From the NCBI GenBank assembly GCA_022402445.1, contig JAKRSF010000003.1, positions 62,001 through 126,000 of the forward strand: 64,000 nucleotides of DNA, read 5' to 3'. Origin of the DNA: Cyanobacteriota bacterium (GTDB taxonomy: Bacteria; Cyanobacteriota; Cyanobacteriia; CACIAM-69d). The first letter of the stretch is position 1, and each line of letters opens with the position of its first letter. This document shows, one piece after another, positions 1-64,000 of this stretch. The translations under genes were made by a program, and so were the position numbers. A model generated the notes under the pieces. That model ran no database searches, was not told where the DNA came from, and was given only the letters and a program-made list of their open reading frames with translations.

Positions 1-1434
1 GCGCGGGATGTGGATTTTACCTACAACCAAATCTATTTCAATGATGCGATCGTCACCTCCACCCGGGACGTGATGCGCATCGGCCAGGGCCAGCGGCTGC
101 CTACCGTGCGCGCCCTGGACGATCGCCGGGTCGAGTTTCGCCTCCCTGAACCCTTTGCCCCCTTCTTCCAAACCACCGGCGCAGAAATTCTGCCGGAACA
201 CGCCCTGCGGCAGGCGGTGGAAACCAAGGATGCGGACGGACAGCCCCTCTTTTTGTCCACCTGGGGCGTAGATACGGATCCGCGCCAAATTGTGTTCAAT
301 GGCCCCTACGTTCTAGAGCGCTACAGCACCAGTGAACGGGTGGTGTTTCGCCGCAATCCCTACTATTGGCGCACGGCGGCCAGCGGCGGTGAACCGCTCC
401 CCAAAATTGATCGATTCATTTGGCAAATTGTCGAGTCTCAAGATACGGCCCTCCTCAAATTCCGATCGCGGGAATTGGACCTGATGGGGGTGTCGCCGGA
501 CTATTTCACGCTGCTGAAACGGGAGGAAGAACGGGGGGAATTCACGATCTATGAGGCGGGGCCAGCCTTGAGTACGTCGTGGATTGCCTTCAATCTCAAC
601 CAAGGAACGCGCGACGGAAAACCCCTCATTGATCCGAAAAAGTCCGCCTGGTTTAATAACGTCAAATTCCGCCAAGCGGTGTCCTATGCCATCAACCGTC
701 AGGGGATGATTGATACGATCTATCGGGGGTTGGGGGAGCCGCAAATTTCGCCGATTTCTGTCCAAAGTCCCTTCTACGTGGGCGAAGAAGCAGGCGTCAA
801 AACCTATCCGCTAGACCGCGATCGCGCCAAGCAACTGCTCCAGGAAGCGGGCTTTCAATATCGCGGCTCGGACCTGGTGGATGGGGACGGCAACCCGGTG
901 CGGTTCACGCTGCTGACCAATGCGGGGGCCAAGATCCGCGAGGCCATGGGCTCACAAATCATGCAGGATTTGGCCGCGATCGGCATCAAGGTAGATTTTC
1001 AGCCCATTGCCTTCAATACGCTCCTCGAAAAGCTAGATGGCACCTTCGATTGGGATTGCATTTTGCTGGGCTTAACGGGGGGCACCGAGCCGAATAATGG
1101 GGCGAATGTGTGGCTCGTCGATGGGCGACTCCATGCCTTCAACCAAGCGCCGCCGCCGAATAAACCGCCCCTGGAAGGTCGAGTCATTGCCGATTGGGAG
1201 CAGCGCATTTCGGATCTGTATGTGGAGGGGGCGAAGGAGCTCGATCCGGTCAAACGTAAGGAAATCTACGCGGAAACCCAGCGCCTCACCCAGGAATATT
1301 TACCGTTCATTTATCTGGTTAATCCGCTCTCGATGTCGGCGGTCCGCGATCGCATCCAGGGGCTACGCTACAGCGCCTTGGGGGGTCCCCTATGGAATAT
1401 CCATGAACTGGAGTTGACGGAACAAGATACTTAA
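1..1434 (+). CDS. ABC transporter substrate-binding protein, peptide type (5' truncated)
   Basis: C-terminal 477 codons of a family 5 (SBP_bac_5) extracellular solute-binding protein, the periplasmic receptor of peptide/nickel-type ABC importers. The frame is open from base 1, so the signal peptide and probably about 100-150 residues lie outside the window. Visible family features are NGPYVLERY, FRRNPYYW, FNNVKFRQAVSYAINRQGMI and, near the end, LPFIYLVNPLSMSAVRDRI followed by PLWNIHELEL. The ligand cannot be told from sequence. Permease and ATPase partners are not downstream, so they may lie upstream or elsewhere. The stop is TAA, and the next stretch holds gene remnants. Family call is secure; substrate unknown. 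Confidence 0.9.
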   Translation, partial: ARDVDFTYNQIYFNDAIVTSTRDVMRIGQGQRLPTVRALDDRRVEFRLPEPFAPFFQTTGAEILPEHALRQAVETKDADGQPLFLSTWGVDTDPRQIVFNGPYVLERYSTSERVVFRRNPYYWRTAASGGEPLPKIDRFIWQIVESQDTALLKFRSRELDLMGVSPDYFTLLKREEERGEFTIYEAGPALSTSWIAFNLNQGTRDGKPLIDPKKSAWFNNVKFRQAVSYAINRQGMIDTIYRGLGEPQISPISVQSPFYVGEEAGVKTYPLDRDRAKQLLQEAGFQYRGSDLVDGDGNPVRFTLLTNAGAKIREAMGSQIMQDLAAIGIKVDFQPIAFNTLLEKLDGTFDWDCILLGLTGGTEPNNGANVWLVDGRLHAFNQAPPPNKPPLEGRVIADWEQRISDLYVEGAKELDPVKRKEIYAETQRLTQEYLPFIYLVNPLSMSAVRDRIQGLRYSALGGPLWNIHELELTEQDT

Positions 1435-1488
1435 ACTGCCGGGGGTTCAGTGAAAATCGGGGCTTGCTGATCGCGCTACGAGGACAGC

Positions 1489-1567
1489 ATGGGTGAAATC
1501 TACATGATCGCGGTCGATCCTAGATTATCAACGCCAAGACATTGGCACCGCTCTGGCAGAATTTACA
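1489..1567 (+). pseudogene. Remnant of a GNAT acetyltransferase
   Basis: This stretch translates in one frame as MGEIYMIAVDP and, after a one-base shift, as DYQRQDIGTALAEFT, running straight into the ATG of the next gene. Together these look like the acetyl-CoA-binding region of a GNAT N-acetyltransferase (beta strand, then a Q/R-x-x-G-x-G/A loop; the usual Gly is D here). No complete acetyltransferase frame exists on either side. It is best read as a decayed fragment cut off exactly where the SnoaL-like gene begins. Confidence 0.55.
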
Positions 1568-1960
1568 ATGAGTGAACGACAAGCAATTCTTAACCTTCAC
1601 AACCAATGGTTAGCGTTGGAATTATCTGGCCGCGCAGAGGACGTACTGGATCTTTGTAGTGATGACGTGTGCTGGTTCGTACCGGGCGTTGGGACAATTA
1701 TTGGAAAGCAACAGATTCATTCATTTCTACGTCAGCAGGAAAGCGAAACGCTGCAAGACATTGACATCTCGGAAATCGAGATCGAAGTTTCTGGATCGTT
1801 AGCCGTGAAGAAAGCAGGCTTCCGAACCCGAATATTAGGGGATGACCAGGAATCCACAGTGGAGATCACTGGCACTCATATCTGGACGCTTCGTCGGCCA
1901 GCCAGAAGTGATCGCTGGGTGGTTACAAACGTGGCGTGGGTTGTCAGTGAATGCGTGTGA
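1568..1960 (+). CDS. SnoaL-like / NTF2-fold protein
   Basis: 130-residue protein of the NTF2-like superfamily (SnoaL/DUF4440 type). The pattern is an N-terminal helix (AILNLHNQWLALELSGRAED), then VLDLCSDDVCWFVPG, then alternating strands ending in GTHIWTLRR and DRWVVTNVAWVVSE. Members are small cone-shaped proteins that act as enzymes or ligand binders; no catalytic role can be assigned here. The ATG follows a decayed GNAT fragment in the same frame, and no HIP1 site was seen inside, which suggests a recent arrival. The gene lies between two copies of a short segment related to the 3' end of the small membrane protein gene at 3211-3408. Confidence 0.75.
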   Translation: MSERQAILNLHNQWLALELSGRAEDVLDLCSDDVCWFVPGVGTIIGKQQIHSFLRQQESETLQDIDISEIEIEVSGSLAVKKAGFRTRILGDDQESTVEITGTHIWTLRRPARSDRWVVTNVAWVVSECV

Positions 1961-2026
1961 CGTTGGGAGTTTCCTTTTCAAACCTCTGTCCATGGGTCGT
2001 GTAGCAATCAGGGCTCGCCGATCGCG

Positions 2027-2100
2027 CTACCAGGATCGCCGCCCCACAACCCAGATCATCAGAAGGGCCGCCGCTGCGATCGCGAGTCAGCCGCAGATTT
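2027..2100 (-). pseudogene. Truncated copy of the small membrane protein gene
   Basis: Read on the minus strand this segment encodes roughly AIAAAALLMIWVVGRRSW and a TAG stop. The C-terminus of the intact gene at 3211-3408 is GIAIGVVALLVIWGVGRRAW with the same stop. DNA similarity continues past the stop for about 20 bases. It has no start and no N-terminal half, so it is a broken partial duplication. Confidence 0.6.
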
Positions 2101-2152
2101 AGCCCTTAGGTGAAAATTTTAGGTCGATTTATTCTCAAGGAAGGCGGGATTA

Positions 2153-3142
2153 ATGAAAGATCCTCTACAACCTCATTTCGCTGAAGTTCTCACCCTCATT
2201 AAAACTGCTCAGCGAACCGTCATTTCCACCGCCAACCAAGAATTGATCAAACTGTACTGGACCATTGGTCAATACATCAGCGATCGCCTGCTCACCAGCG
2301 AATGGGGCCAGAAAACAATCGAGCAGCTTGCAGCCTTTATTCAGACCCAAGAACCGGGCATAAAAGGGTTTGAAAAGCGCAACCTCGAAAGAATGCGCCA
2401 ATTCTACGAAACCTACCCTGACATTACGACCGCACTGCGGACGCAATTGAGTTGGACCCACCATCGCATCATCATGTCACGCTGCAAAACTGAAGCGGAG
2501 CGCCACTTCTACCTTGAACTTGCGGCCACTGAGCGCTACAGCACCCGTGAACTGGATCGCCAAATTAATAGCAGCGTTTTTGAGCGTACTCGCCTTGCCG
2601 ATGCCAAGCTTCCACAAACGAGCCACCCTAAATCACTGACTGGAATCTTTCGTGATAGCTACGTCCTTGATTTCCTCAATCTGCCCCCTAGCCACACCGA
2701 AAATGACCTAAAAATGGCCCTTGTCGCCTGCCTCAGGGATTTCATTCTAGAGCTCGGTCGGGATTTTACCTTCCTGGGCCAGGAATATCGTCTGCAAGTT
2801 GGCAATAGTGACTTTTTTATCGATTTGCTCTTTTTTTACCGTGAACTTCAGAGCCTTGTGGCCTTTGAACTGAAGATCGGCAAATTTCAACCTGAATATT
2901 TAGGGCAACTTGAATTTTATCTTGAAGCGCTAGATCGTGACCTCAAAAAGCCCCACGAAAATCCTAGTATCGGCGTTCTACTCTGTCGGGATAAGGATGA
3001 TGAAGTGGTCGAATATGCGCTCAGTCGCTCGGTTAGTCCTACTGTTGTAGCGGAATATGAACTCAAACTCATTCCAAAAGAGGTTTTACGCAGAAAGTTG
3101 AACGAGTTCTATGAACTACTTGCCCCAGAAGAGATCCCGTAG
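2153..3142 (+). CDS. DUF1016 / YhcG-type PD-(D/E)XK nuclease-like protein
   Basis: 329 residues with the two-part architecture of the YhcG/DUF1016 family. The N-terminal helical part (about 10-150) contains LIKLYWTIGQYISDR and the LSWTHHRIIM motif. The C-terminal part (about 190-310) is a PD-(D/E)XK nuclease-like domain with GNSDFFIDLLFFYRELQSLVAFELKIG, giving Asp and ELK active-site candidates, followed by a Gln helix (LGQLEFYLEAL). Family members are often mobile and sometimes found with restriction or other defence genes; biochemical roles are poorly known. No methyltransferase or helicase partner is adjacent. GC and HIP1 density are lower than in neighbours. Family assignment is strong, biological role unknown. 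Confidence 0.88.
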   Translation: MKDPLQPHFAEVLTLIKTAQRTVISTANQELIKLYWTIGQYISDRLLTSEWGQKTIEQLAAFIQTQEPGIKGFEKRNLERMRQFYETYPDITTALRTQLSWTHHRIIMSRCKTEAERHFYLELAATERYSTRELDRQINSSVFERTRLADAKLPQTSHPKSLTGIFRDSYVLDFLNLPPSHTENDLKMALVACLRDFILELGRDFTFLGQEYRLQVGNSDFFIDLLFFYRELQSLVAFELKIGKFQPEYLGQLEFYLEALDRDLKKPHENPSIGVLLCRDKDDEVVEYALSRSVSPTVVAEYELKLIPKEVLRRKLNEFYELLAPEEIP

Positions 3143-3210
3143 TTCTCGCGATTTTTACTTTCCAAACACTTGCTCAGGGGTTAGTTGAAAATCAGAGCTA
3201 GTCGATCGCG

Positions 3211-3408
3211 CTACCAGGCCCGCCGCCCCACGCCCCAGATCACCAGCAGCGCCACCACGCCGATCGCGATGCCCAGCCCCAGCAAAATGACACCGGGCAC
3301 AAACCCCAGCACCCCAATCCCGCGCAGGAGATAGATCACCACCGCGATCGCGGCGAGGACGCCCAGAAGATTGAGCCAGGGGGAAGTGCGCGATCGCGGA
3401 TCAGCCAT
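3211..3408 (-). CDS. Small two-helix membrane protein
   Basis: 65-residue protein with a polar N-terminus (MADPRSRTSPW) and two adjacent hydrophobic helices, NLLGVLAAIAVVIYLLRGIG and a second ending in VALLVIWGVGRRAW. I recognise no named family; short proteins of this shape are common in cyanobacteria. ATG start at 3408. Its 3' end and about 30 bases of downstream DNA are partly duplicated at 2005-2100 and at 1444-1483, bracketing the two accessory genes. Confidence 0.6.
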   Translation of the reverse strand: MADPRSRTSPWLNLLGVLAAIAVVIYLLRGIGVLGFVPGVILLGLGIAIGVVALLVIWGVGRRAW

Positions 3409-3532
3409 AGGTCCAGCCGTTCAAGTCGTTTAGGTCAAATTTACGGGCACGTTTAAATTGGAGTCTAGGGCATTCCGCTGGCACCGGCCCGCGCGATCGC
3501 CCCCTTGCCCCACCGTCCTAACCTCCCCGCCC

Positions 3533-4660
3533 ATGGTTTTACACGCCCGTTTCCCCTGGCTGCTTGGTGTGGCCGCCGCCGCCCTGGCGATCGCGATCGC
3601 CCCATCCGTCCATAGCGCCCCGGCCCCCACCCTCGCCGATCGCGGCGGCGCTTGCCCCAACTGCGACCTGTCGCGCGTCAACTGGGCGGGCCGCACCCTC
3701 CAAAATGCCAACTTACAGGGGGCGAATCTCCAAGGGGCCAACCTCACGGGCGCACGCCTCGAAAATGTGGATTTACAGGGGGCCAACCTCAGCGGCGCAA
3801 CCCTGCGGGGGGCCACGCTCATCGACGTGAACCTGAGCAATACCACCCTCGACGGCCTTGGGGGCCGGGAAGCCACCTTCGAGCGGGTCCGGTGGACGGG
3901 GGCCAAGGGGACCGGGCCATTTTTCCGGGAGGCGAACCTGCGGGGGGCGGACTGGCGAGGGGTTGCATTTGTGAGGCCGCTCCTGACCGGGGCGACGCTG
4001 GACGGGGCGAATTTACAGGGGGTCGATCTGAGCTACAGCGTCCTCGATGGGGCGTCCCTGGTGGGGGCGATCGCGGCGGGGGGGCGGTTCTGGCAATCGA
4101 GCTTCCAGGGGGCCAACCTCACGGCGATCGCGGCGGCCCAGGCCCAGTTCATCGGCGCGAATTTTACGAACGCCAAACTCCCCGGCGCAGATCTCTACCG
4201 CGCCAATTTGAGCAACGGCGTCGCCAACCGGGCGGATTTTAGTGGCGTCAACCTGGAGGGGGCGGACCTGCGGGGGGGCCAATTTCCCCAGGCAACCTTT
4301 AAAAATGGCCGCTTCCGCAGTGCGATCGCCACCGCCGCCAATTTCACCGATGCGGATTTTTCCCAGGCCAATTTCCGCCGCGCCAGTTTTGGGTTGGCGG
4401 TCCTGCGGCGGGCAAACCTGACGGGGGCGAATCTGTTGCAGGCCAATTTTATTGGTGCGGTGTTTGAAAATGCCAACCTGACCGGCGCGCGCCTCACCCA
4501 AACCCAGCTCAGCCGCGCCGACCTGCGGGGGGCCATGTTCACGGGGGCGGACCTCCAGGGGGCGACGCTGACGGGGGCAATCCTGGAGGGGGCAACCTTT
4601 ACGGGGGCAAATCTCCAGGGCATTCGCCAGGGCGCGCCGGTGGGGACGGTGGGGCCATGA
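3533..4660 (+). CDS. Secreted pentapeptide-repeat protein
   Basis: 375 residues from the ATG at 3533. I prefer this start because it gives a clean signal peptide: MVLHARFPWLLGV, a long hydrophobic core, then VHSAPAP as a likely cleavage site. Upstream in-frame codons would bury it. The mature protein begins with a CPNC pair and is then almost entirely A(N/D)LxG-type pentapeptide repeats (for example LQGANLQGANLTGA), predicted to fold as a right-handed quadrilateral beta-helix. It is probably periplasmic or outer-surface. Function of such proteins is unknown in most cyanobacteria. Its TGA stop overlaps the ATG of the TPR gene (ATGA), so the two are probably translated together. Confidence 0.85.
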   Translation: MVLHARFPWLLGVAAAALAIAIAPSVHSAPAPTLADRGGACPNCDLSRVNWAGRTLQNANLQGANLQGANLTGARLENVDLQGANLSGATLRGATLIDVNLSNTTLDGLGGREATFERVRWTGAKGTGPFFREANLRGADWRGVAFVRPLLTGATLDGANLQGVDLSYSVLDGASLVGAIAAGGRFWQSSFQGANLTAIAAAQAQFIGANFTNAKLPGADLYRANLSNGVANRADFSGVNLEGADLRGGQFPQATFKNGRFRSAIATAANFTDADFSQANFRRASFGLAVLRRANLTGANLLQANFIGAVFENANLTGARLTQTQLSRADLRGAMFTGADLQGATLTGAILEGATFTGANLQGIRQGAPVGTVGP

Positions 4661-5583
4661 GGGCGATCGCGGCGGACCCGACCGGAGTCACCATTAACCG
4701 AGCCTTTGGCCGTCGGATCTATTACCGGCTGGCGTGGCGGGCGCTGCGGCGGGGGGATTTTCGGCAAGCGTTGGGGCTAGGGCTGCGGGGGCTGCGGTTT
4801 GATGGGACCTATGGGCCAGGATTGCTGGATTTGGCGGGGCGGCTGCGGACCTTGGGCGATCGCGCGGGGGAGCGATCGGTGTTGGCGGCGGCGGTGGCGA
4901 TCGCGCCGGAGTTGGGTTGGGGCCACTACCACCTGGCGAAATTGCTCACGGAATTGGGGGACGATGCCGCCGCGATCGCCCATTACCAAACGGCGGCGGC
5001 GCAACTGCCGGACTTTTTCTGGACCTGGGAAGACCTCGGCGAAGCCCTCCAGCGCCAGGGCCAATTCCGCGAGGCCGTGGATGCCTTTGAACGGGCGGGT
5101 CGCCTCAATCCGGGCAATCCCTGGCCCCACCACCATCGCGGCGTATGCCTCCAAAAACTGGGGGATGCCGCCGGGGCGATCGCGGCCTATGACCGATCCA
5201 TCGCCCTCGATCCGACCTTTGTTTGGAACCATTACAACCGCGCCGACGCCCTCGCCGCCCTAGGACGCTGGCCCGAGGCGATCGCCGCCTACGAAACCGT
5301 CACCCAACTCCAGGAGGATTTACCCTACCTGCGCCGCAAACTCCACCAGGCCCGCCGCAGCGGCAACACCGCCCCCCCAAGCAACCCAACCCCAACCCTC
5401 CAGGGGGAAACGGCCCTGTGGCTAGCCCTCGCCGCCGACCCCACCAACGGCGACCTCTATCGGCAGGTGGCGGACCATTACCGCGATCGCGGCGATCGCA
5501 CCCGTGCCACCGTCTACGGCCACCTCGCCCAACTCATCCCCCCGGACACGCCCCCCAGCAACTCCCCAGCCAATCCGACCTAG
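4657..5583 (+). CDS. TPR-repeat protein
   Basis: 308 residues built mostly from tetratricopeptide repeats, about residues 40-230 (for example GHYHLAKLLTELGDDAAAIAHY, PHHHRGVCLQKLGDAAGAIAAYDRSIALDP). A Pro/Asn-rich linker (about 235-250) leads to one more repeat-like unit near the C-terminus. No signal peptide or membrane helix, so cytoplasmic. The start ATG overlaps the stop of the pentapeptide gene, implying translational coupling. TPRs are protein-binding scaffolds; the partner is unknown. Confidence 0.85.
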   Translation: MRAIAADPTGVTINRAFGRRIYYRLAWRALRRGDFRQALGLGLRGLRFDGTYGPGLLDLAGRLRTLGDRAGERSVLAAAVAIAPELGWGHYHLAKLLTELGDDAAAIAHYQTAAAQLPDFFWTWEDLGEALQRQGQFREAVDAFERAGRLNPGNPWPHHHRGVCLQKLGDAAGAIAAYDRSIALDPTFVWNHYNRADALAALGRWPEAIAAYETVTQLQEDLPYLRRKLHQARRSGNTAPPSNPTPTLQGETALWLALAADPTNGDLYRQVADHYRDRGDRTRATVYGHLAQLIPPDTPPSNSPANPT

Positions 5584-5728
5584 CCAGCCCAAGTCCCGCG
5601 ATCGCAGCGCGCCCAGCCGACCGTTGAGCGGTACCATAGAAAGCTGAACTTTCATTAACGTCATCCCTCGCCGCCGGTTTCGCTCCCCCGCCGCGCGTCG
5701 CGACCTGCCCCCGTTGCCCTCGCCCTTC

Positions 5729-6466
5729 ATGAGCAATTCCACGCCCACCGCCGCCGCCCCCGACTCCGAAGCCCTTGCGGCCCTGCGTCAGCGCCTGCGG
5801 GTTGACTCTCCTTCCAAACAACTGGTCGCCCTCGATGAGGCGGCCGCCCTCGGGGCAGCGGGGCTCGAACTGCTGATGGAAACCGCGATCGCGCGATCGC
5901 CCAGCCCCGTCCCCCCCGCCACCGTTGACATCATCCTCGGTCGCCTCTGCCAACTCATCAGCGCCGCCGACACCGACCGCGCCCAGCAATTTTTGCAGGA
6001 GCATTACCCCACCGGCGCGATCGCCCTGCCCAGCGGCCCCGTAGACTATCAACCCATCCAAGACCGCCTCATCGCCCAGGACTTTGAAGAGGCCGATCGC
6101 CTCACCCTCCAGAAAATGTGCGAACTGGCCGGCGAAGGGGCCTGTCAGCGGCGCTGGCTGTACTTCACCGAAGTGGAACGGTTCGACGCCCAGCAGCTCA
6201 AAATCCTCGATGCCCTGTGGCGGGTCTACTCGGGCGATAAGTTTGGCTTTTCGATCCAGCGGCGCATCTGGCTGGGCGTCGGCCAAGTGTGGGATAAATT
6301 CTGGCCCAAGATTGACTGGAAATCCGGCAATCGCTGGACCCGCTACCCCAACGAATTCCAGTGGCATTTCGACGCGCCCCTGGGCCATTTGCCCCTGACC
6401 AACCAACTGCGCGGCGTGCGGGTGATGGCGGCCCTGATGAATCACCCTGCCTGGAAGGACGATTAG
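5729..6466 (+). CDS. gun4: GUN4 domain protein, Mg-chelatase regulator
   Basis: 245 residues from the ATG at 5729 (a TTG five codons upstream is possible). The N-terminal half is a helical bundle (LAALRQRLRVDSPSKQLVAL) as in cyanobacterial Gun4. The GUN4 core starts at about residue 110 with DYQPIQDRLIAQDFEEADRL and continues through IWLGVGQVWDKFWPKIDWKSGNRWTRYP and a C-terminal NHPAWKD. Gun4 binds protoporphyrin IX and Mg-protoporphyrin and stimulates the ChlH subunit of magnesium chelatase, the branch point to chlorophyll. Length matches single-domain cyanobacterial Gun4. No chlorophyll genes adjoin it. Some cyanobacteria carry several GUN4 paralogues, so orthology to the essential copy is likely but not proven. 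Confidence 0.87.
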   Translation: MSNSTPTAAAPDSEALAALRQRLRVDSPSKQLVALDEAAALGAAGLELLMETAIARSPSPVPPATVDIILGRLCQLISAADTDRAQQFLQEHYPTGAIALPSGPVDYQPIQDRLIAQDFEEADRLTLQKMCELAGEGACQRRWLYFTEVERFDAQQLKILDALWRVYSGDKFGFSIQRRIWLGVGQVWDKFWPKIDWKSGNRWTRYPNEFQWHFDAPLGHLPLTNQLRGVRVMAALMNHPAWKDD

Positions 6467-6609
6467 CGCATCGATTAGCGCGAACCACTCCGGCCACGAT
6501 GCCCACCCCGCGCCTGATATATTCAGCCTGAGACGTTCCGCCTGAGCGGGTCTGGATCCGTTCAGTCTGATTTTGTTGAGGCCAAGGCCGCGATCGCGCC
6601 AGAGACCAC

Positions 6610-8085
6610 ATGAAAATTTTTCGCACCGGGGGCCGTGCCCCATGGCCCCCCCTGCTCCTGACCGGGGCCGCCCTCCAGCAATGGCAGCGCGACAGTTGGC
6701 TGGCCCGCTGGATTGGCCTGCTGGGGCCGTGGCAGCGCCATAGTGTACTGCTGGCCTATGGGGATGCGTTGGGGGCGGGGGCGATCGCCCTGACCTTTGC
6801 CCTTGCGCCGTTTGTGTCCACCGACCTCATTGGCGTTCTGATGCTGGCGGCGGCGGGCCTGTGGTTTTTGCTCACGGTGGCGGATGGCCGCAGTTGGCGA
6901 TCGGCGATCGGTGTTGGAACGGACGACGCTACAGAAACGGGCGCGGGCAAAATCAGCGCGGGTTTTACGCCCATCCACCTGCTGCTGCTGCTCTATTGGG
7001 GCCTCAATACGATCGCCATGGCCCTGTCCCCCGTTCCCAAGGCGGCGGCGGCGGGTTGGAGCAAATTGACGCTCTATCTGCTGTTTTTTGCCCTGATGGC
7101 GCGGGTGCTGCGGGTACCCCGGTGGCGATCAGCGTTGATTGCGGTGTATCTCCATGTGGCGCTGGTGGTGAGCTGCTACGGCCTGCGCCAGTGGTTCTTT
7201 GGGGCGACGGCGCTGGCCACCTGGGTGGATGCGGAATCGCCGCTGGCGAAAACGACGCGGGTCTACAGCTACCTGGGCAATCCGAACCTGCTGTCGTCCT
7301 ACCTGATCCCGGCGGTGATGCTGAGTTTGGCGGCCCTGTTTGCGTGGCGGCGGCCCGTGGCAAAGCTGCTGGCGGCGGTGATGCTGGGGGTCAATGGCAT
7401 TTGTTTGATCCTCACCTTCAGTCGCGGCGGCTGGATTGGGATGCTGGCGGGCCTGACGATCGCGGCGATCGCGTTGGTGGACTGGTGGAGCGTGAAATTT
7501 TCGCCCTTTTGGCGGCGGTGGGCGCTGCCGATTCTGTTGGGGGGCGGCACGGCATTTCTGGCGATCGCGATCACCCTGGTGGAACCGTTGCGGTTGCGGG
7601 TGGGCAGCATCTTCGCCCTGCGGGGGGACAGCAGCAATAACTTTCGCCTCAATGTCTGGCTGTCGGTGCTAGAAATGATCCGCGATCACCCCTGGTTGGG
7701 TATCGGTCCGGGCAACAGCGCCTTCAATCGAATTTATCCCCTCTACCAAAGGCCGCGTTTCACCGCCTTGAGCGCCTACTCCGTCCTGCTGGAGGTGGCC
7801 GTCGAATCCGGTTTGGTGGGCCTGACGGCGTTCCTGTGGCTACTCATGGTCATCGCCCACCAGGGGCTTTCGGCCATGCGGCGGCTCCGGGCCACCCACC
7901 ATCCCCACGGCTATTGGGCGATCGCGGCGATCGCCTCCGTCGGCGGCCTGTTGGGGCAAGGGTTTGTGGATACGGTCTGGTATCGGCCCCAGGTGAACAT
8001 GCTCTGGTGGTTCTCCGTGGCGATCGTCGCCAGCTTCTACCAAGGCCCGCCAGCCCCAGATCGCACCCCCCAACCCGAAACCTAG
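6610..8085 (+). CDS. ictB: IctB-family polytopic membrane protein
   Basis: 491 residues with about 10-12 hydrophobic helices and an O-antigen-ligase (Wzy_C) core: YLGNPNLLSSYLIPAVML, LILTFSRGGWIGMLAG, and the large loop with LNVWLSVLEMIRDHPWLGIGPGNSAFNRIYPLYQRP. This arrangement fits the cyanobacterial IctB family, first described as a putative inorganic-carbon accumulation protein. Its true activity remains debated, since the fold is that of O-antigen ligases. ATG at 6610. The upstream region contains three imperfect TTC(A/C)G(C/T)CTGA repeats at 6522-6571. Family call is firm, function unsettled. Confidence 0.8.
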   Translation: MKIFRTGGRAPWPPLLLTGAALQQWQRDSWLARWIGLLGPWQRHSVLLAYGDALGAGAIALTFALAPFVSTDLIGVLMLAAAGLWFLLTVADGRSWRSAIGVGTDDATETGAGKISAGFTPIHLLLLLYWGLNTIAMALSPVPKAAAAGWSKLTLYLLFFALMARVLRVPRWRSALIAVYLHVALVVSCYGLRQWFFGATALATWVDAESPLAKTTRVYSYLGNPNLLSSYLIPAVMLSLAALFAWRRPVAKLLAAVMLGVNGICLILTFSRGGWIGMLAGLTIAAIALVDWWSVKFSPFWRRWALPILLGGGTAFLAIAITLVEPLRLRVGSIFALRGDSSNNFRLNVWLSVLEMIRDHPWLGIGPGNSAFNRIYPLYQRPRFTALSAYSVLLEVAVESGLVGLTAFLWLLMVIAHQGLSAMRRLRATHHPHGYWAIAAIASVGGLLGQGFVDTVWYRPQVNMLWWFSVAIVASFYQGPPAPDRTPQPET

Positions 8086-8172
8086 ACCGCCCCCTAGATC
8101 ACCGGCGAAACCCAGGCGCGATCGCCACCGTCAGGGGCACCAGTCCTCACATCCCAACCCGTTCCCACCCCC

Positions 8173-9612
8173 ATGGCCGACCTCTTCGCCCCCCGCCACC
8201 CGCGCATTGCCGTCCCCACCGCGATCGCCACGGACCCCAACTTCAACGTCCAACCGGGCACCGGCCTCGATGGGGTCGTCGGCATCGGCACCACCGACGG
8301 CGACATTCTCTGCTCCGGTGCCCTCCTGCTCTCCGGCCGCCACATCCTCACCGCCGCCCACTGCTTCAACGACGATCGCGATCGGCCCAACCTCAGCCCC
8401 GACCCCAGCATCTACCAAGTCACCTTCAACCTACCCAGCGGCCTCGCCCGCCTGCCCGTCCAGCGCATCTTCATCCACCCCGACTGGCGCGCCGACCCCG
8501 ACTCCAACAGCGACATCGCCATCCTCGAACTGGCCACCACCGCCCCCGACGCCGCCGATCGCTACGACCTCTACCGCGACTTTAACGAAGTGGGCCAAAC
8601 CGTCCGTCGGGTGGGCTGGGGGGCCGCCGGCACCGGCCAAGGGGGCGAACTGGCCGACAGCTCCGCAGTCCAGCGCACCGGCCTCAATCGCTACGACGCC
8701 CTTGGGGACGTATTCAACCGTAACCCCGGCGCCCGGGTCATCCCCGGCACCCAACTGGCCTACGACTTCGACAACGGCCAGGTCCAAAACGACGCCCTCG
8801 GACGCCAGTACGGCCTCAACGACCTGGGCTTCGGATTTCAAGAAGTGGGCGTAGCGCGGGGCGACTCCGGCGGGCCGGGGCTCATTGGCAACCGCATCGC
8901 AGGCATCGTGTCCTACGGCTTCAGCCCCACGGCGGCAGGCGTGGATGTCACCCGCGCCAATGACACCAGCTTTGGCGAAATCTTTGCCGATACGCGGGTG
9001 TCCGCCTTCGCCCCCTGGATTGACACCACCCTGGCGCAGGCCAACGCGGGCAATGATTTCCGGGTGGGCACCAGCCGCGCCGATACGCTCTACGGCAACC
9101 GGGGCAATGACACCCTCTCGGGCCTCGGGGGCAACGATGCGCTCTTTGGGGGCCGGGATAACGACATCCTGACGGGGGACGGGGGCGATGATGTGCTCTA
9201 CGGCAACCGGGAGGCGGACATTCTCGACGGCGGCGAGGGCAACGATACGCTCTTGGGCGGCCAGGACAATGACACGCTGATCGGTGCGGCGGGGAATGAT
9301 GTCCTCAGCGGCGATTTTGGCCAGGATTTGCTGGTGGGGGGGCCGGGGGCAGATGTTTTTGTCCTGAATCCGGCGACGGCTACGGTGGATCTGGCCCAGG
9401 CGGATATTGTGGCGGATTTTAGTGGCGTTGAGGGGGATGTCCTGGCGATCGCGGGGGGGCTGACGGGGGCGGATCTGGATCTAACCCTGGGGGGATTTAA
9501 TGGGGTCGGCGGCACGGCGGTGCGGGTGCGGGCCACGGGGGCGGCGATCGCCTTTGTGAATGGGGCGAATCCGGCGGATGTGGCGGGGCGCGTGATCCCG
9601 TGGCTCGGCTAG
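8173..9612 (+). CDS. Trypsin-like serine protease with C-terminal RTX repeats
   Basis: 479 residues. The N-terminal chymotrypsin-fold domain has the full catalytic triad: His63 in LTAAHCFND, Asp114 in SNSDIAIL, and Ser232 in RGDSGGPG. Residues about 300-390 carry hemolysin-type Ca-binding nonapeptides (for example GNRGNDTLSGLGGNDALFGG, LDGGEGNDTLLGG), followed by a short beta-rich C-terminal segment. There is no Sec signal peptide, which together with the RTX repeats suggests type I secretion (inference). No T1SS genes are adjacent. The last 13 bases overlap the next gene, a signal-peptidase-like protein. Confidence 0.87.
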   Translation: MADLFAPRHPRIAVPTAIATDPNFNVQPGTGLDGVVGIGTTDGDILCSGALLLSGRHILTAAHCFNDDRDRPNLSPDPSIYQVTFNLPSGLARLPVQRIFIHPDWRADPDSNSDIAILELATTAPDAADRYDLYRDFNEVGQTVRRVGWGAAGTGQGGELADSSAVQRTGLNRYDALGDVFNRNPGARVIPGTQLAYDFDNGQVQNDALGRQYGLNDLGFGFQEVGVARGDSGGPGLIGNRIAGIVSYGFSPTAAGVDVTRANDTSFGEIFADTRVSAFAPWIDTTLAQANAGNDFRVGTSRADTLYGNRGNDTLSGLGGNDALFGGRDNDILTGDGGDDVLYGNREADILDGGEGNDTLLGGQDNDTLIGAAGNDVLSGDFGQDLLVGGPGADVFVLNPATATVDLAQADIVADFSGVEGDVLAIAGGLTGADLDLTLGGFNGVGGTAVRVRATGAAIAFVNGANPADVAGRVIPWLG

Positions 9613-9980
9613 GCGCTTGGCTTCCCCTGCGGGCGTCATCCCTGGGGGATTGGGGTGCTTTTTTGATCGGGCGGCGATCGCTGGTGGCGGTGGTGGGCCG
9701 TTCCATGGAGCCGACCTTGGCACCGGGCGATCGCGTGTGGGTGGATCGGCGGGCCTATGGCGATCGCGAGCCGGAGCCGGGGGAGATTGTGCTGATGCGG
9801 CGGCCCGACCAGCCGGACCAGGTGTTGATTAAGCGGGCGATCGCCCCCAGTGCTTCCCCCGGCGATTCTTCCGGCTTTTGGATCGTGCTGGGGGACAACG
9901 CCGCCGCAAGCACCGACAGTCGCCACTTTGGGCCGGTCCCGCGATCGCACCTGCTCGGTCAGGTGGTCAGCCGCCTCTAA
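9600..9980 (+). CDS. sodX: S26-family peptidase, nickel-SOD maturation type
   Basis: 126 residues, GTG start at 9600 inside the end of the preceding gene. It has the S26 signal-peptidase catalytic pair: Ser35 in GRSMEPTLAPGD and Lys78 in QVLIKRA, then box WIVLGDNAAASTDSRHFGPV. The small size, lack of a long membrane anchor and this last box resemble the nickel-type superoxide dismutase maturation protease (SodX), which trims the propeptide of Ni-SOD so that the N-terminal His can bind nickel. No Ni-SOD gene (sodN) is in the window, so the substrate is inferred. A generic signal peptidase is the alternative. Confidence 0.7.
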   Translation: MARLGAWLPLRASSLGDWGAFLIGRRSLVAVVGRSMEPTLAPGDRVWVDRRAYGDREPEPGEIVLMRRPDQPDQVLIKRAIAPSASPGDSSGFWIVLGDNAAASTDSRHFGPVPRSHLLGQVVSRL

Positions 9981-9991
9981 ACATTTCCCTG

Positions 9992-10111
9992 CCGTAGGGG
10001 TTGGGTCTCTCAACCCGAGCCCGAGGGATCACCACAGCCCCCTTCAAGGTTCGGCAGATCACGGGTTGCGAGTGATCGCAGGGGCTGGGCGGAGAAACCC
10101 CGCCCCTACGG
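9992..10111. repeat. MITE-like palindromic element
   Basis: A 120-base non-coding block bounded by inverted CCGTAGGGG and CCCCTACGG. Inside are smaller hairpins: GGGTTG...CAACCC near the left end and GGGCGG...CCCGCCC near the right end. It fills the gap between convergent genes. Palindromic blocks with such ends are frequent non-autonomous repeats in cyanobacterial intergenic DNA; copy number elsewhere cannot be judged here. Confidence 0.55.
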
Positions 10112-10167
10112 ATAATCGGTTGAGAGAACGGGAAAATCAGGGTTTCAGGGCATTTTGCCGACATTCC

Positions 10168-10392
10168 CTAGGGCGTCCGTTGCAGATCGGCGCGCTCCTC
10201 CGGCACGATCGCCCCTTCCACCGGGCAGACTTGCAGGCAGATGCCGCAGTCAATGCAGGTTTTGAAATCAATCCAGTACCAGCCGGTGCCCTTTTTGTTC
10301 TTGCCCGGTCCCTCGTGGATGCAGGCGACGGGGCACGCTTCTACGCAGTCGGCGATGCCTTCGCAGGTGTTGGTAACGATGCTGTGTGCCAT
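10168..10392 (-). CDS. Bacterial-type ferredoxin, two Fe-S clusters
   Basis: 74 residues, ATG at 10392. The first cysteine group is in TCEGIADCVEACPVACI and the second is the canonical 4Fe-4S motif CIDCGICLQVCP. A conserved GTGWYWIDF lies between them, and VPEERADLQRTP ends the protein. It resembles the small cyanobacterial bacterial-type ferredoxins distinct from the 2Fe-2S photosynthetic PetF. It is a soluble electron carrier with unknown partner. It is transcribed toward the 120-base palindromic element, and a terminator-like hairpin for hisZ lies just upstream of its start. Confidence 0.88.
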   Translation of the reverse strand: MAHSIVTNTCEGIADCVEACPVACIHEGPGKNKKGTGWYWIDFKTCIDCGICLQVCPVEGAIVPEERADLQRTP

Positions 10393-10431
10393 GGCGGGTT
10401 GCTACTTCTGCCTAAACTGGGCCTAAACCTT

Positions 10432-10480
10432 AAAAAAAACGCTTCTCTCTCGGGGCCGACCGGGGCCGGTCCAGCGTTTT
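10432..10480 (-). terminator. Intrinsic terminator downstream of hisZ
   Basis: On the minus strand, AAAACGCT pairs with AGCGTTTT across a GC-rich loop that itself contains GGACCGGCCCCGGTC. The hairpin is followed by a run of eight T. It sits just past the hisZ stop and before the ferredoxin start, the expected place for a rho-independent terminator. Confidence 0.65.
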
Positions 10481-10521
10481 AGTCTAGCGCGCGGCCTGGG
10501 TCGCCATGGCGATCGCCTCAC

Positions 10522-11742
10522 CTATACCGTTTCTGAAGTCACCTGACCGTCCGCGTCTACCCAGGCGATCGCGGCAATGCGTCGCTGCTTGGCCCGGTCC
10601 CGGATGGCTTCCGGCGGATCTTGAGCTTTTAGATCCAGCTCCACCCGCACCAGGCGATCCGGCGTTTGGCGCAAAGTCTGGGCATGGGCAAAGGCCGCCC
10701 CCAACGCTTGGGGCGATCGCGGCACCACCAGCCAATCGGTCGCCGGGGTTTGTTGGGGCAGGCGATCGCCCTTCAGGAGCACCTGATGCAGCGGCTCCAG
10801 ATTCAGGCCAAAGCCAATGCCGGGATAGCTCTTGCCCTCGGGATCGTAGACCCCCAACAGGCGATCGTAGCGGCCCCCCTGGCCCAGGCGCTGATGGACC
10901 GTCGCGCCGCCGCTGATGGCCTCGAACACAATGCCCGTGTAGTAATCAAAGGTCTGCACCAGGCTCAGATCCAGCACCAACGGCAGCGATCGCCCCGCCG
11001 CCGTCCCCAGCAGATCCACCAAATTTTTCAGATCCGTCACCCGTTGCCGCTGGGCCTCCGTCAGGTCCAGGGCCGCCACCCGTTCGAGCACCGCCGCCGG
11101 TTCCCCCCGCAGGTCAAACAGGGCGATCGCCCGCGCCCGCAACGTCGGCGGCAACTCCAGGGCCTCTAGACCCACGCGATCGAGATTCACCAGGGCCGTC
11201 CGCACGCGATCGCGCATCGGCTGCGGGAACGGTTCCAGGAGCGATCGCGTCAGCCCCGCCTCCCCCATCAGCAGGTGCCAATCTTCTAAACCCACCGCAT
11301 CCAGGCAGTCCGCCAGCAGCAGCACCGCCTCCGCATCTGCGATCGCCCCGCCGCAGCCCAGCAACTCCATCCCCGCCTGGAAAAACTCCCGCTGGCGCGA
11401 CGGCCCCGATCGCCCCGGATCCCGGAACACATTGGCAATGTAGTACAGCCGCTGGGGATGGGTCACCGCCGCCATCCGCGTCACCGCCGCCCGCGCGATC
11501 GAAGCCGTCAGCTCCGGACGCAAACCCAGCGACCCCTCCTCCCCATCGGGAATCGAAATAATCGTGCGGCGCTCCACCGCCCCCCCCGCCAGCAGCGTCT
11601 CCACCCGCTCCACCGTCGAGGTCACGATCCACTGGTAGCCCCAGCGGTGGAACACCTCCTGTAGGCGGGTTTCAATCCAGTGCTTTTGCGCCACATCCAG
11701 GGGCAGCAGATCCCGCGCACCGACGGGAGGTTGATAGGTCAT
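10522..11742 (-). CDS. hisZ: ATP phosphoribosyltransferase regulatory subunit HisZ
   Basis: 406 residues with the class II tRNA-synthetase-like fold of HisZ. Visible markers are the start YQPPVGARDLLPLDVAQK, motif 2 region LGLRPELTASIARAAVTRM, IANVFRDPGRSGPSRQREFFQAGMELLG, and motif 3-like GGRYDRLLGVYD...PGIGFGLNLE. HisZ joins the short HisG to form the active first enzyme of histidine synthesis. It differs from true HisRS in lacking the anticodon-binding domain and in length. ATG at 11742. hisG is not in the window, as is usual for scattered cyanobacterial his genes. A terminator follows it. Confidence 0.92.
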   Translation of the reverse strand: MTYQPPVGARDLLPLDVAQKHWIETRLQEVFHRWGYQWIVTSTVERVETLLAGGAVERRTIISIPDGEEGSLGLRPELTASIARAAVTRMAAVTHPQRLYYIANVFRDPGRSGPSRQREFFQAGMELLGCGGAIADAEAVLLLADCLDAVGLEDWHLLMGEAGLTRSLLEPFPQPMRDRVRTALVNLDRVGLEALELPPTLRARAIALFDLRGEPAAVLERVAALDLTEAQRQRVTDLKNLVDLLGTAAGRSLPLVLDLSLVQTFDYYTGIVFEAISGGATVHQRLGQGGRYDRLLGVYDPEGKSYPGIGFGLNLEPLHQVLLKGDRLPQQTPATDWLVVPRSPQALGAAFAHAQTLRQTPDRLVRVELDLKAQDPPEAIRDRAKQRRIAAIAWVDADGQVTSETV

Positions 11743-11813
11743 GGTTGATTCAACAAGGAGGACGGCGGACAGATGGACTCAGCCACCGGGAGTTGGGGAC
11801 GCGACTACTTCAC

Positions 11814-12767
11814 TTACTTCTTGCGTCCGAACAGGCCCCCGAATAGCCCCCCAGATTTTCCCTTATCCTGGGCCGCCTGCTGCGCTGCCTTGGTGCCGGT
11901 TTGGCCCCCCTTCGCCGTTTGCCCCTGGCCGCTGCTGCCTAAACGCCGATCCAATTCCCGTTTCGCCGCGATCGCGATCGCATTGGTCGGCTCCAGGGCT
12001 AGGGCGCGGGACAGGTGAACCTTCGCGAGGGTATTTTGGTTTTGCTCCAGATAGCTCTTGCCCAACAGCGCATGGCATGGGGCGCTATTGCCATCCCGTT
12101 TGAGGGCCTCCTTCAGTTCATGGACCGCCATGGCCGTCTGGCCCTTCGTCAGCAGTTCCTGCGCCCGCCGCAAGGATCCTTCAATTTCTAACGCCAGAGC
12201 ATTATTCGCATTGGTCGCCGCCGCCGGAGCCGGTGCCGCCGGGGCTGCTGGCCGTGGAGCCGCGATCGCCGCCGCCGGAGCCGCCCCCTTCGTACCCACC
12301 CGGGACAGGTAGGCCAAATTGAACTCACTGGCCTCGGCAATGCGCGCCATCACCTCCGCCAAAACCCCATACTGCTGCGCCGCCAGCGATCGCAACTGCT
12401 GCACATACACCTGCTCAAAATTAGCCGCTGTCGTCATCTGACGCGCCACATCACTGGCAATCTGAATGCGCCCCATCTGCTGCGGCAGCCGCCCCGCCAC
12501 CGTCCGCAGCACCACCTCATGATCCTGGCGCTTCGCCGCATTCGAGAGGGTGGCATAGGCCGGATTCACCAGCTTAGACATCAACTGTTTCGCCAATTCC
12601 TTTTCCTTCGGATCCGTGGCGGGGCAGGTGTCCGGATGCAGGAGCGGCGCAATCTGCAAATAGCGCTGGCGCACGGCTTTGGGATCGCTATTGAGGGGGA
12701 TTCCCAGAATGGCGTGGTGGTCGGTCACCGATAGGGCAAACAAACCCCGAACAATCTCAAAGGACAT
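11814..12767 (-). CDS. DnaJ-domain and TPR protein
   Basis: 317 residues from the ATG at 12767; the frame is open 44 codons further, but that part overlaps the inositol monophosphatase gene and is non-conserved in look. Residues about 15-75 form a J-like domain (DHHAILGIPLNSDPKAVRQRYLQIAPLLHPD). The helix II-III tripeptide is HPD, as needed to stimulate Hsp70. A middle helical region leads to an Ala/Pro-rich linker (about 170-195) and TPR-like repeats (about 200-275). The C-terminus is Gly/Lys-rich (GGLFGGLFGRKK). Probably a cytoplasmic co-chaperone-like protein; client unknown. Confidence 0.82.
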   Translation of the reverse strand: MSFEIVRGLFALSVTDHHAILGIPLNSDPKAVRQRYLQIAPLLHPDTCPATDPKEKELAKQLMSKLVNPAYATLSNAAKRQDHEVVLRTVAGRLPQQMGRIQIASDVARQMTTAANFEQVYVQQLRSLAAQQYGVLAEVMARIAEASEFNLAYLSRVGTKGAAPAAAIAAPRPAAPAAPAPAAATNANNALALEIEGSLRRAQELLTKGQTAMAVHELKEALKRDGNSAPCHALLGKSYLEQNQNTLAKVHLSRALALEPTNAIAIAAKRELDRRLGSSGQGQTAKGGQTGTKAAQQAAQDKGKSGGLFGGLFGRKK

Positions 12768-12826
12768 GGCGCGCCGCTCTTTTTTTACGGGTTCTCTACT
12801 GTTTAGTGTACTTTGCTGACCTTGCC

Positions 12827-13678
12827 CTAGACGGACGGCCAGGTGCTCGGGTCTTGGCTCCAAAGGGCGATCGCGGGCACCTGGGCGAGGGCACGGCACA
12901 GGGGCTCCTGGAGGGGGCCGTTGGTGGCCACGAGGCGACCGCTGCGCACATCCACGGCGCTGCCGTCATAGGCCGTGACCTGCCCCCCGGCTTCTTCCAC
13001 CAGCACCACCCCGGCGGCAATGTCCCAAATCGACAGGCCCCGCTCCCAGTAGCCATCGAGCCGTCCGCAGGCCACGTAGGCCAGGTCCAGGGCCGCTGAG
13101 CCGCCGCGCCGGACCCCCTGGGTGAGGTGGGTGAGGTAGCAAAATTCAGCGTAGTTATTATCAGGTGTTTCGCGGCGATCGTAGGCAAACCCGGTCACCA
13201 GCAAACTCTGGGCGAGGCGATCGGCCTTTGAGACCTGGATCGGCTGACGGTTGCGGGTGGCCCCGAGGCCCTTGGCGGCGCGGAAGAGCTCCTGATGAAA
13301 CGGGTCATAGATCACGCCGATCGCGGGCACCCCTTCCACCAACAGGGCAATGGAGACGGCGGAAAAGGGATATTGATGAGCGAAGTTGGTGGTGCCATCG
13401 AGGGGATCAATCGCCCAGAGGAAGGGGCCGGAATGGTCACCGATCGCGCCGGATTCCTCCGCCAGGATGCCCACCTGGGGACAGTGGCGCTGGAGGACTT
13501 CGAGGACGGCGGCTTCGGCGGCGCGATCGGCATTGGTGACTAGATCGCCAGATCGCCCCTTTTCGTCAATTTGGGTGAGGTTGCCGCGCCAGAAGTCCAG
13601 GACGCCGCCCCCCGCCAGGGCCGCCTCCGTGGCGATGTCGAGGTAGGGTTTGAGCCGTTCCGGGGAGTCGAGGACCAT
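12827..13678 (-). CDS. Inositol monophosphatase family protein
   Basis: 283 residues. Metal-binding motif 1 is WAIDPLDGTTNFAHQYPFS (about 89-107) and motif 2 is WDIAAGVVLVEEAGG (about 215-230). LAEESGAIG supplies the upstream Glu ligand. These define the Li-sensitive Mg-dependent phosphatase family (IMPase, SuhB, some with fructose-1,6-bisphosphatase or histidinol-phosphatase activity). ATG at 13678. It lies in the minus-strand run fdx, SNase, IMPase, DnaJ with short gaps. Substrate cannot be set from sequence; inositol-1-phosphate is the default. Confidence 0.9.
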   Translation of the reverse strand: MVLDSPERLKPYLDIATEAALAGGGVLDFWRGNLTQIDEKGRSGDLVTNADRAAEAAVLEVLQRHCPQVGILAEESGAIGDHSGPFLWAIDPLDGTTNFAHQYPFSAVSIALLVEGVPAIGVIYDPFHQELFRAAKGLGATRNRQPIQVSKADRLAQSLLVTGFAYDRRETPDNNYAEFCYLTHLTQGVRRGGSAALDLAYVACGRLDGYWERGLSIWDIAAGVVLVEEAGGQVTAYDGSAVDVRSGRLVATNGPLQEPLCRALAQVPAIALWSQDPSTWPSV

Positions 13679-13691
13679 GGATGTTTATTTT

Positions 13692-14288
13692 TTAGGGATT
13701 TTGGGCGCGGAAGGCCGCTGGCGACAGGCGCAGGGGTTTGGCGGGATCCCACAGGCCCACCTCTAGTAAACGGGCGCGGCTTTGGGCGTGGTGGAGGCGA
13801 TCGGCGTATTTCAAGCCGAGGGTGCGATCGCTGACAATCGCGTGGCCGTCCGCCAAAAGCTGTTCATTAATCAACACCTCCCCGTGCCAGACATAGGCTA
13901 GCAGACGTCCGAAGCGATCGCGCGGTGCCTCATCGAATTCCAGCCACACCTGCTGACCGGCCACGCGATCGGCCAGGGCCTGTTGCGCCTGGACCCCCCA
14001 GGGATTTTGGCGCAGATCCGGCGCATCAATGCCCAACAGCCGCACCCGTTCCCGACCCTGGGGGGGCGCAGGGCGATCGCCAGTTCCAAGTCCTAGGGAT
14101 CCCGTCTCCGTCGGCGGCGATCGCAGGGTTCCAATGGGCTGAATTTCCAGGGTGTTGCCATTGGGGACGCGCTCAACCGTTGCGGCGATGCCCGTCCGCT
14201 CCACCGGCCCCACGCAGGCCCCCAGGGTCACCGAGGTCAGCAGCAGCGCGATCGCCCCCGCCAGCGGCCTCGCGATCGACCTAATCAT
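13692..14288 (-). CDS. Thermonuclease-like (SNase) lipoprotein
   Basis: 198 residues from the ATG at 14288, which overlaps the end of the ferredoxin gene by 8 bases. The N-terminus is a lipoprotein signal peptide with lipobox LGAC. The SNase fold follows: ATVERVPNGNTLEI, a Pro/Gly insert, RVRLLGIDAPDLRQNPWG, and DRFGRLLAYVWHGEVLINEQLLADGHAI. Arg in VRLLGIDAPD and in RDRFGRLLAYV match catalytic positions. The usual DGDT is NGNT here, so a calcium-ligand Asp is replaced by Asn; activity may be reduced. Predicted membrane-anchored periplasmic or surface nuclease. Confidence 0.85.
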   Translation of the reverse strand: MIRSIARPLAGAIALLLTSVTLGACVGPVERTGIAATVERVPNGNTLEIQPIGTLRSPPTETGSLGLGTGDRPAPPQGRERVRLLGIDAPDLRQNPWGVQAQQALADRVAGQQVWLEFDEAPRDRFGRLLAYVWHGEVLINEQLLADGHAIVSDRTLGLKYADRLHHAQSRARLLEVGLWDPAKPLRLSPAAFRAQNP

Positions 14289-14667
14289 CCTCAAGGGGCA
14301 GCCCAAACCTCACCTTGCCCCGGCCAAAGTAGCGCCCGAACTGCTGCTCATAGACCTCATCCTCATCCTGGGTTTCCACCTCCAGATCCGATCGCGCATA
14401 GCTCACGCACAGGAGCGCATAGCCCTTCGCCCGCAGGTCCGGCGACAAACCCATGGCCTCCGGCTGCTCCAACTCCCCCTTGATCACCCGCACGGCGCAG
14501 GCGGTGCAGGCCCCGTTGCGGCAGGAATAGGGCAGCGTCGCCCCCTGATTTTCCGCCGTCTGGAGGATGTAGCGATCCTCCGGCACACGCACTTCAAAGG
14601 TTTTGCCCGCCTGCCGGTGGCGGATGCGGACGGTATGTTGGATTGCGCTCGGTTCGATCGCGGCCAT
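14281..14667 (-). CDS. Plant-type 2Fe-2S ferredoxin with C-terminal extension
   Basis: 128 residues from the ATG at 14667. The 2Fe-2S binding pattern is YSCRNGACTACAVRVIKG (C-x4-C-x2-C) with the distant fourth Cys in YALLCVSYARSDLEVETQDEDEVYEQQFG. Compared with PetF (about 97 residues) it has a C-terminal extension of about 25 residues ending in GRYFGRGKVRFGLPLEDD. Such longer ferredoxins are conserved in cyanobacteria as PetF-distinct electron carriers. The 3' end overlaps the SNase gene start by 8 bases, suggesting co-transcription. Confidence 0.88.
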   Translation of the reverse strand: MAAIEPSAIQHTVRIRHRQAGKTFEVRVPEDRYILQTAENQGATLPYSCRNGACTACAVRVIKGELEQPEAMGLSPDLRAKGYALLCVSYARSDLEVETQDEDEVYEQQFGRYFGRGKVRFGLPLEDD

Positions 14668-14880
14668 GGCAGCACTTCGCAAGGATGGGTTCAGGGGGGC
14701 ATCGGCCCCGTGCAGGGTTGATCTTACCGCCTGCCCCGGAGGCCCGAACGGTGGAATTGGTAAAAGGGGTTTTCAGGAGGGCTCACCCCTGCTACTGTAT
14801 TAATTCTGGTACGCCACCCGCGCCCGTTTGACGGCCATTTGCCCGAGAATCGGCGGCGACGGCATGGCAAAACCCCATCT

Positions 14881-14967
14881 GGAGAGATGGCCGAGCGGTT
14901 GAAGGCGCAGCACTGGAAATGCTGTTCAGGGGCAACCTTGACGAGGGTTCGAATCCCTCTCTCTCCG
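14881..14967 (+). tRNA. tRNA-Ser(GGA)
   Basis: 87-nt cloverleaf: acceptor GGAGAGA pairs with TCTCTCC, discriminator G. The anticodon stem CAGCA/TGCTG holds loop CTGGAAA with anticodon GGA. A long variable arm typical of tRNA-Ser precedes the T-loop GGTTCGAATCC. CCA is not encoded. A palindromic repeat element starts about 26 bases downstream. Confidence 0.95.
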
Positions 14968-14992
14968 TTTTTATTCCCAAAACAAACATGGG

Positions 14993-15188
14993 CGGTAGGG
15001 TGCGTTCGCCACGGGTGATTTTCACCGGGATTTGGTTAATGCGAACGCACCGCCCCCTCTGGATGTTCTGGGTCGGCATGGGTGATCGTGTTGATAGGCT
15101 TGGCGATCGCGTGGATTTGGGGTGGGTCGGTGCGTTCGGAGAACGGGCGCGATCGCGTTGAGCGAGACAGGGCCGAACGCACCCTACC
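14993..15188. repeat. Composite palindromic repeat, GGTGCGTTCG family
   Basis: A non-coding block bounded by GGTAGGGTGCGTTCG on the left and its inverse CGAACGCACCCTACC on the right. It contains two inner palindromes: GTGCGTTCGC...GCGAACGCAC at about 15000-15050, and GGTGCGTTCGG...CCGAACGCACC at 15129-15183. The second has a close relative at 48727-48783, including the central CGCGATCGCG and the right flank CTACC. It appears to be a dispersed non-autonomous element lying just behind a tRNA gene. Confidence 0.65.
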
Positions 15189-15236
15189 AGTGTTTTGCCA
15201 ATTATTGAATTATCCATGGACGGTGATGGGTTTGGC

Positions 15237-15692
15237 CTAGCTCTCCCCAGGGTCTAGGTGGATTCGGGGGAGGGGTGGCGCTGCGATCGCGTCTTCCTCA
15301 GATCCAGATTCAGACCCGGATTTGCGCAACCCCAGGGCGATCGCGAGGGGCTCCACCTGATCTTCCCCGTGGGTTTGGAGGGCCATTAGGAGCGCTTGGG
15401 CTTCGGACAGAAGGGTTTGCACCTGGATGCCGCCGTAGCAGCCGCGATCGTCCCAGGGGGTTTTGGCGAGGCGTCCCATGCCCTCCCCGAGCAAAATCGC
15501 CGCGCCGCGCCAGTTGAGATTACTGAGGTGGTAAATGCCCACGGCGATCTGCAAGATGCCTTGATAAAAAGTTTTGTCCGGGTTGACCGCCTCGATCCAC
15601 AGGGCTTCGAGGGTGTCGTGGCATTGGTAAAATTCGCCGCCGTTGAATTGCTCGACGGCGCTCCAAAATTCGGGCGGTTGGGGGTCTTCCAT
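15237..15692 (-). CDS. DUF309 domain protein
   Basis: 151 residues from the ATG at 15692. The DUF309 signature is plain: FNGGEFYQCHDTLEALWIEA followed by FYQGILQIAVGIYHLSNLNWRGAAILLGEG. The His and Glu residues in these helices are the conserved set of the family, an all-helical fold of unknown function. The last 40 residues are a Ser/Glu-rich tail not typical of the family core. It lies 18 bases downstream of the DUF58 gene on the same strand, so the two are probably one transcript. Confidence 0.88.
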   Translation of the reverse strand: MEDPQPPEFWSAVEQFNGGEFYQCHDTLEALWIEAVNPDKTFYQGILQIAVGIYHLSNLNWRGAAILLGEGMGRLAKTPWDDRGCYGGIQVQTLLSEAQALLMALQTHGEDQVEPLAIALGLRKSGSESGSEEDAIAAPPLPRIHLDPGES

Positions 15693-15710
15693 GGGGCGGG
15701 ACAATCAAAC

Positions 15711-16964
15711 CTAGGAACGGTGGCTGGGGTGCTGTTGCAGTTGCAGGGCCAGGGGCTGATCGGCCTGGAGGATGAGGCCGCTGCCGTCTAGCTGTAGGCT
15801 CGGGCCGCTGCCGCCGCTGCCGCCCAAATTCCACCAAATCCAGGCGCTACCGGGGGCGATCGCGCGGACACTGGCGGCATTGGCGGTTAACCAGAGGACT
15901 GGTTCCGGCGGGGGGGCGATCGCGATCGCGGTTGGGTTCAGGGCCGCCAACGCCTCTAGGATCACCTGCCGCCCGCGCAGCCAGCCCGTTTCCGGGAGCC
16001 ACACACGCGGGTTGATCTGCCGCCGACTGCCGTAGGCGTAGAGGGATGCCGCCGCGATCGCCAACTGCTCGAACCCCTCCTCGGTCCAGGGGCCAGACGG
16101 ATCCAGGGCGATCGCCAAATCCTCCCCCGTGGTCACCGTTTCCAATTCCCGCACCTGCAACGCGCCGGAGCGGGCACTGCTGCGCCAATGGATCAGCCGC
16201 ATTGAATCCCCCCAGCGGTAGGGCCGCAGCGATCGCGTCAGCCCCTCCGTCGAAGCCAGGGCATTGCGCGGATCCGCCGCCGCCCGCAACTGGCCCCCCA
16301 ACCCGAGGCGATCGGCGATCGGACAGCGCCGCAGGGCCAGCACCTGGGGATAGACCACCACCTTGGCCGGTGCCGCCAGATCCCGCCGGGTCCAAAACAG
16401 CCCAAAGGGGGCCGCACTGCGCAGCCGCACCCCCTGCCACACATACACCCCCCGCCGCACCCCGTCCCACCGATGCCGCCACAGGTACACCTCCCCAGGG
16501 GCCAGCAGTTCGATCGCGTGGTGGGCCTCGGGGCCGATCGCCGCCGGAGCCCGATCCATCAACTGGAGCAGGGGCCGGGGCTGGGGGCTGCCATTGCACA
16601 CCTCCAGTTCGATCGTCACCCCATCGCCGCTATGGACCGCCGCCACGGGCCGCCGCACCACCGTCAGCGATCGCAGCGATCGCGCCGACAGCACCGCCGC
16701 CACCGCCAGCAGGGCCAGCAGCACCCCACTAATCACATACAGCCAGCCCGCCATCGAGTTGGTGGCCGCCGCGAAGAAAAAGATCGTAAAAAACAGCAAC
16801 AGCCATCCCTGGTAGGACGGATTTAGCCACCGCCGCTCCAGGGCCTCCGTCCAGCGCCGTCGCCACCCCTGCGGAGCCTTGACCTTTGGTTGCCTGGGTT
16901 TACCGTTGCCGTGTGCCACCGCGATCGCCCCCACCGCCCCAGCGGTCTGCCCATCGCCCCCCAT
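15711..16964 (-). CDS. DUF58 domain membrane protein
   Basis: 417 residues from the ATG at 16964; a GTG seven codons upstream or an internal start near VAHGNGK are alternatives. Two hydrophobic helices (about 50-90, WLLLFFTIFFFAAATNSMAG and LYVISGVLLALLAVAAVL) precede a beta-rich region. The DUF58 core is at about 230-300: LRPYRWGDSMRLIHWRSSARSGALQVRELE. The family resembles von Willebrand A-type domains and is often encoded with MoxR ATPases; none is adjacent here. It is predicted to be membrane anchored. Function unknown. It probably forms an operon with the DUF309 gene. Confidence 0.87.
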   Translation of the reverse strand: MGGDGQTAGAVGAIAVAHGNGKPRQPKVKAPQGWRRRWTEALERRWLNPSYQGWLLLFFTIFFFAAATNSMAGWLYVISGVLLALLAVAAVLSARSLRSLTVVRRPVAAVHSGDGVTIELEVCNGSPQPRPLLQLMDRAPAAIGPEAHHAIELLAPGEVYLWRHRWDGVRRGVYVWQGVRLRSAAPFGLFWTRRDLAAPAKVVVYPQVLALRRCPIADRLGLGGQLRAAADPRNALASTEGLTRSLRPYRWGDSMRLIHWRSSARSGALQVRELETVTTGEDLAIALDPSGPWTEEGFEQLAIAAASLYAYGSRRQINPRVWLPETGWLRGRQVILEALAALNPTAIAIAPPPEPVLWLTANAASVRAIAPGSAWIWWNLGGSGGSGPSLQLDGSGLILQADQPLALQLQQHPSHRS

Positions 16965-17059
16965 CCTAGCAACCACCCCCGGCAAAACCGGCCCCGGTCA
17001 ACCCAGCGACCCTTGCTGTTTTTTGTCGAGCTTCTCCACCTTGGCCCAAGCCCGCCCCA

Positions 17060-18037
17060 TCAGTCCTTCACCGTCACCGCAAACCGCAACGGCGGCACGT
17101 CACCGTCCACCGCAAAGGTCACCAGCAGCGACGCCAATGCCTGGGGGCGCGCCTCCGTCCATTGCAGCACCACCGGCCCCGCCTCCGTCCGCTGGGCCAC
17201 CGTGGACCCGCCGTCCGTCTCTAGGGTCAGGGCACCGCCACAGGGCAAATCCCCCTCGATCGCCAGGGTGCCGCGATCGCCGTCATACACCGCCCGCAGC
17301 GTCAGCACCCCAAAGGCCGTCAGCCACTGGCGATCGCACCGAGGACTCCGGGCACCCAACTCCAAAGACAAAGAGCCAAACAGCCGCTGGGCCGCCAGCA
17401 TCGTCAGGGCAATCTGCTGCTCCGTCGTTGCCCCCTCATAAAAATCCAGCGGTTCCAGGGTTTTCTTCATCACCCCATCGCGCGCCGTCGCCAGCAGCAC
17501 CCGCCCCGCCATCTGATTCATCAGAGCCTCTTGGCCTGGAAAAAGGGCATCCACCGCTTCCATCAGCGCCCGCCCCTTCTGGGTCACCTGACCCACCAGG
17601 GTTTGGCAGCGCTCCAGCACATGGGCCATCACCGCCTCCGGCAGCACGGTCGGCAGATCTAAGGCCCCCAACTGCGGCAGCCAAGGGTTTGGAACCTGGC
17701 CCACCATCGGCTCGTCATACACCTCGGGATAGTCTTGAACCTCCGACTCCCACGGAAACAGGGGCGGCCGCCGCTCCGCCTCCGCCATCAGCCGCGCTTG
17801 GACGATCGCCAGGTAGCGATCGCGAACGACCGGTAAATCATCAACAAAATCGAGCATGGGATCGCCTGTCTGAGAAAAGGACGCCGATGGCGCATCCAAC
17901 CCCGACCCCGTGGCAGCCATCGGCCCCCCTGGCGGGTCAACCGCGTCAGCCGCGTCGGCCGCGTCAGCCTCCCCTAGCAACTGTCCAAAGAGCCAGTGCT
18001 GCACGTCCTGCGGAACGCCATCTAAGTTGCTATTCAT
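17060..18037 (-). CDS. patU3: PatU3-like protein
   Basis: 325 residues, ATG at 18037, overlapping the end of the hetZ-like gene by 8 bases. There are no catalytic motifs, membrane helices or signal peptide. A low-complexity Ala/Asp segment (EADAADAADAVD) near the N-terminus is followed by LPVVRDRYLAIVQARLMAEAERRPPLFPWESEV, a helical middle, and a beta-rich C-terminal third. I base the PatU3 name on this N-terminal Pro-Leu-Phe-Pro-Trp-Glu region and on position directly behind hetZ, the order known from heterocystous cyanobacteria, where PatU3 acts in heterocyst patterning with HetZ. A role in a non-heterocystous strain would be unknown. Confidence 0.55.
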   Translation of the reverse strand: MNSNLDGVPQDVQHWLFGQLLGEADAADAADAVDPPGGPMAATGSGLDAPSASFSQTGDPMLDFVDDLPVVRDRYLAIVQARLMAEAERRPPLFPWESEVQDYPEVYDEPMVGQVPNPWLPQLGALDLPTVLPEAVMAHVLERCQTLVGQVTQKGRALMEAVDALFPGQEALMNQMAGRVLLATARDGVMKKTLEPLDFYEGATTEQQIALTMLAAQRLFGSLSLELGARSPRCDRQWLTAFGVLTLRAVYDGDRGTLAIEGDLPCGGALTLETDGGSTVAQRTEAGPVVLQWTEARPQALASLLVTFAVDGDVPPLRFAVTVKD

Positions 18038-19220
18038 CCGTAGATTCCCCTGTTCCGGATTCTGGATTGTTACGCAGTTCCCAGGCAGTTTCGAGCAGTT
18101 TGAACCACTGGCGCTGCATCTGGGACAACCCTAACCCCAACTGCTGGGCCAATTCGCGATCGCCCAGGCCCGATCGCTTCCCCGTCACCAGGGCCTGATC
18201 CTCCGGAGCCAGCGCCCCCCAGAACACCTCCCACTGCTGGGGCAGCAGGCCCAAATTCCGCCCCAGGTCCGCATCCAGCCATTGGTGGACCAACTCCCAG
18301 CGGTGCTGGAGGGCAAAGCGGATCAGGTGATAGCGGAACCGCTGCTGGAGATAATCCCGCTGGCGGGGCGTCAGATTCAGCAGCGCCTCGATCTCCGCCG
18401 TGGTCATGTCCTTCAGGCGCAGGACCAAATAATCCACGCACTCCTCTTGCTTCTTGGAGCGCAGGTAATCAATCAATTCCTCGATCACCCGCTGGCGCAA
18501 GGACGCATCCGCCACCTCCGTCGATTCCTGCGCCCCCATCACATCCCGCACCTGCTGCACGGAGGCGTCATCCCAGGTGTAGGCGTCCCCGTCACTGCCG
18601 CCCCCCTCCGCCGCCCGTTCAATGTCAATGGAGGTTTCCGGCGGCTGCTGCTTGGCAAAGGTCTGGGCGCGCAGGATGGCCAGTTGCTGCGATCGCCGAC
18701 CGGGCAGCGGAATGCGGCGTTTGGCGTAGCGTTCCACAAAGGCCATATATTCCGCCAACTCCAGCAGCACCCGAGGCGAATAGGTCTCCGGCACATCATT
18801 TTCCCGCCGGAACGCATTCAGGGATTCCACGTAGAATCCCTGTAAAAAATCTTCGATCGCCGTCAGCCGTGCCTGGTAGCTCGCGCGGGTGCGGGGGGGC
18901 GCAATATATCGATAGACGATCGCGCTGAGGGTGCCATGGAGTTCCGCCCGCCCCCTAGAGGCCCCCCGCTGGTAGTAGCGCAAACATTGCTGGAGCCGAT
19001 GGCGCGCCAACTGGAGCATCCAGCCGTCCACATCGCCGGACGCCTGAATCCGCTGACTTTCCGTACAAATGCGGCGCACCTCATCCGCCAAGCGGCGGGC
19101 CACGGCACCACAGACCCGAGGGGAAGCTGTTGTTGCCGAGCGGAACTCTTCTTCTAAATACCGAACGATCGCTTCCACGCCGCCGCTTGCCACTCCCGAC
19201 ATCTCTTCAGGGTTTAACAT
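18030..19220 (-). CDS. hetZ: HetZ-like protein
   Basis: 396 residues, ATG at 19220 (second Met at codon 7). It is helical, with conserved-looking blocks RRLADEVRRICTESQRIQAS, ARHRLQQCLRYYQRGASRGR, AELHGTLSAIVYRYI, IEDFLQGFYVESLNAFRREN and RRIPLPGRRSQQLAILRAQTF. The C-terminal part (about 260-385) resembles a sigma-factor-like HTH region (MTTAEIEALLNLTPRQRDYLQQRFRYH). This fits HetZ, a DNA-binding regulator of heterocyst differentiation that also occurs in filamentous strains without heterocysts. The overlapping downstream patU3-like gene supports the call. The name rests on recalled family features, not a search. Confidence 0.65.
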   Translation of the reverse strand: MLNPEEMSGVASGGVEAIVRYLEEEFRSATTASPRVCGAVARRLADEVRRICTESQRIQASGDVDGWMLQLARHRLQQCLRYYQRGASRGRAELHGTLSAIVYRYIAPPRTRASYQARLTAIEDFLQGFYVESLNAFRRENDVPETYSPRVLLELAEYMAFVERYAKRRIPLPGRRSQQLAILRAQTFAKQQPPETSIDIERAAEGGGSDGDAYTWDDASVQQVRDVMGAQESTEVADASLRQRVIEELIDYLRSKKQEECVDYLVLRLKDMTTAEIEALLNLTPRQRDYLQQRFRYHLIRFALQHRWELVHQWLDADLGRNLGLLPQQWEVFWGALAPEDQALVTGKRSGLGDRELAQQLGLGLSQMQRQWFKLLETAWELRNNPESGTGESTDE

Positions 19221-19297
19221 GACCGTAACACGATTGCCATCGGCGATCGCCCATCCCTTGGGTCACCTTTTTGACCATCCCGTCAGTCTTTCCCCCT

Positions 19298-19780
19298 ATG
19301 AACCTCGACGAACAAATCCAGATTCTCATCAACGAAGCGCCCCAGGACGGCCAAACCCCTGCCCTAATCCAGTCCGTCGCCCCCGTGCTCTCCCACTTCG
19401 GCCAGCAGCTCGGGCGCGATCGCTTCTATGTCCTCCAAACCCTCAATGGCGACTGGGTGCGCACCACCCTCAGCAGCCGCGCCGAGCACGGCCTCGAAAA
19501 AACCGTCATCTACGCCTTCGCCACCCTCGAGGACGCCGGCAATAGCCCCCTTCCCGTCAAGGATCCCCAAGTGCTCGCGGCCCCCATGCCCGTTACGCAC
19601 ATCCTATTTCAACTCATGGCCCTCAAAACCGTCGATAGCCTCGTCTTCTTCACCCGCGCCGGTAACCTCAACCAGGGCACCGAAATTAGCCGCGATGTTT
19701 TCGAGGAAACCATGCGCCAATATTTCCAACAACTGCAAAGCTGGCAGGACGGCGAGGATCCTACCCTCACGATCGCCTAG
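19298..19780 (+). CDS. Conserved cyanobacterial protein of unknown function
   Basis: 160 residues from the ATG at 19298 (MNLDEQIQILINEAPQD). The sequence is soluble, alpha/beta and well-ordered: VAPVLSHFGQQLGRDRFYVLQTLNGDWVRTTL, VIYAFATLEDA, FQLMALKTVDSLVFFTRAGN, and a final helix EETMRQYFQQLQSW. Its composition matches neighbours, so it is native. I do not recognise a named domain. It is divergent from hetZ with a gap of only 77 bases, so the two promoters must overlap or adjoin. Confidence 0.7.
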   Translation: MNLDEQIQILINEAPQDGQTPALIQSVAPVLSHFGQQLGRDRFYVLQTLNGDWVRTTLSSRAEHGLEKTVIYAFATLEDAGNSPLPVKDPQVLAAPMPVTHILFQLMALKTVDSLVFFTRAGNLNQGTEISRDVFEETMRQYFQQLQSWQDGEDPTLTIA

Positions 19781-19894
19781 GGCCGCGATCGCCCAGCCCC
19801 CACAGCACATAACCCCCCCCCCCCAGATCAGCCAACCAGAACCGATATAAAGATATATGTCCCAACCCCAACCCAAGCTCCCTCGCAGCCGATA

Positions 19895-19910
19895 GACTCA
19901 CTAGGGAGTC
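19895..19910. promoter_or_regulatory. Palindrome upstream of the nuclease-ParA gene
   Basis: GACTCACTAGGGAGTC is a 16-base dyad with one mismatched pair: arms GACTC/GAGTC around a central CTAG. It ends 20 bases before the ATG of the ParA-fusion gene. Par loci usually carry an operator or centromere-like site here, so it is a candidate binding site for the ParA or ParB-like product. That role is inferred from position and symmetry alone. Confidence 0.4.
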
Positions 19911-19930
19911 CTGTCTTCAGCCCCCTCACC

Positions 19931-21379
19931 ATGTCCGAAGATGTCCGCCAGCAGCTCGCCGCACTCTTTGGAAGCATCACACCCAAAAGTAGCGAAAAAG
20001 AGGTGGAAGATCGGATCGTTGAACCGCTCCTCAAACTGCTCGGCTACGACACCAGCGAATGGGAAAAACAAGCCAAGGTGCAGCGGGCACGCCTAGACTA
20101 TTTGGTCTACACCCACCACGCCGCCCCCGCCCGCTATTACCTCGTCATCGAGGTCAAAGCGCCCCATAAGGATCTCAAGAAAAGCGCATGGCAACTGTCG
20201 CGCTACCTGCGCAAAACCGGCAGCGTCCTAGGGCTATTGACCAACGGCAAAGAATTTAAAATCTTCTATAACTACTGCGATCGCGTCGAAGAAATCATCA
20301 CCCTCAGCGCCGAAGCAGTCATTCATCGATATCACGAATTTGCCATTCTGCTCTGCCACGGCAGTTGTCAGAAGGTCATGAACGAATTTCAGTACATCCA
20401 TGAATACACCCACAGCCGCATCCTCGGTGGCGTCGCTCGCCTGTTTAAAAAGCCAGAATTAATGCAAATTTCCGATCCCAACATCCCCATTTCCCCCCTT
20501 GAACCCTCGGAGAACGCCATGATCATTACGGTTTTCAATAACAAGGGCGGTGTCGGCAAAACCACCACCACCATCAACCTCGCCGCAGCCCTCAACCGCC
20601 TCGGAAAACGGGTTTTATTAATTGATATTGACCCCCAAGCCAATCTCACCACCGGTGTCGGCATTGACCCCCTCCAGGACATCGAGCACCAGGGCAAAAA
20701 AGACATCACCCACCTGCTAACTGAGGCCAGAACTAAGGCCAGTGACGTGATTATTCGTCGCAAATGGACCAATGTCACCCTGGATGTGGTGCCCTCCCAC
20801 ATTCGCCTGAGCGACATGGAGCCGGTCCTGATTAATACGGTGGATGTGGATCGGGTTTTGGCCAAGAAACTCAAGCCCTGCCGCGAGGACTATGACTACA
20901 TTTTCATTGATCCGCCCCCGTCCTTCGGTAAAGTAAACGCCATTTCCCTCATGGCCTCTGACGCGGTTTTAATTCCAACCCAGCTATCGCCCTATCCCAT
21001 CCGGGCGCTGGAATATGTCATGAACCGGACCTTTTCCATTGACGAGTCGCGGGAGGTGCCGCTGCCCATCCTCGGGTTGGCGGTCAGTATGTATGATCGC
21101 GGTTCCAAGAAATTGGCCCTAGACATGAAGGAATTAATTTATGAATTGCTGTCTAAGGATGGCCGTCGCAAAGATATTGAGCTATTTCCCGATACCACTT
21201 GGATTCCGCGATTGAATGTGGTGTCCACCAGTCCCAATAAAGGGCAGCCAATCTGTGAAGCTGAATTTGATGATGATCTTCAGCAGCGGGAGCGGGATGC
21301 GGCCCTCGATGCGTTCAATTGCTATACCCTTCTCGCTAAGCATGTGTTAAAAGTTTCTGAAGCTATTGCCAGGGCATAG
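19931..21379 (+). CDS. PD-(D/E)XK nuclease-like domain fused to ParA ATPase
   Basis: 482 residues with two domains. Residues about 15-140 resemble the N-terminal nuclease domain of type I restriction HsdR subunits: Glu-rich helix EKEVEDRIVEPLLKLLGY, then Asp56 in RARLDYLV, Glu74-x-Lys76 in LVIEVKAP, and Gln88 in QLSRYLR, a complete PD-(D/E)XK set. After a linker, a full ParA/MinD-type ATPase begins at Met197: deviant Walker A NNKGGVGKTTTT (signature Lys205), LLIDIDPQANLTTGVG, and YDYIFIDPPPSFGKVNAISLMASDAVLIP. The ParB-like gene follows after 7 bases. The fusion is unusual; it may be a partition system with a cutting function or a defence system (inference). An in-frame ATG with GGAG ahead of it at 20519 could give ParA alone. 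Confidence 0.85.
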   Translation: MSEDVRQQLAALFGSITPKSSEKEVEDRIVEPLLKLLGYDTSEWEKQAKVQRARLDYLVYTHHAAPARYYLVIEVKAPHKDLKKSAWQLSRYLRKTGSVLGLLTNGKEFKIFYNYCDRVEEIITLSAEAVIHRYHEFAILLCHGSCQKVMNEFQYIHEYTHSRILGGVARLFKKPELMQISDPNIPISPLEPSENAMIITVFNNKGGVGKTTTTINLAAALNRLGKRVLLIDIDPQANLTTGVGIDPLQDIEHQGKKDITHLLTEARTKASDVIIRRKWTNVTLDVVPSHIRLSDMEPVLINTVDVDRVLAKKLKPCREDYDYIFIDPPPSFGKVNAISLMASDAVLIPTQLSPYPIRALEYVMNRTFSIDESREVPLPILGLAVSMYDRGSKKLALDMKELIYELLSKDGRRKDIELFPDTTWIPRLNVVSTSPNKGQPICEAEFDDDLQQRERDAALDAFNCYTLLAKHVLKVSEAIARA

Positions 21380-21386
21380 GTCAACT

Positions 21387-22286
21387 ATGGATCGCCTAGA
21401 TCGCCAAAGTCGCATCATTGAGTATCTCAAAATTAAGCCGACCCACCACGGCCAGCTTGAGACCTGTTTGCTCGCTATTCCTGATGGAATTAGTTTGAAA
21501 TTTCCGCCTGAGCGCCTGGAGGAAATTCGCACCAGTTTGACGGAGCAGGGGACAAATTTAATTCCGTTGATGGTGCGCCGCAGCGATGCCTATGGGGATG
21601 ACTTTGAATATGAGGTGATCTACGGGGAGGAGTGGTGTGTTGTTGCGCAGGAGTTAGGGATTGATCGCCTGTGGGTGTGGATGTTTGACCTCGACGACGA
21701 GCAGGCCCAGGTGGCGCGGGCGGAGATGGCGCGATTGGCGGGGGCAGAGGTGGTAATTGTTCCGGGTCCAGGGCCGATTCAGCCGACTCCAGATCCGTTG
21801 ATTGATCCTTCTATTGCCCGGCACATGGAAGACCAGCTTCAAAAAATTCAGGAACTCTCGAAACAAGTTGAGCGGGTGGAAACGGCTCTCAAAACCGAAC
21901 CTAAAAAAACTGATCCGACGGAAGTTGTTGTTCCTCAATTAGAGAAGTTTGAGGAGCGCTTTAGTCATCTGGAATCGGCAATTCAAGAGTTGGGCGATCG
22001 CGAGGCTCCCCAACCCACGGTTACGAAGGTCGATAGTCAACCCCTTGCGGAGGTTTTGAATCGGGCCTTGGACGCGATCGCGGCGGGCCAAATCCGTGTC
22101 AATCTTTCCATCGAGTCGGGTAAGGTTATTACTCCGCCGCCGCTACCGATCAAGGAGCCAAGCACTGTCGCGGAACTTAGGGCTGAGCTTCAAGCTCGCG
22201 GCATTGCCTTTTCTAAAAGCGCTAAGAAACCTGAGCTACTGACCCTCTGGGAAAAATGCAAGTCATCAGGAGCTTCTGACGCTTAG
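21387..22286 (+). CDS. ParB-like protein with coiled coil and SAP-like C-terminus
   Basis: 299 residues from the ATG at 21387. Residues about 25-120 look like a ParB/sulfiredoxin-type N domain: FPPERLEEIRTSLTEQGTNLIPLMVRRSD, then FEYEVIYGEEWCVVAQELGI and FDLDDEQAQVARAEMARLAG. The CTP-binding box of ParB (GERRxR) is GEEWCV here. The expected HTH domain is missing; instead there is a Pro-rich linker, a coiled coil (about 148-210), and a C-terminal STVAELRAELQARGIAFSKS segment like SAP or Rho-N DNA-binding motifs. It is probably the partner of the ParA fusion just upstream. The last 21 bases overlap the convergent acyltransferase gene. Confidence 0.72.
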   Translation: MDRLDRQSRIIEYLKIKPTHHGQLETCLLAIPDGISLKFPPERLEEIRTSLTEQGTNLIPLMVRRSDAYGDDFEYEVIYGEEWCVVAQELGIDRLWVWMFDLDDEQAQVARAEMARLAGAEVVIVPGPGPIQPTPDPLIDPSIARHMEDQLQKIQELSKQVERVETALKTEPKKTDPTEVVVPQLEKFEERFSHLESAIQELGDREAPQPTVTKVDSQPLAEVLNRALDAIAAGQIRVNLSIESGKVITPPPLPIKEPSTVAELRAELQARGIAFSKSAKKPELLTLWEKCKSSGASDA

Positions 22287-23294
22287 GCGGCTTTGTAGGA
22301 TCGCGATCGCGCGGTCATAGGCAAACTGAATAAACCAGGCCAGCGCGATCGTCAGGGGAACCGCCACAGAAAACATATAGAAAAACTGAGAAACGGGAGT
22401 TTCAGGATAATAAAACTTCACCACACTTTGCATGACCGGACGATGGAAAAGATACATGCAAAAACTGCTGTAGCTCAAGAAAATGATTAACCTTGCGGCC
22501 CCCTGTAAATGGGCCTCCATCCGCCGACATCCCTCAAACACCAGAAGACAGCCCGCCGTTCCCGCAGGAATTCGAGCCAACGTCCCCAATAGCTTAGATT
22601 CAAAGGTTATTGGCAGCAAAAACAGGCCCACCACAAAGATAAATAGGGCACCCCACAGCACCCTAGGGCGCGTCATCCCGGCTTCGTCATAGCCCGCCAT
22701 CAGGCCCAGAATGAACGGCGGCAGGTAGAGCAAGATGCGGTAGTCGAGGTGCCCCCCCAGAAAGGAATAGGCCATAAAGCTAAGCCACAACAGAAACCCC
22801 ATCAAGGCGATTCTCAGGAGGCTGCGCCGGGGCACGAGAATCAGCGGCGAAAGAAGGTTGAATACGAGCAGCATCGTGATGTACCAAAGGGTTTTTGGTA
22901 CCGGTGCTGAAAACATGGAAATTAGCAGCGCCCCCTCGGTCAACAAACCGGCTTTTTCGATGTGCATGAAGCCGAAGCACGCGATCGCCAGCAGGTAGAG
23001 GGGATAGATGCGAATAAAGCGTTTTTTCAAATATCCAATGAAGCACTCCGCCGAATCGAATCTTTCCTTCTTTCCAATAAAGTAGGCGGAAACGAAGGCG
23101 AAGGAACCGAGACAAAGGCTGACTAATAGCAGAGAAATCCGGTTGGAATGCAGCCAAAAGGGGTCCGTTGGGCCATAGTCAACATAGTCTCGGAGATGCC
23201 AATAGGCCACAATATAAAGGCAGGATAATACCCGAATGAAATCAATAAACAACCTGCGCCTAGGGGCGGGAGCAGGGGAAATCACCTTATCCAT
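22266..23294 (-). CDS. Acyltransferase 3 family membrane protein
   Basis: 342 residues from the ATG at 23294. About ten hydrophobic helices. The N-terminal RLFIDFIRVLSCLYIVAYWHLRDY carries the conserved Arg and His region of acyltransferase family 3, and FLSYSSFCMYLFHRPVMQSV near the C-terminus is the typical YLFH motif. These inner-membrane enzymes O-acetylate or otherwise acylate exopolysaccharides and lipids. It stands next to galE and two glycosyltransferases, consistent with glycan modification. Its 3' end overlaps the convergent ParB-like gene by 21 bases. Substrate unknown. Confidence 0.85.
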   Translation of the reverse strand: MDKVISPAPAPRRRLFIDFIRVLSCLYIVAYWHLRDYVDYGPTDPFWLHSNRISLLLVSLCLGSFAFVSAYFIGKKERFDSAECFIGYLKKRFIRIYPLYLLAIACFGFMHIEKAGLLTEGALLISMFSAPVPKTLWYITMLLVFNLLSPLILVPRRSLLRIALMGFLLWLSFMAYSFLGGHLDYRILLYLPPFILGLMAGYDEAGMTRPRVLWGALFIFVVGLFLLPITFESKLLGTLARIPAGTAGCLLVFEGCRRMEAHLQGAARLIIFLSYSSFCMYLFHRPVMQSVVKFYYPETPVSQFFYMFSVAVPLTIALAWFIQFAYDRAIAILQSRLSVRSS

Positions 23295-23378
23295 AGGTCG
23301 TGGCAACAACAACTGGGCTGATCATAGCCAGACGATTTTGGTGATGCCACTGGATTCGATGGATCTGCACAAAAATAC

Positions 23379-23420
23379 ACGGCTCCACGTCGAGGAGGGG
23401 CGATCGCGGTGTGGAGCCGT
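23379..23420 (-). terminator. Intrinsic terminator downstream of galE
   Basis: Perfect 10-base inverted repeat ACGGCTCCAC / GTGGAGCCGT separated by 22 bases. On the minus strand the stem is followed by GTATTTTTG. It lies about 50 bases past the galE stop. The loop contains a HIP1 site. The long loop makes it a moderate candidate. Confidence 0.5.
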
Positions 23421-23470
23421 CGTGATGATTTGAAGTGATTAGGATCTAAAAAATCGCCCCAGAATTAGCC

Positions 23471-24469
23471 CTAGCCGTGGCGTTTTTGATGCCAATGCCA
23501 CGCATGGGCCACGATCGCATCCAGGTCCGGATAGGTGGGTTGCCAACCGAGCACCTCGCGCACCTTATCGCTACTGCTGACCAAAATTGGGGGGTCGCCG
23601 GGGCGGCGATCGCACTCCATCACCTCAATCTTGGCCCCCGTAACACGGCGGGCGGTTTCAATGGCTTCGCGCACGGAAAAACCGCTGCCGTTGCCTAAAT
23701 TGAAGGCATCGGAGGGGCCGCCATTGAGGAGATATTCCAACCCCAACACATGGGCCGACGCGAGATCATTGACATGGACATAATCGCGGATGCAGGTGCC
23801 GTCGGGGGTGTTGTAGTCGGTGCCGAAAATCGTAATTTTTTCGCGCTTGCCGAGGGCCGCAAACAGGATGAGGGGAATCAGGTGGGTTTCGGGGGTGTGG
23901 TCTTCGCCGATCGCGCCGGAGGGGTCAGCACCGGCGGCGTTGAAGTAGCGGAAAATGACGGATTTGAGACCATAGGCCGCATCAAAATCCCGCAGCATTC
24001 GCTCCACCATGAGCTTGGATTCGCCGTAGGGATTGATGGGAATTTGTGGATGATCTTCGGCGATCGCGTCCGTTTGGGGCACCCCATAGGTGGCGGCGGT
24101 GGAGGAAAAGACGAAGCGATCAATCTTGGCTTCGAGCATTGCTTCGAGCAAAGTGAGGGTACCCACCACATTATTGTGATAGTAGCGGGCGGGATCCTGG
24201 ACCGATTCCCCCACGGCGATGTAGGCGGCGAAGTGCATCACCGCTGCGATGTCGTGGGTGGCGAAGAGTTTGTCGAGTAGGGGGCGATCGGTGGTGCGGC
24301 CCACCACCAGTTCCGCCTTGAGCACGTCGTCAATGCTGCTGCGGTGGCCGTATTCGAGGCTATCGAGGACGACGACGCCGTAGCCCGCTTTCTGGAGGGC
24401 CAGGACCGCATGGGAGCCGATGTAGCCTGCGCCGCCGGTGACAAGAATGGTGGGTTGGGAGTGGGACAC
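23471..24469 (-). CDS. galE: UDP-glucose 4-epimerase
   Basis: 332 residues, ATG at 24469. It is an extended short-chain dehydrogenase/reductase: NAD-binding TGGAGYIGSHA (about 11-21), catalytic YGESK (Tyr/Lys, about 148-152), SSTAATYGVP, FRYFNAAGADP and DYVHVNDLASAHVLGLEYL. Substrate-site features and length match GalE, which interconverts UDP-glucose and UDP-galactose for polysaccharide and glycolipid synthesis, including galactolipid supply in cyanobacteria. Neighbouring acyltransferase and glycosyltransferases support an envelope role. A hairpin with T-run follows it. Confidence 0.95.
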   Translation of the reverse strand: MSHSQPTILVTGGAGYIGSHAVLALQKAGYGVVVLDSLEYGHRSSIDDVLKAELVVGRTTDRPLLDKLFATHDIAAVMHFAAYIAVGESVQDPARYYHNNVVGTLTLLEAMLEAKIDRFVFSSTAATYGVPQTDAIAEDHPQIPINPYGESKLMVERMLRDFDAAYGLKSVIFRYFNAAGADPSGAIGEDHTPETHLIPLILFAALGKREKITIFGTDYNTPDGTCIRDYVHVNDLASAHVLGLEYLLNGGPSDAFNLGNGSGFSVREAIETARRVTGAKIEVMECDRRPGDPPILVSSSDKVREVLGWQPTYPDLDAIVAHAWHWHQKRHG

Positions 24470-24578
24470 GCTAGTTATTGAACCTCGCCGGGGATGGAGA
24501 TGGGTGAATGGATGGGGGTGGGGAGGGGTTGGGATGTTTTACGGATTTTGGCGCTGGCGGTCAGGATGGGGGGTGGCC

Positions 24579-25526
24579 CTAGCGATCGCGGCGCAGTTGC
24601 AGCAATTTATCGCGGATAGGGGCCGGTAGCACCGACAGGAGCAGACCGGCGGCGGCCCGTCGTTTCGAGGCGCGCCACCCGGCCAGTAGAAGCGCCTGCC
24701 CTTTGCCCGTGTCCCCCTGGGCGATCGCGCGGATGCCTAGGGACAGTTGACAGTCGGCGATGCGTTCCTGGCGGAGGGCTTCGAGGCGCGGGTCATCGAA
24801 CCGGTAGCGGCTGAGGTATTGGAGCTTGTCCTGGAGGTAGGGAATTTCCCGGTGGATGCCCTGCTGGCCGGGGTGGCGGCGATATTCCATCAGCCGGTTG
24901 GGCAGATAATAGCCCCGTTTTTTGCCCAGGGCGAGGCGCACGAAGAGGTCATTGTCTTCGCAGTTTTGGACGTCGGGCAGCATGTACCCCACGTCATCGA
25001 GGGCGGCGCGGCGGAAGAGGGTGGCCCCCACCTGGAAACTCTGCTGCTCGAAGACGATCGCCAGCAAATTCTCGACGGGTCCGGCGGGCAGGTGGTGGCG
25101 GCCCCAGTGCTGGGTGTTGCGATCGCTTTCGGCGGGGTCGCGATCGCCGTGGAGGTCAATGATCCAGTGGTCCGTGCCGACGAAATCGATCTGGGGATGA
25201 TGCTCTAGGATCGCCGTGGTCTGGGCGAGGAAGTCCGGCGTGAGGCGATCGTCATCGTCGAATTTGATGAAATAGTCCGCGATCGCCGCCTCGAAGCCCG
25301 ATCGCATGTTGTTACTTTTGCCAATATTGGTGGGGTGGCGCAGGTAGTGGATGCGCGGGTCAGCCGCCGTCAGGTCCGCCATCATGGCCGCCGTGCCGTC
25401 GGTGGAGCCGTCGTCCGCCACCACCAATTTCCAATCGGTGAAGGTTTGATCGCGGACACTGGCGATCGCGCTGCGGAGGAGATCACAGCGGTTATAGGTG
25501 GGAATGTTAATGCCAACTTTGACCAT
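24579..25526 (-). CDS. Family 2 glycosyltransferase
   Basis: 315 residues from the ATG at 25526 (MVKVGINIPTYNR); the open frame upstream is low-complexity and not conserved in look. GT-A fold markers: INIPTYNRCDLLRSAIASV, VVADDGSTDGT, and the metal-binding IKFDDDDRLTPDFL. A GT2 C-terminal region follows with DNDLFVRLALGKKRGYYLP and YRRHPGQQ. It transfers a sugar from an NDP-sugar to a glycan or lipid acceptor. Divergent from the GT4 gene by about 115 bases. Sugar and acceptor unknown. Confidence 0.9.
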   Translation of the reverse strand: MVKVGINIPTYNRCDLLRSAIASVRDQTFTDWKLVVADDGSTDGTAAMMADLTAADPRIHYLRHPTNIGKSNNMRSGFEAAIADYFIKFDDDDRLTPDFLAQTTAILEHHPQIDFVGTDHWIIDLHGDRDPAESDRNTQHWGRHHLPAGPVENLLAIVFEQQSFQVGATLFRRAALDDVGYMLPDVQNCEDNDLFVRLALGKKRGYYLPNRLMEYRRHPGQQGIHREIPYLQDKLQYLSRYRFDDPRLEALRQERIADCQLSLGIRAIAQGDTGKGQALLLAGWRASKRRAAAGLLLSVLPAPIRDKLLQLRRDR

Positions 25527-25640
25527 GGCAACCGATGACAACCTAGGGCGCTGGGCTGCCGCCATCTTAACCGACCGGTTCGGCGCGATCGGCCCCGCCG
25601 CCGCCGTCCGTTGCCCCATGTTCTAGAGACCCCCACGGCG

Positions 25641-26903
25641 ATGAAAATTTTGATGCTCTCGGCGACGTTCCCCTATCCCCCCAGCAAAGGCGGCACCCAG
25701 GTGCGGACGTTCCATCTGGCGGAATTTCTGAGCGATCGCCACGACGTGACCCTGGTGACGTTGCGATCGCCGGACGTGACCGATGAGGAGGTGGCGGCCC
25801 TGGGGCGATCGGTGGGGGAGTTGGTTGTGTTTGATCGGCCAGCGGAACCGGATCGGGGTTTGAAACAAAAGCTCGGGCGCGCCTGGGAATTTGTGCGCAC
25901 GGGGGTGCCCCCCAGTGTCCGCGCCGCCTACAGCGTTCCGATGCAAGCCTGGGTCGATCGCGCGATCGCCTCGGGCCAGTTTGATGCACTCACCTGCGAG
26001 CACAGCGTCAATGAACAGTACCTGCGGCCCGAATGGACGCGAGGTAATGCCCCCGCGATCGGTCCCCATGGCCCCCTGCGGGCGATCGTCAATATCCACA
26101 GCTCCGTCTATGGCACCTGCCGCAACCAACTGGCCACCGGCACGGCGGAAAAGCCCCTGCGCGATCGCCTCAACCAGCCCCTCCTGAAGCGCTACGAGGG
26201 CACCTACTGCCAAAAATTCTCCGCCCTGGTGGTCACCACGGAAGAGGACGCGGTGCAAATGCGCCAGTTTGCCCCCGATCGCCCCGTCGTCGTCATCCCC
26301 AATGGCGTGAATTTTGAGACCTTCCCCATGCGATCGCACGATCCCGGCGGCCACAACCTGATCTTCTGCGGAGCCATGGACAACCAGCCCAACATCGACG
26401 CCGTGACCTACCTGGCCCAGGAGATTTTTCCGATGGTGCGATCGCGCTATCCCGACGCCGCCCTCACCCTCGTGGGCGCACGCCCCGGCCCCGCCATCCA
26501 AGCCCTCGGCAATCTCCCCGGCGTCACCGTCACCGGCTCCGTCCTCGCCATGGCCCCCCACCTCCACCGGGCCACGATCGCGGTGATCCCCATGCGCACC
26601 GGCTTCGGCATCAAAAACAAAACCCTCGAAGCCATGGCCGCTGGTGTCCCCGTGGTGGGGAGCGATCGCGCCCTCGAAGGACTCAGCCCCGACTCAACCC
26701 TCGATCCCGGCACGGGTGAAATCGCCCTGCGGGCCAACGACACCGACGCCTACCTCCGCGCCATTACCCAACTGTTTGAGGATCCGGACCACCGCGATCG
26801 CCTCTCGCGCCAGGGCCGCGCCCTCGTGGAACAGCACTACACCTGGAGCGGCGTCGGCCAGCGCTACGAAGCCGTCCTCGCCGGTCCACCCCAGGGAGCT
26901 TGA
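25641..26903 (+). CDS. Family 4 glycosyltransferase
   Basis: 420 residues from the ATG at 25641. The N-terminus MKILMLSATFPYPPSKGGTQVRTFHLAEFL is typical of GT-B glycosyltransferases of the group seen with exopolysaccharide systems. The nucleotide-sugar domain shows NLIFCGAMDNQPNIDAVTYL, LTLVGARPGPAIQAL, and the EX7E-like region MRTGFGIKNKTLEAMAAGVPVVGSDRALEGL. Predicted cytoplasmic, acting in polysaccharide assembly. It is divergent from the GT2 gene. Confidence 0.9.
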   Translation: MKILMLSATFPYPPSKGGTQVRTFHLAEFLSDRHDVTLVTLRSPDVTDEEVAALGRSVGELVVFDRPAEPDRGLKQKLGRAWEFVRTGVPPSVRAAYSVPMQAWVDRAIASGQFDALTCEHSVNEQYLRPEWTRGNAPAIGPHGPLRAIVNIHSSVYGTCRNQLATGTAEKPLRDRLNQPLLKRYEGTYCQKFSALVVTTEEDAVQMRQFAPDRPVVVIPNGVNFETFPMRSHDPGGHNLIFCGAMDNQPNIDAVTYLAQEIFPMVRSRYPDAALTLVGARPGPAIQALGNLPGVTVTGSVLAMAPHLHRATIAVIPMRTGFGIKNKTLEAMAAGVPVVGSDRALEGLSPDSTLDPGTGEIALRANDTDAYLRAITQLFEDPDHRDRLSRQGRALVEQHYTWSGVGQRYEAVLAGPPQGA

Positions 26904-26984
26904 TATACTGATGGGCTAGTAATCCTTTAATACCCGTTTAAAAACCTTCCCCTTTAGTCCCCCGCCCCCTAATCTCCTCAAACG

Positions 26985-27020
26985 CCCCCCGCGATCGGGG
27001 CTTTGCCCCTACCCATCGCG
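26985..27020. repeat. GC-palindrome repeat, one-unit copy
   Basis: CCCCCCGCGATCGGGG followed by CTTTGCCCCTACCCATCG, just before the antiporter ATG. It has the same layout as the multi-unit copies at about 54558-54650, 59341-59399 and 59509-59570: a CGCGATCGGGGC cap, a GGGGC-TTT-GCCCC hairpin, and an ACCCATCG spacer. Confidence 0.65.
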
Positions 27021-27023
27021 CCC

Positions 27024-28955
27024 ATGGATAACTCCTTCGAGATCGCCCAACTCATGGCCATCACCATCGCCGCCGGCATCGGAGCCCAGGTGTTGGCCAA
27101 CTACCTGCGCCTGCCCAGCATCGTTTGCCTGCTTGGGTTCGGGATCCTGCTGGGGCGCGACGCCCTCAATGTCCTCCATCCGGAACTGCTGGGCATTGGC
27201 CTAGAGGTCTTGGTGTCCCTCGCCGTCGCCCTGATTTTGTTTGAAGGGGGCCTCAATCTGGAACTGCGGGACGTGGGGAAAGTCTCCGGCAGCCTGCGGA
27301 ATTTGGTCACCATCGGCACCATGATTTCCCTGCTGGGGGGCGGCATCGCGGCCCGGTGGCTGGCGGAATTCCCCTGGCCGATCGCGTTCCTCTACTCGTC
27401 GCTGGTGGTGGTGACGGGGCCAACGGTCATCGGTCCCCTGCTAAAAAATGTGCGCGTGGAGCGGCAGGTGGGGGCGCTGCTGGAGAGCGAAGGGGTGTTG
27501 ATTGATCCCGTCGGGGCGATCCTGGCGGTGGTGGTGTTGGATATCGTCGTCAGCGGCAATGCGGAGCCCCTGTCGGTGGCGATCAATCTGGGGGTGCGCC
27601 TCGCGATCGGCGGCGGCATTGGGGCGGCGGGGGGCTGGCTGCTGGGCTTTTTCCTGAAGCGGGCCAAATTCCTGTCGGAGGATCTGACCAATTTGGTGGT
27701 CCTGGCGGGCATGTGGGGGTTATATATCCTCTCCCAGTCGATCATCAGCGAGTCGGGCCTGATGGCGGCGGTGGCGGCGGGGGTGGTGGTGCGGGCGACG
27801 GGCCTGCCGACGGAGCGAACCCTGCGGCGCTTTAAGGGCCAGTTGACGATTTTGGCGGTGTCGGTGCTGTTTGTGCTGCTGGCGGCGGATCTGTCGCTGG
27901 CGAGTTTGGTGACGTTGGGCTGGGGCGGTGTCGGGACGGTGGCGATGCTGATGTTGGCGGTGCGTCCGCTGAATGTGTGGGTTTGCACCTGGAAGAGTGG
28001 CCTGACCTGGCAGCAGAAGGTGTTCGCCGGGTGGGTGGGGCCGAAGGGGATTGTGTCGGCGTCGGTGGCGTCTTTGTTTGCGATCGTGTTGACCCAGAAC
28101 AATGTGACGGGGGGCGATTCGATTAAGGCGCTGGTGTTTTTGACGATTATTTTGACGGTGACGGTGCAGGGGCTGACGGCGGGGGCGGTGGCGAAGTGGC
28201 TGAAGCTGCGATCGACGGAGGCGACGGGGGTGTTGATTGTGGGTTCGACGCCCTTGAGTCGGTTGATTGGGCGGCTGTTCCAGGAGCGGGGGGAGGCGGT
28301 GGCGATCGTGGATACGGACCCGGAGGCCTGTCGGGCGGCGGAGGCGGAGAATCTGCGGGTGTTTTTGAGTAGTGCCCTGGATGCGGCGGTGCTGGAGGCG
28401 GCGGGGCTCGAATCGATGGGGACGTTTTTGGCGATGACGAGTAATGGGGAGGTGAATGCGGTGGCGGCCCAGCGGGCGGCGGAGGAGTTTGGGCCGCCGA
28501 GGGTGCTGGCGATTTTTCCGCGTGATCCGGAAGGGGCGACCGTCGCGGATGGGGAGGCGAAGGGGGGTGCGATCGCGGCGACGATCGCCCAGCCGTTCAT
28601 GGAGGATGTGCCTCTCAAAACCTGGAATCAATATTTGCGCGATCGCGCGGTGAAGCTGGGGGAAACGGAGCTGCGATCGGCCACGTTTGCGTTCCAGCAG
28701 GCCCACCTCAATGCCCTGATGCGATCGCGGGAACTGGTGCCGATTTTGATTGAGCGGGATGAGCGGCTGATGATCGCGGCGGCGGGGAGCGAGTGGCAAC
28801 CGGGCGATCGCATCCTCTATCTGCTCCACGACCCGAAACCCAAGCTGCTCAAACGGCTCGCGGGCACGGAACGCCAGGGGCCGCTGGTGCCGGAAAAACT
28901 CCCGGCGGTCGAGGAGGTGCCCATGACTCCTTCATCCTTGGCCGGTGCCCCCTAG
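27024..28955 (+). CDS. Cation/proton antiporter with TrkA-N domain
   Basis: 643 residues from the ATG at 27024. Residues about 10-400 form a CPA-type Na+/H+ exchanger with around 12 helices: LGFGILLGRDALN, LILFEGGLNL, SSLVVVTGPTVIGPLL, ESEGVLIDPVGAILAVVVLD and GPKGIVSASVASLFAIVLTQ. From about 404 a TrkA-N/RCK nucleotide-binding domain follows (VLIVGSTPLSRLIGRLFQERGEAVAIVDTD), with a further TrkA-like region toward the end. The RCK part suggests control by NAD(H) or another nucleotide. It would export Na+ or K+ for salt and pH balance; the ion cannot be fixed from sequence. Convergent with cysT, gap of 34 bases. Confidence 0.9.
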   Translation: MDNSFEIAQLMAITIAAGIGAQVLANYLRLPSIVCLLGFGILLGRDALNVLHPELLGIGLEVLVSLAVALILFEGGLNLELRDVGKVSGSLRNLVTIGTMISLLGGGIAARWLAEFPWPIAFLYSSLVVVTGPTVIGPLLKNVRVERQVGALLESEGVLIDPVGAILAVVVLDIVVSGNAEPLSVAINLGVRLAIGGGIGAAGGWLLGFFLKRAKFLSEDLTNLVVLAGMWGLYILSQSIISESGLMAAVAAGVVVRATGLPTERTLRRFKGQLTILAVSVLFVLLAADLSLASLVTLGWGGVGTVAMLMLAVRPLNVWVCTWKSGLTWQQKVFAGWVGPKGIVSASVASLFAIVLTQNNVTGGDSIKALVFLTIILTVTVQGLTAGAVAKWLKLRSTEATGVLIVGSTPLSRLIGRLFQERGEAVAIVDTDPEACRAAEAENLRVFLSSALDAAVLEAAGLESMGTFLAMTSNGEVNAVAAQRAAEEFGPPRVLAIFPRDPEGATVADGEAKGGAIAATIAQPFMEDVPLKTWNQYLRDRAVKLGETELRSATFAFQQAHLNALMRSRELVPILIERDERLMIAAAGSEWQPGDRILYLLHDPKPKLLKRLAGTERQGPLVPEKLPAVEEVPMTPSSLAGAP

Positions 28956-28989
28956 GGGTTTTCTTAGGGGCTTTGAGGGTTGCGACTTT

Positions 28990-29844
28990 TTAGGCGCGAT
29001 CGTAGCGGCGGCCCCAGGCTTGGAGCAAATTAATCGCCAAAAGCATGGTCAGGGAAATGAAGAGCATCACGGCCCCGATCGCGGCGGCCCCCTCAAAGTC
29101 GTATTGCTCCAGCCGCTGGAAAATCAGCACCGGCGCAATCAAATCCTGAAACGGCAAATTCGCCGACACAATCACCACCGAGCCAAATTCCCCCACCGCC
29201 CGCGAAAAGCCCAGGGCCACCCCCGTGACAATCGCGGGGAAAATCTGCGGCAGCAGCACCCGCCAGAAGGTTTGGCTGCGCGACGCCCCCAGGCACCAGG
29301 CCGCCTCCTCCAGATCGCGATCGATCTCCGCCAGCACCGGCTCCACCGTCCGCACCACAAAGGGCAGGGAAATGAACAGCATCGCCACCGCCACCCCCAG
29401 CCGCGTAAAGGAAATCTGAATGCCCAACGGGGCCAGCCATTGGCCGATCCAGCCGCGATCGCTATAGACCGTCGCCAGGGTCAGGCCCGCCACCGCCGTC
29501 GGCAGGGCAAAGGGCAAATCCACCGCCGCATCCACAATCCGCTTGCCGGGAAACTCATAGCGCACCAGCACCCAGGCCACCAGGGTGCCAAATACCCCAT
29601 CGAGCAGGGCCGCCGCGATCGCCGTCACGAAGGACACATCATAGGCCGACAGGGCCACGGGGCTGGTGACAATGCGCCAAAAATCCGCCGGATCCAGGCT
29701 ACCCACCCGCCCCAGCAGCGCCGTAATCGGCAGCACCAGCAAAAACGCCACATAGGCGATCGTCACCCGCCACGGCCAGGTCAGCGGCGATCGCCGAACC
29801 GCCGCCGTTCCCGTACCCCCAACCCCTTGATTTGAATTTGCCAT
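28990..29844 (-). CDS. cysT: Sulfate/thiosulfate ABC transporter permease CysT
   Basis: 284 residues, ATG at 29844. Six helices in the MetI-like fold. Family-specific stretches are LVAWVLVRYEFPGKRIVDAAVD, LPFALPTAVAGLTLATVY, the cytoplasmic EAA loop EEAAWCLGASRSQTFWRVLLPQ, and GFSRAVGEFGSVVIVSANLP followed by DLIAPVLIFQRLEQYDFEGA. These fit CysT (CysU) better than CysW. It works with CysW, CysA and a sulfate-binding protein, none of which is in the window. It is the last gene of a run with the HTH-protein gene 3 bases upstream, an unusual setting. Confidence 0.9.
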   Translation of the reverse strand: MANSNQGVGGTGTAAVRRSPLTWPWRVTIAYVAFLLVLPITALLGRVGSLDPADFWRIVTSPVALSAYDVSFVTAIAAALLDGVFGTLVAWVLVRYEFPGKRIVDAAVDLPFALPTAVAGLTLATVYSDRGWIGQWLAPLGIQISFTRLGVAVAMLFISLPFVVRTVEPVLAEIDRDLEEAAWCLGASRSQTFWRVLLPQIFPAIVTGVALGFSRAVGEFGSVVIVSANLPFQDLIAPVLIFQRLEQYDFEGAAAIGAVMLFISLTMLLAINLLQAWGRRYDRA

Positions 29845-29847
29845 CGT

Positions 29848-31005
29848 TTAGAGCGCGTAAACCTGCCCATCAATCAACAGGCGCGTAATGTCCTTCTCCT
29901 GAAGGTGGGGCGTCGCCTTGGCAAAAATGCTGCTATCGGGCACCTTAATGACCCGCTGGGTCCGCCCCGAAAAGCGCCGCGCCACCCGGTGATTATCAAA
30001 CACCGGCAGGGTATTGCAGTTGGCCTCCCCGTCGGGGATCGCCCCCAATTCCTGAAAATCCTTGAGGGGCCGCACCACCAGATTGGCCGCCCGATCCACC
30101 ACCAAATAGCAGGGGTTGGGGATCGAGGCCGCCGTCAGGGGATAGATTTCAATGGGCTCCGTGGCGTTGGCGCGGGTGATGATGCCGAGGCCCTGGCCGA
30201 TGTCGCCGTCGTCATCGTCCTCGTCGTCGTCGAAGTCGTCCCCATCTTCCAACAGGTCCAGATCCGTCTCGTCCTCTAGCTCATCGCCATAGGGATCCTC
30301 GATCTCGTCCACCATGGCCTGCGACCGGCGATCGCGCCCACCGGAGGCCGGAGCGGGGGCAGGAACCGCTGGAGCCGCCTTGGACGCCGCTTTGATGATG
30401 GTTTTGGGGCTTGCCTTCGGGGCGGGCGAGCTCGATTCTTCAGGGGTTGACTCCAGGGGCAGGGCCTCGGCGGCGGCTTCAGGGCTGCGCGATCGCGATC
30501 GCCGCTGGGGTTTGGTGCGTGGGCTGTCCAGCGCCGGAGCATCCTCCTCCGGAGCCGCGATCGCGGGGGCCGGTTCATTCGTGCCCCCATCCCCATCCGA
30601 TCGACTCCGCGATCGCCGCCGGGTCCGTTTCGCCGCCCCATCATCCGATGACCGCCCCTCAGCCACGGGCAACTTCACCCCAGAGCTTGGGCTTGGGCTT
30701 GGGCCTGAATTGGAATCAGCACTTGGGGACAGCGGCGGCGCGATCGCCGGTTCCAGATCCCCCCCCTTCACCTTCCGCACCGGGCGGCCCTTTCCAGAAG
30801 GCTTAGGCCCCTCCGCCACCGGCCCCGACGCCAACAGATCCTCCTGCACCGCACCAACCGTCGGCGGCCCCTGGCGCACCACCCGGCCCACCGTCGAAGC
30901 GCTCACCCCAAACTGCTCCGCCAACATCGCCAGGGTCATCCCCTTTTGCTGATAAAGCTGAACAATTTGATCCTTATCGCGATCAGAAAGCCTGCGAGGA
31001 GCCAT
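29848..31005 (-). CDS. HTH-domain protein with basic, RS-rich and acidic tracts
   Basis: 385 residues, ATG at 31005. Residues 1-45 are a transposase-like helix-turn-helix: RRLSDRDKDQIVQLYQQKGMTLAMLAEQFGVSASTVGRVV. A long disordered region follows, with Arg/Ser clusters (KRTRRRSRSRSDGDG, QRRSRSRSPEA), Pro/Ala stretches, and an acidic run (DGDDFDDDEDDDDGD, about 258-272). The last 110 residues are ordered (IEIYPLTAASIPNPCYLVVDRAANLVV to LLIDGQVYAL). Proteins of this layout are conserved in cyanobacteria, but I know no function; DNA binding is inferred from the HTH. It sits between a membrane protein gene and cysT in one tight operon. Confidence 0.75.
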   Translation of the reverse strand: MAPRRLSDRDKDQIVQLYQQKGMTLAMLAEQFGVSASTVGRVVRQGPPTVGAVQEDLLASGPVAEGPKPSGKGRPVRKVKGGDLEPAIAPPLSPSADSNSGPSPSPSSGVKLPVAEGRSSDDGAAKRTRRRSRSRSDGDGGTNEPAPAIAAPEEDAPALDSPRTKPQRRSRSRSPEAAAEALPLESTPEESSSPAPKASPKTIIKAASKAAPAVPAPAPASGGRDRRSQAMVDEIEDPYGDELEDETDLDLLEDGDDFDDDEDDDDGDIGQGLGIITRANATEPIEIYPLTAASIPNPCYLVVDRAANLVVRPLKDFQELGAIPDGEANCNTLPVFDNHRVARRFSGRTQRVIKVPDSSIFAKATPHLQEKDITRLLIDGQVYAL

Positions 31006-31017
31006 GGCGGACGTTGC

Positions 31018-31953
31018 CTAAGAAACCGAGGACGCAGAGGAGGAAGACGACCGCCGACGAGAACTACGGCGCGATCGCGTTGAGAGATCGTACTCTAGCA
31101 CCGCACCAACACCAAACAGCACCCCACTGAAGATCCAAAACACCTCCAGCAAACTGCCACTCTCATAGTTGGGAATATTCGCCGTCGCATAGTTAAACCA
31201 CATATCGGCGATATACAGCGAAATCGACGCCGCCGCGATCATCCGCCAGGACTGGGCCGATCGCCCCCCCCAGAACGCCAGCAGCAGCGCCGACGCCAGC
31301 ACCAGCAGCAAAATATCGCCAATCGTGTACATCGACAAAATGAAATCCGCAAACGGACTGAGGAACTCCTCCACCTGAATCACCCAGGCCGGAGCAGTGC
31401 TTGACGCCAACTCCACCGCCGCCGCCTCAGCAGTCTCCTCCGCCCCCGATCCAGCAATCAACGGGGAAAAAGAAAACGCCGTCCCCGCCGTCCCGATCGC
31501 CGCCACCACCCCCCACTGCCACAGCTCCAAGTTCAGCCGTCGGGGCAGCACCGCCAACAGCATCCCCAAAGCCAGCAGCAGATAGGTCGCAATGTAGAAC
31601 AAATCCCCCGGACTCACATCCGGCGACTTTTGAAGGACCAGTTCCCAGTAGCTAAAGAACAAATTGCCAATGAAATAGCTCAGCATCCCCAGACCGATCA
31701 GCAGCCACACGGAACGGCCACTCAAAATCTGGGTGCTGCGCCAGTTGCGGAAACACAGCAGCGCCGCCCCCAAATAGGCCAGCGACTCTAGGACCGACGT
31801 GCCCACGCTGTACCACAGGGGCCGACCTTCCCCCGGTAGGGTCACGCTAAAGAACAGGAAAAACAGCAGGGACAGCAACGCCCAGGCGGAGGCACCGAGG
31901 ATCAGGTTCCGCGACGAGAACAGATTAGAGGAGTCGGTAGCAGATTTAGACAT
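31018..31953 (-). CDS. Polytopic membrane protein, unknown function
   Basis: 311 residues, ATG at 31953, with about eight hydrophobic helices (for example LILGASAWALLSLLFFLFFS, LLIGLGMLSYFIGNLFFSYW). A conserved-looking PGDLFYIATYLLLALGML leads into a middle loop rich in Ala/Glu. The cytoplasmic tail is STRSRRSSRRRSSSSSASSV, an Arg/Ser-rich stretch like that in the next gene product. Similar proteins occur in other cyanobacteria without a known role. It begins the operon membrane protein, HTH protein, cysT, with a 12-base gap to the next gene. Confidence 0.7.
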   Translation of the reverse strand: MSKSATDSSNLFSSRNLILGASAWALLSLLFFLFFSVTLPGEGRPLWYSVGTSVLESLAYLGAALLCFRNWRSTQILSGRSVWLLIGLGMLSYFIGNLFFSYWELVLQKSPDVSPGDLFYIATYLLLALGMLLAVLPRRLNLELWQWGVVAAIGTAGTAFSFSPLIAGSGAEETAEAAAVELASSTAPAWVIQVEEFLSPFADFILSMYTIGDILLLVLASALLLAFWGGRSAQSWRMIAAASISLYIADMWFNYATANIPNYESGSLLEVFWIFSGVLFGVGAVLEYDLSTRSRRSSRRRSSSSSASSVS

Positions 31954-32073
31954 AGGGCTTTAGTTTCAAGAAACGCACCGCAGGGCCGCCAGGGGCCACC
32001 AGTTGATGAAAGGCTGCACCGGGGGGCGCATCGGGGAGGCTGGGCTTCCTGGCCACGGCGCTCAGGGTTTTCC

Positions 32074-32733
32074 TTAAACGTTCCATAGCTTACCGACTGG
32101 CCCCTGCTTCAGCCAGGTGTTGAATTCGTTGCGATCGCCGTCGGACATGTCCTGAAGGGCATCGAGGGCGCGGCCAATGAAGTTGGCGTTACCAAAGTAT
32201 CCCTTCGCGACGCTGTGCAGTTCCTGCAGCAGGGACATGATCTGGAGGTCACCCCACTTGGGCAGGTGTCCCTCAAAGGGGTCAAAGGTCAGGATTTGCT
32301 CGACGCTTTCGGGGCTGCCGAGGTTGGGAAATTGCAGCTTGGCGAAGACGGAGCCGATGTCCTGACGGAATTTCTGGGCTTGGCGATCGCCCAGGAGGTC
32401 TTCGATATCAAAGGATACGGCCTGCAGGAGCAAGATGGTGCCGAGGACGTGGGCGGCGCGGGCGGCGGCACCACTGTCGGCGCTGCTGGCGGCATCGATG
32501 CGGACCTTGCCCCACACGCTGAACCGTTCGGGTTCCTCGAGCAGGACGCAGGCTTTGCCCCGGTTGTCGGTCAGGTCTCGCCAGAAGGTGCGCGCTTCCT
32601 CTTCCTGGCTAGCGCTGAAGACGTTCAGCAAGGTGAAGGTCTGCCCCTGATAGGTCAGGATCGGGATTTGTTGATCCTTTTCGGGATGCCGGACGTTAGA
32701 GATCTCAACATCCTGCCGTTTCAATATAAACAT
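32074..32733 (-). CDS. Conserved cyanobacterial protein, Npun_F0813-like
   Basis: 219 residues, ATG at 32733. Soluble, with a strongly patterned N-terminus MFILKRQDVEISNVRHPEK, then ILTYQGQTFTLLNVFSASQEEEARTFWRDLTDNRGKACVLLEEPERFSVWGKVR. The C-terminal half is helical (FRQDIGSVFAKLQFPNLGSPE, LLQELHSVAKGYFGN). This matches my memory of the Npun_F0813 family, widely conserved in cyanobacteria but uncharacterised. It stands alone, with gene-free stretches on both sides. Confidence 0.7.
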   Translation of the reverse strand: MFILKRQDVEISNVRHPEKDQQIPILTYQGQTFTLLNVFSASQEEEARTFWRDLTDNRGKACVLLEEPERFSVWGKVRIDAASSADSGAAARAAHVLGTILLLQAVSFDIEDLLGDRQAQKFRQDIGSVFAKLQFPNLGSPESVEQILTFDPFEGHLPKWGDLQIMSLLQELHSVAKGYFGNANFIGRALDALQDMSDGDRNEFNTWLKQGPVGKLWNV

Positions 32734-33054
32734 GGGGCAACAGATGAACTCCTGTCAGGGCGCGCGATCGCGTTGGGCTGGCGAGGATGCGATCGATGTG
32801 GCTCATTCTAGCCCAGCTTGCAGGACGATTTGGCCGTAGCGGTGGGCTGAGGGCTTGCTGCTTAGTCTACCCTGAGCGTCTGCGTTTGCTGGTGATCTGG
32901 TGAGGAATCTTGAGGGGGGCTTTTGGCGATGGGGTGGGGGCGATCGCGCGATCGCGGGGGGATAAGGGGCGATCGCCTGGGGGGCAATTTAGGGGGCGGG
33001 GATGATTTGATGTCCGCTGCTTTTGGCGCTTTAATGAAATGCACAAACCCCTAG
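32734..33054. other. Gene-free stretch before tRNA-Arg
   Basis: About 320 bases with several HIP1 sites, some in tandem (around 32939-32956), and G-rich tracts. Short open frames here lack coding character. I see no RNA gene or clear promoter. Confidence 0.5.
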
Positions 33055-33128
33055 GGGTGCATAGCTCAGTCGGATAGAGCAGCCGCCTTCTAAGCGGCCG
33101 GTCGCAGGTTCGAGCCCTGCTGCACCCG
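33055..33128 (+). tRNA. tRNA-Arg(TCT)
   Basis: 74-nt cloverleaf: acceptor GGGTGCA pairs with TGCACCC, discriminator G. D-arm AGCTCAGTCGGATAGAGC; anticodon stem GCCGC/GCGGC with loop CTTCTAA, anticodon TCT; T-arm CGCAGGTTCGAGCCCTGC. CCA is not encoded. Confidence 0.95.
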
Positions 33129-33251
33129 TTGGTTGTTCGGTGAGTCTCTGGTGGTTGCAGGGGGCTGAGGCCCCTTATCCCCATGGGATTGGTGATTTTT
33201 TGGCGTGCTTGCTAGCGCTGCCTTTGGCCGGGGCCTTTCTTCTAGGGGTGC

Positions 33252-33650
33252 CTAGGGTTTGGGGGGATGCTGGAGGGCTTGACGCAGGGCTTGGAGGCTG
33301 AGGCTGTGGGCGAGGCGCAGGGGCAGGGGGGAGATGCCTTCGAGGCGCGATTGCACCCAGCCGTCACCCCAGCGCCAGTCGTGGTGGCCGTCGATGCTGC
33401 CGGATAGGAGCAGGCTCAGGCTGTTGTTTTCGGCGCGCTGGACGTGGTGGTCGATCACGAGGGGGCCGATCGCGCGGCGGTAGTGGGTGCCTGGGGTGAG
33501 GCGATCGGGGAGGCGATCGCGGGGGGTGTCGTCGGGCAGGGGCGGCGACCACCGGTGCCACTGGTTCGGGCATTGCAGCAGGTCGCCGATGGCCGCCGCT
33601 GATGCGTCCAGTTCTATCCGCAATTCACACTGCTGAAAGCTGCCTAACAT
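33252..33650 (-). CDS. SRPBCC/START-like small protein
   Basis: 132 residues from the ATG at 33650 (MLGSFQQCELRIELDAS). The N-terminal ELRIELDASAAAIGDLLQCPNQWHRWSP resembles the opening strand-helix of the SRPBCC ligand-binding fold. A conserved-looking HYRRAIGPLVIDHHVQRAE and GHHDWRWGDGWVQSRLEGISPLPLRLAHS follow. No ligand or enzyme activity can be named. Assignment to the fold is tentative; composition is native. Confidence 0.55.
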   Translation of the reverse strand: MLGSFQQCELRIELDASAAAIGDLLQCPNQWHRWSPPLPDDTPRDRLPDRLTPGTHYRRAIGPLVIDHHVQRAENNSLSLLLSGSIDGHHDWRWGDGWVQSRLEGISPLPLRLAHSLSLQALRQALQHPPKP

Positions 33651-33765
33651 TCCCCTTCTTCCCCGCGATCGCTCGGTCAAAGTTACCAGTTGGCCCCAGG
33701 ATGATTGGCCCTAGGGGCTCTCGCCTTGATGATAGCGAACTGCTTCGGGGGCCGGGGAACATGGC

Positions 33766-35637
33766 TCAACTGCCCCAGCCGCAAAGGTTGACGATTTGGC
33801 CCAGGAGTTGATTGATCGCTTCGGACAGGCTCGGGATGATTAGGGAAATGGTTTTGAAGAAGCCAATAGATTTGTCAGCGGCTTCCTTGATGCCTTCGGC
33901 GGTGGGGAGGGTGGGGGCTTTGGCGAGTTGCTCCAGGTGGGTTTGGGCTTCGGCTTTGGCGGCGTCGGGGAGGTCGCTGGCGTCGATGGTGGCTTTCAGT
34001 TGGGTGAGCAGGTCCGCGAGGGTGGGGGCGTCGGCGATGTCCGATTGCCGCAGGGCTTCGATGGATAGGGTCACTTGGCCGCTGATGTCGCCTCCAGCGG
34101 CCCCTTGGATGTCTTTGCCCGCGACCCCGCTGATGTCGCCCCCGGCAATACCGCTGATGTCGCCGCTGCCGGTGTTTTTCAGATTTTGTTTGCTCATGCC
34201 CAAGGACTCCACATGGTTGATATTAATGTTATCGCCGTCCCGCCCTGTGAGCAGTTTAGGCAGGCCAGCACTCATGAATGTTTCCAGGAAGGTAACCCGC
34301 GCTTCTAGCTGGTTGGCCCGTTCCGTTTCAGTGGCGGCTTTTAATCGAAGTTTTTCGACCAGTTCCATGGTTTCGGCATGGATTTTAGCTTTGTCCAAAC
34401 CAGGAGCAGTCTCGTATTGAAATTGCTGCCTGCCGTCTCCCAAAACCTTGAAGCCTGCGGGCTGAATATTTTGGAGTCCGTAGTTCGTCATCATGGTGTT
34501 TAAGGCTTGGATGTAGACTTGGGGATCGTCTTTGCTATGGAAGAGAAAATCAAGGGTGTCGGTGAGTAGGTTGACAACCTTTTCAAAGTCGCCCGGTTCA
34601 AAGGTGCCGCTCAGGGGTTTACGGCCCTGGGGATCGCGATCCGTACTGAGGAAAACATAATCGCAGTGGACTCCCTCAAAGATAGTTGTTTTGGTGATGG
34701 CCCAGTTTTGGATGATAGCTCCGGTGAAGTTGGCACCGCTAAAATCCGTGCCCGCTGCCTTTGCGCCAGTCAAATCCGCATCCCTGAAGTCGGCCCGCTG
34801 AAACTTTGCACCGCTGAGGTTTGCGTCTCGAAGCTTGGCCCCGATCAAAGAGGCTTCATTGAGGAAAAGGTTTTCAAAGTCCGCCTCTGAATAGTCAAAT
34901 TTATTTCCTGATTCTCGATTTAGTTCTAACTGAGAAACAGGTGTGATATTGAAATTTGAGCGGACAATTTTTGCTCCTTCCCAATCAACCCATCGGAGGT
35001 TGGCATTACCAAAGCTGGAATTGTGGATCTGGGCCTCATGAAAAATTGCGCCCGTCAAGTCCGCATCCTGGAATTTTGTTCCCTCCGCATTGCGAATTGC
35101 TTTAATGGTTTCCCATGCAAAAGATGCGGCAAAACCTAGTAAAATCAATGTAGTAATTGAAAAGAATAGACCCTCCCCAACCGCTCCATTGCTAAAGGCA
35201 GCCACAGCGCGCTCGGCTACGGCTACGGCTACGGCTCCGGCTACGGCTACGGCTACGGCTCCGGCTACGGCTACGACGAAGGCTCCGGCTCCGGCTACGG
35301 CTACGGCTCCGGCTACGGCTACGGCTACGGCTACGGCTACGGCTACGGCTACGGCTACGGCTACGGCTCCGGCTCCGGCTCCGGCGAAGGCTCCGGCTCC
35401 GGCTCCGGCTCCGGCGAAGGCAATCAAAATAGTGAGTTGTCGCCTGCTCTGGCCCATCTTGGCATGGCTGAAGCTAGCGCCCACAAGCCTTGCCCCGCGA
35501 AAATCGCAGCCCCGCAGATCCGAGTGGCTAAAATCTGCCCCGGTCAGATCCTGCCCCCGAAAGGAGCGATTCCGTAGGTCTTTCCCCGAAAAATCCCGAG
35601 AAGCCGCCACCGTCACCCAGCCATCGCGAAAGGACAT
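33766..35637 (-). CDS. Pentapeptide-repeat protein with hydrophobic dipeptide-repeat tract
   Basis: 623 residues from the ATG at 35637 (MSFRDGWVTV). Order of parts: first pentapeptide block (about 20-60, LRNRSFRGQDLTGADFSHSD), a hydrophobic stretch of Ala-Gly and Ala-Val dipeptides (about 73-140) encoded by a hexanucleotide repeat, a transmembrane helix (FFSITTLILLGFAASFAWETI), a second pentapeptide block (about 180-290), a globular helical region (about 300-400), then GDISGIAGGDISGVAGKDIQ repeats and a C-terminal helical bundle. Probably a membrane-anchored protein. Function unknown. The repeat tract should change length by slippage without breaking the frame. Confidence 0.82.
   Translation of the reverse strand: MSFRDGWVTVAASRDFSGKDLRNRSFRGQDLTGADFSHSDLRGCDFRGARLVGASFSHAKMGQSRRQLTILIAFAGAGAGAGAFAGAGAGAVAVAVAVAVAVAVAVAVAGAVAVAGAGAFVVAVAGAVAVAVAGAVAVAVAERAVAAFSNGAVGEGLFFSITTLILLGFAASFAWETIKAIRNAEGTKFQDADLTGAIFHEAQIHNSSFGNANLRWVDWEGAKIVRSNFNITPVSQLELNRESGNKFDYSEADFENLFLNEASLIGAKLRDANLSGAKFQRADFRDADLTGAKAAGTDFSGANFTGAIIQNWAITKTTIFEGVHCDYVFLSTDRDPQGRKPLSGTFEPGDFEKVVNLLTDTLDFLFHSKDDPQVYIQALNTMMTNYGLQNIQPAGFKVLGDGRQQFQYETAPGLDKAKIHAETMELVEKLRLKAATETERANQLEARVTFLETFMSAGLPKLLTGRDGDNININHVESLGMSKQNLKNTGSGDISGIAGGDISGVAGKDIQGAAGGDISGQVTLSIEALRQSDIADAPTLADLLTQLKATIDASDLPDAAKAEAQTHLEQLAKAPTLPTAEGIKEAADKSIGFFKTISLIIPSLSEAINQLLGQIVNLCGWGS
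35214..35420. repeat. Hexanucleotide tandem repeat inside a coding region
   Basis: About 200 bases made almost only of GGCTAC and GGCTCC units (plus-strand reading), with rare GACGAA or GGCGAA variants. On the coding minus strand they give GTAGCC (Val-Ala) and GGAGCC (Gly-Ala) codon pairs. Units of six keep the reading frame, so copy-number changes alter protein length only. Confidence 0.9.
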
Positions 35638-35843
35638 CGGGCCAGATCTCACCTATCCGCACCGCAGACCGGTTCAACCCCCAGCCACTGCACGCCCATC
35701 ACCATAGCAAGTTCCATTGGCCTGCGCCCGAGGGCCGTTAATCCCCGCCCACACCCCGCCCACACCCCGCGATCGCGCCCCTCCCAGCTAGCTTTATAAT
35801 GAACCCCTGAAGGCCATGTAAAGAAATGTAAGAAGGAAGCGCC

Positions 35844-36743
35844 ATGGGCGATCGACTGATCCGAGCAACGGCAGCGGGCGGCGGCATCCGGGCAGTGGGC
35901 ACCATCACCACCCGACTGGTGGACGAAGCGCGTCAACGCCATGGCCTGTCCTACGTTGCCACGGCGGCCCTCGGGCGCACCATGTCGGCGGGGCTGCTGT
36001 TGGCGTCAAGCATGAAGCGGCCCGGTTCGCGGGTGAATCTGCGCTTCCGGGGTGACGGCCCCCTCAAGGGCATCATGGTGGATGCGGGCCTCGATGGCAC
36101 CGTGCGCGGCTATGTCAGCAATCCGGCGGTGGAGTTGCCCCCCAAACCCAACGGCAAACTGGATGTGGGCGGCGCGATCGGCGAAGGTTTTTTATATGTG
36201 GTGCGCGATGCGGGCTACGGCTACCCCTACTCCAGCACCACGGAAATCATTTCGGGCGAAATCGGCGACGACATCACCCACTACCTCGCCATGTCGGAAC
36301 AAACGCCGTCGGCGGTGTCGCTGGGGGTGTTTGTGGACAAGGGCGGCGTGGTGGCTTCCGGTGGCCTGATGCTCCAGATCCTGCCCAGGGCGGCGGTGGA
36401 TGAGGAAATGGTCACCGCGATCGAGGAGCGAGTTGGGGCGCTGGCGGGCTTTTCGACCCTGTTGCGAGAAGGTAAATCCCTGCCGGACATTTTTGAGTCC
36501 CTGCTGGGGGACATGGGCCTGGAAATTTTGCCGGAGGTGCAGATGGTGCGCTTCCACTGCGGCTGCACCCACGAGCGGATGTTGGATGCCCTCAAACTCC
36601 TGGGGCCGGACGAGTTGCAGGACATGATCGAGACGGATGGCGGGGCGGAGGCAACGTGCAATTTCTGCAACGAGATCTACCGCTCCGATGTGCATCAGTT
36701 GGCGAGTTTGATTGAAGAGTTGCGGACGGATACGGGGACGTAG
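35844..36743 (+). CDS. hslO: Redox-regulated chaperone Hsp33
   Basis: 299 residues, ATG at 35844 with GAAGGAAG seven bases upstream as ribosome-binding site. N-terminal substrate-binding domain: MGDRLIRATAAGGGIRAVG, LGRTMSAGLLLASSMK, and GTVRGYVSNP. The C-terminal redox switch has four zinc-binding cysteines in FHCGCTHERM (about 238-246) and CNFCNEIYR (about 272-280). Oxidation releases zinc and turns Hsp33 into a holdase that protects unfolded proteins during oxidative stress. Length is normal. A palindromic terminator follows. Confidence 0.95.
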   Translation: MGDRLIRATAAGGGIRAVGTITTRLVDEARQRHGLSYVATAALGRTMSAGLLLASSMKRPGSRVNLRFRGDGPLKGIMVDAGLDGTVRGYVSNPAVELPPKPNGKLDVGGAIGEGFLYVVRDAGYGYPYSSTTEIISGEIGDDITHYLAMSEQTPSAVSLGVFVDKGGVVASGGLMLQILPRAAVDEEMVTAIEERVGALAGFSTLLREGKSLPDIFESLLGDMGLEILPEVQMVRFHCGCTHERMLDALKLLGPDELQDMIETDGGAEATCNFCNEIYRSDVHQLASLIEELRTDTGT

Positions 36744-36772
36744 GGATTTTGGCCCAAACCCAACGGGCGGGG

Positions 36773-36792
36773 CAAGGGGTTTAAACCCCTTG
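36773..36792. terminator. Bidirectional terminator-like palindrome
   Basis: CAAGGGGTTTAAACCCCTTG is a perfect 20-base palindrome between the convergent hslO and SRPBCC genes. On the plus strand TCTTTGTG follows; the T-run is weak, so the call rests on symmetry and place. Confidence 0.55.
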
Positions 36793-36815
36793 TCTTTGTG
36801 ATTGGAACAGGGCGG

Positions 36816-37250
36816 CTACCGGGCGATCGCGTAGGCTTTGAACCGATCCATATCGGCCTGGAGGGTGGACTCGACGACCCGCCCGAGGAAGAGATCGTCC
36901 ATGATCTGGCCCACAATGCCGGGGATGGCATAGGCGATCGCGAGGCGGACAATACTGCTGCCGTGGCGATCGTAGAACCGCACCGCCCCCCGATTGGGCA
37001 GGCCATCGACGGATTCCCACTGGATGATTTGCCCATCAATCTTGCGGACGATGCGCGCCTTCCAGTCGAAATTGAAGCCATTGGAGCCAAATTTCCAGAC
37101 GGAAATATCCGGATCCGCCTCAGAAATTTTGACCGACTCGATCCACTTCATCCAGCGGGGCATCTGTTCGAGATCGGACCAAAGGCTCCAGGCTTCCTCT
37201 AGGGGAATCGGCACCTCCACCTGGACACTGTGCTCTAACCACTTACCCAC
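36816..37250 (-). CDS. SRPBCC family protein next to crtQ
   Basis: 144 residues, ATG at 37250. It has the START/SRPBCC (polyketide cyclase-like) pattern: HSVQVEVPIPLEEAWSLWSDLEQMPRWMKWIESVKI, then FDWKARIVRKIDGQIIQWESVDGLPNRGAVRFYD, and a long C-terminal helix. It lies 54 bases after crtQ on the same strand. A gene of this type follows zeta-carotene desaturase in other cyanobacteria too (recalled from Synechocystis), so a link to carotenoid handling is plausible but unproven. These folds bind hydrophobic ligands. Confidence 0.8.
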   Translation of the reverse strand: MGKWLEHSVQVEVPIPLEEAWSLWSDLEQMPRWMKWIESVKISEADPDISVWKFGSNGFNFDWKARIVRKIDGQIIQWESVDGLPNRGAVRFYDRHGSSIVRLAIAYAIPGIVGQIMDDLFLGRVVESTLQADMDRFKAYAIAR

Positions 37251-37304
37251 GATCGCAACTCCCCAGCGCTAGTGATTTTGTGAGTTTTCGCCTAGGATCT
37301 GACC

Positions 37305-38771
37305 CTAGACCGTCGCGACCGATCGCGGTTCCGCCTTCGGGGCGATCGCCAGCATCGCCGACGCCGCCCGCCGCCCCGACTGGGTAGCCCCCTCCATACT
37401 GTCGATGTAGTCTTGCATCGTATAGCTCCCGGCCAGGAAGAAATTCGCGATCGGCGTCGCCTGGTCCGGTCGGTACGGATCCATCCCCGGCGCTTCCCGA
37501 TAGAGGGACTGGGCCAGCTTCACCACATTTGACCACAGCAAATTCAGCCGCCGCGAGGACGGGAACAGGCGATGCACCTGCTCTAGGATCACCTGGGCGA
37601 TCTCCTCATTGGACTTCTTGATGTAGGGATCCCCCGGCGTCAGCACCAGTTGCAGCAGCGAGCCCTGGCCCTCGCGGTAATAGTCCGTGGGGCTGGTGAG
37701 GGCCAAATCCGCAAAGCAGGAAAAGTCCGCATCGGCGGAGTAGAGCAGGTTATCCATCCCCGCCTTCTTCGACAGGTCCGCCATGGCCGCCTCGTCCTGC
37801 AACTCCGTCACCCAGCCATCAAAGCGCAGTTGCACCGTGGCGACGGGCACCGCCTCTAGCCTGTAAATGTTGTCGAACTGGGGCCATTTGCGCCACGGCT
37901 CCGGCAGCAGCCGTTGGATCCCCGGCACATCGCAGGCGGCCAGATAGGCGTCGGCGGTCACCAGTTTTTCGCCCTCCCCTTCCGCGATCGCGAGGCCCGT
38001 CACCCGCATTTCGCCGTTAGATTCCGCGTAGCGCACCTCCCGCACCCGCTGGCGCAGATGGATTTTCGCGCCCCGCGCCTCGATATAGTCCACAATCGGC
38101 CCGGTCAAATGGCGATGGGGCGACCCTTCGAGCATCCGCAACACCGACGCCTCCGTTTTCGCCGCAAAGAACTGGAAAATCGTCAGCATACAGCGGGCTG
38201 AAATATTTTCCGTATCAATGAACCCGAGGGCATAGGCGATCGGATTCCACATGCGCTTGAGGCTGCCATTGGAGCCCCCGTGGCGGCGGAACCAGTCGGC
38301 AAAACTGATGTTATCGAGCGCCCGAATGCTCTTCATGGCCCCATCAAAATCCACCAGGCCGCGCACGATCGGACTCGTGGCCAGGGCGATGGAATTTTGT
38401 AGCTTGTCCTGGGGCGAAAGCTGGGACGTGGTGAAAAACGCCTTGAGGCCATTGAACGGCGCACCGACGGGGAAGCGGAAATCCAGCGCCCCCAATTTGC
38501 CCCCCTCATTCACAAAGGTATGGGTATGTTCCTTCAGCAGGAGGCGATCAAAGGCCCCCACCTTCCGCATCAGGGCGAACAGTTCGTAGTAGCAGCCGAA
38601 GAACACATGCAGACCCATTTCGATATGGTTGCCGTCCGCATCTTCCCAACTGCCCACCTTGCCGCCGACGAAGGGGCGCGACTCAAAGATTTCCACCTCG
38701 TGGCCCGCATCGACTAAATCCACCGCTGCGGCCAGGCCGGCCAACCCCGATCCGACAATCGCTACGCGCAC
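37305..38771 (-). CDS. crtQ: Zeta-carotene desaturase
   Basis: 488 residues, GTG start at 38771 (reads [22 protein letters not shown], the FAD-binding GxGxxG region). [39 protein letters not shown] is typical of plant-type phytoene and zeta-carotene desaturases. The C-terminal FAD motif is [28 protein letters not shown]; the AGSYT form with Q-D-Y-I-D-S-M-E-G fits ZDS/CrtQ rather than CrtP. It desaturates zeta-carotene to lycopene on thylakoid or plasma membranes, using plastoquinone. The SRPBCC gene follows as a likely co-transcribed partner. Confidence 0.92.
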
Positions 38772-39016
38772 GCTCGTTGCCCCGCCTTCTACTTAACGCC
38801 TACTGATCTGCTGCGGGCCATGCCCTGCGACTGCTCCAACCCTGGGTTGAACCGGAGTTTGGGGGCATGGCCTAAAAACATTAACGAATTTTAACACTTG
38901 CCTTCGATCGCGGGATCATTCTCCGGTGGGGGGGCGATCGGTCAAAATGGAACAATAGAAACGCCCCCGCGATCGCCGCGAATCCCCATTCAAGCAACTC
39001 AACCCCTTCTAAAACC

Positions 39017-39373
39017 ATGACCCAAACCACCACCCCCACCCGAGGCATCCTCCTGTCCGACGCCGCCTACGGCCACCTGATCAAACTGCGCGACTCCCAG
39101 GGCAACCAGGAGCTGTGTTTGCGCGTTGGCGTCCGGGGCGGCGGCTGCTCCGGCATGTCCTACACCATGGACTTCGAGACCCGCGCCAATATCCGCGATG
39201 ACGATGAGGTCTTTGACTACGACGGCTTCAGCGTGGTCTGTGACCCCAAGAGCCTGCTCTACATCTATGGCATGATGCTCGACTACAGCGACGCCCTCAT
39301 CGGCGGCGGTTTCCAGTTCACCAACCCCAACGCGGCCCAAACCTGCGGCTGTGGCAAATCCTTCGCCGTCTAG
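39017..39373 (+). CDS. sufA: A-type Fe-S carrier (SufA/IscA)
   Basis: 118 residues, ATG at 39017. HesB/IscA family with three conserved cysteines: Cys44 in [15 protein letters not shown] and Cys110/Cys112 in the C-terminal [48 protein letters not shown] matches the plastid/cyanobacterial SufA type. It carries iron or Fe-S clusters to target proteins, including photosystem components. No suf operon genes adjoin it, as is usual in cyanobacteria. A TPR gene follows 240 bases downstream. Confidence 0.92.
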
Positions 39374-39613
39374 GGCCGTCCGCAGGCCCGCGATCGGGGC
39401 CGAAGTCCCGACTCCTCGCGTCCCTAGGGCTGAGCGGCCACCGAATCCCGTATTCTGAATAGTCAGCGCGGGCCACGGCATTCTCCTATCCCAGTACCCA
39501 CCGTCGCGCCCCGACCCCATCGATTAGGACCGTCCGGGCGCGATCGCCGTCCTTAGCCCGCCCAACTTCTCGACCCTTTTCCAAACACCCTTTCACTTTC
39601 AGCCCATTGCACC

Positions 39614-40093
39614 ATGTCCGACGCATCCCTGTCCGTCACCCCGCCCCAGGCCAGCGACACCCCCAGCCCGGAGGCCATGACCCCGGATGCCCTCTTTGAT
39701 GCGGGAATTGCGCGCTACCAAGCGGGCGAAGATGCCGCCACCCTCATCCCCGTCTTTAAGGATCTGTGCGATCGCGCCCCCAAGAGCGGAGCCGCCTGGA
39801 CCTGCCTCTCCTGGCTCTACCTGCTCACCGGCAAAGGGGATCTGGCCCTCAAGGCCGCCAAAAAAGCCGTCAAACTCAGCCCCCAGGACGCCCAATCGCG
39901 CCTGAACCTAGCCGCCGCCATGCTCGAAACCAAACAGAAAGGCGTGCGCGACCAGGTGGAAATCGTCGAAAACCTGATCATGATCGACGAGGACATGCGC
40001 GCCGAGATCCACAAGAACCTCGCCGACGGCCTAGAACGCGCCCCCAACTCCAAAGCCTTCCAGCGCCTCAAAACCTGGTTAATGGAAGCGTAA
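39614..40093 (+). CDS. Small TPR protein
   Basis: 159 residues, ATG at 39614. A polar Ser/Pro-rich N-terminus of about 25 residues leads to TPR helices: LFDAGIARYQAGEDAATLIPVFKDLCDRAP, AWTCLSWLYLLTGKGDLALKAAKKAVKLSP, and AQSRLNLAAAMLETKQKG. The C-terminal helices (VEIVENLIMIDEDMRAEI) appear conserved. Soluble; probably a scaffold. It lies downstream of sufA in the same direction, but whether they share a transcript is unclear given the 240-base gap. Confidence 0.8.
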   Translation: MSDASLSVTPPQASDTPSPEAMTPDALFDAGIARYQAGEDAATLIPVFKDLCDRAPKSGAAWTCLSWLYLLTGKGDLALKAAKKAVKLSPQDAQSRLNLAAAMLETKQKGVRDQVEIVENLIMIDEDMRAEIHKNLADGLERAPNSKAFQRLKTWLMEA

Positions 40094-40371
40094 CTTAACA
40101 AAACGATCCAATTGCCCCATCGATTTTGGCGGCAACTTCCAGCGGTCCCCGGCAGTTCTAATGAAGACTGCACGGGGATCGCGGCTTTATGGGGTTATAT
40201 GTAGACGACACTGAAGCTAAGAGTTTGCAACTTTTCATATAAATTCATGATCCATCGGAAAGGGGGATGATAATATTTTCCAATCGAACCGATAGGCGTT
40301 TCTGAAGGTGGGAGTGCCATTGGTCGGCCCTGACTATCCGGGCCCAGAATCTCAAGGAGCTAGAGCAGAAA

Positions 40372-40572
40372 ATGGATAATCAAAACGTCACCATCAAGCC
40401 CGAAACCCGCAATCACAAGGGGTTTTTCATACAGGAAGGGCGCTATAAGCTCATGAATATTGATGAGTCTGGCTGGGCATTGATCTGCGTTGATGATGCC
40501 GTCTGCCATTATGTGGACCCGGATAATTTGGAGACCCTGGACATTCTTGAACAGGCGGCAGCGTTTGAGTAG
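40372..40572 (+). CDS. Small protein of unknown function
   Basis: 66 residues, ATG at 40372 with AAGGAGCTAG upstream as a good ribosome-binding site. The sequence (HKGFFIQEGRYKLMNIDESG, WALICVDDAVCHYVDPDNLE) looks like a short beta-rich domain with an acidic end. I recognise no family. It is followed by a strong terminator, which supports a real transcription unit. The upstream 280 bases are AT-richer than the surroundings and probably carry its promoter (for example GATAATAT near 40268). Confidence 0.6.
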   Translation: MDNQNVTIKPETRNHKGFFIQEGRYKLMNIDESGWALICVDDAVCHYVDPDNLETLDILEQAAAFE

Positions 40573-40640
40573 GGGCGGGGGTACGACACCAACGATGCTG
40601 TGCTACCGATGTTTCCTCGAACCTTTTGCTGAGGCTGATG

Positions 40641-40664
40641 ACCGCCCCTAGGGCGGTTTTTTCT
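40641..40664 (+). terminator. Intrinsic terminator of the 66-residue protein gene
   Basis: ACCGCCC-CTA-GGGCGGT hairpin followed by TTTTTCTT, about 70 bases past the stop. A textbook rho-independent terminator; it also means the frame upstream of 40755 is unlikely to belong to the next gene. Confidence 0.85.
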
Positions 40665-40754
40665 TGGGCGGTTTTGGCGGTGGATTGGGGGGCGGTGGGG
40701 CGATCGCGGTGGCAAAATGACGACGGAGCCATTGATCGGGAGGATGAGCGGACG

Positions 40755-41003
40755 GTGAAGGACCGGATTTTGGGGTGGATTGATACGCTGCTGATCGTGG
40801 ATTTTTTCGTGGTGCTGCTGAGTTTGCTGTGGCTCGCGATCGCCGTGGTGGGGCGTGCGGTGGAGGTGCCCCTGGGGTTGGACTGGTGGTATGCCCTATG
40901 GGAGCCGGTGTTTACGCCCGCCCTGGGGCTGCTGATGGGGGGGGCGCTCCTGAGTGGTTTGAGCCGCTGGATTGCCCGGAAGCTGAACCGCCCAACCGAC
41001 TAG
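40755..41003 (+). CDS. Small membrane protein
   Basis: 82 residues from a GTG at 40755. I chose this start because the longer open frame crosses a strong terminator and a HIP1-rich non-conserved stretch. It reads KDRILGWIDTLLIVDFFVVLLSLLWLAIAVVG, then LGLDWWYALWEPVFTPALGLLMGGALLSGLSRWIARKLNRP: two or three membrane helices and a basic end. No named family recognised. A tRNA-Ser follows about 100 bases later. Confidence 0.6.
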   Translation: MKDRILGWIDTLLIVDFFVVLLSLLWLAIAVVGRAVEVPLGLDWWYALWEPVFTPALGLLMGGALLSGLSRWIARKLNRPTD

Positions 41004-41107
41004 GGCCAGGGGGCCGTGGGGGCGGGGCAAAAAAAATCCTGATTTTTGGGGTGACCTACTTCCTTTTCGGGGCAGGTCTGCTATGATACCTACCTAGACT
41101 TCGGTCT

Positions 41108-41198
41108 GGAGAAGTGGCTGAGTGGTCGAAAGCGGCAGATTGCTAATCTGTTGAGCGCCAATTAGGGGGCTCCGAGGGTTCGAATCCCTCCTTCTCCG
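41108..41198 (+). tRNA. tRNA-Ser(GCT)
   Basis: 91-nt cloverleaf: acceptor GGAGAAG pairs with CTTCTCC, discriminator G. Anticodon stem GCAGA/TCTGT with loop TTGCTAA, anticodon GCT. Long variable arm, then T-arm GAGGGTTCGAATCCCTC. CCA is not encoded. Confidence 0.95.
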
Positions 41199-41486
41199 TT
41201 TAGTGGAAATGATTTTTTGAGTCTGGTCATTGCCAGGTTGGTCCTAGGGCTTGCGCCGGTTTGGGTACCTTGGTTCGTTGCGATCGCGGGCTGGCGCGGG
41301 GGCGGCGGGGCACGGCCTAGGTGGGCTCCCAGGGGCGGCGGGGGCAATGGGGCAAAGGGGGACTTCTGGACGAGGGCGCTGGCAATTGATTAGGGTGAGG
41401 TAAAGGGGTGTTTTTGTTGCGCCCCACCGCCTCGGTTTTCCATTGGCGCTTCGTTACCTTTTCGCGCTGAGGACGGCTCCCTAGCC

Positions 41487-43271
41487 ATGGCTTCTGAATC
41501 CCCTTCCCCTGCTCCGCTGCCCGATCCGCCGCTGGGGCTGCCTGAGCGATCGCGCCGACGGTGGCTAGAGACCTTGAAAATTGAGCGGCGGTTTTTGGTG
41601 GGCTACGGCTTGGCGATCGGCATCGCGATCGCGGGGACGACCCTCGGGGGCATGGTGGCCCAGGGGGGCTTGCGGCGGGCGTGGCAGCGGCATGATCGCA
41701 TCGAAACCCTGCAATCACACCTGGCCAAATACCATGTCCATCTGCTGTCCATCCAGGGCCACGTCTACAATCCCGAAGCCCTCATCATGACGCCGCAAAG
41801 TGCCCAGGCCCTCTGGACGGAGCTGGACCACCATAGCAGCGAGGCCCGCCGCACCCGGGACACCATTCAAACCCTGACTAAGGCGGCCTCCCTGGAGCCG
41901 CGATCGCCCCTCTATGCCATTCAAAGGGACTGGCAGCGCCTCGAAACCCAGTCCAGCGGTTCCATTGATCGCCTCCTGCGGGTTGTGCGCCGCCGCACCC
42001 AATCCGCCCAGACAAACTTGGCCCTCGGGTCGGACAGCTTTGATGCGGATGTCCAGCGGCGGTTCGTGGTTAACCTGCGGGAACAGATGGGGCGGGCGCA
42101 CCTGGGGCCTGTGCTCCAAAATCTGCAAACCCTGGTGGAAACTAGCGATCGCGCCCTGGCGATCGCCGATGCCCAGGGGCGCAAGTTATCGGGGGTCTGG
42201 TGGCTAATTTTTGGGTTCAGCAGCCTCGCCTCGGCCCTCCTGGCGGCGATTTTGGGGGCACGCATCAGCCGGTCGATCGCCGAGCCCGTGCAGTCCATGG
42301 CCGAGGCGGCGCGGCAGATTACCGAATCGGAAAACTTTGAGCAGCGGGTGCCCGTGGTCGGGGGTGCGGAACTGGCGGACCTGGCGATCGCCTTCAATGC
42401 CGCGATCGCCAAGGTCAACAGCCTCATGGCCGAGCAGCGCCGCAGCGCCACCGAACAGCTCGTCGCCAGCGAAAAACTCTCCAGCCTCGGGCGGATGCTC
42501 GCGGAGGTGGCCCACGAACTCAATAACCCCATCAACTACATCTACGGCAATATCCCCCACTGCAAAGCCTATGTGCGGGATTTGTTTGAACTGCTGAGCG
42601 CCTATGAGGGGGAACTGAGCGCCCCGTCAGCGGCCCTAGAGGAGTTGCAGGAGGACATTGATCGGGAATTTTTAGAGCAGGATCTCGCCAAGCTGATCAA
42701 CTCCATGGAGGTCGGAGCCCAGCGGGCGCGGCAGATCGTCTTGAGCCTCAAAAATTCCTCCCGCACCGATGAGGAGGAGCCCCAGCCGGTGGATTTACAC
42801 GACAGCCTCGAAGGGGCGATCGCCATCCTCTACAACCGCCTGAAAAAGGGCATTACGGTGGAGCGGCAGTTTGGCAATGTGCCCCACATTGAGGGGTTTG
42901 CGGGGAGCTTGTACCAGGTGTTTTCTAATTTGATTGGCAATGCCATTGATGCCCTCAATGAGCAGGATCGCCTCGACAATAAGTGCATCACCATTTCCAC
43001 AGAGCGGCTGGAGGGCGATCGCGTGGCGGTGCGCATTCGTGATACGGGGGGCGGCATTCCGGAGGCGGTGCGCGATCGCATCTTTGACCCCTTTTTCACC
43101 ACCAAACCCAGCGGGGTGGGCACGGGTTTGGGGCTATCGATTGTGAAGCAACTGGTGGAAGAAAAGCATGGGGGGCACCTGTACCTGGAGTCCGTCGAGG
43201 GCCAGGGCACTGAATTTACGATCGTGCTGCCCGTGCGGCAGGTGATCCCCCTCCCGAGCCCCGTGGCCTAG
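41487..43271 (+). CDS. Sensor histidine kinase, HAMP type
   Basis: 594 residues, ATG at 41487. Membrane helix 1 at about 37-60 (FLVGYGLAIGIAIAGTTLGGMVAQ), a periplasmic helical sensor region (about 65-230), helix 2 at about 233-255, then a HAMP linker (ISRSIAEPVQSMAEAARQITE). The kinase core has the phospho-acceptor His in LAEVAHELNNPINYIYGN (about 343), N box FSNLIGNAIDAL, G1 IRDTGGGIP, and G2 GVGTGLGLSIVKQLVEEKHGG. The HELNNP form places it near NtrB/Hik-type kinases. No response regulator is adjacent, so it is an orphan. Its stop overlaps the convergent TPR gene by three bases. Confidence 0.92.
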   Translation: MASESPSPAPLPDPPLGLPERSRRRWLETLKIERRFLVGYGLAIGIAIAGTTLGGMVAQGGLRRAWQRHDRIETLQSHLAKYHVHLLSIQGHVYNPEALIMTPQSAQALWTELDHHSSEARRTRDTIQTLTKAASLEPRSPLYAIQRDWQRLETQSSGSIDRLLRVVRRRTQSAQTNLALGSDSFDADVQRRFVVNLREQMGRAHLGPVLQNLQTLVETSDRALAIADAQGRKLSGVWWLIFGFSSLASALLAAILGARISRSIAEPVQSMAEAARQITESENFEQRVPVVGGAELADLAIAFNAAIAKVNSLMAEQRRSATEQLVASEKLSSLGRMLAEVAHELNNPINYIYGNIPHCKAYVRDLFELLSAYEGELSAPSAALEELQEDIDREFLEQDLAKLINSMEVGAQRARQIVLSLKNSSRTDEEEPQPVDLHDSLEGAIAILYNRLKKGITVERQFGNVPHIEGFAGSLYQVFSNLIGNAIDALNEQDRLDNKCITISTERLEGDRVAVRIRDTGGGIPEAVRDRIFDPFFTTKPSGVGTGLGLSIVKQLVEEKHGGHLYLESVEGQGTEFTIVLPVRQVIPLPSPVA

Positions 43272-44857
43272 GCGATCTCCTGCTGGGGGATGGGGTCGGG
43301 GGCGATCGCGGCCACCTGCTGGCGATTGTGGCGACCGCGATCGTGATCGGGGCACAGGGTCAGGAGCTGGTCATAGCTGGCGATCGCTTCGGCGAGGCGA
43401 CCCATGCGGGCCAGGACATTGCCGCGACTGTAGAGGGATTCGGGGTTTTGGGGATTTAGGTCTAGGGCGCGATCGTAGGCGGCCAGGGCGTCGTCATAGC
43501 GGCCCAACTGGGCCAGGACAATGCCCCGGTTATGCCAGAGGCCCCCTTGGCGGGAATTGAGGGCGGCGGCGCGATCGTAGGCGGCCAGGGCGTCCTCCGG
43601 GCGGTTGAGGCGCATGAGCACATTGCCCTGGTTGAACCAAATGTCGGCGTTGTCCGGCGTCAGGGCGATCGCCTGCTGGTAGGCATGGAGGGCCTCGTCG
43701 AAGCGCTCCAGTTTCGTGAGCACCAGCCCCCCCTGGAACCAGAGCAGGCCATTGGCGGGGCAAAGCTGAATGGCTTGGTTGAAGGAGGTGATGGCGTCGC
43801 TGTCCTTGCCCAGGCGGCTGAGGACGAGGCCCCGGTTGAACCAGCCTTCGTAGCCGTCGGGTTTGAGGGTGACGGCGCGATCATAGGCCGCGATCGCCCC
43901 TTCGTAGCGCTGGAGGCCATCGAGGGCCACCCCTTTCCCCAGGGCCGCCTCGTAGGAATTGGGATCCTGGGCCAGGACCGCCTCATAGACCGCTAGGGCA
44001 TCGGCATAGCGGCCCGCCCGCATGAGGGCTTCCCCCGCTTCGACGGTGGCCCCGTCCTGCCGCTGTGCCCCCTGGGGCAGCAGTTGGGCCATGAGGGTTT
44101 GGATTTCTAGGCGCAGGTGGGGGGTGAGGGCGTGGATCAGTTCCTCCGGCAGACGGGCGGCGTAGTCCTGGAGCAGGGCCTGTTTGTCGCGCTCGGCGTA
44201 GCCCGCCAGGATTTGCATATTGGAGATAAATTCCCGCTCTAGATCGGCGAGTTGGCCCCTGGAGGCGGCGCGATCGCGATCGAGCCCCTGACGAAACTGG
44301 TCGAGATCCGCTTCGGCGGCGGCCCGCAGGGTTTGCAGATGGCCCTCTAGGGCGGTCACCAGGGCGGCTCCGTCGGTTTGTTTCGTGGCGAAATCTTTCT
44401 TGAGGGTGGTCAGGGCGCGATCAACGGACGCTTCCCCCGCCTCAATGCGCCGTTGCAGGGCATCGACCCCGCCCAACCGCTGCTGGGCCGCCGCCACCAC
44501 CTGGGCGATCGCCCGCTGCCGCAGGATCCACAGCGCCGTCACCGCCCCGAGGGGACACAGGCCCGCCACCACCAGGAGCCAATTGAGGGTTTGCAGGGGT
44601 TCATCCAGGGGCGCTGTCGAGGTTTGGGCCGTCGCCAGGGGGGCCGTTGGGGTTGTTAAAGACATCGATCGCACCGGAGCCGCCGGAGCCGCGATCGCCC
44701 CTTGGATCCCCACCCATCCAGAGCGCGTCGCCGGTTCCCCCATCGGCCCGAGGCCCAGGACCATCGCCCCCGCGATCGCCCCCGTCAGTGCCCCCGCAAT
44801 CGCCCCGAGCCGCCGCGATCGCCGCCCCAGATTCGCCAATCCATGCCGAGTGACCAT
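43268..44857 (-). CDS. TPR-repeat protein with N-terminal membrane helices
   Basis: 529 residues from the ATG at 44857 (MVTRHGLANLGRRSRRLGAI). Two hydrophobic stretches near the N-terminus (LGAIAGALTGAIAGAMVLGLG and TLNWLLVVAGLCPLGAVTALWIL) suggest a membrane anchor. A coiled-coil-like segment (about 130-225) leads to at least seven TPRs from about 275 on, very regular (for example NALAVYEAVLAQDP type, LWHNRGIVLAQLGRYDDALAAYDRALDLNPQN). Such proteins are common in cyanobacteria as assembly scaffolds. It is convergent with the histidine kinase; any functional link is speculative. Confidence 0.85.
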   Translation of the reverse strand: MVTRHGLANLGRRSRRLGAIAGALTGAIAGAMVLGLGPMGEPATRSGWVGIQGAIAAPAAPVRSMSLTTPTAPLATAQTSTAPLDEPLQTLNWLLVVAGLCPLGAVTALWILRQRAIAQVVAAAQQRLGGVDALQRRIEAGEASVDRALTTLKKDFATKQTDGAALVTALEGHLQTLRAAAEADLDQFRQGLDRDRAASRGQLADLEREFISNMQILAGYAERDKQALLQDYAARLPEELIHALTPHLRLEIQTLMAQLLPQGAQRQDGATVEAGEALMRAGRYADALAVYEAVLAQDPNSYEAALGKGVALDGLQRYEGAIAAYDRAVTLKPDGYEGWFNRGLVLSRLGKDSDAITSFNQAIQLCPANGLLWFQGGLVLTKLERFDEALHAYQQAIALTPDNADIWFNQGNVLMRLNRPEDALAAYDRAAALNSRQGGLWHNRGIVLAQLGRYDDALAAYDRALDLNPQNPESLYSRGNVLARMGRLAEAIASYDQLLTLCPDHDRGRHNRQQVAAIAPDPIPQQEIA

Positions 44858-45128
44858 GATTTCTCCCCAATTCCGAAATTCCGCACACGGTGCCTGCTGT
44901 CCATAGGCCGGTGTCGCCGCATCCCCCCCGATCGCCCCACGGATCTGGGTCAACCGGAGTCAAAGGCCGCGATCGCACACGCCCTGCCTAGGGCTTCTTT
45001 CGGGCAGAAATCGCGTCAATCCGGGGGATACCCCTGGGGGGTCAGAGCCCTTAGGGGGGAGACGGACGCTAAGATTCAGATAAACACGACCCAATAGTCG
45101 CGATCGCCTTAGTCCCGGTCGCCCGTGT

Positions 45129-47447
45129 ATGCCTGGTCAGGAATCTATCGAGCCCATCTCCGGCGCTGCCCCCGTGCCCCCCATCCTTTCCGAAATCTCT
45201 CCCCCAGGCGATCCCATCGGCGCGATCGTCCGCCATAGCCAAACCTGGCTCGCCGCCGTCGCCCCCGGACAGCTCACGGTCGAAGCGGCCAACCTCGCCT
45301 TTTGCCAAGCCTTTGGGGTGCCCCTCGAAGCCTGCGCCGCCGTGGGCCAAACCGCCCTCCTCACCCTTCCCCCCCAGCCCCTCACGGCCCTACTCCCCCA
45401 CCTATCCCCCGAGGCGCTCCAGCACTGGTACCACCGCCAGGTGGGCTGCCGCGCCCTCCTGACCCAAGACCCCACCCATCGGCAGGCCCGCCGGGACATG
45501 GACCGCTCCGAAACCATTCCCATCGGGGACGGGGGCGACGCCCTGGGCCAGTGGGGCAAGTTTTGGCTGCGGGGCCATGCCCTCACGGTGGCCGTGAAGC
45601 CCGAGTCGGCGACGGCGGCCCTGCTGGCGGCTCCGGTGGTGGATCTGGAAACCTACCTGGGCCAGTTTGATTTGGCGGATTGTGAGGTGTCCGGCTGGCT
45701 GCTGCTGGAGGGGCTCGACATCACCACCCAGGAGCGGATTCGGCAGTTGAGCGATTGGCTGCTGGATGGCTGTTCGATCCTGGAGCCGGAGAAGTTTTGC
45801 CGCATTAGCCAAGCGTTGCGCCACCTGTTCCGCGCCCAGGTGAGTTTTGTGCTGCGCACGGATGGGGAGCAGGTGCAAATTTCCCTGGGGACGCGCCTGG
45901 TGCCCCGCAAGCTGACGGTGATTCCTCGGGAGGAGTTGGAGGGGTCGCAGTTTGCTGCCGCGATCGCGGCGGGCCATGTCTGGACGGTGCAGACCCTCAC
46001 GGCGAACTCGGACAATGCCTGCGAACGGTACTTTTACCGGTTGGGGATCCGATCGCTGCTGTTGATTCCCCTGCAAACCCCGAGCGGCACGGGCAAAGGG
46101 GAGGATCAATCCATTGGCCTGGTGGGCATGGGGGGCACCGCCGAGGAGCAGTTTGATCGGGTGGATGAGGGGCGGGCGAAGGCGCTGCTGCCGGCGTTGC
46201 GGGCGGCCCTGCGGCGGACGGCCCAGTCGCGGTTTAATAATATCCATCCGGCGGTGGAGTGGCGGTTCACCCAGGAGGCGGAGCGGCGCAGTTGGGGGTT
46301 GCCGCCCCAGCCGATCGCCTTTGAGGAGGTCTATCCGCTCTATGGCATTTCTGATATTCGTGGATCGTCCCTGGAGCGCGATCGCGCCATCCAGGCGGAT
46401 TTGCTGGCCCAGTTGCGGCTGGCGTTGGCGGTGGTGGAGGCGGCCTGCGGGGCGCGGGATCTGCCCCTGGCCCGTCAGCTACGGGAGGATCTGAGCGATC
46501 GCATCGAGCAGTATGGCCTGGGCATCACCGTCAGTTCCGAACTGGAGGGGGCGCAATATCTTCAGGAACAGGTGGAAATCCATTTGGACTATTTCGCTAG
46601 CCTGGGGGGGGCCGTCGCGATCGCCGTGGACGCCTACCGGGAAGCCTGCAATAACGATCGCCAGGGGGTCTATGAGGCCCGCGCCGCCTACGATCTGGAG
46701 CTACACCGCCTGACGGAACAGCTTCGGCGCACCTGGGAACGGTGGCAGGAACGGATGCAGGCGATCGTGCCCCACTACTGCGATATCGAAATCACCGACG
46801 GCCTCGATCACATGATCTATGCGGGCCAGTCCATCGCGCCGGACTTTTCCCCCTTTCAGCTCCGCAGTTTGCGCTACGAGCAGTTGCGGGCCGTGTGCGA
46901 CTGCGCCCGCACGGGGTTGGCGTTCGAGGCCAGCGGCACGGGCTCCCGGCTCCAGCTCACCCATCTGGTGCTGGTGCAGGAGGCGACGGTGGATATTGTC
47001 CACGACGAAAATACCGAGCGGCTCTTTGACGTGCGCGGCACCCGGGATACGCGCTACGAAATCGTTAAAAAGCGCATTGATAAGGCGTGCGACGCCCTCA
47101 CCGGGGAACGCATCACCCAGCCGGGAATGCTGACGGTGGTCTATTCCACGCCGGAGGAGGGGGCGGAATATCAGCAATATCTGCGCTACCTGGAGCGGGA
47201 GGGCTGGATCGGCAACGATCGCGAGACGGGGCCGGTGGAATCCCTCAAGGGGGCCAATGGCCTGCGATTTGTGCGGGTGCAGGTGTTGCCGGAAGAAAGC
47301 TCAACCGCCCACCAGGAGGCCGATCGCGCCGCCGATGGGCAACAACTGCCACAGGGGACGCCGGTAACGGACGAGGGAGATCGCCGCCGCAACCAAAATT
47401 CCCGCCGCGAGCAGGCTGCGGCCCGGATCGCCGGTCTCCAGGACTAG
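45129..47447 (+). CDS. Large GAF-domain protein
   Basis: 772 residues, ATG at 45129. The N-terminal part (about 40-190) is of a sensory PAS-like type. Residues about 210-385 look like a GAF domain (CRISQALRHLFRAQVSFVLRTD, LGIRSLLLIPLQTPSG). A helical connector with GSSLERDRAIQADLLAQLRLALAVVEAACG follows, and a long C-terminal domain (IEITDGLDHMIYAGQSIAPDFSPFQLRSLRYEQL, IVKKRIDKACDALTGERITQPGMLTVVYS). I recall similarly built ~800-residue GAF proteins in other bacteria, without known output. The last 49 codons overlap the convergent chrA gene on the opposite strand, an unusually long antisense overlap. Confidence 0.75.
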   Translation: MPGQESIEPISGAAPVPPILSEISPPGDPIGAIVRHSQTWLAAVAPGQLTVEAANLAFCQAFGVPLEACAAVGQTALLTLPPQPLTALLPHLSPEALQHWYHRQVGCRALLTQDPTHRQARRDMDRSETIPIGDGGDALGQWGKFWLRGHALTVAVKPESATAALLAAPVVDLETYLGQFDLADCEVSGWLLLEGLDITTQERIRQLSDWLLDGCSILEPEKFCRISQALRHLFRAQVSFVLRTDGEQVQISLGTRLVPRKLTVIPREELEGSQFAAAIAAGHVWTVQTLTANSDNACERYFYRLGIRSLLLIPLQTPSGTGKGEDQSIGLVGMGGTAEEQFDRVDEGRAKALLPALRAALRRTAQSRFNNIHPAVEWRFTQEAERRSWGLPPQPIAFEEVYPLYGISDIRGSSLERDRAIQADLLAQLRLALAVVEAACGARDLPLARQLREDLSDRIEQYGLGITVSSELEGAQYLQEQVEIHLDYFASLGGAVAIAVDAYREACNNDRQGVYEARAAYDLELHRLTEQLRRTWERWQERMQAIVPHYCDIEITDGLDHMIYAGQSIAPDFSPFQLRSLRYEQLRAVCDCARTGLAFEASGTGSRLQLTHLVLVQEATVDIVHDENTERLFDVRGTRDTRYEIVKKRIDKACDALTGERITQPGMLTVVYSTPEEGAEYQQYLRYLEREGWIGNDRETGPVESLKGANGLRFVRVQVLPEESSTAHQEADRAADGQQLPQGTPVTDEGDRRRNQNSRREQAAARIAGLQD

Positions 47448-48575
47448 GGCGGAGGACACCAGGGATACGGAGGCGGCGGCGACGGCCCCCAGGGCGGCGG
47501 GGGTGACCCCTTGCAAAAAGGCCCGCACGAGGGGGCGCGATCGCAGGGTCACCAACAGGGGCGAGGCCAGGAGAATGAACCCAAAGGAGGGCAAAAAGGC
47601 GGCAACGGTCGCGGCGATCGCCCCCAGGAGCCCCGCCACCTTGTAGCCCACGAAGGCCACGGTCAGCAGCACCGGTCCGGGCGTCAGTTGACCGATCGCC
47701 ACGCCATCTAGAAATTCCGCCTGGGTGAGCCAGCCGTAGCCCTGCACCACTTCAAATTCCAGGAGGGGCACAATCGTGAGGCCGCCCCCAAACACCAAAC
47801 TCCCGGCCCGCAGGAAAAACCACACCAGTTCGACGCCATACTCGCCGATGCGCTCTAGGCCCAAAAAGCTCGCCACGGCCAACGGATCGGCGGCGGTGGC
47901 CACGGCCAGCAGGGGCGCGATCGCCAGGATTCCCCCCGGCGTCAGTTCCCCCAGGGCGGGCCAAGCGAGCAGTCCCGACAGGCCCCCCGAGCCGGTGCCG
48001 CGCGATCGCCAGGGACCGTAGAGCCCCATGCCCACCGCCCCCGCCAGGGGAAACACCAGCAGCATATTGAGCTTGAGCCCCAGCACGGCCCACACCACCG
48101 CGATCGCGATCGCCCAGTGGCTCGGTTCCTTGAGGGTTTTGTGGGCCAGTTTCCAGCAGAAGGCCGCGATCGCCGCCACCACCACCGGCTTCACCCCAAA
48201 CATCAGGCCCGTCGTCAGGGGCAACCCCTGGAAGCGGAAATAGGCCCAGGACAGGGCGACCACCAGGACAAACGCGGGCGCAATGAAGCAGAGGCCCGCC
48301 AGCAGCCCCCCCAACACTCCCCCCCGGCGATAGCCAATATAGATACCAAGCTGGGTCGAGGCGGGACCGGGCAGAATCTCACAAATCGCCATCCCCTCCG
48401 CAAATTCCGCCGCAGAGAGCCACTGCCGCTGCTCCACCACCGCCTCAGACATCAGGGCCATGTGGGCGGGCGGCCCCCCAAAGCCGATGCAGCCTAGTTT
48501 CAAAAACAGCCGTCCCAGTTCCCCTAGGGGGGCGGTGGAACTGTGGGAGTTTGCCCCCTGCTCCGGTGTTGCCAT
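47301..48575 (-). CDS. chrA: Chromate transporter ChrA, two-domain form
   Basis: 424 residues, ATG at 48575, the usual length of long-chain CHR proteins made of two homologous halves. Repeat 1: LGCIGFGGPPAHMALM and GMAICEILPGPASTQLGIYIGYRRGG. Repeat 2: FFLRAGSLVFGGGLTIVPLLE and FLDGVAIGQLTPGPVLLTVAFVGYK. These GFGGP and PGP motifs define the family. It exports chromate from the cytoplasm. Its 3' end overlaps the GAF gene by 147 bases. The 420-base gap upstream contains a palindromic repeat. Confidence 0.93.
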   Translation of the reverse strand: MATPEQGANSHSSTAPLGELGRLFLKLGCIGFGGPPAHMALMSEAVVEQRQWLSAAEFAEGMAICEILPGPASTQLGIYIGYRRGGVLGGLLAGLCFIAPAFVLVVALSWAYFRFQGLPLTTGLMFGVKPVVVAAIAAFCWKLAHKTLKEPSHWAIAIAVVWAVLGLKLNMLLVFPLAGAVGMGLYGPWRSRGTGSGGLSGLLAWPALGELTPGGILAIAPLLAVATAADPLAVASFLGLERIGEYGVELVWFFLRAGSLVFGGGLTIVPLLEFEVVQGYGWLTQAEFLDGVAIGQLTPGPVLLTVAFVGYKVAGLLGAIAATVAAFLPSFGFILLASPLLVTLRSRPLVRAFLQGVTPAALGAVAAASVSLVSSALVLETGDPGRSLLAAGILVAAAISLVRYRRPLWQLLPIGGAIGLLVGG

Positions 48576-48992
48576 GGCGGTTTGCTCCCTGTCCTAACCT
48601 AAAGGATGCTCGGAATGGAGCGCATTTTAGGCAATTGCTTCCCGAAGCTCAAGGTCAAATGGGTTAAGATCGCAATCGGTTGGGCGCGATCGCGGGAAAT
48701 CTATCGCGCGAAATATATATGGTGCCGGTGCGTTCGGAAAGCGGCGCGATCGCGAGAACCCTAGGGACCGAACGCACCCTACCGCAAATCTTAACGAACC
48801 CTAAAAGAGTGAAATGTTTTTGCAATATATCGGCACACAACATCAACATATTCATTTACCAACATCACCCTCTATTGAAAGATTTGCTTAACATAAACTT
48901 CGTATCTCGACCCAGATGTTTATGTTATACCTTGGGAAGTGCGACGCCTCATCGTTTTTGTGCCTTGGGTTCCTAGGCATATTAGGAAGATT
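48576..48992. other. Gene-free stretch, AT-richer, with a repeat copy
   Basis: About 420 bases between divergent chrA and the EcsC-like gene. The left half holds a HIP1-type cluster (GCGCGATCGCGGG near 48684) and the palindromic element at 48727-48783. The right half (from about 48790) is AT-rich with no clear feature, probably the promoter region of the EcsC-like gene. Confidence 0.6.
48727..48783. repeat. GGTGCGTTCGG palindromic element, second copy
   Basis: GGTGCGTTCGG at 48727-48737 and its inverse CCGAACGCACC at 48768-48778, with CGCGATCGCG in the middle and CTACC at the right. Same ends, centre and right flank as the block at 15129-15188, with differing inner bases. Confidence 0.7.
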
Positions 48993-50636
48993 ATGTCCCG
49001 TCAAGAACTCCTAGCCGCTGCAAAACGAGGTAATTCAGAGGCGATTACCAGTCTTCTGAATGAGCGATTAGTTCCCAAAGGTATTAGGGCATCTACGGCC
49101 CTGAAAGGCGATTGCCTGATCATTCTAGTTGAAGCTTCTGTTGTGCCTTCTGAGTCAACATTTGTGCCTCTCATGCGCCAGTGGATGACTAGTTTAAGCT
49201 CGCCAGCGATCTCATCAGTGCGGGTTTTGGGGCGTAAGCAAGGGGAATTGTTCGACGACTGGCAGTCAACCTTCACCCTCAAAAGTGAAACAGCAGTATT
49301 CACAGAACGTCCGATCAACTCTCCAGTCGATGTAGTTGATCCTCCTTTACCACCGGTTGAAGCAACACCTACCCATCCTGAAGGTGCTATTGAAGTTGCA
49401 GAAACAGGGCAACCCTTGGCAACAGAGACCCAGCCCCAGAGCAACTCCTTCTGGGGAGGGTTAATGGGGCATATTGGGAACGCGGCTGGTGCCGTCAGTG
49501 GAGCTGTTGGTGGAGCAGCAACAGGTGCCGTAACGGGAGCTGCTGGTTTGGTTACTGGAGCCACTGAAGCTATTGGTGGAGCCGCTGCAGGCGCTGGTGG
49601 TGCAATTGTTGGTGCGGGCGGCGCTTTGGGAAATGCTGCGCTGAATTTGACTGACCAAGCCGGTTATGTCATTGATTTATTTGGCAATAGCCCAGAGCTA
49701 CAGAAATTCTTTGGCCCAGTTGCAGACAAAATACCAAGCATCGGGAAATTTCTTGAGCCCATTTTCAATGTTGACGTTGTGAAGGCAGAGACCAATGTAA
49801 AACAAATGCAATCAAAGTATCCTGCTGAGTCTAAGGGAGACTTAGCCAACCGCTTGATGGTATCCAAGGCAATCATTGCTGGGGGCAGCGGCGTTGTCAC
49901 CAGTCTGCCCTTGCCAGGATTTGCCGCTGCTCTTTTCCCTGTAGACGTTATGAATAACGCCATGTTGCAATCCGAACTGGTTCATTCAATCGCCTACCTG
50001 TACGGATTCGATCTTAAAGATCCCGCAAGGAAAGCAGAGGTAGCAGCAATCTTGGGACTTTCAATTGGTGGTAGTCAAGCTGCCGGAAAGTTGACTGCAC
50101 GACTCGGGATTAAAGCAGTCGGCAGAAATATTCCAATTGCAGGCGGCGTTATCAGCGCAAGCACGAATGCCGCAGCAATTTATGCGATGGGCTATGCCGC
50201 GTGCCGATTCTATGAGGCTAAGTTGGCAAACAAAAATCTGACCCTAGAGAAGGCACTTGAGGAAACTGAGGGTGACAATGAGGAGTACTTGGCCTCAATT
50301 ATTGATGACCAGGTAGCAATGGATTGGGTGTTAGTGCAAATGTTCTTGGCAGGCCATCCTGACAAAAAACTTGCAGACCTGATTCCGCAGCTAGAGACTT
50401 TAAACTTGAATCCAGCATCTATAGAGGCTTTGCAGTCAGGTCTTCAAAGGTTGCCAAGTTTAGATGAGCTATTGCCTATTCTCAATGATGATTTCGGAGT
50501 GGTTTTGTTAGCAAAATGCAAGACCATTGCTGAATCAGATGGAATCATCTCGCCAGAGGAAGAGATTATTTTGAATCGCCTAAAGGATCGATTTGAATCG
50601 AAACTGAAGGATCTAGATCTTGATAGTATTCTCTGA
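48993..50636 (+). CDS. EcsC-like protein with N-terminal cyanobacterial domain and TerB-like end
   Basis: 547 residues from the ATG at 48993. Residues 1-100 (MSRQELLAAAKRGNSEAITSLLNERLVPKG and FDDWQSTFTL) match an N-terminal domain common to many cyanobacterial proteins of unknown role. A Gly/Ala-rich hydrophobic region (about 155-215) follows. Residues about 275-410 resemble EcsC: SLPLPGFAAALFPVDVMNNAML, HSIAYLYGFDLKDPARKAEVAAILGLSIGG. The last 60 residues (LLAKCKTIAESDGIISPEEEIILNRLKDRF) look like a TerB-type acidic metal-binding motif. No HIP1 site was seen in 1.6 kb and GC is lower than in neighbours, suggesting foreign origin or relaxed codon use. Role unknown; perhaps membrane stress or defence. 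Confidence 0.72.
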   Translation: MSRQELLAAAKRGNSEAITSLLNERLVPKGIRASTALKGDCLIILVEASVVPSESTFVPLMRQWMTSLSSPAISSVRVLGRKQGELFDDWQSTFTLKSETAVFTERPINSPVDVVDPPLPPVEATPTHPEGAIEVAETGQPLATETQPQSNSFWGGLMGHIGNAAGAVSGAVGGAATGAVTGAAGLVTGATEAIGGAAAGAGGAIVGAGGALGNAALNLTDQAGYVIDLFGNSPELQKFFGPVADKIPSIGKFLEPIFNVDVVKAETNVKQMQSKYPAESKGDLANRLMVSKAIIAGGSGVVTSLPLPGFAAALFPVDVMNNAMLQSELVHSIAYLYGFDLKDPARKAEVAAILGLSIGGSQAAGKLTARLGIKAVGRNIPIAGGVISASTNAAAIYAMGYAACRFYEAKLANKNLTLEKALEETEGDNEEYLASIIDDQVAMDWVLVQMFLAGHPDKKLADLIPQLETLNLNPASIEALQSGLQRLPSLDELLPILNDDFGVVLLAKCKTIAESDGIISPEEEIILNRLKDRFESKLKDLDLDSIL

Positions 50637-50856
50637 TTTAAGATGGCCGCTCCATTCGATGTCGATCCTGTGACAAGAGACATGAGGCACTGCAATGCGC
50701 CTTACCAAACCAGGGTCATCTCACTAACTGCGCCCCCAGATCAGCAGTGACGCGCCCAGAAGGTGGCGCGATCATCTGATTGATGTTTCCTGGCTTGAAG
50801 CGCTTGCCTGACCAGCCATCGATTCAGTCAAGGACGCAGGAAAAGCCTCCATGCCC

Positions 50857-51264
50857 TCAATCTATTTGGCGCAAAAGTGCTGTAAATCCCTCTTGACTGA
50901 AGTGCTTGTCAGTCGTCAAGGCTTGATTAATTCCCCGCTGCTGCATCACAACAAAGCTGACGGCATCGCAGAGGGAATAGGTTTTATCAGGGCGGTTTTT
51001 CAAGAGTTCGATAGCGGATCTTGTGAGGGGCTCATTGACCCAGATCACTTCAATTTTTGGTGTATTTAGCAATGAATCAATGAAGTCAATGGCATCCACT
51101 CGTGAGTAGCGTCGCGCCGTCACCAAAGCAATATATTCATCAATAATATAGCTGTGGGTAATCCAGACGTTGGCCCTTCGATAAGCAGCAACTGCCTGTT
51201 GGTGTCGTGGCTCGTGCTTGTACTGTAAGCAGAGTAATCCTGAAGTGTCGAGGAGCATGATCAC
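50857..51264 (-). CDS. PIN-domain toxin (VapC-like)
   Basis: 135 residues. The GTG at 51264 overlaps the antitoxin stop (GTGA); an ATG two codons later at 51258 is equally possible. PIN-fold acidic residues: Asp in MLLDTSGLL, Glu in IIDEYIALV, Asp in SLCDAVSFVVM, and Asp in ALTTDKHFSQEG. VapC toxins are Mg-dependent RNases that cut tRNA or rRNA and are held in check by the antitoxin. It forms a pair with the 86-residue gene directly upstream. The C-terminal FTALLRQID resembles that of the second PIN gene, so the two may be paralogues. Confidence 0.85.
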   Translation of the reverse strand: MIMLLDTSGLLCLQYKHEPRHQQAVAAYRRANVWITHSYIIDEYIALVTARRYSRVDAIDFIDSLLNTPKIEVIWVNEPLTRSAIELLKNRPDKTYSLCDAVSFVVMQQRGINQALTTDKHFSQEGFTALLRQID

Positions 51265-51521
51265 GGTTCTAGGTCGCGAGCATAGGCGCGCGCTAGATCA
51301 GCATCGATGCTTTCGTTATCAAAATTACAGGGCTCATCTAGGGTCAAGGTGCCAAATCGCTGCTCAAAAGGGCTGACTTGAGGCGTGTCTATCCTGGAGG
51401 GCTCAAAGGTCGTTGGCTTTTTCCACAGGTATTGCAGAATTTGCCGCAGTAGACGAACGCGATCGCCCCACGATAGGTCCAGAATTTGTCTTGCCAGGTT
51501 CTCTAAGCCTGCACTGGTCAT
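51261..51521 (-). CDS. Putative antitoxin partner of PIN toxin 1
   Basis: 86 residues, ATG at 51521. N-terminal helices (GLENLARQILDLSWGDRVRLLRQILQYLW) resemble the short helical antitoxins paired with cyanobacterial PIN proteins; the C-terminal half is acidic and extended (DEPCNFDNESIDADLARAYARDL), fitting a toxin-binding tail. There is no obvious DNA-binding ribbon-helix-helix. It overlaps the toxin gene by 4 bases. Confidence 0.7.
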   Translation of the reverse strand: MTSAGLENLARQILDLSWGDRVRLLRQILQYLWKKPTTFEPSRIDTPQVSPFEQRFGTLTLDEPCNFDNESIDADLARAYARDLEP

Positions 51522-51661
51522 TTTTCGACATCCTTTCCATCCAGGATTATTTCGTATGATACTCCGAGATTATTAGAACGTGGATCAATGTTTTGGGATG
51601 GGAGTGCGATCGCGATGATATTTGATGATTTTGATGATATTCACGGTGCCGAGGGCAAATT

Positions 51662-52081
51662 CTAATCCGATTGCCGCAACAGGGCCACAAATCCCGCCTG
51701 TTCAAAATGGCGATCATGGGCCAAGGCTTCACGAATCTGGCGATCGCCCATCACGCAGAAGGAAATGCAATCCGTATGGCTCCAGGCAGAGTCGGGGCGA
51801 TCGCGGTAGAGCCCCAAAGCCCTATCAAACAATTGGGGCGTTGCCGGAGTAATTTCAACATTTGGATCATCCTGAAGGGACTCAACGAACGAAGCCGCCA
51901 ACTCACGAAGTCGGCGATCCTTCTTAGAAAATGAATTGAGTAGCTCATTCAGCACCCAATCAGTGGTGATCACCCGAAAAGGAAAAAGTCGCTGGCTAGT
52001 CTCCTTGGCGACATCATGCAAGGGATCCTTCGAGTAGAGAATTGCAATCCAATACCCCGTATCGGCAAAAAGGGTTTTCAT
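51662..52081 (-). CDS. PIN-domain toxin (VapC-like), second copy
   Basis: 139 residues, ATG at 52081, overlapping the upstream gene's stop by 4 bases. Conserved acidic positions: Asp in FADTGYWIAIL, Glu in WVLNELLNSF, Asp in SHTDCISFCVM, and Asp in ALAHDRHFEQAG. The C-terminus FVALLRQSD parallels that of the first PIN protein. Predicted RNase toxin; partner is the adjacent 97-residue protein. Two PIN modules of differing sequence lie within 1.6 kb. Confidence 0.85.
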   Translation of the reverse strand: MKTLFADTGYWIAILYSKDPLHDVAKETSQRLFPFRVITTDWVLNELLNSFSKKDRRLRELAASFVESLQDDPNVEITPATPQLFDRALGLYRDRPDSAWSHTDCISFCVMGDRQIREALAHDRHFEQAGFVALLRQSD

Positions 52082-52371
52082 TCCTCGACCTTCGGACCCC
52101 CATAAAGATAATGGTCGAGATTGATTGAAAAGTCAGAAGGCCAATCTTTCCAAGCCTCCTCAGGGAGTTCAGCGCTGAGTTGTCGAGCAGTTATGAAGAA
52201 GCTCGGTAATTTTTCCGGCTCCTCTGGGATAGTTTCCGGCGCGTCTGATTGACCCTGGGACGGGGCCTGAAGTTGCTTCTGAACAAACATCAGAAACATT
52301 AAAACCATCTCCAGAACAGCTTCAGGAGCTTGATCAATCGCTATCAGCAATCGTTCTTTAGCGGTCATCAT
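52078..52371 (-). CDS. Putative antitoxin partner of PIN toxin 2
   Basis: 97 residues, start at one of two adjacent ATGs (52371 or 52368). N-terminal helix MTAKERLLIAIDQAPEAVLEMVLMFLMFVQ, a Pro/Glu-rich middle and an acidic C-terminal segment (ELPEEAWKDWPSDFSINLDHYLYG). This is the usual layout of short antitoxins placed before cyanobacterial PIN genes. It overlaps the toxin gene by 4 bases (ATGA), implying coupled translation. Confidence 0.72.
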   Translation of the reverse strand: MMTAKERLLIAIDQAPEAVLEMVLMFLMFVQKQLQAPSQGQSDAPETIPEEPEKLPSFFITARQLSAELPEEAWKDWPSDFSINLDHYLYGGPKVEE

Positions 52372-52504
52372 AATAATCTTGCCGGTCCTGGGCTGGGGAT
52401 CTTGCCAAATGCCACCGAGGGTCAGCGAATGGGAGCGAGCCTAATCTAGGCCACCGGACGATATCGCCCCACAGCCGCTGTTCTGTATCTGTCTTAGGAA
52501 AATT

Positions 52505-52708
52505 CTAGCGGGCCTCCGGCGGCGTCCGTTCGAGCCAGTCAAAAATGCGCTCCAACTGCTCAGCGGAAATGGCCCCGTACTGCCACAAAATGATCGGCAA
52601 ATTGCTCTGATGCTCCGGATGCTTCAGGGCCAGGGCCAAATCAGCACTGCCCACCTGGAGATCATCGCGAAGGAATTGAAGAAGCCGTGAAAAATAGGTT
52701 GCTTGCAT
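52505..52708 (-). CDS. DUF2949 family small protein
   Basis: 67 residues from the ATG at 52708; the open frame upstream is not conserved in look. FSRLLQFLRDDLQVGSADLALALKHPE, then PIILWQYGAISAEQLERIFDWLE is the DUF2949 signature, a small helical family found mostly in cyanobacteria. Function unknown. It sits at the edge of the toxin-antitoxin island but its composition is native. Confidence 0.85.
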   Translation of the reverse strand: MQATYFSRLLQFLRDDLQVGSADLALALKHPEHQSNLPIILWQYGAISAEQLERIFDWLERTPPEAR

Positions 52709-53270
52709 GGTGTTGCCCCCGGTACCCAACTGCCGCGCCCTGCGGCCAGCCATCCTGCGTTTAATTGCGGTGTGATCGCGACCCCCTGCCCATGCCCCCC
52801 ACAAAGCACACCCTTCACCGGGCTCAAGCGGCCCCAGCGATCTTATGGATCCCAACCCGTGGGAGGAAGTCGCTGCGATCGCGCCGGGGCAGCCATCCCG
52901 CCGCCACCACCAGGGATCTCCCATGGTTGATCGCGCAGAACCTCAGCACCCCAGGCGCAACCACAGCGCCCAAAATCGCATGGCCCCACCCTAGGGGACT
53001 CGCCTTGCCCCTGCCTGCGATCGCACCGGCCCCCAAGACCGATCGCGATCGCACCAGCCCAGCGACCGCGATCGCAGCGGCCCAGGACCAGCCCCCACCC
53101 CAGGCCGCCCTCAAGGCCCCCAAAGCAAGGCTCCAAACCGCAATGCTCAAGTCAGACTTGACAGGGCAGAATGTCCGTGTAGTCTAGCACCGGTATCAGA
53201 ATTCTTCGGAAAACGAAGGAAAATGCAATCAATGTTTGCAATTCCCGGAGGGGTTACTTTAATGGCCCCC
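52709..53270. other. Gene-free stretch, HIP1-rich
   Basis: About 560 bases. The first 450 are GC-rich with several HIP1 sites (for example near 52876 and 53020-53075) and open in several frames without coding character. The last 110 are AT-richer, with TTCTTCGGAAAACGAAGGAA near 53199, an imperfect dyad. No gene seen. Confidence 0.5.
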
Positions 53271-54104
53271 CTAATCCTGCTGTTGTGAAAACCGCTGCGC
53301 CCCCACCAGGGCCAGGGAGATCGCCGCGATCGCCAGGATCGGCACCGTATACCAAGTGAACTGCTGCCAGGGCAAATAGGCCGCCGATCGCAGGCCCAAA
53401 CTCGTATAGGTTAGGGGCAAACAGTAAACAATCGGCTTGAGCAGCGGCGGCAGCGTCGCCGGATCAAAAAACGTCCCCCCCAGGAACGACATGGGCACAA
53501 TCAAAAAATTGTTGTACAGGCCCACCGTCTCCAAAGACTGGACCGACAGGCCCACCAGCACCCCAATGCCCGAAAACACCGCGCAATTGAGCACCACAAT
53601 CAGCAAAAACAGGGGATTGAGAAAACTCCACACCTTCCCCGTAAACACAATCGCCACCAGCATCACCGCCCCCGAAGTCAGCAGCCCCCGCACAATGCCC
53701 GCCATCATCTTGCCCACCAGCATCGCCAGGGGATGAATGGGCACCAGGAGCATTTCCTCGAAGGTTTTCGTAAACAGCCGCTCCCCGCAAATGGAAAAGG
53801 TGGTGCCGCCAAAACTGATGGCCATGGACGACAGGGCCACCATCCCCGGCAGCATAAATTCCAAATAATTCTCGCCCGCGCTGGGTTTGGCGAGGGCATC
53901 GAGGGAACTGCCCAGCCCGAGCCCGAAGGCCAGGATATAAATCAGCGGCGACACCAGCCCCGAGGCGGCCACCTGCCACACCCGCACCCGCAAATCGAGC
54001 CAGTCCCCCCAAAAGATCGTGAGGGCGTCGGTCCAGAGGGTGCCCAGGGGGGAGGGAGCGGGCGATCGCGGCGGAGTTAGCTCGGGGGTCGAAGGGGGAA
54101 CCAT
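53271..54104 (-). CDS. ABC-2 type transporter permease
   Basis: 277 residues, ATG at 54104. A Pro-rich N-terminus (about 25 residues) precedes six hydrophobic helices of the ABC-2 fold: VAASGLVSPLIYILAFGLGLG, FMLPGMVALSSMAISFGGTTFSICGERLFTKTFEEMLLVPIHPLAM, and FLIVPMSFLGGTFFDPATLPPLL. The KTFEEMLLVPI and FLGGTFFDP motifs resemble NodJ/DrrB-like exporter permeases. An ATPase subunit is needed and is not adjacent. Exported substrate unknown: polysaccharide, lipid or drug. Confidence 0.88.
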   Translation of the reverse strand: MVPPSTPELTPPRSPAPSPLGTLWTDALTIFWGDWLDLRVRVWQVAASGLVSPLIYILAFGLGLGSSLDALAKPSAGENYLEFMLPGMVALSSMAISFGGTTFSICGERLFTKTFEEMLLVPIHPLAMLVGKMMAGIVRGLLTSGAVMLVAIVFTGKVWSFLNPLFLLIVVLNCAVFSGIGVLVGLSVQSLETVGLYNNFLIVPMSFLGGTFFDPATLPPLLKPIVYCLPLTYTSLGLRSAAYLPWQQFTWYTVPILAIAAISLALVGAQRFSQQQD

Positions 54105-54679
54105 AGGTCAGGGGTGGGGAGGGCTTGAGGATGGGTATGGGGCCGGATTTACGCCGGATTTGCGCCGGATTTTGCGCGGAACGCTGCCCAGGATTTTATG
54201 GCAGGCGGTACCCCTGAAGGCGCGGGTTGCCCCCTAAATTGGGATCGGTGCCGGTGGGGGTGGGTGGGGCGGCGCGATCGCCCGGATCGCCCGAGGATGC
54301 TCTACATTGACATCATCCTAAAGTTTTGTAACTGATTCTGTGGTTAGAATTTCATCGCTGAAGGGGTGACGGTTCCGGGCCTCAGGCGTTCCGGCGGGCG
54401 GGCTTCGGCGGCGACGGACGCTGCAAAAACTGGCAGGTGATCGCGGTGGGATGCGGCGATCGCCCCGGATCCTAAAGGTGAGAGATGGCGCAAGGTTGGG
54501 GAGCGGAATGACTGATGGCTTTGATTAGGGGACACCGGAACGGCGGCGGCGGCGGCAGGGCGATGGGTGGGGGCTTTGCCCCGATGGGTGGGGGCAAAGC
54601 CCCGATGGGTGGGGGCAAAGCCCCGATGGGTGGGGGCAAAGCCCCGATCGCGGGGGCCAAATCCCCTAGAACTCAAGAT
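54105..54679. other. Gene-free stretch holding tandem repeats
   Basis: About 575 bases between divergent genes. It contains the four-unit GC-palindrome repeat (about 54558-54650). Around 54300-54350, AT-rich DNA (CTACATTGACATCATCC, TTGTAACTGATTC) may hold a promoter. The frame of the plsC gene is open upstream to 54515 across the repeats. Confidence 0.55.
54558..54650. repeat. GC-palindrome tandem repeat, four units
   Basis: Four 21-base units, each a GATGGGT spacer plus a hairpin GGGGGCAAAGCCCC; the first unit has TTT in place of AAA. The block ends in GATCGCGGGGGC. Inverse orientation to the copies at 26985, 59341 and 59509. The unit is a multiple of three, so an open frame crosses it (repeated Gly-Gly-Gly-Lys-Ala-Pro-Met). 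Confidence 0.8.
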
Positions 54680-55501
54680 ATGGAGACCACCGGGCGATCG
54701 CCTCAGATCATCCCTGGGGCCACGGGGGAGCCTGGGGCGCAAATCGGGCCGCGATCGCGCGATCGTGGGGCAGACCTGGCGGCGCGGGTACACCCCCTGG
54801 TGGCGGCCCTGCTGTATCCCCTGGCGAAATACCTCGTCCTGCCGCGCTATTTTCGGTCCCTGCGCGTCATCGGGGCGCACCACCTGCCCACCGTCGGCCC
54901 CGTCATCTTGGCCCCCACCCACCGATCGCGCTGGGACGGCATTTTGATGTGTTTTGTGGCGGGGCGCTACGCTACGGGGCGCGACCTGCGGTTTATGGTC
55001 ACGGCCAACGAAATGGGCGGCCTTCAGGGGTGGCTCCTACGGCGCATCGGCTGCTTTGCCATTGATCCGGACCGGCCCTCGATCGCGGGCATCCGGCGGG
55101 GGGTGCAGCTCCTGGAGGCGGGGGAAGCCCTGACGGTGTTCCCGGAGGGGGATATTTTCCGCGATGGGGCTGTCCATCCCCTCAAGGGGGGCCTCGCGCG
55201 CATGGCGATCCAGGCGGAACTGCGGCGACCGGACCTGGGGGTTCAGGTGGTGCCGATCGCGTTCCACTATGACGATCCCGAGGTGGGGCGCGGCTGTGCC
55301 ATGGAGGCGGTGATCGGTAACCCCCTGCCGGTGCGGGCCTATCTGGAATCACCGAACCATGGGGAACCGGGCCACCGCGATCGCAAGGCCGCCGCCGCCC
55401 ACCTGATGGCTGATCTGGCCGCCGCCCTCACCCACCTCAACGATCGCCAGGGCGATCGCAAGGCCGCCGCCCCCATCCCCGCCGATCGCACCGTAGCCTA
55501 G
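54680..55501 (+). CDS. plsC: 1-acyl-sn-glycerol-3-phosphate acyltransferase family protein
   Basis: 273 residues from the ATG at 54680 (METTGRSPQ). The frame is open to 54515, but that extension is translated repeat and is unlikely to be native. PlsC motifs: block I is APTHRSRWDGILM (usual NHxxxxD has His and Asp kept, THRSRWD), block II region GCFAIDPDRPSIAGIRRGV, block III FPEGDIFRDGAVHPLKGGLARMA. It esterifies the sn-2 position of lysophosphatidate in phospholipid and glycolipid synthesis, or a related acceptor. Membrane-associated. Confidence 0.87.
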   Translation: METTGRSPQIIPGATGEPGAQIGPRSRDRGADLAARVHPLVAALLYPLAKYLVLPRYFRSLRVIGAHHLPTVGPVILAPTHRSRWDGILMCFVAGRYATGRDLRFMVTANEMGGLQGWLLRRIGCFAIDPDRPSIAGIRRGVQLLEAGEALTVFPEGDIFRDGAVHPLKGGLARMAIQAELRRPDLGVQVVPIAFHYDDPEVGRGCAMEAVIGNPLPVRAYLESPNHGEPGHRDRKAAAAHLMADLAAALTHLNDRQGDRKAAAPIPADRTVA

Positions 55502-55516
55502 GCCATCGGCAGTGAT

Positions 55517-56209
55517 CTAGGACCCCCCATGGCCCCGCTGGCGCAGGATAAATTCCCCGATCGCCAGATCCTGGGGCGTTGTCACCTTGAGATTGGTTTC
55601 CTCCCCCTCCACGATCGCCACCGGCAGGCCACAGCGTTCAAACAGGGCCGCATCATCCGTCACCTCCCACCCTTCTGCAAGGCCGCGATCGTGGCACTCC
55701 CGCAGGGTCTGCACCTCAAATCCCTGGGGCGTTTGGGCCGCCCAGAGTTTGGCGCGATCGGGCGTCGATTCCACCCGCCGATCGCCCCCCACCACCTTGA
55801 TCGTGTCCTTCACCGCGATCGCCGCAATCAGCCCCCGTTCTCTCGCCAAAACTTCACTACAGCGATCGAATAATTCCGGCGTCGCCAAACACCGCGCCCC
55901 ATCGTGGATCAGCACCCGCTCGGCCTCCGGGGGCAGCGATCGCAACCCGTTATGGACCGACTCCTGCCGCGTCGCCCCCCCCGCCACAAACACCACCGGC
56001 TTATTGAGGTTTAAGGTCGCCGCGATCGCCTCAAACTCCGGCCGATCCACCGGCTGGGCAATCACCCCAATCCAAGCAATTGATCGCGCCGCCGCCGCCG
56101 CCCGCAACGTCCAGGCCAAAATCGGCTCCCCCAACAGCGGCAGCAGTAGCTTGTTGCGATCGGCCCCCATGCGACGCCCCGAACCCGCCGCCGGAATCAA
56201 AAGATACAA
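55517..56209 (-). CDS. ispD: 2-C-methyl-D-erythritol 4-phosphate cytidylyltransferase
   Basis: 230 residues. The start is a TTG at 56209, supported by AGGGGG nine bases upstream and by YLLIPAAGSGRRMGADRNKLLLPL following at once, the N-terminal CTP-binding loop of IspD. Other family motifs: VFVAGGATRQESVHNGL, VLIHDGARCLATPELF, and a C-terminal VTDDAALFERCGLPVAIVEGEETNLKVTTPQDLAIGE. It makes CDP-ME in the MEP pathway to isoprenoids, thus carotenoids, phytol and quinones. The 3' end faces plsC with a 15-base gap. Confidence 0.95.
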   Translation of the reverse strand: MYLLIPAAGSGRRMGADRNKLLLPLLGEPILAWTLRAAAAARSIAWIGVIAQPVDRPEFEAIAATLNLNKPVVFVAGGATRQESVHNGLRSLPPEAERVLIHDGARCLATPELFDRCSEVLARERGLIAAIAVKDTIKVVGGDRRVESTPDRAKLWAAQTPQGFEVQTLRECHDRGLAEGWEVTDDAALFERCGLPVAIVEGEETNLKVTTPQDLAIGEFILRQRGHGGS

Positions 56210-56488
56210 AATTTACCCCCTGCCCTCTGGCCCGGTGGACTGCTTGCCCAGTGTGCCCCACCCGCCGCCACCCCGAACGGGCGCTTTTTGAAACGGCCCC
56301 CGCGATCGCCCCAAAACTCCCCCAAAGCCTCAAAAACCGCGCGGTTGACCCGATTCCAGAACCCTCTACAATAGGAGCGTTCATCGGGACCGTCCGATTG
56401 CCCATCGGCGCAAACCTTGGCGCAAATCAACGCGGCTCGATGCCAACGTCCCTCCATTAGGCAGCCCAACAGCGCACCGGCAACGCCC

Positions 56489-57448
56489 ATGATGCAGATT
56501 CTTGCCCTTGTCCCCGGTGGGATTGGCGACCAAGTTCTGTTTTTCCCCACCCTCAGCCAGCTCAAACAGACCTACCCCAAGGCGCAAATCGATGCCATCG
56601 TCGAGCCGAGGGCCAGGGCCGCCTATCGCATCTGCCCCTGGGTGCGCGACACGATCCCCTTTGATTTCAAAGATCGCAACAGCCCCGCCGACTGGGGCAA
56701 CCTTCTGGGCACCATCCGCGAGCGGGAATACGATGCCGTCCTGTCCCTGGGCCAGCGATCGGCGGTGGGGCTGCTCCTGTGGCTGACGGGGATTCCCAAG
56801 CGGGTGGGCTACGCCGGTGGCGGCAAGCGGTTCCTGACGGATGCGGTGCCCCTCAATGAAGACCAGTACGCGGCGGATCTGTACCACGATTTAGTCAAAG
56901 GCTTTGGCATCAGCGCGCCGCGCCCGACCCTGACGGCCCAGGTGCCCCAGCGGGATCTGGACTGGGCGGAGGCGGAACAGGCCCGGTTGGGGGTCAGCGG
57001 CACGGGCTATGTGCTGATCCACGGGGGCTCTAGCCAAATGGCGAAGGTGAAGGGCCTCGATAAGATCTATCCCGCCGATCGCTGGGTGGAGATCATCAGC
57101 CGCCTCCAGGAGAAGAAGCCGGATCTGCCGGTGGTGGTGGTGCGCGGCCCGGAGGATGGGGAGTTGGTGGCCCAGTTGCAGGGGGCCTGCCCGACCCTGA
57201 AAACCACGAGCCCGGAAAATATTGGCCAGTTGGCGGCGATCGCAGCGGCGGCCAACCTGATGCTCTGTACCGACAGCGGGCCGATGCACGTGGCCGTCGC
57301 CATGGGCACCTATACGATCGCGGTCTTTGGCCCGACGGATCCGGCTAAACTGCTGCCCCCGAGCGACAAATTTGTGGGCCTCAAATCCAGCACGGGCAAG
57401 ATGGCCGACATCCCCGCCCAAGCCATCCTGGAGAAATTGGGTGTCTAG
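56489..57448 (+). CDS. Family 9 glycosyltransferase (heptosyltransferase-like)
   Basis: 319 residues from the first of two adjacent ATGs at 56489. GT-B fold with N-terminal MMQILALVPGGIGDQVLFFPTLSQLKQTYP (the GxGD motif of WaaF/WaaC) and C-terminal YVLIHGGSSQMAKVKGLDKIYP and CTDSGPMHVAVAMGTYTIAVFGPTDP. It transfers heptose or another sugar to a lipid-linked acceptor. The downstream gene (GmhB-like) overlaps by 8 bases and could supply the sugar precursor, which supports heptose chemistry, though heptose in this strain is unproven. Confidence 0.9.
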   Translation: MMQILALVPGGIGDQVLFFPTLSQLKQTYPKAQIDAIVEPRARAAYRICPWVRDTIPFDFKDRNSPADWGNLLGTIREREYDAVLSLGQRSAVGLLLWLTGIPKRVGYAGGGKRFLTDAVPLNEDQYAADLYHDLVKGFGISAPRPTLTAQVPQRDLDWAEAEQARLGVSGTGYVLIHGGSSQMAKVKGLDKIYPADRWVEIISRLQEKKPDLPVVVVRGPEDGELVAQLQGACPTLKTTSPENIGQLAAIAAAANLMLCTDSGPMHVAVAMGTYTIAVFGPTDPAKLLPPSDKFVGLKSSTGKMADIPAQAILEKLGV

Positions 57449-58046
57449 GACGGGCGATCGCGGGCGGCCCGCCGTCTTCCTCGATCGCGACGGGGTGCTC
57501 AATATCGAAGCGGGCTACATCCATAACCTCGGGGATTTGCACCTCGTCCCCGGCGTGGCGGCGGCGGTGCGGCGGCTCAATGAGGCGGGGCTGTTTTGTT
57601 GCCTTGCCTCAAACCAAGCCGGACCGGCGAGGGGTTACTACTCCGTCGAACATGTGGACGCCCTCCACGAGCGCCTGTGCTTCCTGCTGGCCGAAGAGGC
57701 CGGGGCCAAGCTCGATGCCCTCTACTATTGCCCCTTCCTGAGCCGCCCCGAGGGGGGAAAAAATTTGCAGTACACCCGCTACAGCACCTGGCGAAAACCG
57801 AATACGGGCATGTTGGTGGCGGCGGCGTGGGATTGGGATCTGGACCTGGGCCGGAGCGTGATGGTGGGGGACAAGGCAACGGATATTGACCTGGCCCACA
57901 ATGCGGGCTGCAAGGGGATTTTGGTGACTACGGGCTATGGGGAACAGGTACTGGAGGGGGCCTATCAGCACCGCACCCGCCCGGATTTTGTGGCGTCGGA
58001 TCTGGCGGCGGCGGTGGATTGGATTTTGCGCCAGCAGGATCTGTAG
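57441..58046 (+). CDS. gmhB: HAD phosphatase, GmhB-like
   Basis: 201 residues from a GTG at 57441, overlapping the GT9 stop by 8 bases; a longer frame upstream runs over the GT9 gene. HAD motifs: RPAVFLDRDGVLN (nucleophile Asp and second Asp), CCLASNQAG (motif II, Asn), YCPFLSRPEGGKNLQY (insertion region; one zinc Cys present) and RKPNTGML with VMVGDKATDIDLAHNAG (motifs III/IV). GmhB removes the 7-phosphate from heptose-1,7-bisphosphate. The zinc loop is degenerate relative to the usual four-ligand form, so another sugar phosphate is possible. Confidence 0.85.
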   Translation: MSRTGDRGRPAVFLDRDGVLNIEAGYIHNLGDLHLVPGVAAAVRRLNEAGLFCCLASNQAGPARGYYSVEHVDALHERLCFLLAEEAGAKLDALYYCPFLSRPEGGKNLQYTRYSTWRKPNTGMLVAAAWDWDLDLGRSVMVGDKATDIDLAHNAGCKGILVTTGYGEQVLEGAYQHRTRPDFVASDLAAAVDWILRQQDL

Positions 58047-58142
58047 GGTTTGGGGGCTTGGGGCGATCGCCGCTTGATCGGTTAAGTATTTCTTCGGGCT
58101 ACAACGGGGGCAACGTACCTGAGCCTAAAGCGTGCCTTATCC

Positions 58143-59276
58143 ATGCCCGAGTCCCCTCACCCAAGCTACTTCAGCCGCGATCGCGCCCCCTCACCTGAGA
58201 ACCTAGGCCCCTGGCCCGAGGATGTGCCGATTTATGTGTACCTCCCGGCGGAATTTTGGCCCACGGTGCCCCTGCCGGAAAGCCCAGGGGACTATTGGCC
58301 CTGGCAGCAGGCGAACTGGGGCCAGTACAACAAAGGGCTCTACGACTGGACGCTGCAAACGAGTCTCCAGTTGCGGACGGCGGGGGTGCCCTGCGCGCTG
58401 GTGGATCAGTTGCCGGAGGACGGGATCATCTTGACGACGCCCCCCGGTTTTGCGGCGGGGGCGCGGCCCGGTCGGCGGCAATATTGGGTGTGCATTGTGG
58501 GGGATAAGGGGCGTCACCGCTGGACCCATTTGCATGTGGTCCAAAATCCCCATGACGATATTTTCCAGAAGCCGCGAGACCTGTGGCCCGCCTTCAGTAC
58601 GCCCTTTTGGGTGCAGCCGTCCCTGACGCCGCGATCGCCCGATCGCGGCGATCGCTTCGAGGTGGCGGCCTACTTTGGTCGGGAGCGGGAACTCGATCCG
58701 GCCCTGCGGGATCCATCCTGGGGTGATCGCGTGGCGGAATTGGGGCTCACCTGGCGCGTGATTCCCCCCGAAGCTTGGCATGATTATCGAGCGGTGGACG
58801 TGGCGATCGCGGCGCGGGGCTTTGGGCCGGGGGCGCGGTTCAACTGGAAACCCCCGTCAAAGCTGGTGAACGCTTGGCATGGCCAGGTGCCCGCGATCCT
58901 CAACCGGGAAGACGGCTTCCGCAGCCTGCGCCGCAGTGAATTGGACTACATCGAGGTGCGATCGCCCGAAGAAATCCTCACGGCCCTCCAAAAACTGCGG
59001 GATGATCCGGCCCTGCGCCGCGCCATGGTAGCCAATGGTCGCGATCGCGCCGAAGAGGTGAACAACCGCACCATCGCCCACCTGTGGCAACGGGAACTGC
59101 TGACGGTGGCCGTCCCCGGCTATCGCCGCTGGCGACGCTGGTCTGGGGGGCAACAAGCCCTATTTTTTGCCCTGCGCACCCTGGCGGATTGGGGCGATCG
59201 CAGCAAGGCCACCCTCCGGCGCTGGCGGGGCCGCCTCACAGGCCCCCTCAAGGCATGGCTCCGGCCCCATCGATAG
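58143..59276 (+). CDS. Putative glycosyltransferase-like protein
   Basis: 377 residues, ATG at 58143. A soluble N-terminal region (PIYVYLPAEFWPTVPLPESPGDYWPWQQANWGQYNKG) is followed by alpha/beta segments: LVDQLPEDGIILTTPPGFAAGARP, VAAYFGRERELDPALRDP, and a C-terminal part with PSKLVNAWHGQVPAILNREDGFRSLRRSELDYIEVRSPEEILTALQKL, which resembles the acceptor end of GT-B enzymes (GxP...E region). A basic tail follows. Its place in a polysaccharide cluster supports a transferase role. No CAZy family can be assigned by eye. Confidence 0.55.
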   Translation: MPESPHPSYFSRDRAPSPENLGPWPEDVPIYVYLPAEFWPTVPLPESPGDYWPWQQANWGQYNKGLYDWTLQTSLQLRTAGVPCALVDQLPEDGIILTTPPGFAAGARPGRRQYWVCIVGDKGRHRWTHLHVVQNPHDDIFQKPRDLWPAFSTPFWVQPSLTPRSPDRGDRFEVAAYFGRERELDPALRDPSWGDRVAELGLTWRVIPPEAWHDYRAVDVAIAARGFGPGARFNWKPPSKLVNAWHGQVPAILNREDGFRSLRRSELDYIEVRSPEEILTALQKLRDDPALRRAMVANGRDRAEEVNNRTIAHLWQRELLTVAVPGYRRWRRWSGGQQALFFALRTLADWGDRSKATLRRWRGRLTGPLKAWLRPHR

Positions 59277-59340
59277 GGCCGCCTCACGGGGGCCGCAGGG
59301 GTCACGGGAACGCCCTTTCCGCAATGATCCGTAACCTTGC

Positions 59341-59399
59341 CCCCCGCGATCGGGGCACAGCCCCCACCCATCGGGGCAAAGCCCCCACCCATCGCCCCC
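59341..59399. repeat. GC-palindrome repeat, two units (left copy)
   Basis: CCCCCGCGATCGGGGC cap, then ACAG, then CCCCCACCCATCGGGGC, AAAG, CCCCCACCCATCGCCCC. Same order as the right copy at 59509. Confidence 0.8.
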
Positions 59400-59508
59400 G
59401 GCCCCCCCGAACCTGCCGAAAAACCGCCCCAACCCCGTTCCGTTTGCTAACGTTGAACTAGCATCTACCCATTCGTACGACTGCCCTGGGTGATCCTTAG
59501 CCGGTGGT

Positions 59509-59570
59509 GCCCCCCGCGATCGGGGCCAAGCCCCCACCCATCGGGGCAAAGCCCCCACCCATCGCCCCCT
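59509..59570. repeat. GC-palindrome repeat, two units (right copy)
   Basis: Near-identical to the copy at 59341-59399; the first hairpin loop reads CAAG in place of ACAG. It ends 25 bases before the ATG of the wzz-like gene. Confidence 0.8.
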
Positions 59571-59594
59571 TGCCCTTTCCCCCCGCGCGCTCCC

Positions 59595-61931
59595 ATGGCC
59601 AACCCGATCGTCAAGCGGTACCTGCTCGCCCTTCGCAAGTACTTTTGGATCATTCCCATCTTCCCGGTCCTGGGGATGGCCGGGGGCGGCTTCGTGGCCA
59701 TCCAACCGGCCCCCGATCCCACCTTCCGCACGGCGGGCATCCTGTCCTATCGGCAACAGGAACTCTCCTTTTCGCAAACCGGCGCGGAAATCCAACAGCA
59801 GGGGCAGGCCCTCACTAAGGATCTGCTGCTGTCCGATGAGGTGCTCGAAGGGGTCGCCAGCGGCATTCGGGTCAAGCCCGAGGAAATTCTCAAGAAGGCA
59901 GATTTAAAATTCGTCGTGCCCGATCGCAAGAAGGAGCCGACGGCTTCTCCCCACATTGAGGTGCTCTATAAGGATGACAACCCTCGGCGGGCCTTGGTGG
60001 CGACGGAGCTGCTGATGACGCTGATGGTGGAAAAAAGTCGGCAGTTGAATTCGGCGCGCCTCCAGGGGTTGATCGAGGGGATCCGCGATCGCCTGCCGTT
60101 GGTCACCCAGGAATTGCGGGAGGCGGAGCAGCGGCTAGAGCGCTACGATCGCCAGGAGGGGGCCGCGATTTTGGCGGTGCAGAATGGTTCCCTGGTGGGG
60201 GCGATCGCCGGGAGCCGTCAGCAGCAGCGCCAGCTTCAGCTCCAGCTCGAGGGGATTAATGCCCAGATCCAGAGCCTAGAGCGGCGGCTGGGCCTGACGG
60301 TGGATGAAGCCTATGTGTCCTCGGCCCTCAGTTCCGATCCGCTGCTGGGGCAACTGCGGGGCCAGTTGCAGTTGGCGGAATCCGAGCTGGCGATCCAGTC
60401 CAAACGGCTGCGGGCGGAACATCCCACCATCAAGGAGTTGCAGCGCCAGAAGGAGACCTATGATGAACTGCTGCGCGATCGCGCGGCGGAGGTCATTTCT
60501 GGCGGTCCGGCGGCGTCCTTCCGCGACAGTGCCCGCATCCGCCGCGAAAGCACCCTGGATCCGGCCCGTCAGCAACTGGCGAACAGTTTGGTGGCCCTGC
60601 GGACCCAGCAGGAAACGATCGCCCAGCAGTTGGCCCTGTCCCGGCGCTCGGAGCTGGAACTGCGCCAGGAATATCAAACGATTCCCAATAAGCAACTGGA
60701 GCGCGATCGCCTCGCCCAGCAGGTGGCCCTGAAGAAGGCCATCTATGACCGCATCCAGAGCAAATTAGTCGATTCCGAGGCCGCAGAGGCGGAAACCGTC
60801 AGCAGCCTCGCGATCGCGCGGCCCGCCAGCCTCTCGGAACAGATGGTGCCCACCAGTCCGCGTCTGGTGCTGATGCTGCTGCTGGGGGGTGCCGGGGGCT
60901 TCGTGGGCAGCATGGTGGTGCTCCTGGTGCTGGGGATACTCGACGGGCGCTACCAAACCGCCAGCGAAATCGCCAAGGCCCTGGCCGATCGCGAGGTGCC
61001 GGTGTTGGGGCGTTTGCCTGACCTGACCATCGAGGGGCAACTGCCGGGGGTGCTGCCGGTGCTGCTCGAACCGTCCCCCTATGGGGATGCCTATGAGCTA
61101 TTCCGCAGCAATATCCGCCGCCTCAATAGCAAGTGGCAGGTGTTGACCATCGCCAGCTTGCAGCCGAAGGAGGGCAAGAGTGTGGTGGCCTACAACCTGG
61201 CGATCGCGTCGGCCCGGGCGGGTAAGCGGACCCTGCTGCTGGAGATGAACCTGCGGGGCAAGTCCGAGGGGCGATCGGTGGGGGTGCCGGTGCATCCGGA
61301 AGCCTATGACGATCCGCTCAAGTACTACGACAGCCTGAGCGACTGTATGCGGATGGTGCCCGCGATTGAAAATCTCTACCTGGTGCCGTCGCCGGGACCG
61401 CAGGGGAATACGGCGGAAATCCTCGAGTCGAGTGAACTGAAGCGGCTGTTTGATGAGGCGCGATCGCGGTTCGATATGGTCATTGTCGATTCCACAGCGC
61501 TGAGCCTGTGCAACGATACGCTGCTGCTGGAACCCTTGACGGATGGCCTCATTCTCGTGGCGCGGCCCGGTCTGACGGAGAGCAAGCGCTTCACCCAAAA
61601 GGTGGACGAGATGATGGATGAGGAAACCACCACCGTGCGCCTGTTGGCCGCCGCGATCGATGGGGATAGCCCAGCGGCCCTGATGCCCGAAGAGGAAGAG
61701 GAGTTTGACGAAGAGGGGCTCGATGGCTTCGAGGCGGAGGCCCTGGACAACTACGAAACCGCGAGGGCTCCCAGGGATCAGGGCGATCGCGAACTGGTCC
61801 GCGCCATCTTGGATCTGGAGGGGGATCCCGGCCACGCCAACGGCAATGGGCACACCAACGGCAATGGGCACGCCAATGGCAACGGTCAAGGGGGCAAGCG
61901 GCGCATTCCCATCGGCCTGCGCGATCGCTAG
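59595..61931 (+). CDS. Wzz/BY-kinase-like chain-length protein with degenerate ATPase motifs
   Basis: 778 residues from the ATG at 59595 (MANPIVKRYLLALRKYFWII); the upstream open frame is translated repeat. First membrane helix at about 15-33, a periplasmic region with long coiled coils (about 150-400), second helix at about 417-437 (LVLMLLLGGAGGFVGSMVVLLVLG), then a cytoplasmic BY-kinase-like domain. Its Walker A region is LQPKEGKS, Walker A' reads LLLEMNLRGKS (usual DxDxR becomes ExNxR) and Walker B reads MVIVDSTALS. The tail has GNGH repeats and no tyrosine cluster. It likely controls polysaccharide export or chain length with weak or no kinase activity (inference). Confidence 0.85.
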   Translation: MANPIVKRYLLALRKYFWIIPIFPVLGMAGGGFVAIQPAPDPTFRTAGILSYRQQELSFSQTGAEIQQQGQALTKDLLLSDEVLEGVASGIRVKPEEILKKADLKFVVPDRKKEPTASPHIEVLYKDDNPRRALVATELLMTLMVEKSRQLNSARLQGLIEGIRDRLPLVTQELREAEQRLERYDRQEGAAILAVQNGSLVGAIAGSRQQQRQLQLQLEGINAQIQSLERRLGLTVDEAYVSSALSSDPLLGQLRGQLQLAESELAIQSKRLRAEHPTIKELQRQKETYDELLRDRAAEVISGGPAASFRDSARIRRESTLDPARQQLANSLVALRTQQETIAQQLALSRRSELELRQEYQTIPNKQLERDRLAQQVALKKAIYDRIQSKLVDSEAAEAETVSSLAIARPASLSEQMVPTSPRLVLMLLLGGAGGFVGSMVVLLVLGILDGRYQTASEIAKALADREVPVLGRLPDLTIEGQLPGVLPVLLEPSPYGDAYELFRSNIRRLNSKWQVLTIASLQPKEGKSVVAYNLAIASARAGKRTLLLEMNLRGKSEGRSVGVPVHPEAYDDPLKYYDSLSDCMRMVPAIENLYLVPSPGPQGNTAEILESSELKRLFDEARSRFDMVIVDSTALSLCNDTLLLEPLTDGLILVARPGLTESKRFTQKVDEMMDEETTTVRLLAAAIDGDSPAALMPEEEEEFDEEGLDGFEAEALDNYETARAPRDQGDRELVRAILDLEGDPGHANGNGHTNGNGHANGNGQGGKRRIPIGLRDR

Positions 61932-62125
61932 GGCCACCACCGCCGCCACAACTTTGTAGAAATCCTGATGGGGCCTATGGGGTTGATCGGCGGCGGGCGG
62001 GTATCAAGGGTAACCAGAGCAGCGGGGGAAGCGGGGGATATTGAGATATCCCTTAATTTGCTGTCGGTCGGGGGGGAAGCCGTCAGAATGGTAGGCAATT
62101 CTTGACGACCGCTGATCAGCCGCCA

Positions 62126-64000
62126 TGACTGCCCTGAAGCCTGAAATTGTCATCCCACGCGATCGCCAACCCCTCGACGCCATCTTTGCCCCCAACAGCG
62201 TCGCCGTGATCGGTGCGACGGAGCGCGAGGGCAGCGTGGGGCGCACCCTCCTGCGGAATTTGATCGCGACCCCCTTCGGCGGCACGGTCTATCCGGTCAA
62301 TCCGAAGCGATCGAGCATCATGGGTATCAAAGCCTACCCGTCGATCGCGGAGGTGCCCGATCGCGTGGACCTGGCCATCATCATCACCCCCGCCCGCACG
62401 GTGCCCGGTTTGATTGATCAGTGCATCGCCGCCGGAGTTAAGGGCGCGATCGTCATCTCCGCCGGGTTTAAGGAAGTCGGCCCCGAGGGCATCGAACTGG
62501 AGCGCCAGATCCTCGCCAGCGCCCGCGCCGCCAATTTACGCCTGATTGGCCCCAACTGCCTCGGCGTCATGAATCCCCTCACGGGCCTCAATGCCACGTT
62601 TGCCAGCGTCATGGCCCGACCGGGGAATGTGGCCTTCATCAGCCAGAGCGGTGCCCTGTGTACGGCGATTCTGGACTGGAGTTTCCGGGAGAATGTGGGC
62701 TTTAGCGCCTTCGTGTCCATCGGCTCGATGCTGGATGTGAACTGGGGCGATCTGATCGAATACCTCGGGGACGATCCGCGCACCCACAGTATCGCCATCT
62801 ATATGGAAACCATTGGCGATGCCCAGTCGTTCCTGTCCGCCGCGCGGGAGGTGGCCCTCACAAAGCCGATTATTGTGATTAAGGCGGGGCGTACGGCGGC
62901 GGCGGCCCAGGCGGCGGCTTCCCATACGGGGTCGTTGGCGGGGGCGGATGATGTGCTGGATGCGGCGTTCCGGCGCTGCGGGGTCCTGCGGGTGGATTCG
63001 ATCGAGGATTTGTTTGACATGACGGAGGTGCTGGCGAAGCAGCCGCGATCGCGGGGGAACCGCCTCACCATTTTGACCAACGCCGGGGGGCCGGGGGTGC
63101 TGGCCACCGATGCCCTGATCGGCGGCGGCGGGCGCTTGGCGGAGCTGGCCCCGGAGACGATCGCCAAGCTCGATGAATTTTTGCCCGCCGCCTGGAGCCG
63201 CCATAACCCCGTCGATATCCTCGGGGACGCGGATCCGGAACGCTATGCCCGCGCGATCGATGTGCTGATGGCGGACCCCAACAGCGACGGCCTCATGGCC
63301 ATCCTCACGCCCCAGGACATGACCGACCCCACCCGCACCGCCGAGGCCCTCAAGGGCTACGCCACCGCCGTGGATAAGCCGCTGCTGGCCTGCTGGATGG
63401 GGGGCGCGGGGGTGTCCACCGGCGAAGAAATTCTCAATAAGGCGGGCATTTTCACCCTGCCCTATCCCGACGCCGCCACCAGCGTTTTTAACTACCTCTG
63501 GCGCTACAGCTACAACCTGCGGGGCCTCTACGAAACCCCCAACAGTTCCGCCGGCAGCTTTGCCCAGGAACCCCAGCGGGAGGTGGTGGCCCAGATTTTG
63601 AGCGAGGCCCTGGCGGCGGGGCGGACGCTCCTGACGGAGTTTGAATCGAAGCGGGTGCTGGCGGCCTACGGCATTCCCACCGTGGAGACGCACATCGCCA
63701 CGAAACTCGAAGAGGCGGTGGAAATTGCCAATGACCTGGGCTATCCCGTCGCCCTCAAACTCTATTCGGAAACCATTACCCACAAGACCGATGTGGGGGG
63801 CGTGCGCCTGAATTTGCAAAATGCCAATGAGGTGCGCTGGGCCTATCTGGCGATCGTGGCGTCCGTGGCGATCGCGATGCGCCACAAACCGGACAAAAAA
63901 TCCCTGACCGAAGACTTTCTGGGGGTCACGGTGCAGCCCATGCTCAAGCTGGATGGCTATGAGCTAATCATTGGCAGCAGTGTGGATCCGCAGTTTGGCC
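62126..64000 (+). CDS. ADP-forming acyl-CoA synthetase family protein (3' truncated)
   Basis: First 625 codons of a gene that runs off the window; ATG at 62126. CoA-binding domain with [22 protein letters not shown] and [19 protein letters not shown]; succinyl-CoA synthetase-like flavodoxin part with [14 protein letters not shown] and [17 protein letters not shown]; phospho-His candidate in [21 protein letters not shown]; then the start of an ATP-grasp domain ([43 protein letters not shown]). This fits ADP-forming acetyl-CoA synthetases and the longer Pat-type proteins that end in a GNAT acetyltransferase. Which one cannot be seen because the C-terminus is missing. Confidence 0.9.

Follow-up and report, generated by a model that had tools for sequence, protein, structure and literature searches.

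The locus lies in a window, the whole 64,000-nucleotide stretch of DNA analysed here, which comes from a cyanobacterial genome (G000) of 4.08 Mb in 13 contigs, 99.9% complete. Two genes on the same strand make up the cassette of interest (Table 1). The first joins a PD-(D/E)XK domain to a ParA ATPase, and the second encodes a ParB-like partner that begins after a gap of 7 bases, the TAG stop codon of the fusion gene being at 21377-21379 and the ATG of the partner at 21387. Immediately upstream are two conserved hypothetical genes, whilst downstream there are acyltransferase, GalE-like epimerase and glycosyltransferase-like genes, the last two assigned by sequence inspection. The GC content of the cassette is 51-53% compared with 60-69% in the upstream flank, a low value shared by the adjoining acyltransferase gene. 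Genes for plasmid replication or transfer were not seen among the immediate neighbours of the cassette, and nothing above chance was observed in searches of the loci for local repeats, promoters and terminators. A run of 12 C at positions 19813-19824 of the window, about 107 bases 5′ of the fusion start, is possibly a variable homopolymer tract. The same genome has a separate ParA-ParB pair on contig C3, so the chromosomal fusion cassette probably does not serve bulk segregation.

Table 1. Features of the cassette and its upstream neighbour in the window, and plain ParA genes that adjoin the fusion at other loci.
Feature	Position	Strand	Remarks
Upstream neighbour, 169 aa, family-conserved	19271..19780	+	Landmark of the site lacking the cassette in G001; outside the system
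Fusion gene, PD-(D/E)XK (HSDR_N_2) and ParA ATPase	19931..21379	+	482 aa; coordinates include the stop codon
HSDR_N_2 / PD-(D/E)XK domain, residues 22-113	19994..20269	+	PF13588, E 6.2e-8; BpuSI profile match
Asp56 codon (PD-(D/E)XK Asp)	20096..20098	+	Invariant, 58/58
Glu74-Val75-Lys76 codons (ExK)	20150..20158	+	Glu and Lys invariant, 58/58
Gln88 codon	20192..20194	+	Clade A, invariant; clade B, often Arg/Lys
ParA ATPase domain, residues 197-482	20519..21376	+	AAA_31
ParB-like partner gene	21387..22286	+	299 aa from ATG
ParB_N-like domain of partner	21498..21710	+	PF02195, E 4.5e-5, sub-threshold
C-terminal HeH/LEM/SAP-like motif of partner	22164..22247	+	PF12949, E 2.9e-6; predicted DNA binding
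Plain ParA beside fusion	L046:11256-12191		
Plain ParA beside fusion	L040:6574-7515		
Plain ParA beside fusion	L048:7627-8625		
Plain ParA beside fusion	L136:9626-10507		
Plain ParA beside fusion	others		

The N-terminal domain matches PF13588 with 33.2 bits, above the Pfam cut-off of 25 bits, which bears out the HsdR-N-type domain proposed in the initial annotation; Asp56, Glu74, Lys76 and Gln88 are all encoded where they had been placed. Comparison of a profile of the domain with the PDB identified the nuclease domain of BpuSI (PDB code 3s1s, E 7e-4), with Asp60, Glu76 and Lys78 of that enzyme at the aligned positions, and a weak match to HsdR (3h1t). The sequence of the N-domain by itself retrieved nothing from the PDB. 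The nuclease residues of EcoR124I HsdR are Asp151, Glu165 and Lys167 (PMC3874165). AlphaFold2 calculations from a shallow three-row alignment produced poor models, with pLDDT values of 49 for the full-length protein and 55 for the N-domain alone. For such a model the top entry in Foldseek was a restriction endonuclease domain and HsdR 3h1t came fifth, none of the matches being significant. Given the quality of the models, assignment of the PD-(D/E)XK fold rests on profiles and motifs.

Asp56, Glu74 and Lys76, the putative active-site residues, had been named in the initial annotation before any homologue was known, and homologues have not lost them; the three are invariant first in 25 proteins and then in 58 distinct N-domains that share 18-41% identity with that of the window. 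There are five fully invariant columns in the larger set (Glu22, Asp56, Glu74, Lys76 and Gly101). The chance that three pre-named columns fall among these five is about 7e-5 (hypergeometric), a value that ignores that charged residues and glycine are often conserved anyway. The N-domain is under purifying selection, with dN/dS values of 0.11-0.40; the ParA parts of the same pairs give lower values, 0.05-0.22. With these residues in place the fused nuclease arm is probably active.

ParA ATPases are movers of DNA and other cargo. By its sequence the ParA part of the fusion is complete and Soj-like and belongs in the ParA/Soj family; the initial annotation had described a complete ParA with its signature Lys205. 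The AAA_31/ParA match covers residues 198-372 (Pfam, E 1.1e-48) and the deviant Walker A (KGGVGKTT, with Lys205 and Lys210), Walker A′ (DIDPQAN) and Walker B (FIDPPP) motifs are all present. All 60 ParA rows of the family that were checked keep Walker A intact, and the nearest solved structure is that of HpSoj (6iub, E 3.6e-26).

The description of the second gene product as ParB-like stands with respect to the spacing and a weak ParB_N match that falls below threshold (23.8 bits against a cut-off of 26.3); it does not extend to the HTH, the GERR motif or parS, none of which was found. Some homologous partners match ParB_N above the cut-off and parts of the pattern are retained in the partner alignment. 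No Pfam match to the ParB HTH was obtained for the window partner or the homologous partners examined, and the GERR(xRA) CTP motif is replaced by YG(A/E)(D/E)W or EGHFEYYA, the window sequence being YGEEW. A variable linker with coiled-coil-like matches leads to a tail that depends on lineage, HeH/SAP/Rho_N in some and helix-hairpin-helix (HhH) in others; in the window the PF12949 score of 27.3 is just short of the 28.9 cut-off. A PDB search with the partner profile returned coiled-coil noise and a weak match to Spo0J (1vz0, E 0.1). Searching the window's own genome for parS gave zero sites at 0-1 mismatch, and three sites with two mismatches compared with three for the control; no repeat arrays or iterons flank the loci. 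Centromeres of some other type may nevertheless exist. With neither HTH nor GERR motif in the partner, and no parS or local repeats found, the classical ParABS mechanism cannot be assumed.

The cassette shares with the Soj-Spo0J ParABS system (HpSoj, 6iub) a ParA carrying the KGGVGKT deviant Walker A and a downstream ParB_N-type partner. It differs in the PD-(D/E)XK domain added to ParA, in the SAP/HeH/HhH tails of a partner that lacks HTH and GERR, and in the parS result. Long plasmid ParA proteins (P1 ParA, F SopA, RK2 IncC1) also possess an additional domain at the N-terminus, some 100 residues or longer and generally an HTH (PMC2666795), whereas the additional domain of the fusion resembles a nuclease and has an active site that is invariant. 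The PD-(D/E)XK motif and the profile match are held in common with the N-terminal domain of type I HsdR and with type IIG BpuSI; however, no HsdR translocase, HsdM/HsdS, or methylase or specificity domain was detected in the fusion gene or found among its neighbours, and the motor is ParA. These are known superfamilies in a new combination. Our search, which covered open-access full texts, returned no account of a ParA joined to a PD-(D/E)XK domain.

Homologous fusions at full or near-full length recur among relatives of the window and, as the search for the same fusion and its neighbours across genomes revealed, fall into three clades found on chromosomes and, as distant relatives, on plasmids. 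Clear relatives in clade A, to which the window belongs, occur in about a quarter of 59 genomes searched (own included) and are 39-59% identical. Among 291 cyanobacteria drawn across the phylum, some represented by fragmented assemblies, 14 have an intact clade A fusion; copies in two others are broken (frameshifted in G160, truncated with an internal TGA in G020), although these may be sequencing errors. Clade B, approximately 33% identical, is represented by related ParA genes in 44 of the 291 genomes, mostly as a fusion of 450-520 aa with a minority of ParA alone. Clade C is a third, more distant fusion clade. Directly 3′ of the fusion comes the partner, both in those clade B loci that were examined and, G028 excepted, in the examined clade A loci with enough flank, and the two genes usually overlap or lie within 30 bases of each other. 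We considered whether clades B and C and the plasmid fusions might be separate inventions, but a common operon layout and the same type of partner favour a single family. Phyla beyond Cyanobacteria were covered by the plasmid set, the phage set and a single genome scan limited by pattern. The phage tblastn search found ParA-only relatives, as did scans of viral contigs, which gave no match for the clade A/B N-domain or a clade C protein.

The inheritance of the cassette is irregular. The cassette of G003 is bordered by ilvD on one side and a homologue of the window's upstream neighbour on the other; its congener G001 has both of these flanks 143 bp apart with no cassette between them. The family tree, in which long branches between clades leave the root unsure, groups the window with G003 and Gloeomargaritales-type sequences (support 100/99), whilst G002 and G005, from the window's own taxonomic family, group with other families. 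Such disagreement with taxonomy points to horizontal transfer or differential loss, and the chromosomal copy in the window is most likely an acquired, maintained and dispensable one. Members with ParA alone are nested in clade B and have retained the partner, and at least three changes on the starred branches are needed to place them. The nuclease arm was therefore probably lost repeatedly with retention of ParA and partner, and nuclease-free versions of the positioning pair can be maintained.

The clade A N-domain was found on no plasmid at E 1e-5 in the plasmid set. Distant fusions with the same operon layout do occur on cyanobacterial plasmids, in clade C and a Leptolyngbya boryana-type group, and the D...ExK residues are kept in all five plasmid sequences read. 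Three plasmids of Nostoc sp. UHCC 0870 carry the fusion, two of the partners being annotated as Rho_N proteins, and a 225 kb plasmid of P. galeata carries the fusion operon. The fusion is the only ParA-like ORF on ABRG53g of Pseudanabaena ABRG5-3 (12.6 kb, with CyRepA1) and on pLBA of L. boryana (77.8 kb, NZ_AP014639.1; L219/L220). An annotated terminase gene, present on pLBA together with two tyrosine recombinases, indicates that this element, whose only ParA is a nuclease fusion, may be a phage-plasmid. The plasmid relatives, with two elements on which the fusion is the sole ParA, offer the best, if indirect, evidence for the module as a partition-type system of extrachromosomal elements; on this view the chromosomal copies are acquired relatives, and on small plasmids with no other ParA the module is likely to be the partition system. 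An origin of the module in extrachromosomal elements is plausible. To that extent the initial suggestion of a relic derived from an integrated element is compatible with the data; the part of it that implies a dead copy is unlikely.

How might such a cassette work? The explanation we prefer, which we judge to have an even chance of being correct, is that two genes found on cyanobacterial plasmids and chromosomes form a partition-type cassette whose ParA would carry a catalytically competent PD-(D/E)XK domain. By homology to Soj, ATP-bound ParA dimers would bind nucleoid or replicon DNA non-specifically. The co-translated partner would bind DNA through its SAP/HeH/Rho_N or HhH tail, its ParB_N-like domain contacting ParA to stimulate ATP hydrolysis and release, and the partner-marked DNA would be positioned as a consequence. 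Dimerization of ParA could also pair two nuclease domains on DNA, and the paired domains might then carry out metal-dependent cutting or nicking gated by ATP and the partner. The architecture, conserved active site, intact ParA and partner are in keeping with the original proposal of a system that combines DNA positioning with cutting, here predicted, and the cassette may be a DNA-positioning system that also cuts DNA. Partition and DNA cutting would be linked by a conserved mover whose nuclease active site is invariant. The family allows one to test whether partition systems act in plasmid incompatibility, exclusion or resolution, and the plasmid versions and natural nuclease-free variants of the same clade allow clean comparisons. 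A bolder reading, which we regard as unlikely, has the partition machine policing DNA: ParA-nuclease dimers would scan nucleoid and replicon DNA, the partner would license self through ATP hydrolysis, and partner-free DNA, such as that of rival plasmids or phage-plasmids, would be cut. If so, a single enzyme would perform both partition and replicon exclusion, and its N-terminal effector could be exchanged, PD-(D/E)XK in one form and a nuclease-like domain with a helicase in G160.

The cassette might instead serve primarily in defence or replicon exclusion, the partner marking self and ParA-nuclease dimers cutting incoming plasmid or phage DNA that has no partner complex, as the initial annotation suggested in proposing a role against plasmids or phage. 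We give this a modest, minority likelihood. An HsdR-N/BpuSI-like nuclease in a patchy, horizontally distributed and dispensable two-gene cassette would suit a defence system, the N-domain evolves faster than ParA, and a second ParA fusion in G160 has an SF1 helicase that resembles the Mokosh protein MkoA, although this helicase is absent from the window cassette and was seen in one genome only. The genomic context does not support it. Neighbours are metabolic or housekeeping genes (including those for IlvD, IleRS, 6PGD, ALAD, SAICAR synthetase and glycosyltransferases); among 87 neighbours of clade A loci no enrichment of defence islands was seen, and on this basis we rejected a defence-island context. 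PADLOC models gave P-loop or partial matches only and no known effector model was matched; in addition plasmids themselves carry the cassette and ParA-only members survive without the nuclease.

The N-domain might be a DNA binder that does not cut and has replaced the HTH of long plasmid ParA proteins, to support autoregulation or modulate polymerization. The added domain is of suitable size and suitably placed for this, the comparable region of about 100 aa in those proteins being used for autoregulation (PMC2666795), and the partner has no HTH of its own. We nevertheless consider it unlikely since the residues that remain invariant at less than 25% identity are the metal-binding and catalytic Asp, Glu and Lys, which binding alone would not need. 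Less probable again is a nuclease that nicks or resolves linked DNA (catenanes or junctions) within partition so that copies can separate. PD-(D/E)XK folds include junction resolvases, the cassette is present on both plasmids and chromosomes, and the HhH/SAP tails of the partners suggest structure- rather than sequence-specific DNA binding; the nearest nuclease relatives, however, are of restriction type and a congener dispenses with the cassette. Least credible of all, and in our estimation very improbable, is the view that an integrated plasmid has left behind a dead partition relic. Relatives on plasmids, the broken copies in G160 and G020 and a GC content below that of the upstream flank are what a relic might leave, but the window and most homologues have every ATPase and nuclease motif intact, dN/dS is well below 1 and no genes for plasmid replication or transfer were seen among the immediate neighbours.

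The second fusion in G160 (L135:3082-6974; G160:C1:3472000-3489000) is located beside the frameshifted clade A cassette and has one in-frame TAG. It combines a weak Vsr/MTES_1575-like nuclease match, the MkoA-like SF1 helicase and ParA, and has its own ParB_N/HhH partner. No helicase-ParA fusion of this type was found in eight other genomes of the same family.

In 16 genomes, with fusions of clade A or clade B, a second, plain ParA gene adjoins the fusion, mostly in divergent arrangement, and plain ParA of about 300 aa is present in 78 of the 291 cyanobacteria. At L183:6333-8943 (G073) two sister ParA genes stand in tandem, only one of them having the nuclease domain, and a single partner gene comes after them. 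The clade A fusion of L046 (G043) and the clade B fusion of L061 (G023) share one syntenic site, after an HHL1-like gene that follows IleRS and Ycf66-type genes, which suggests that one cassette type has been replaced by another.
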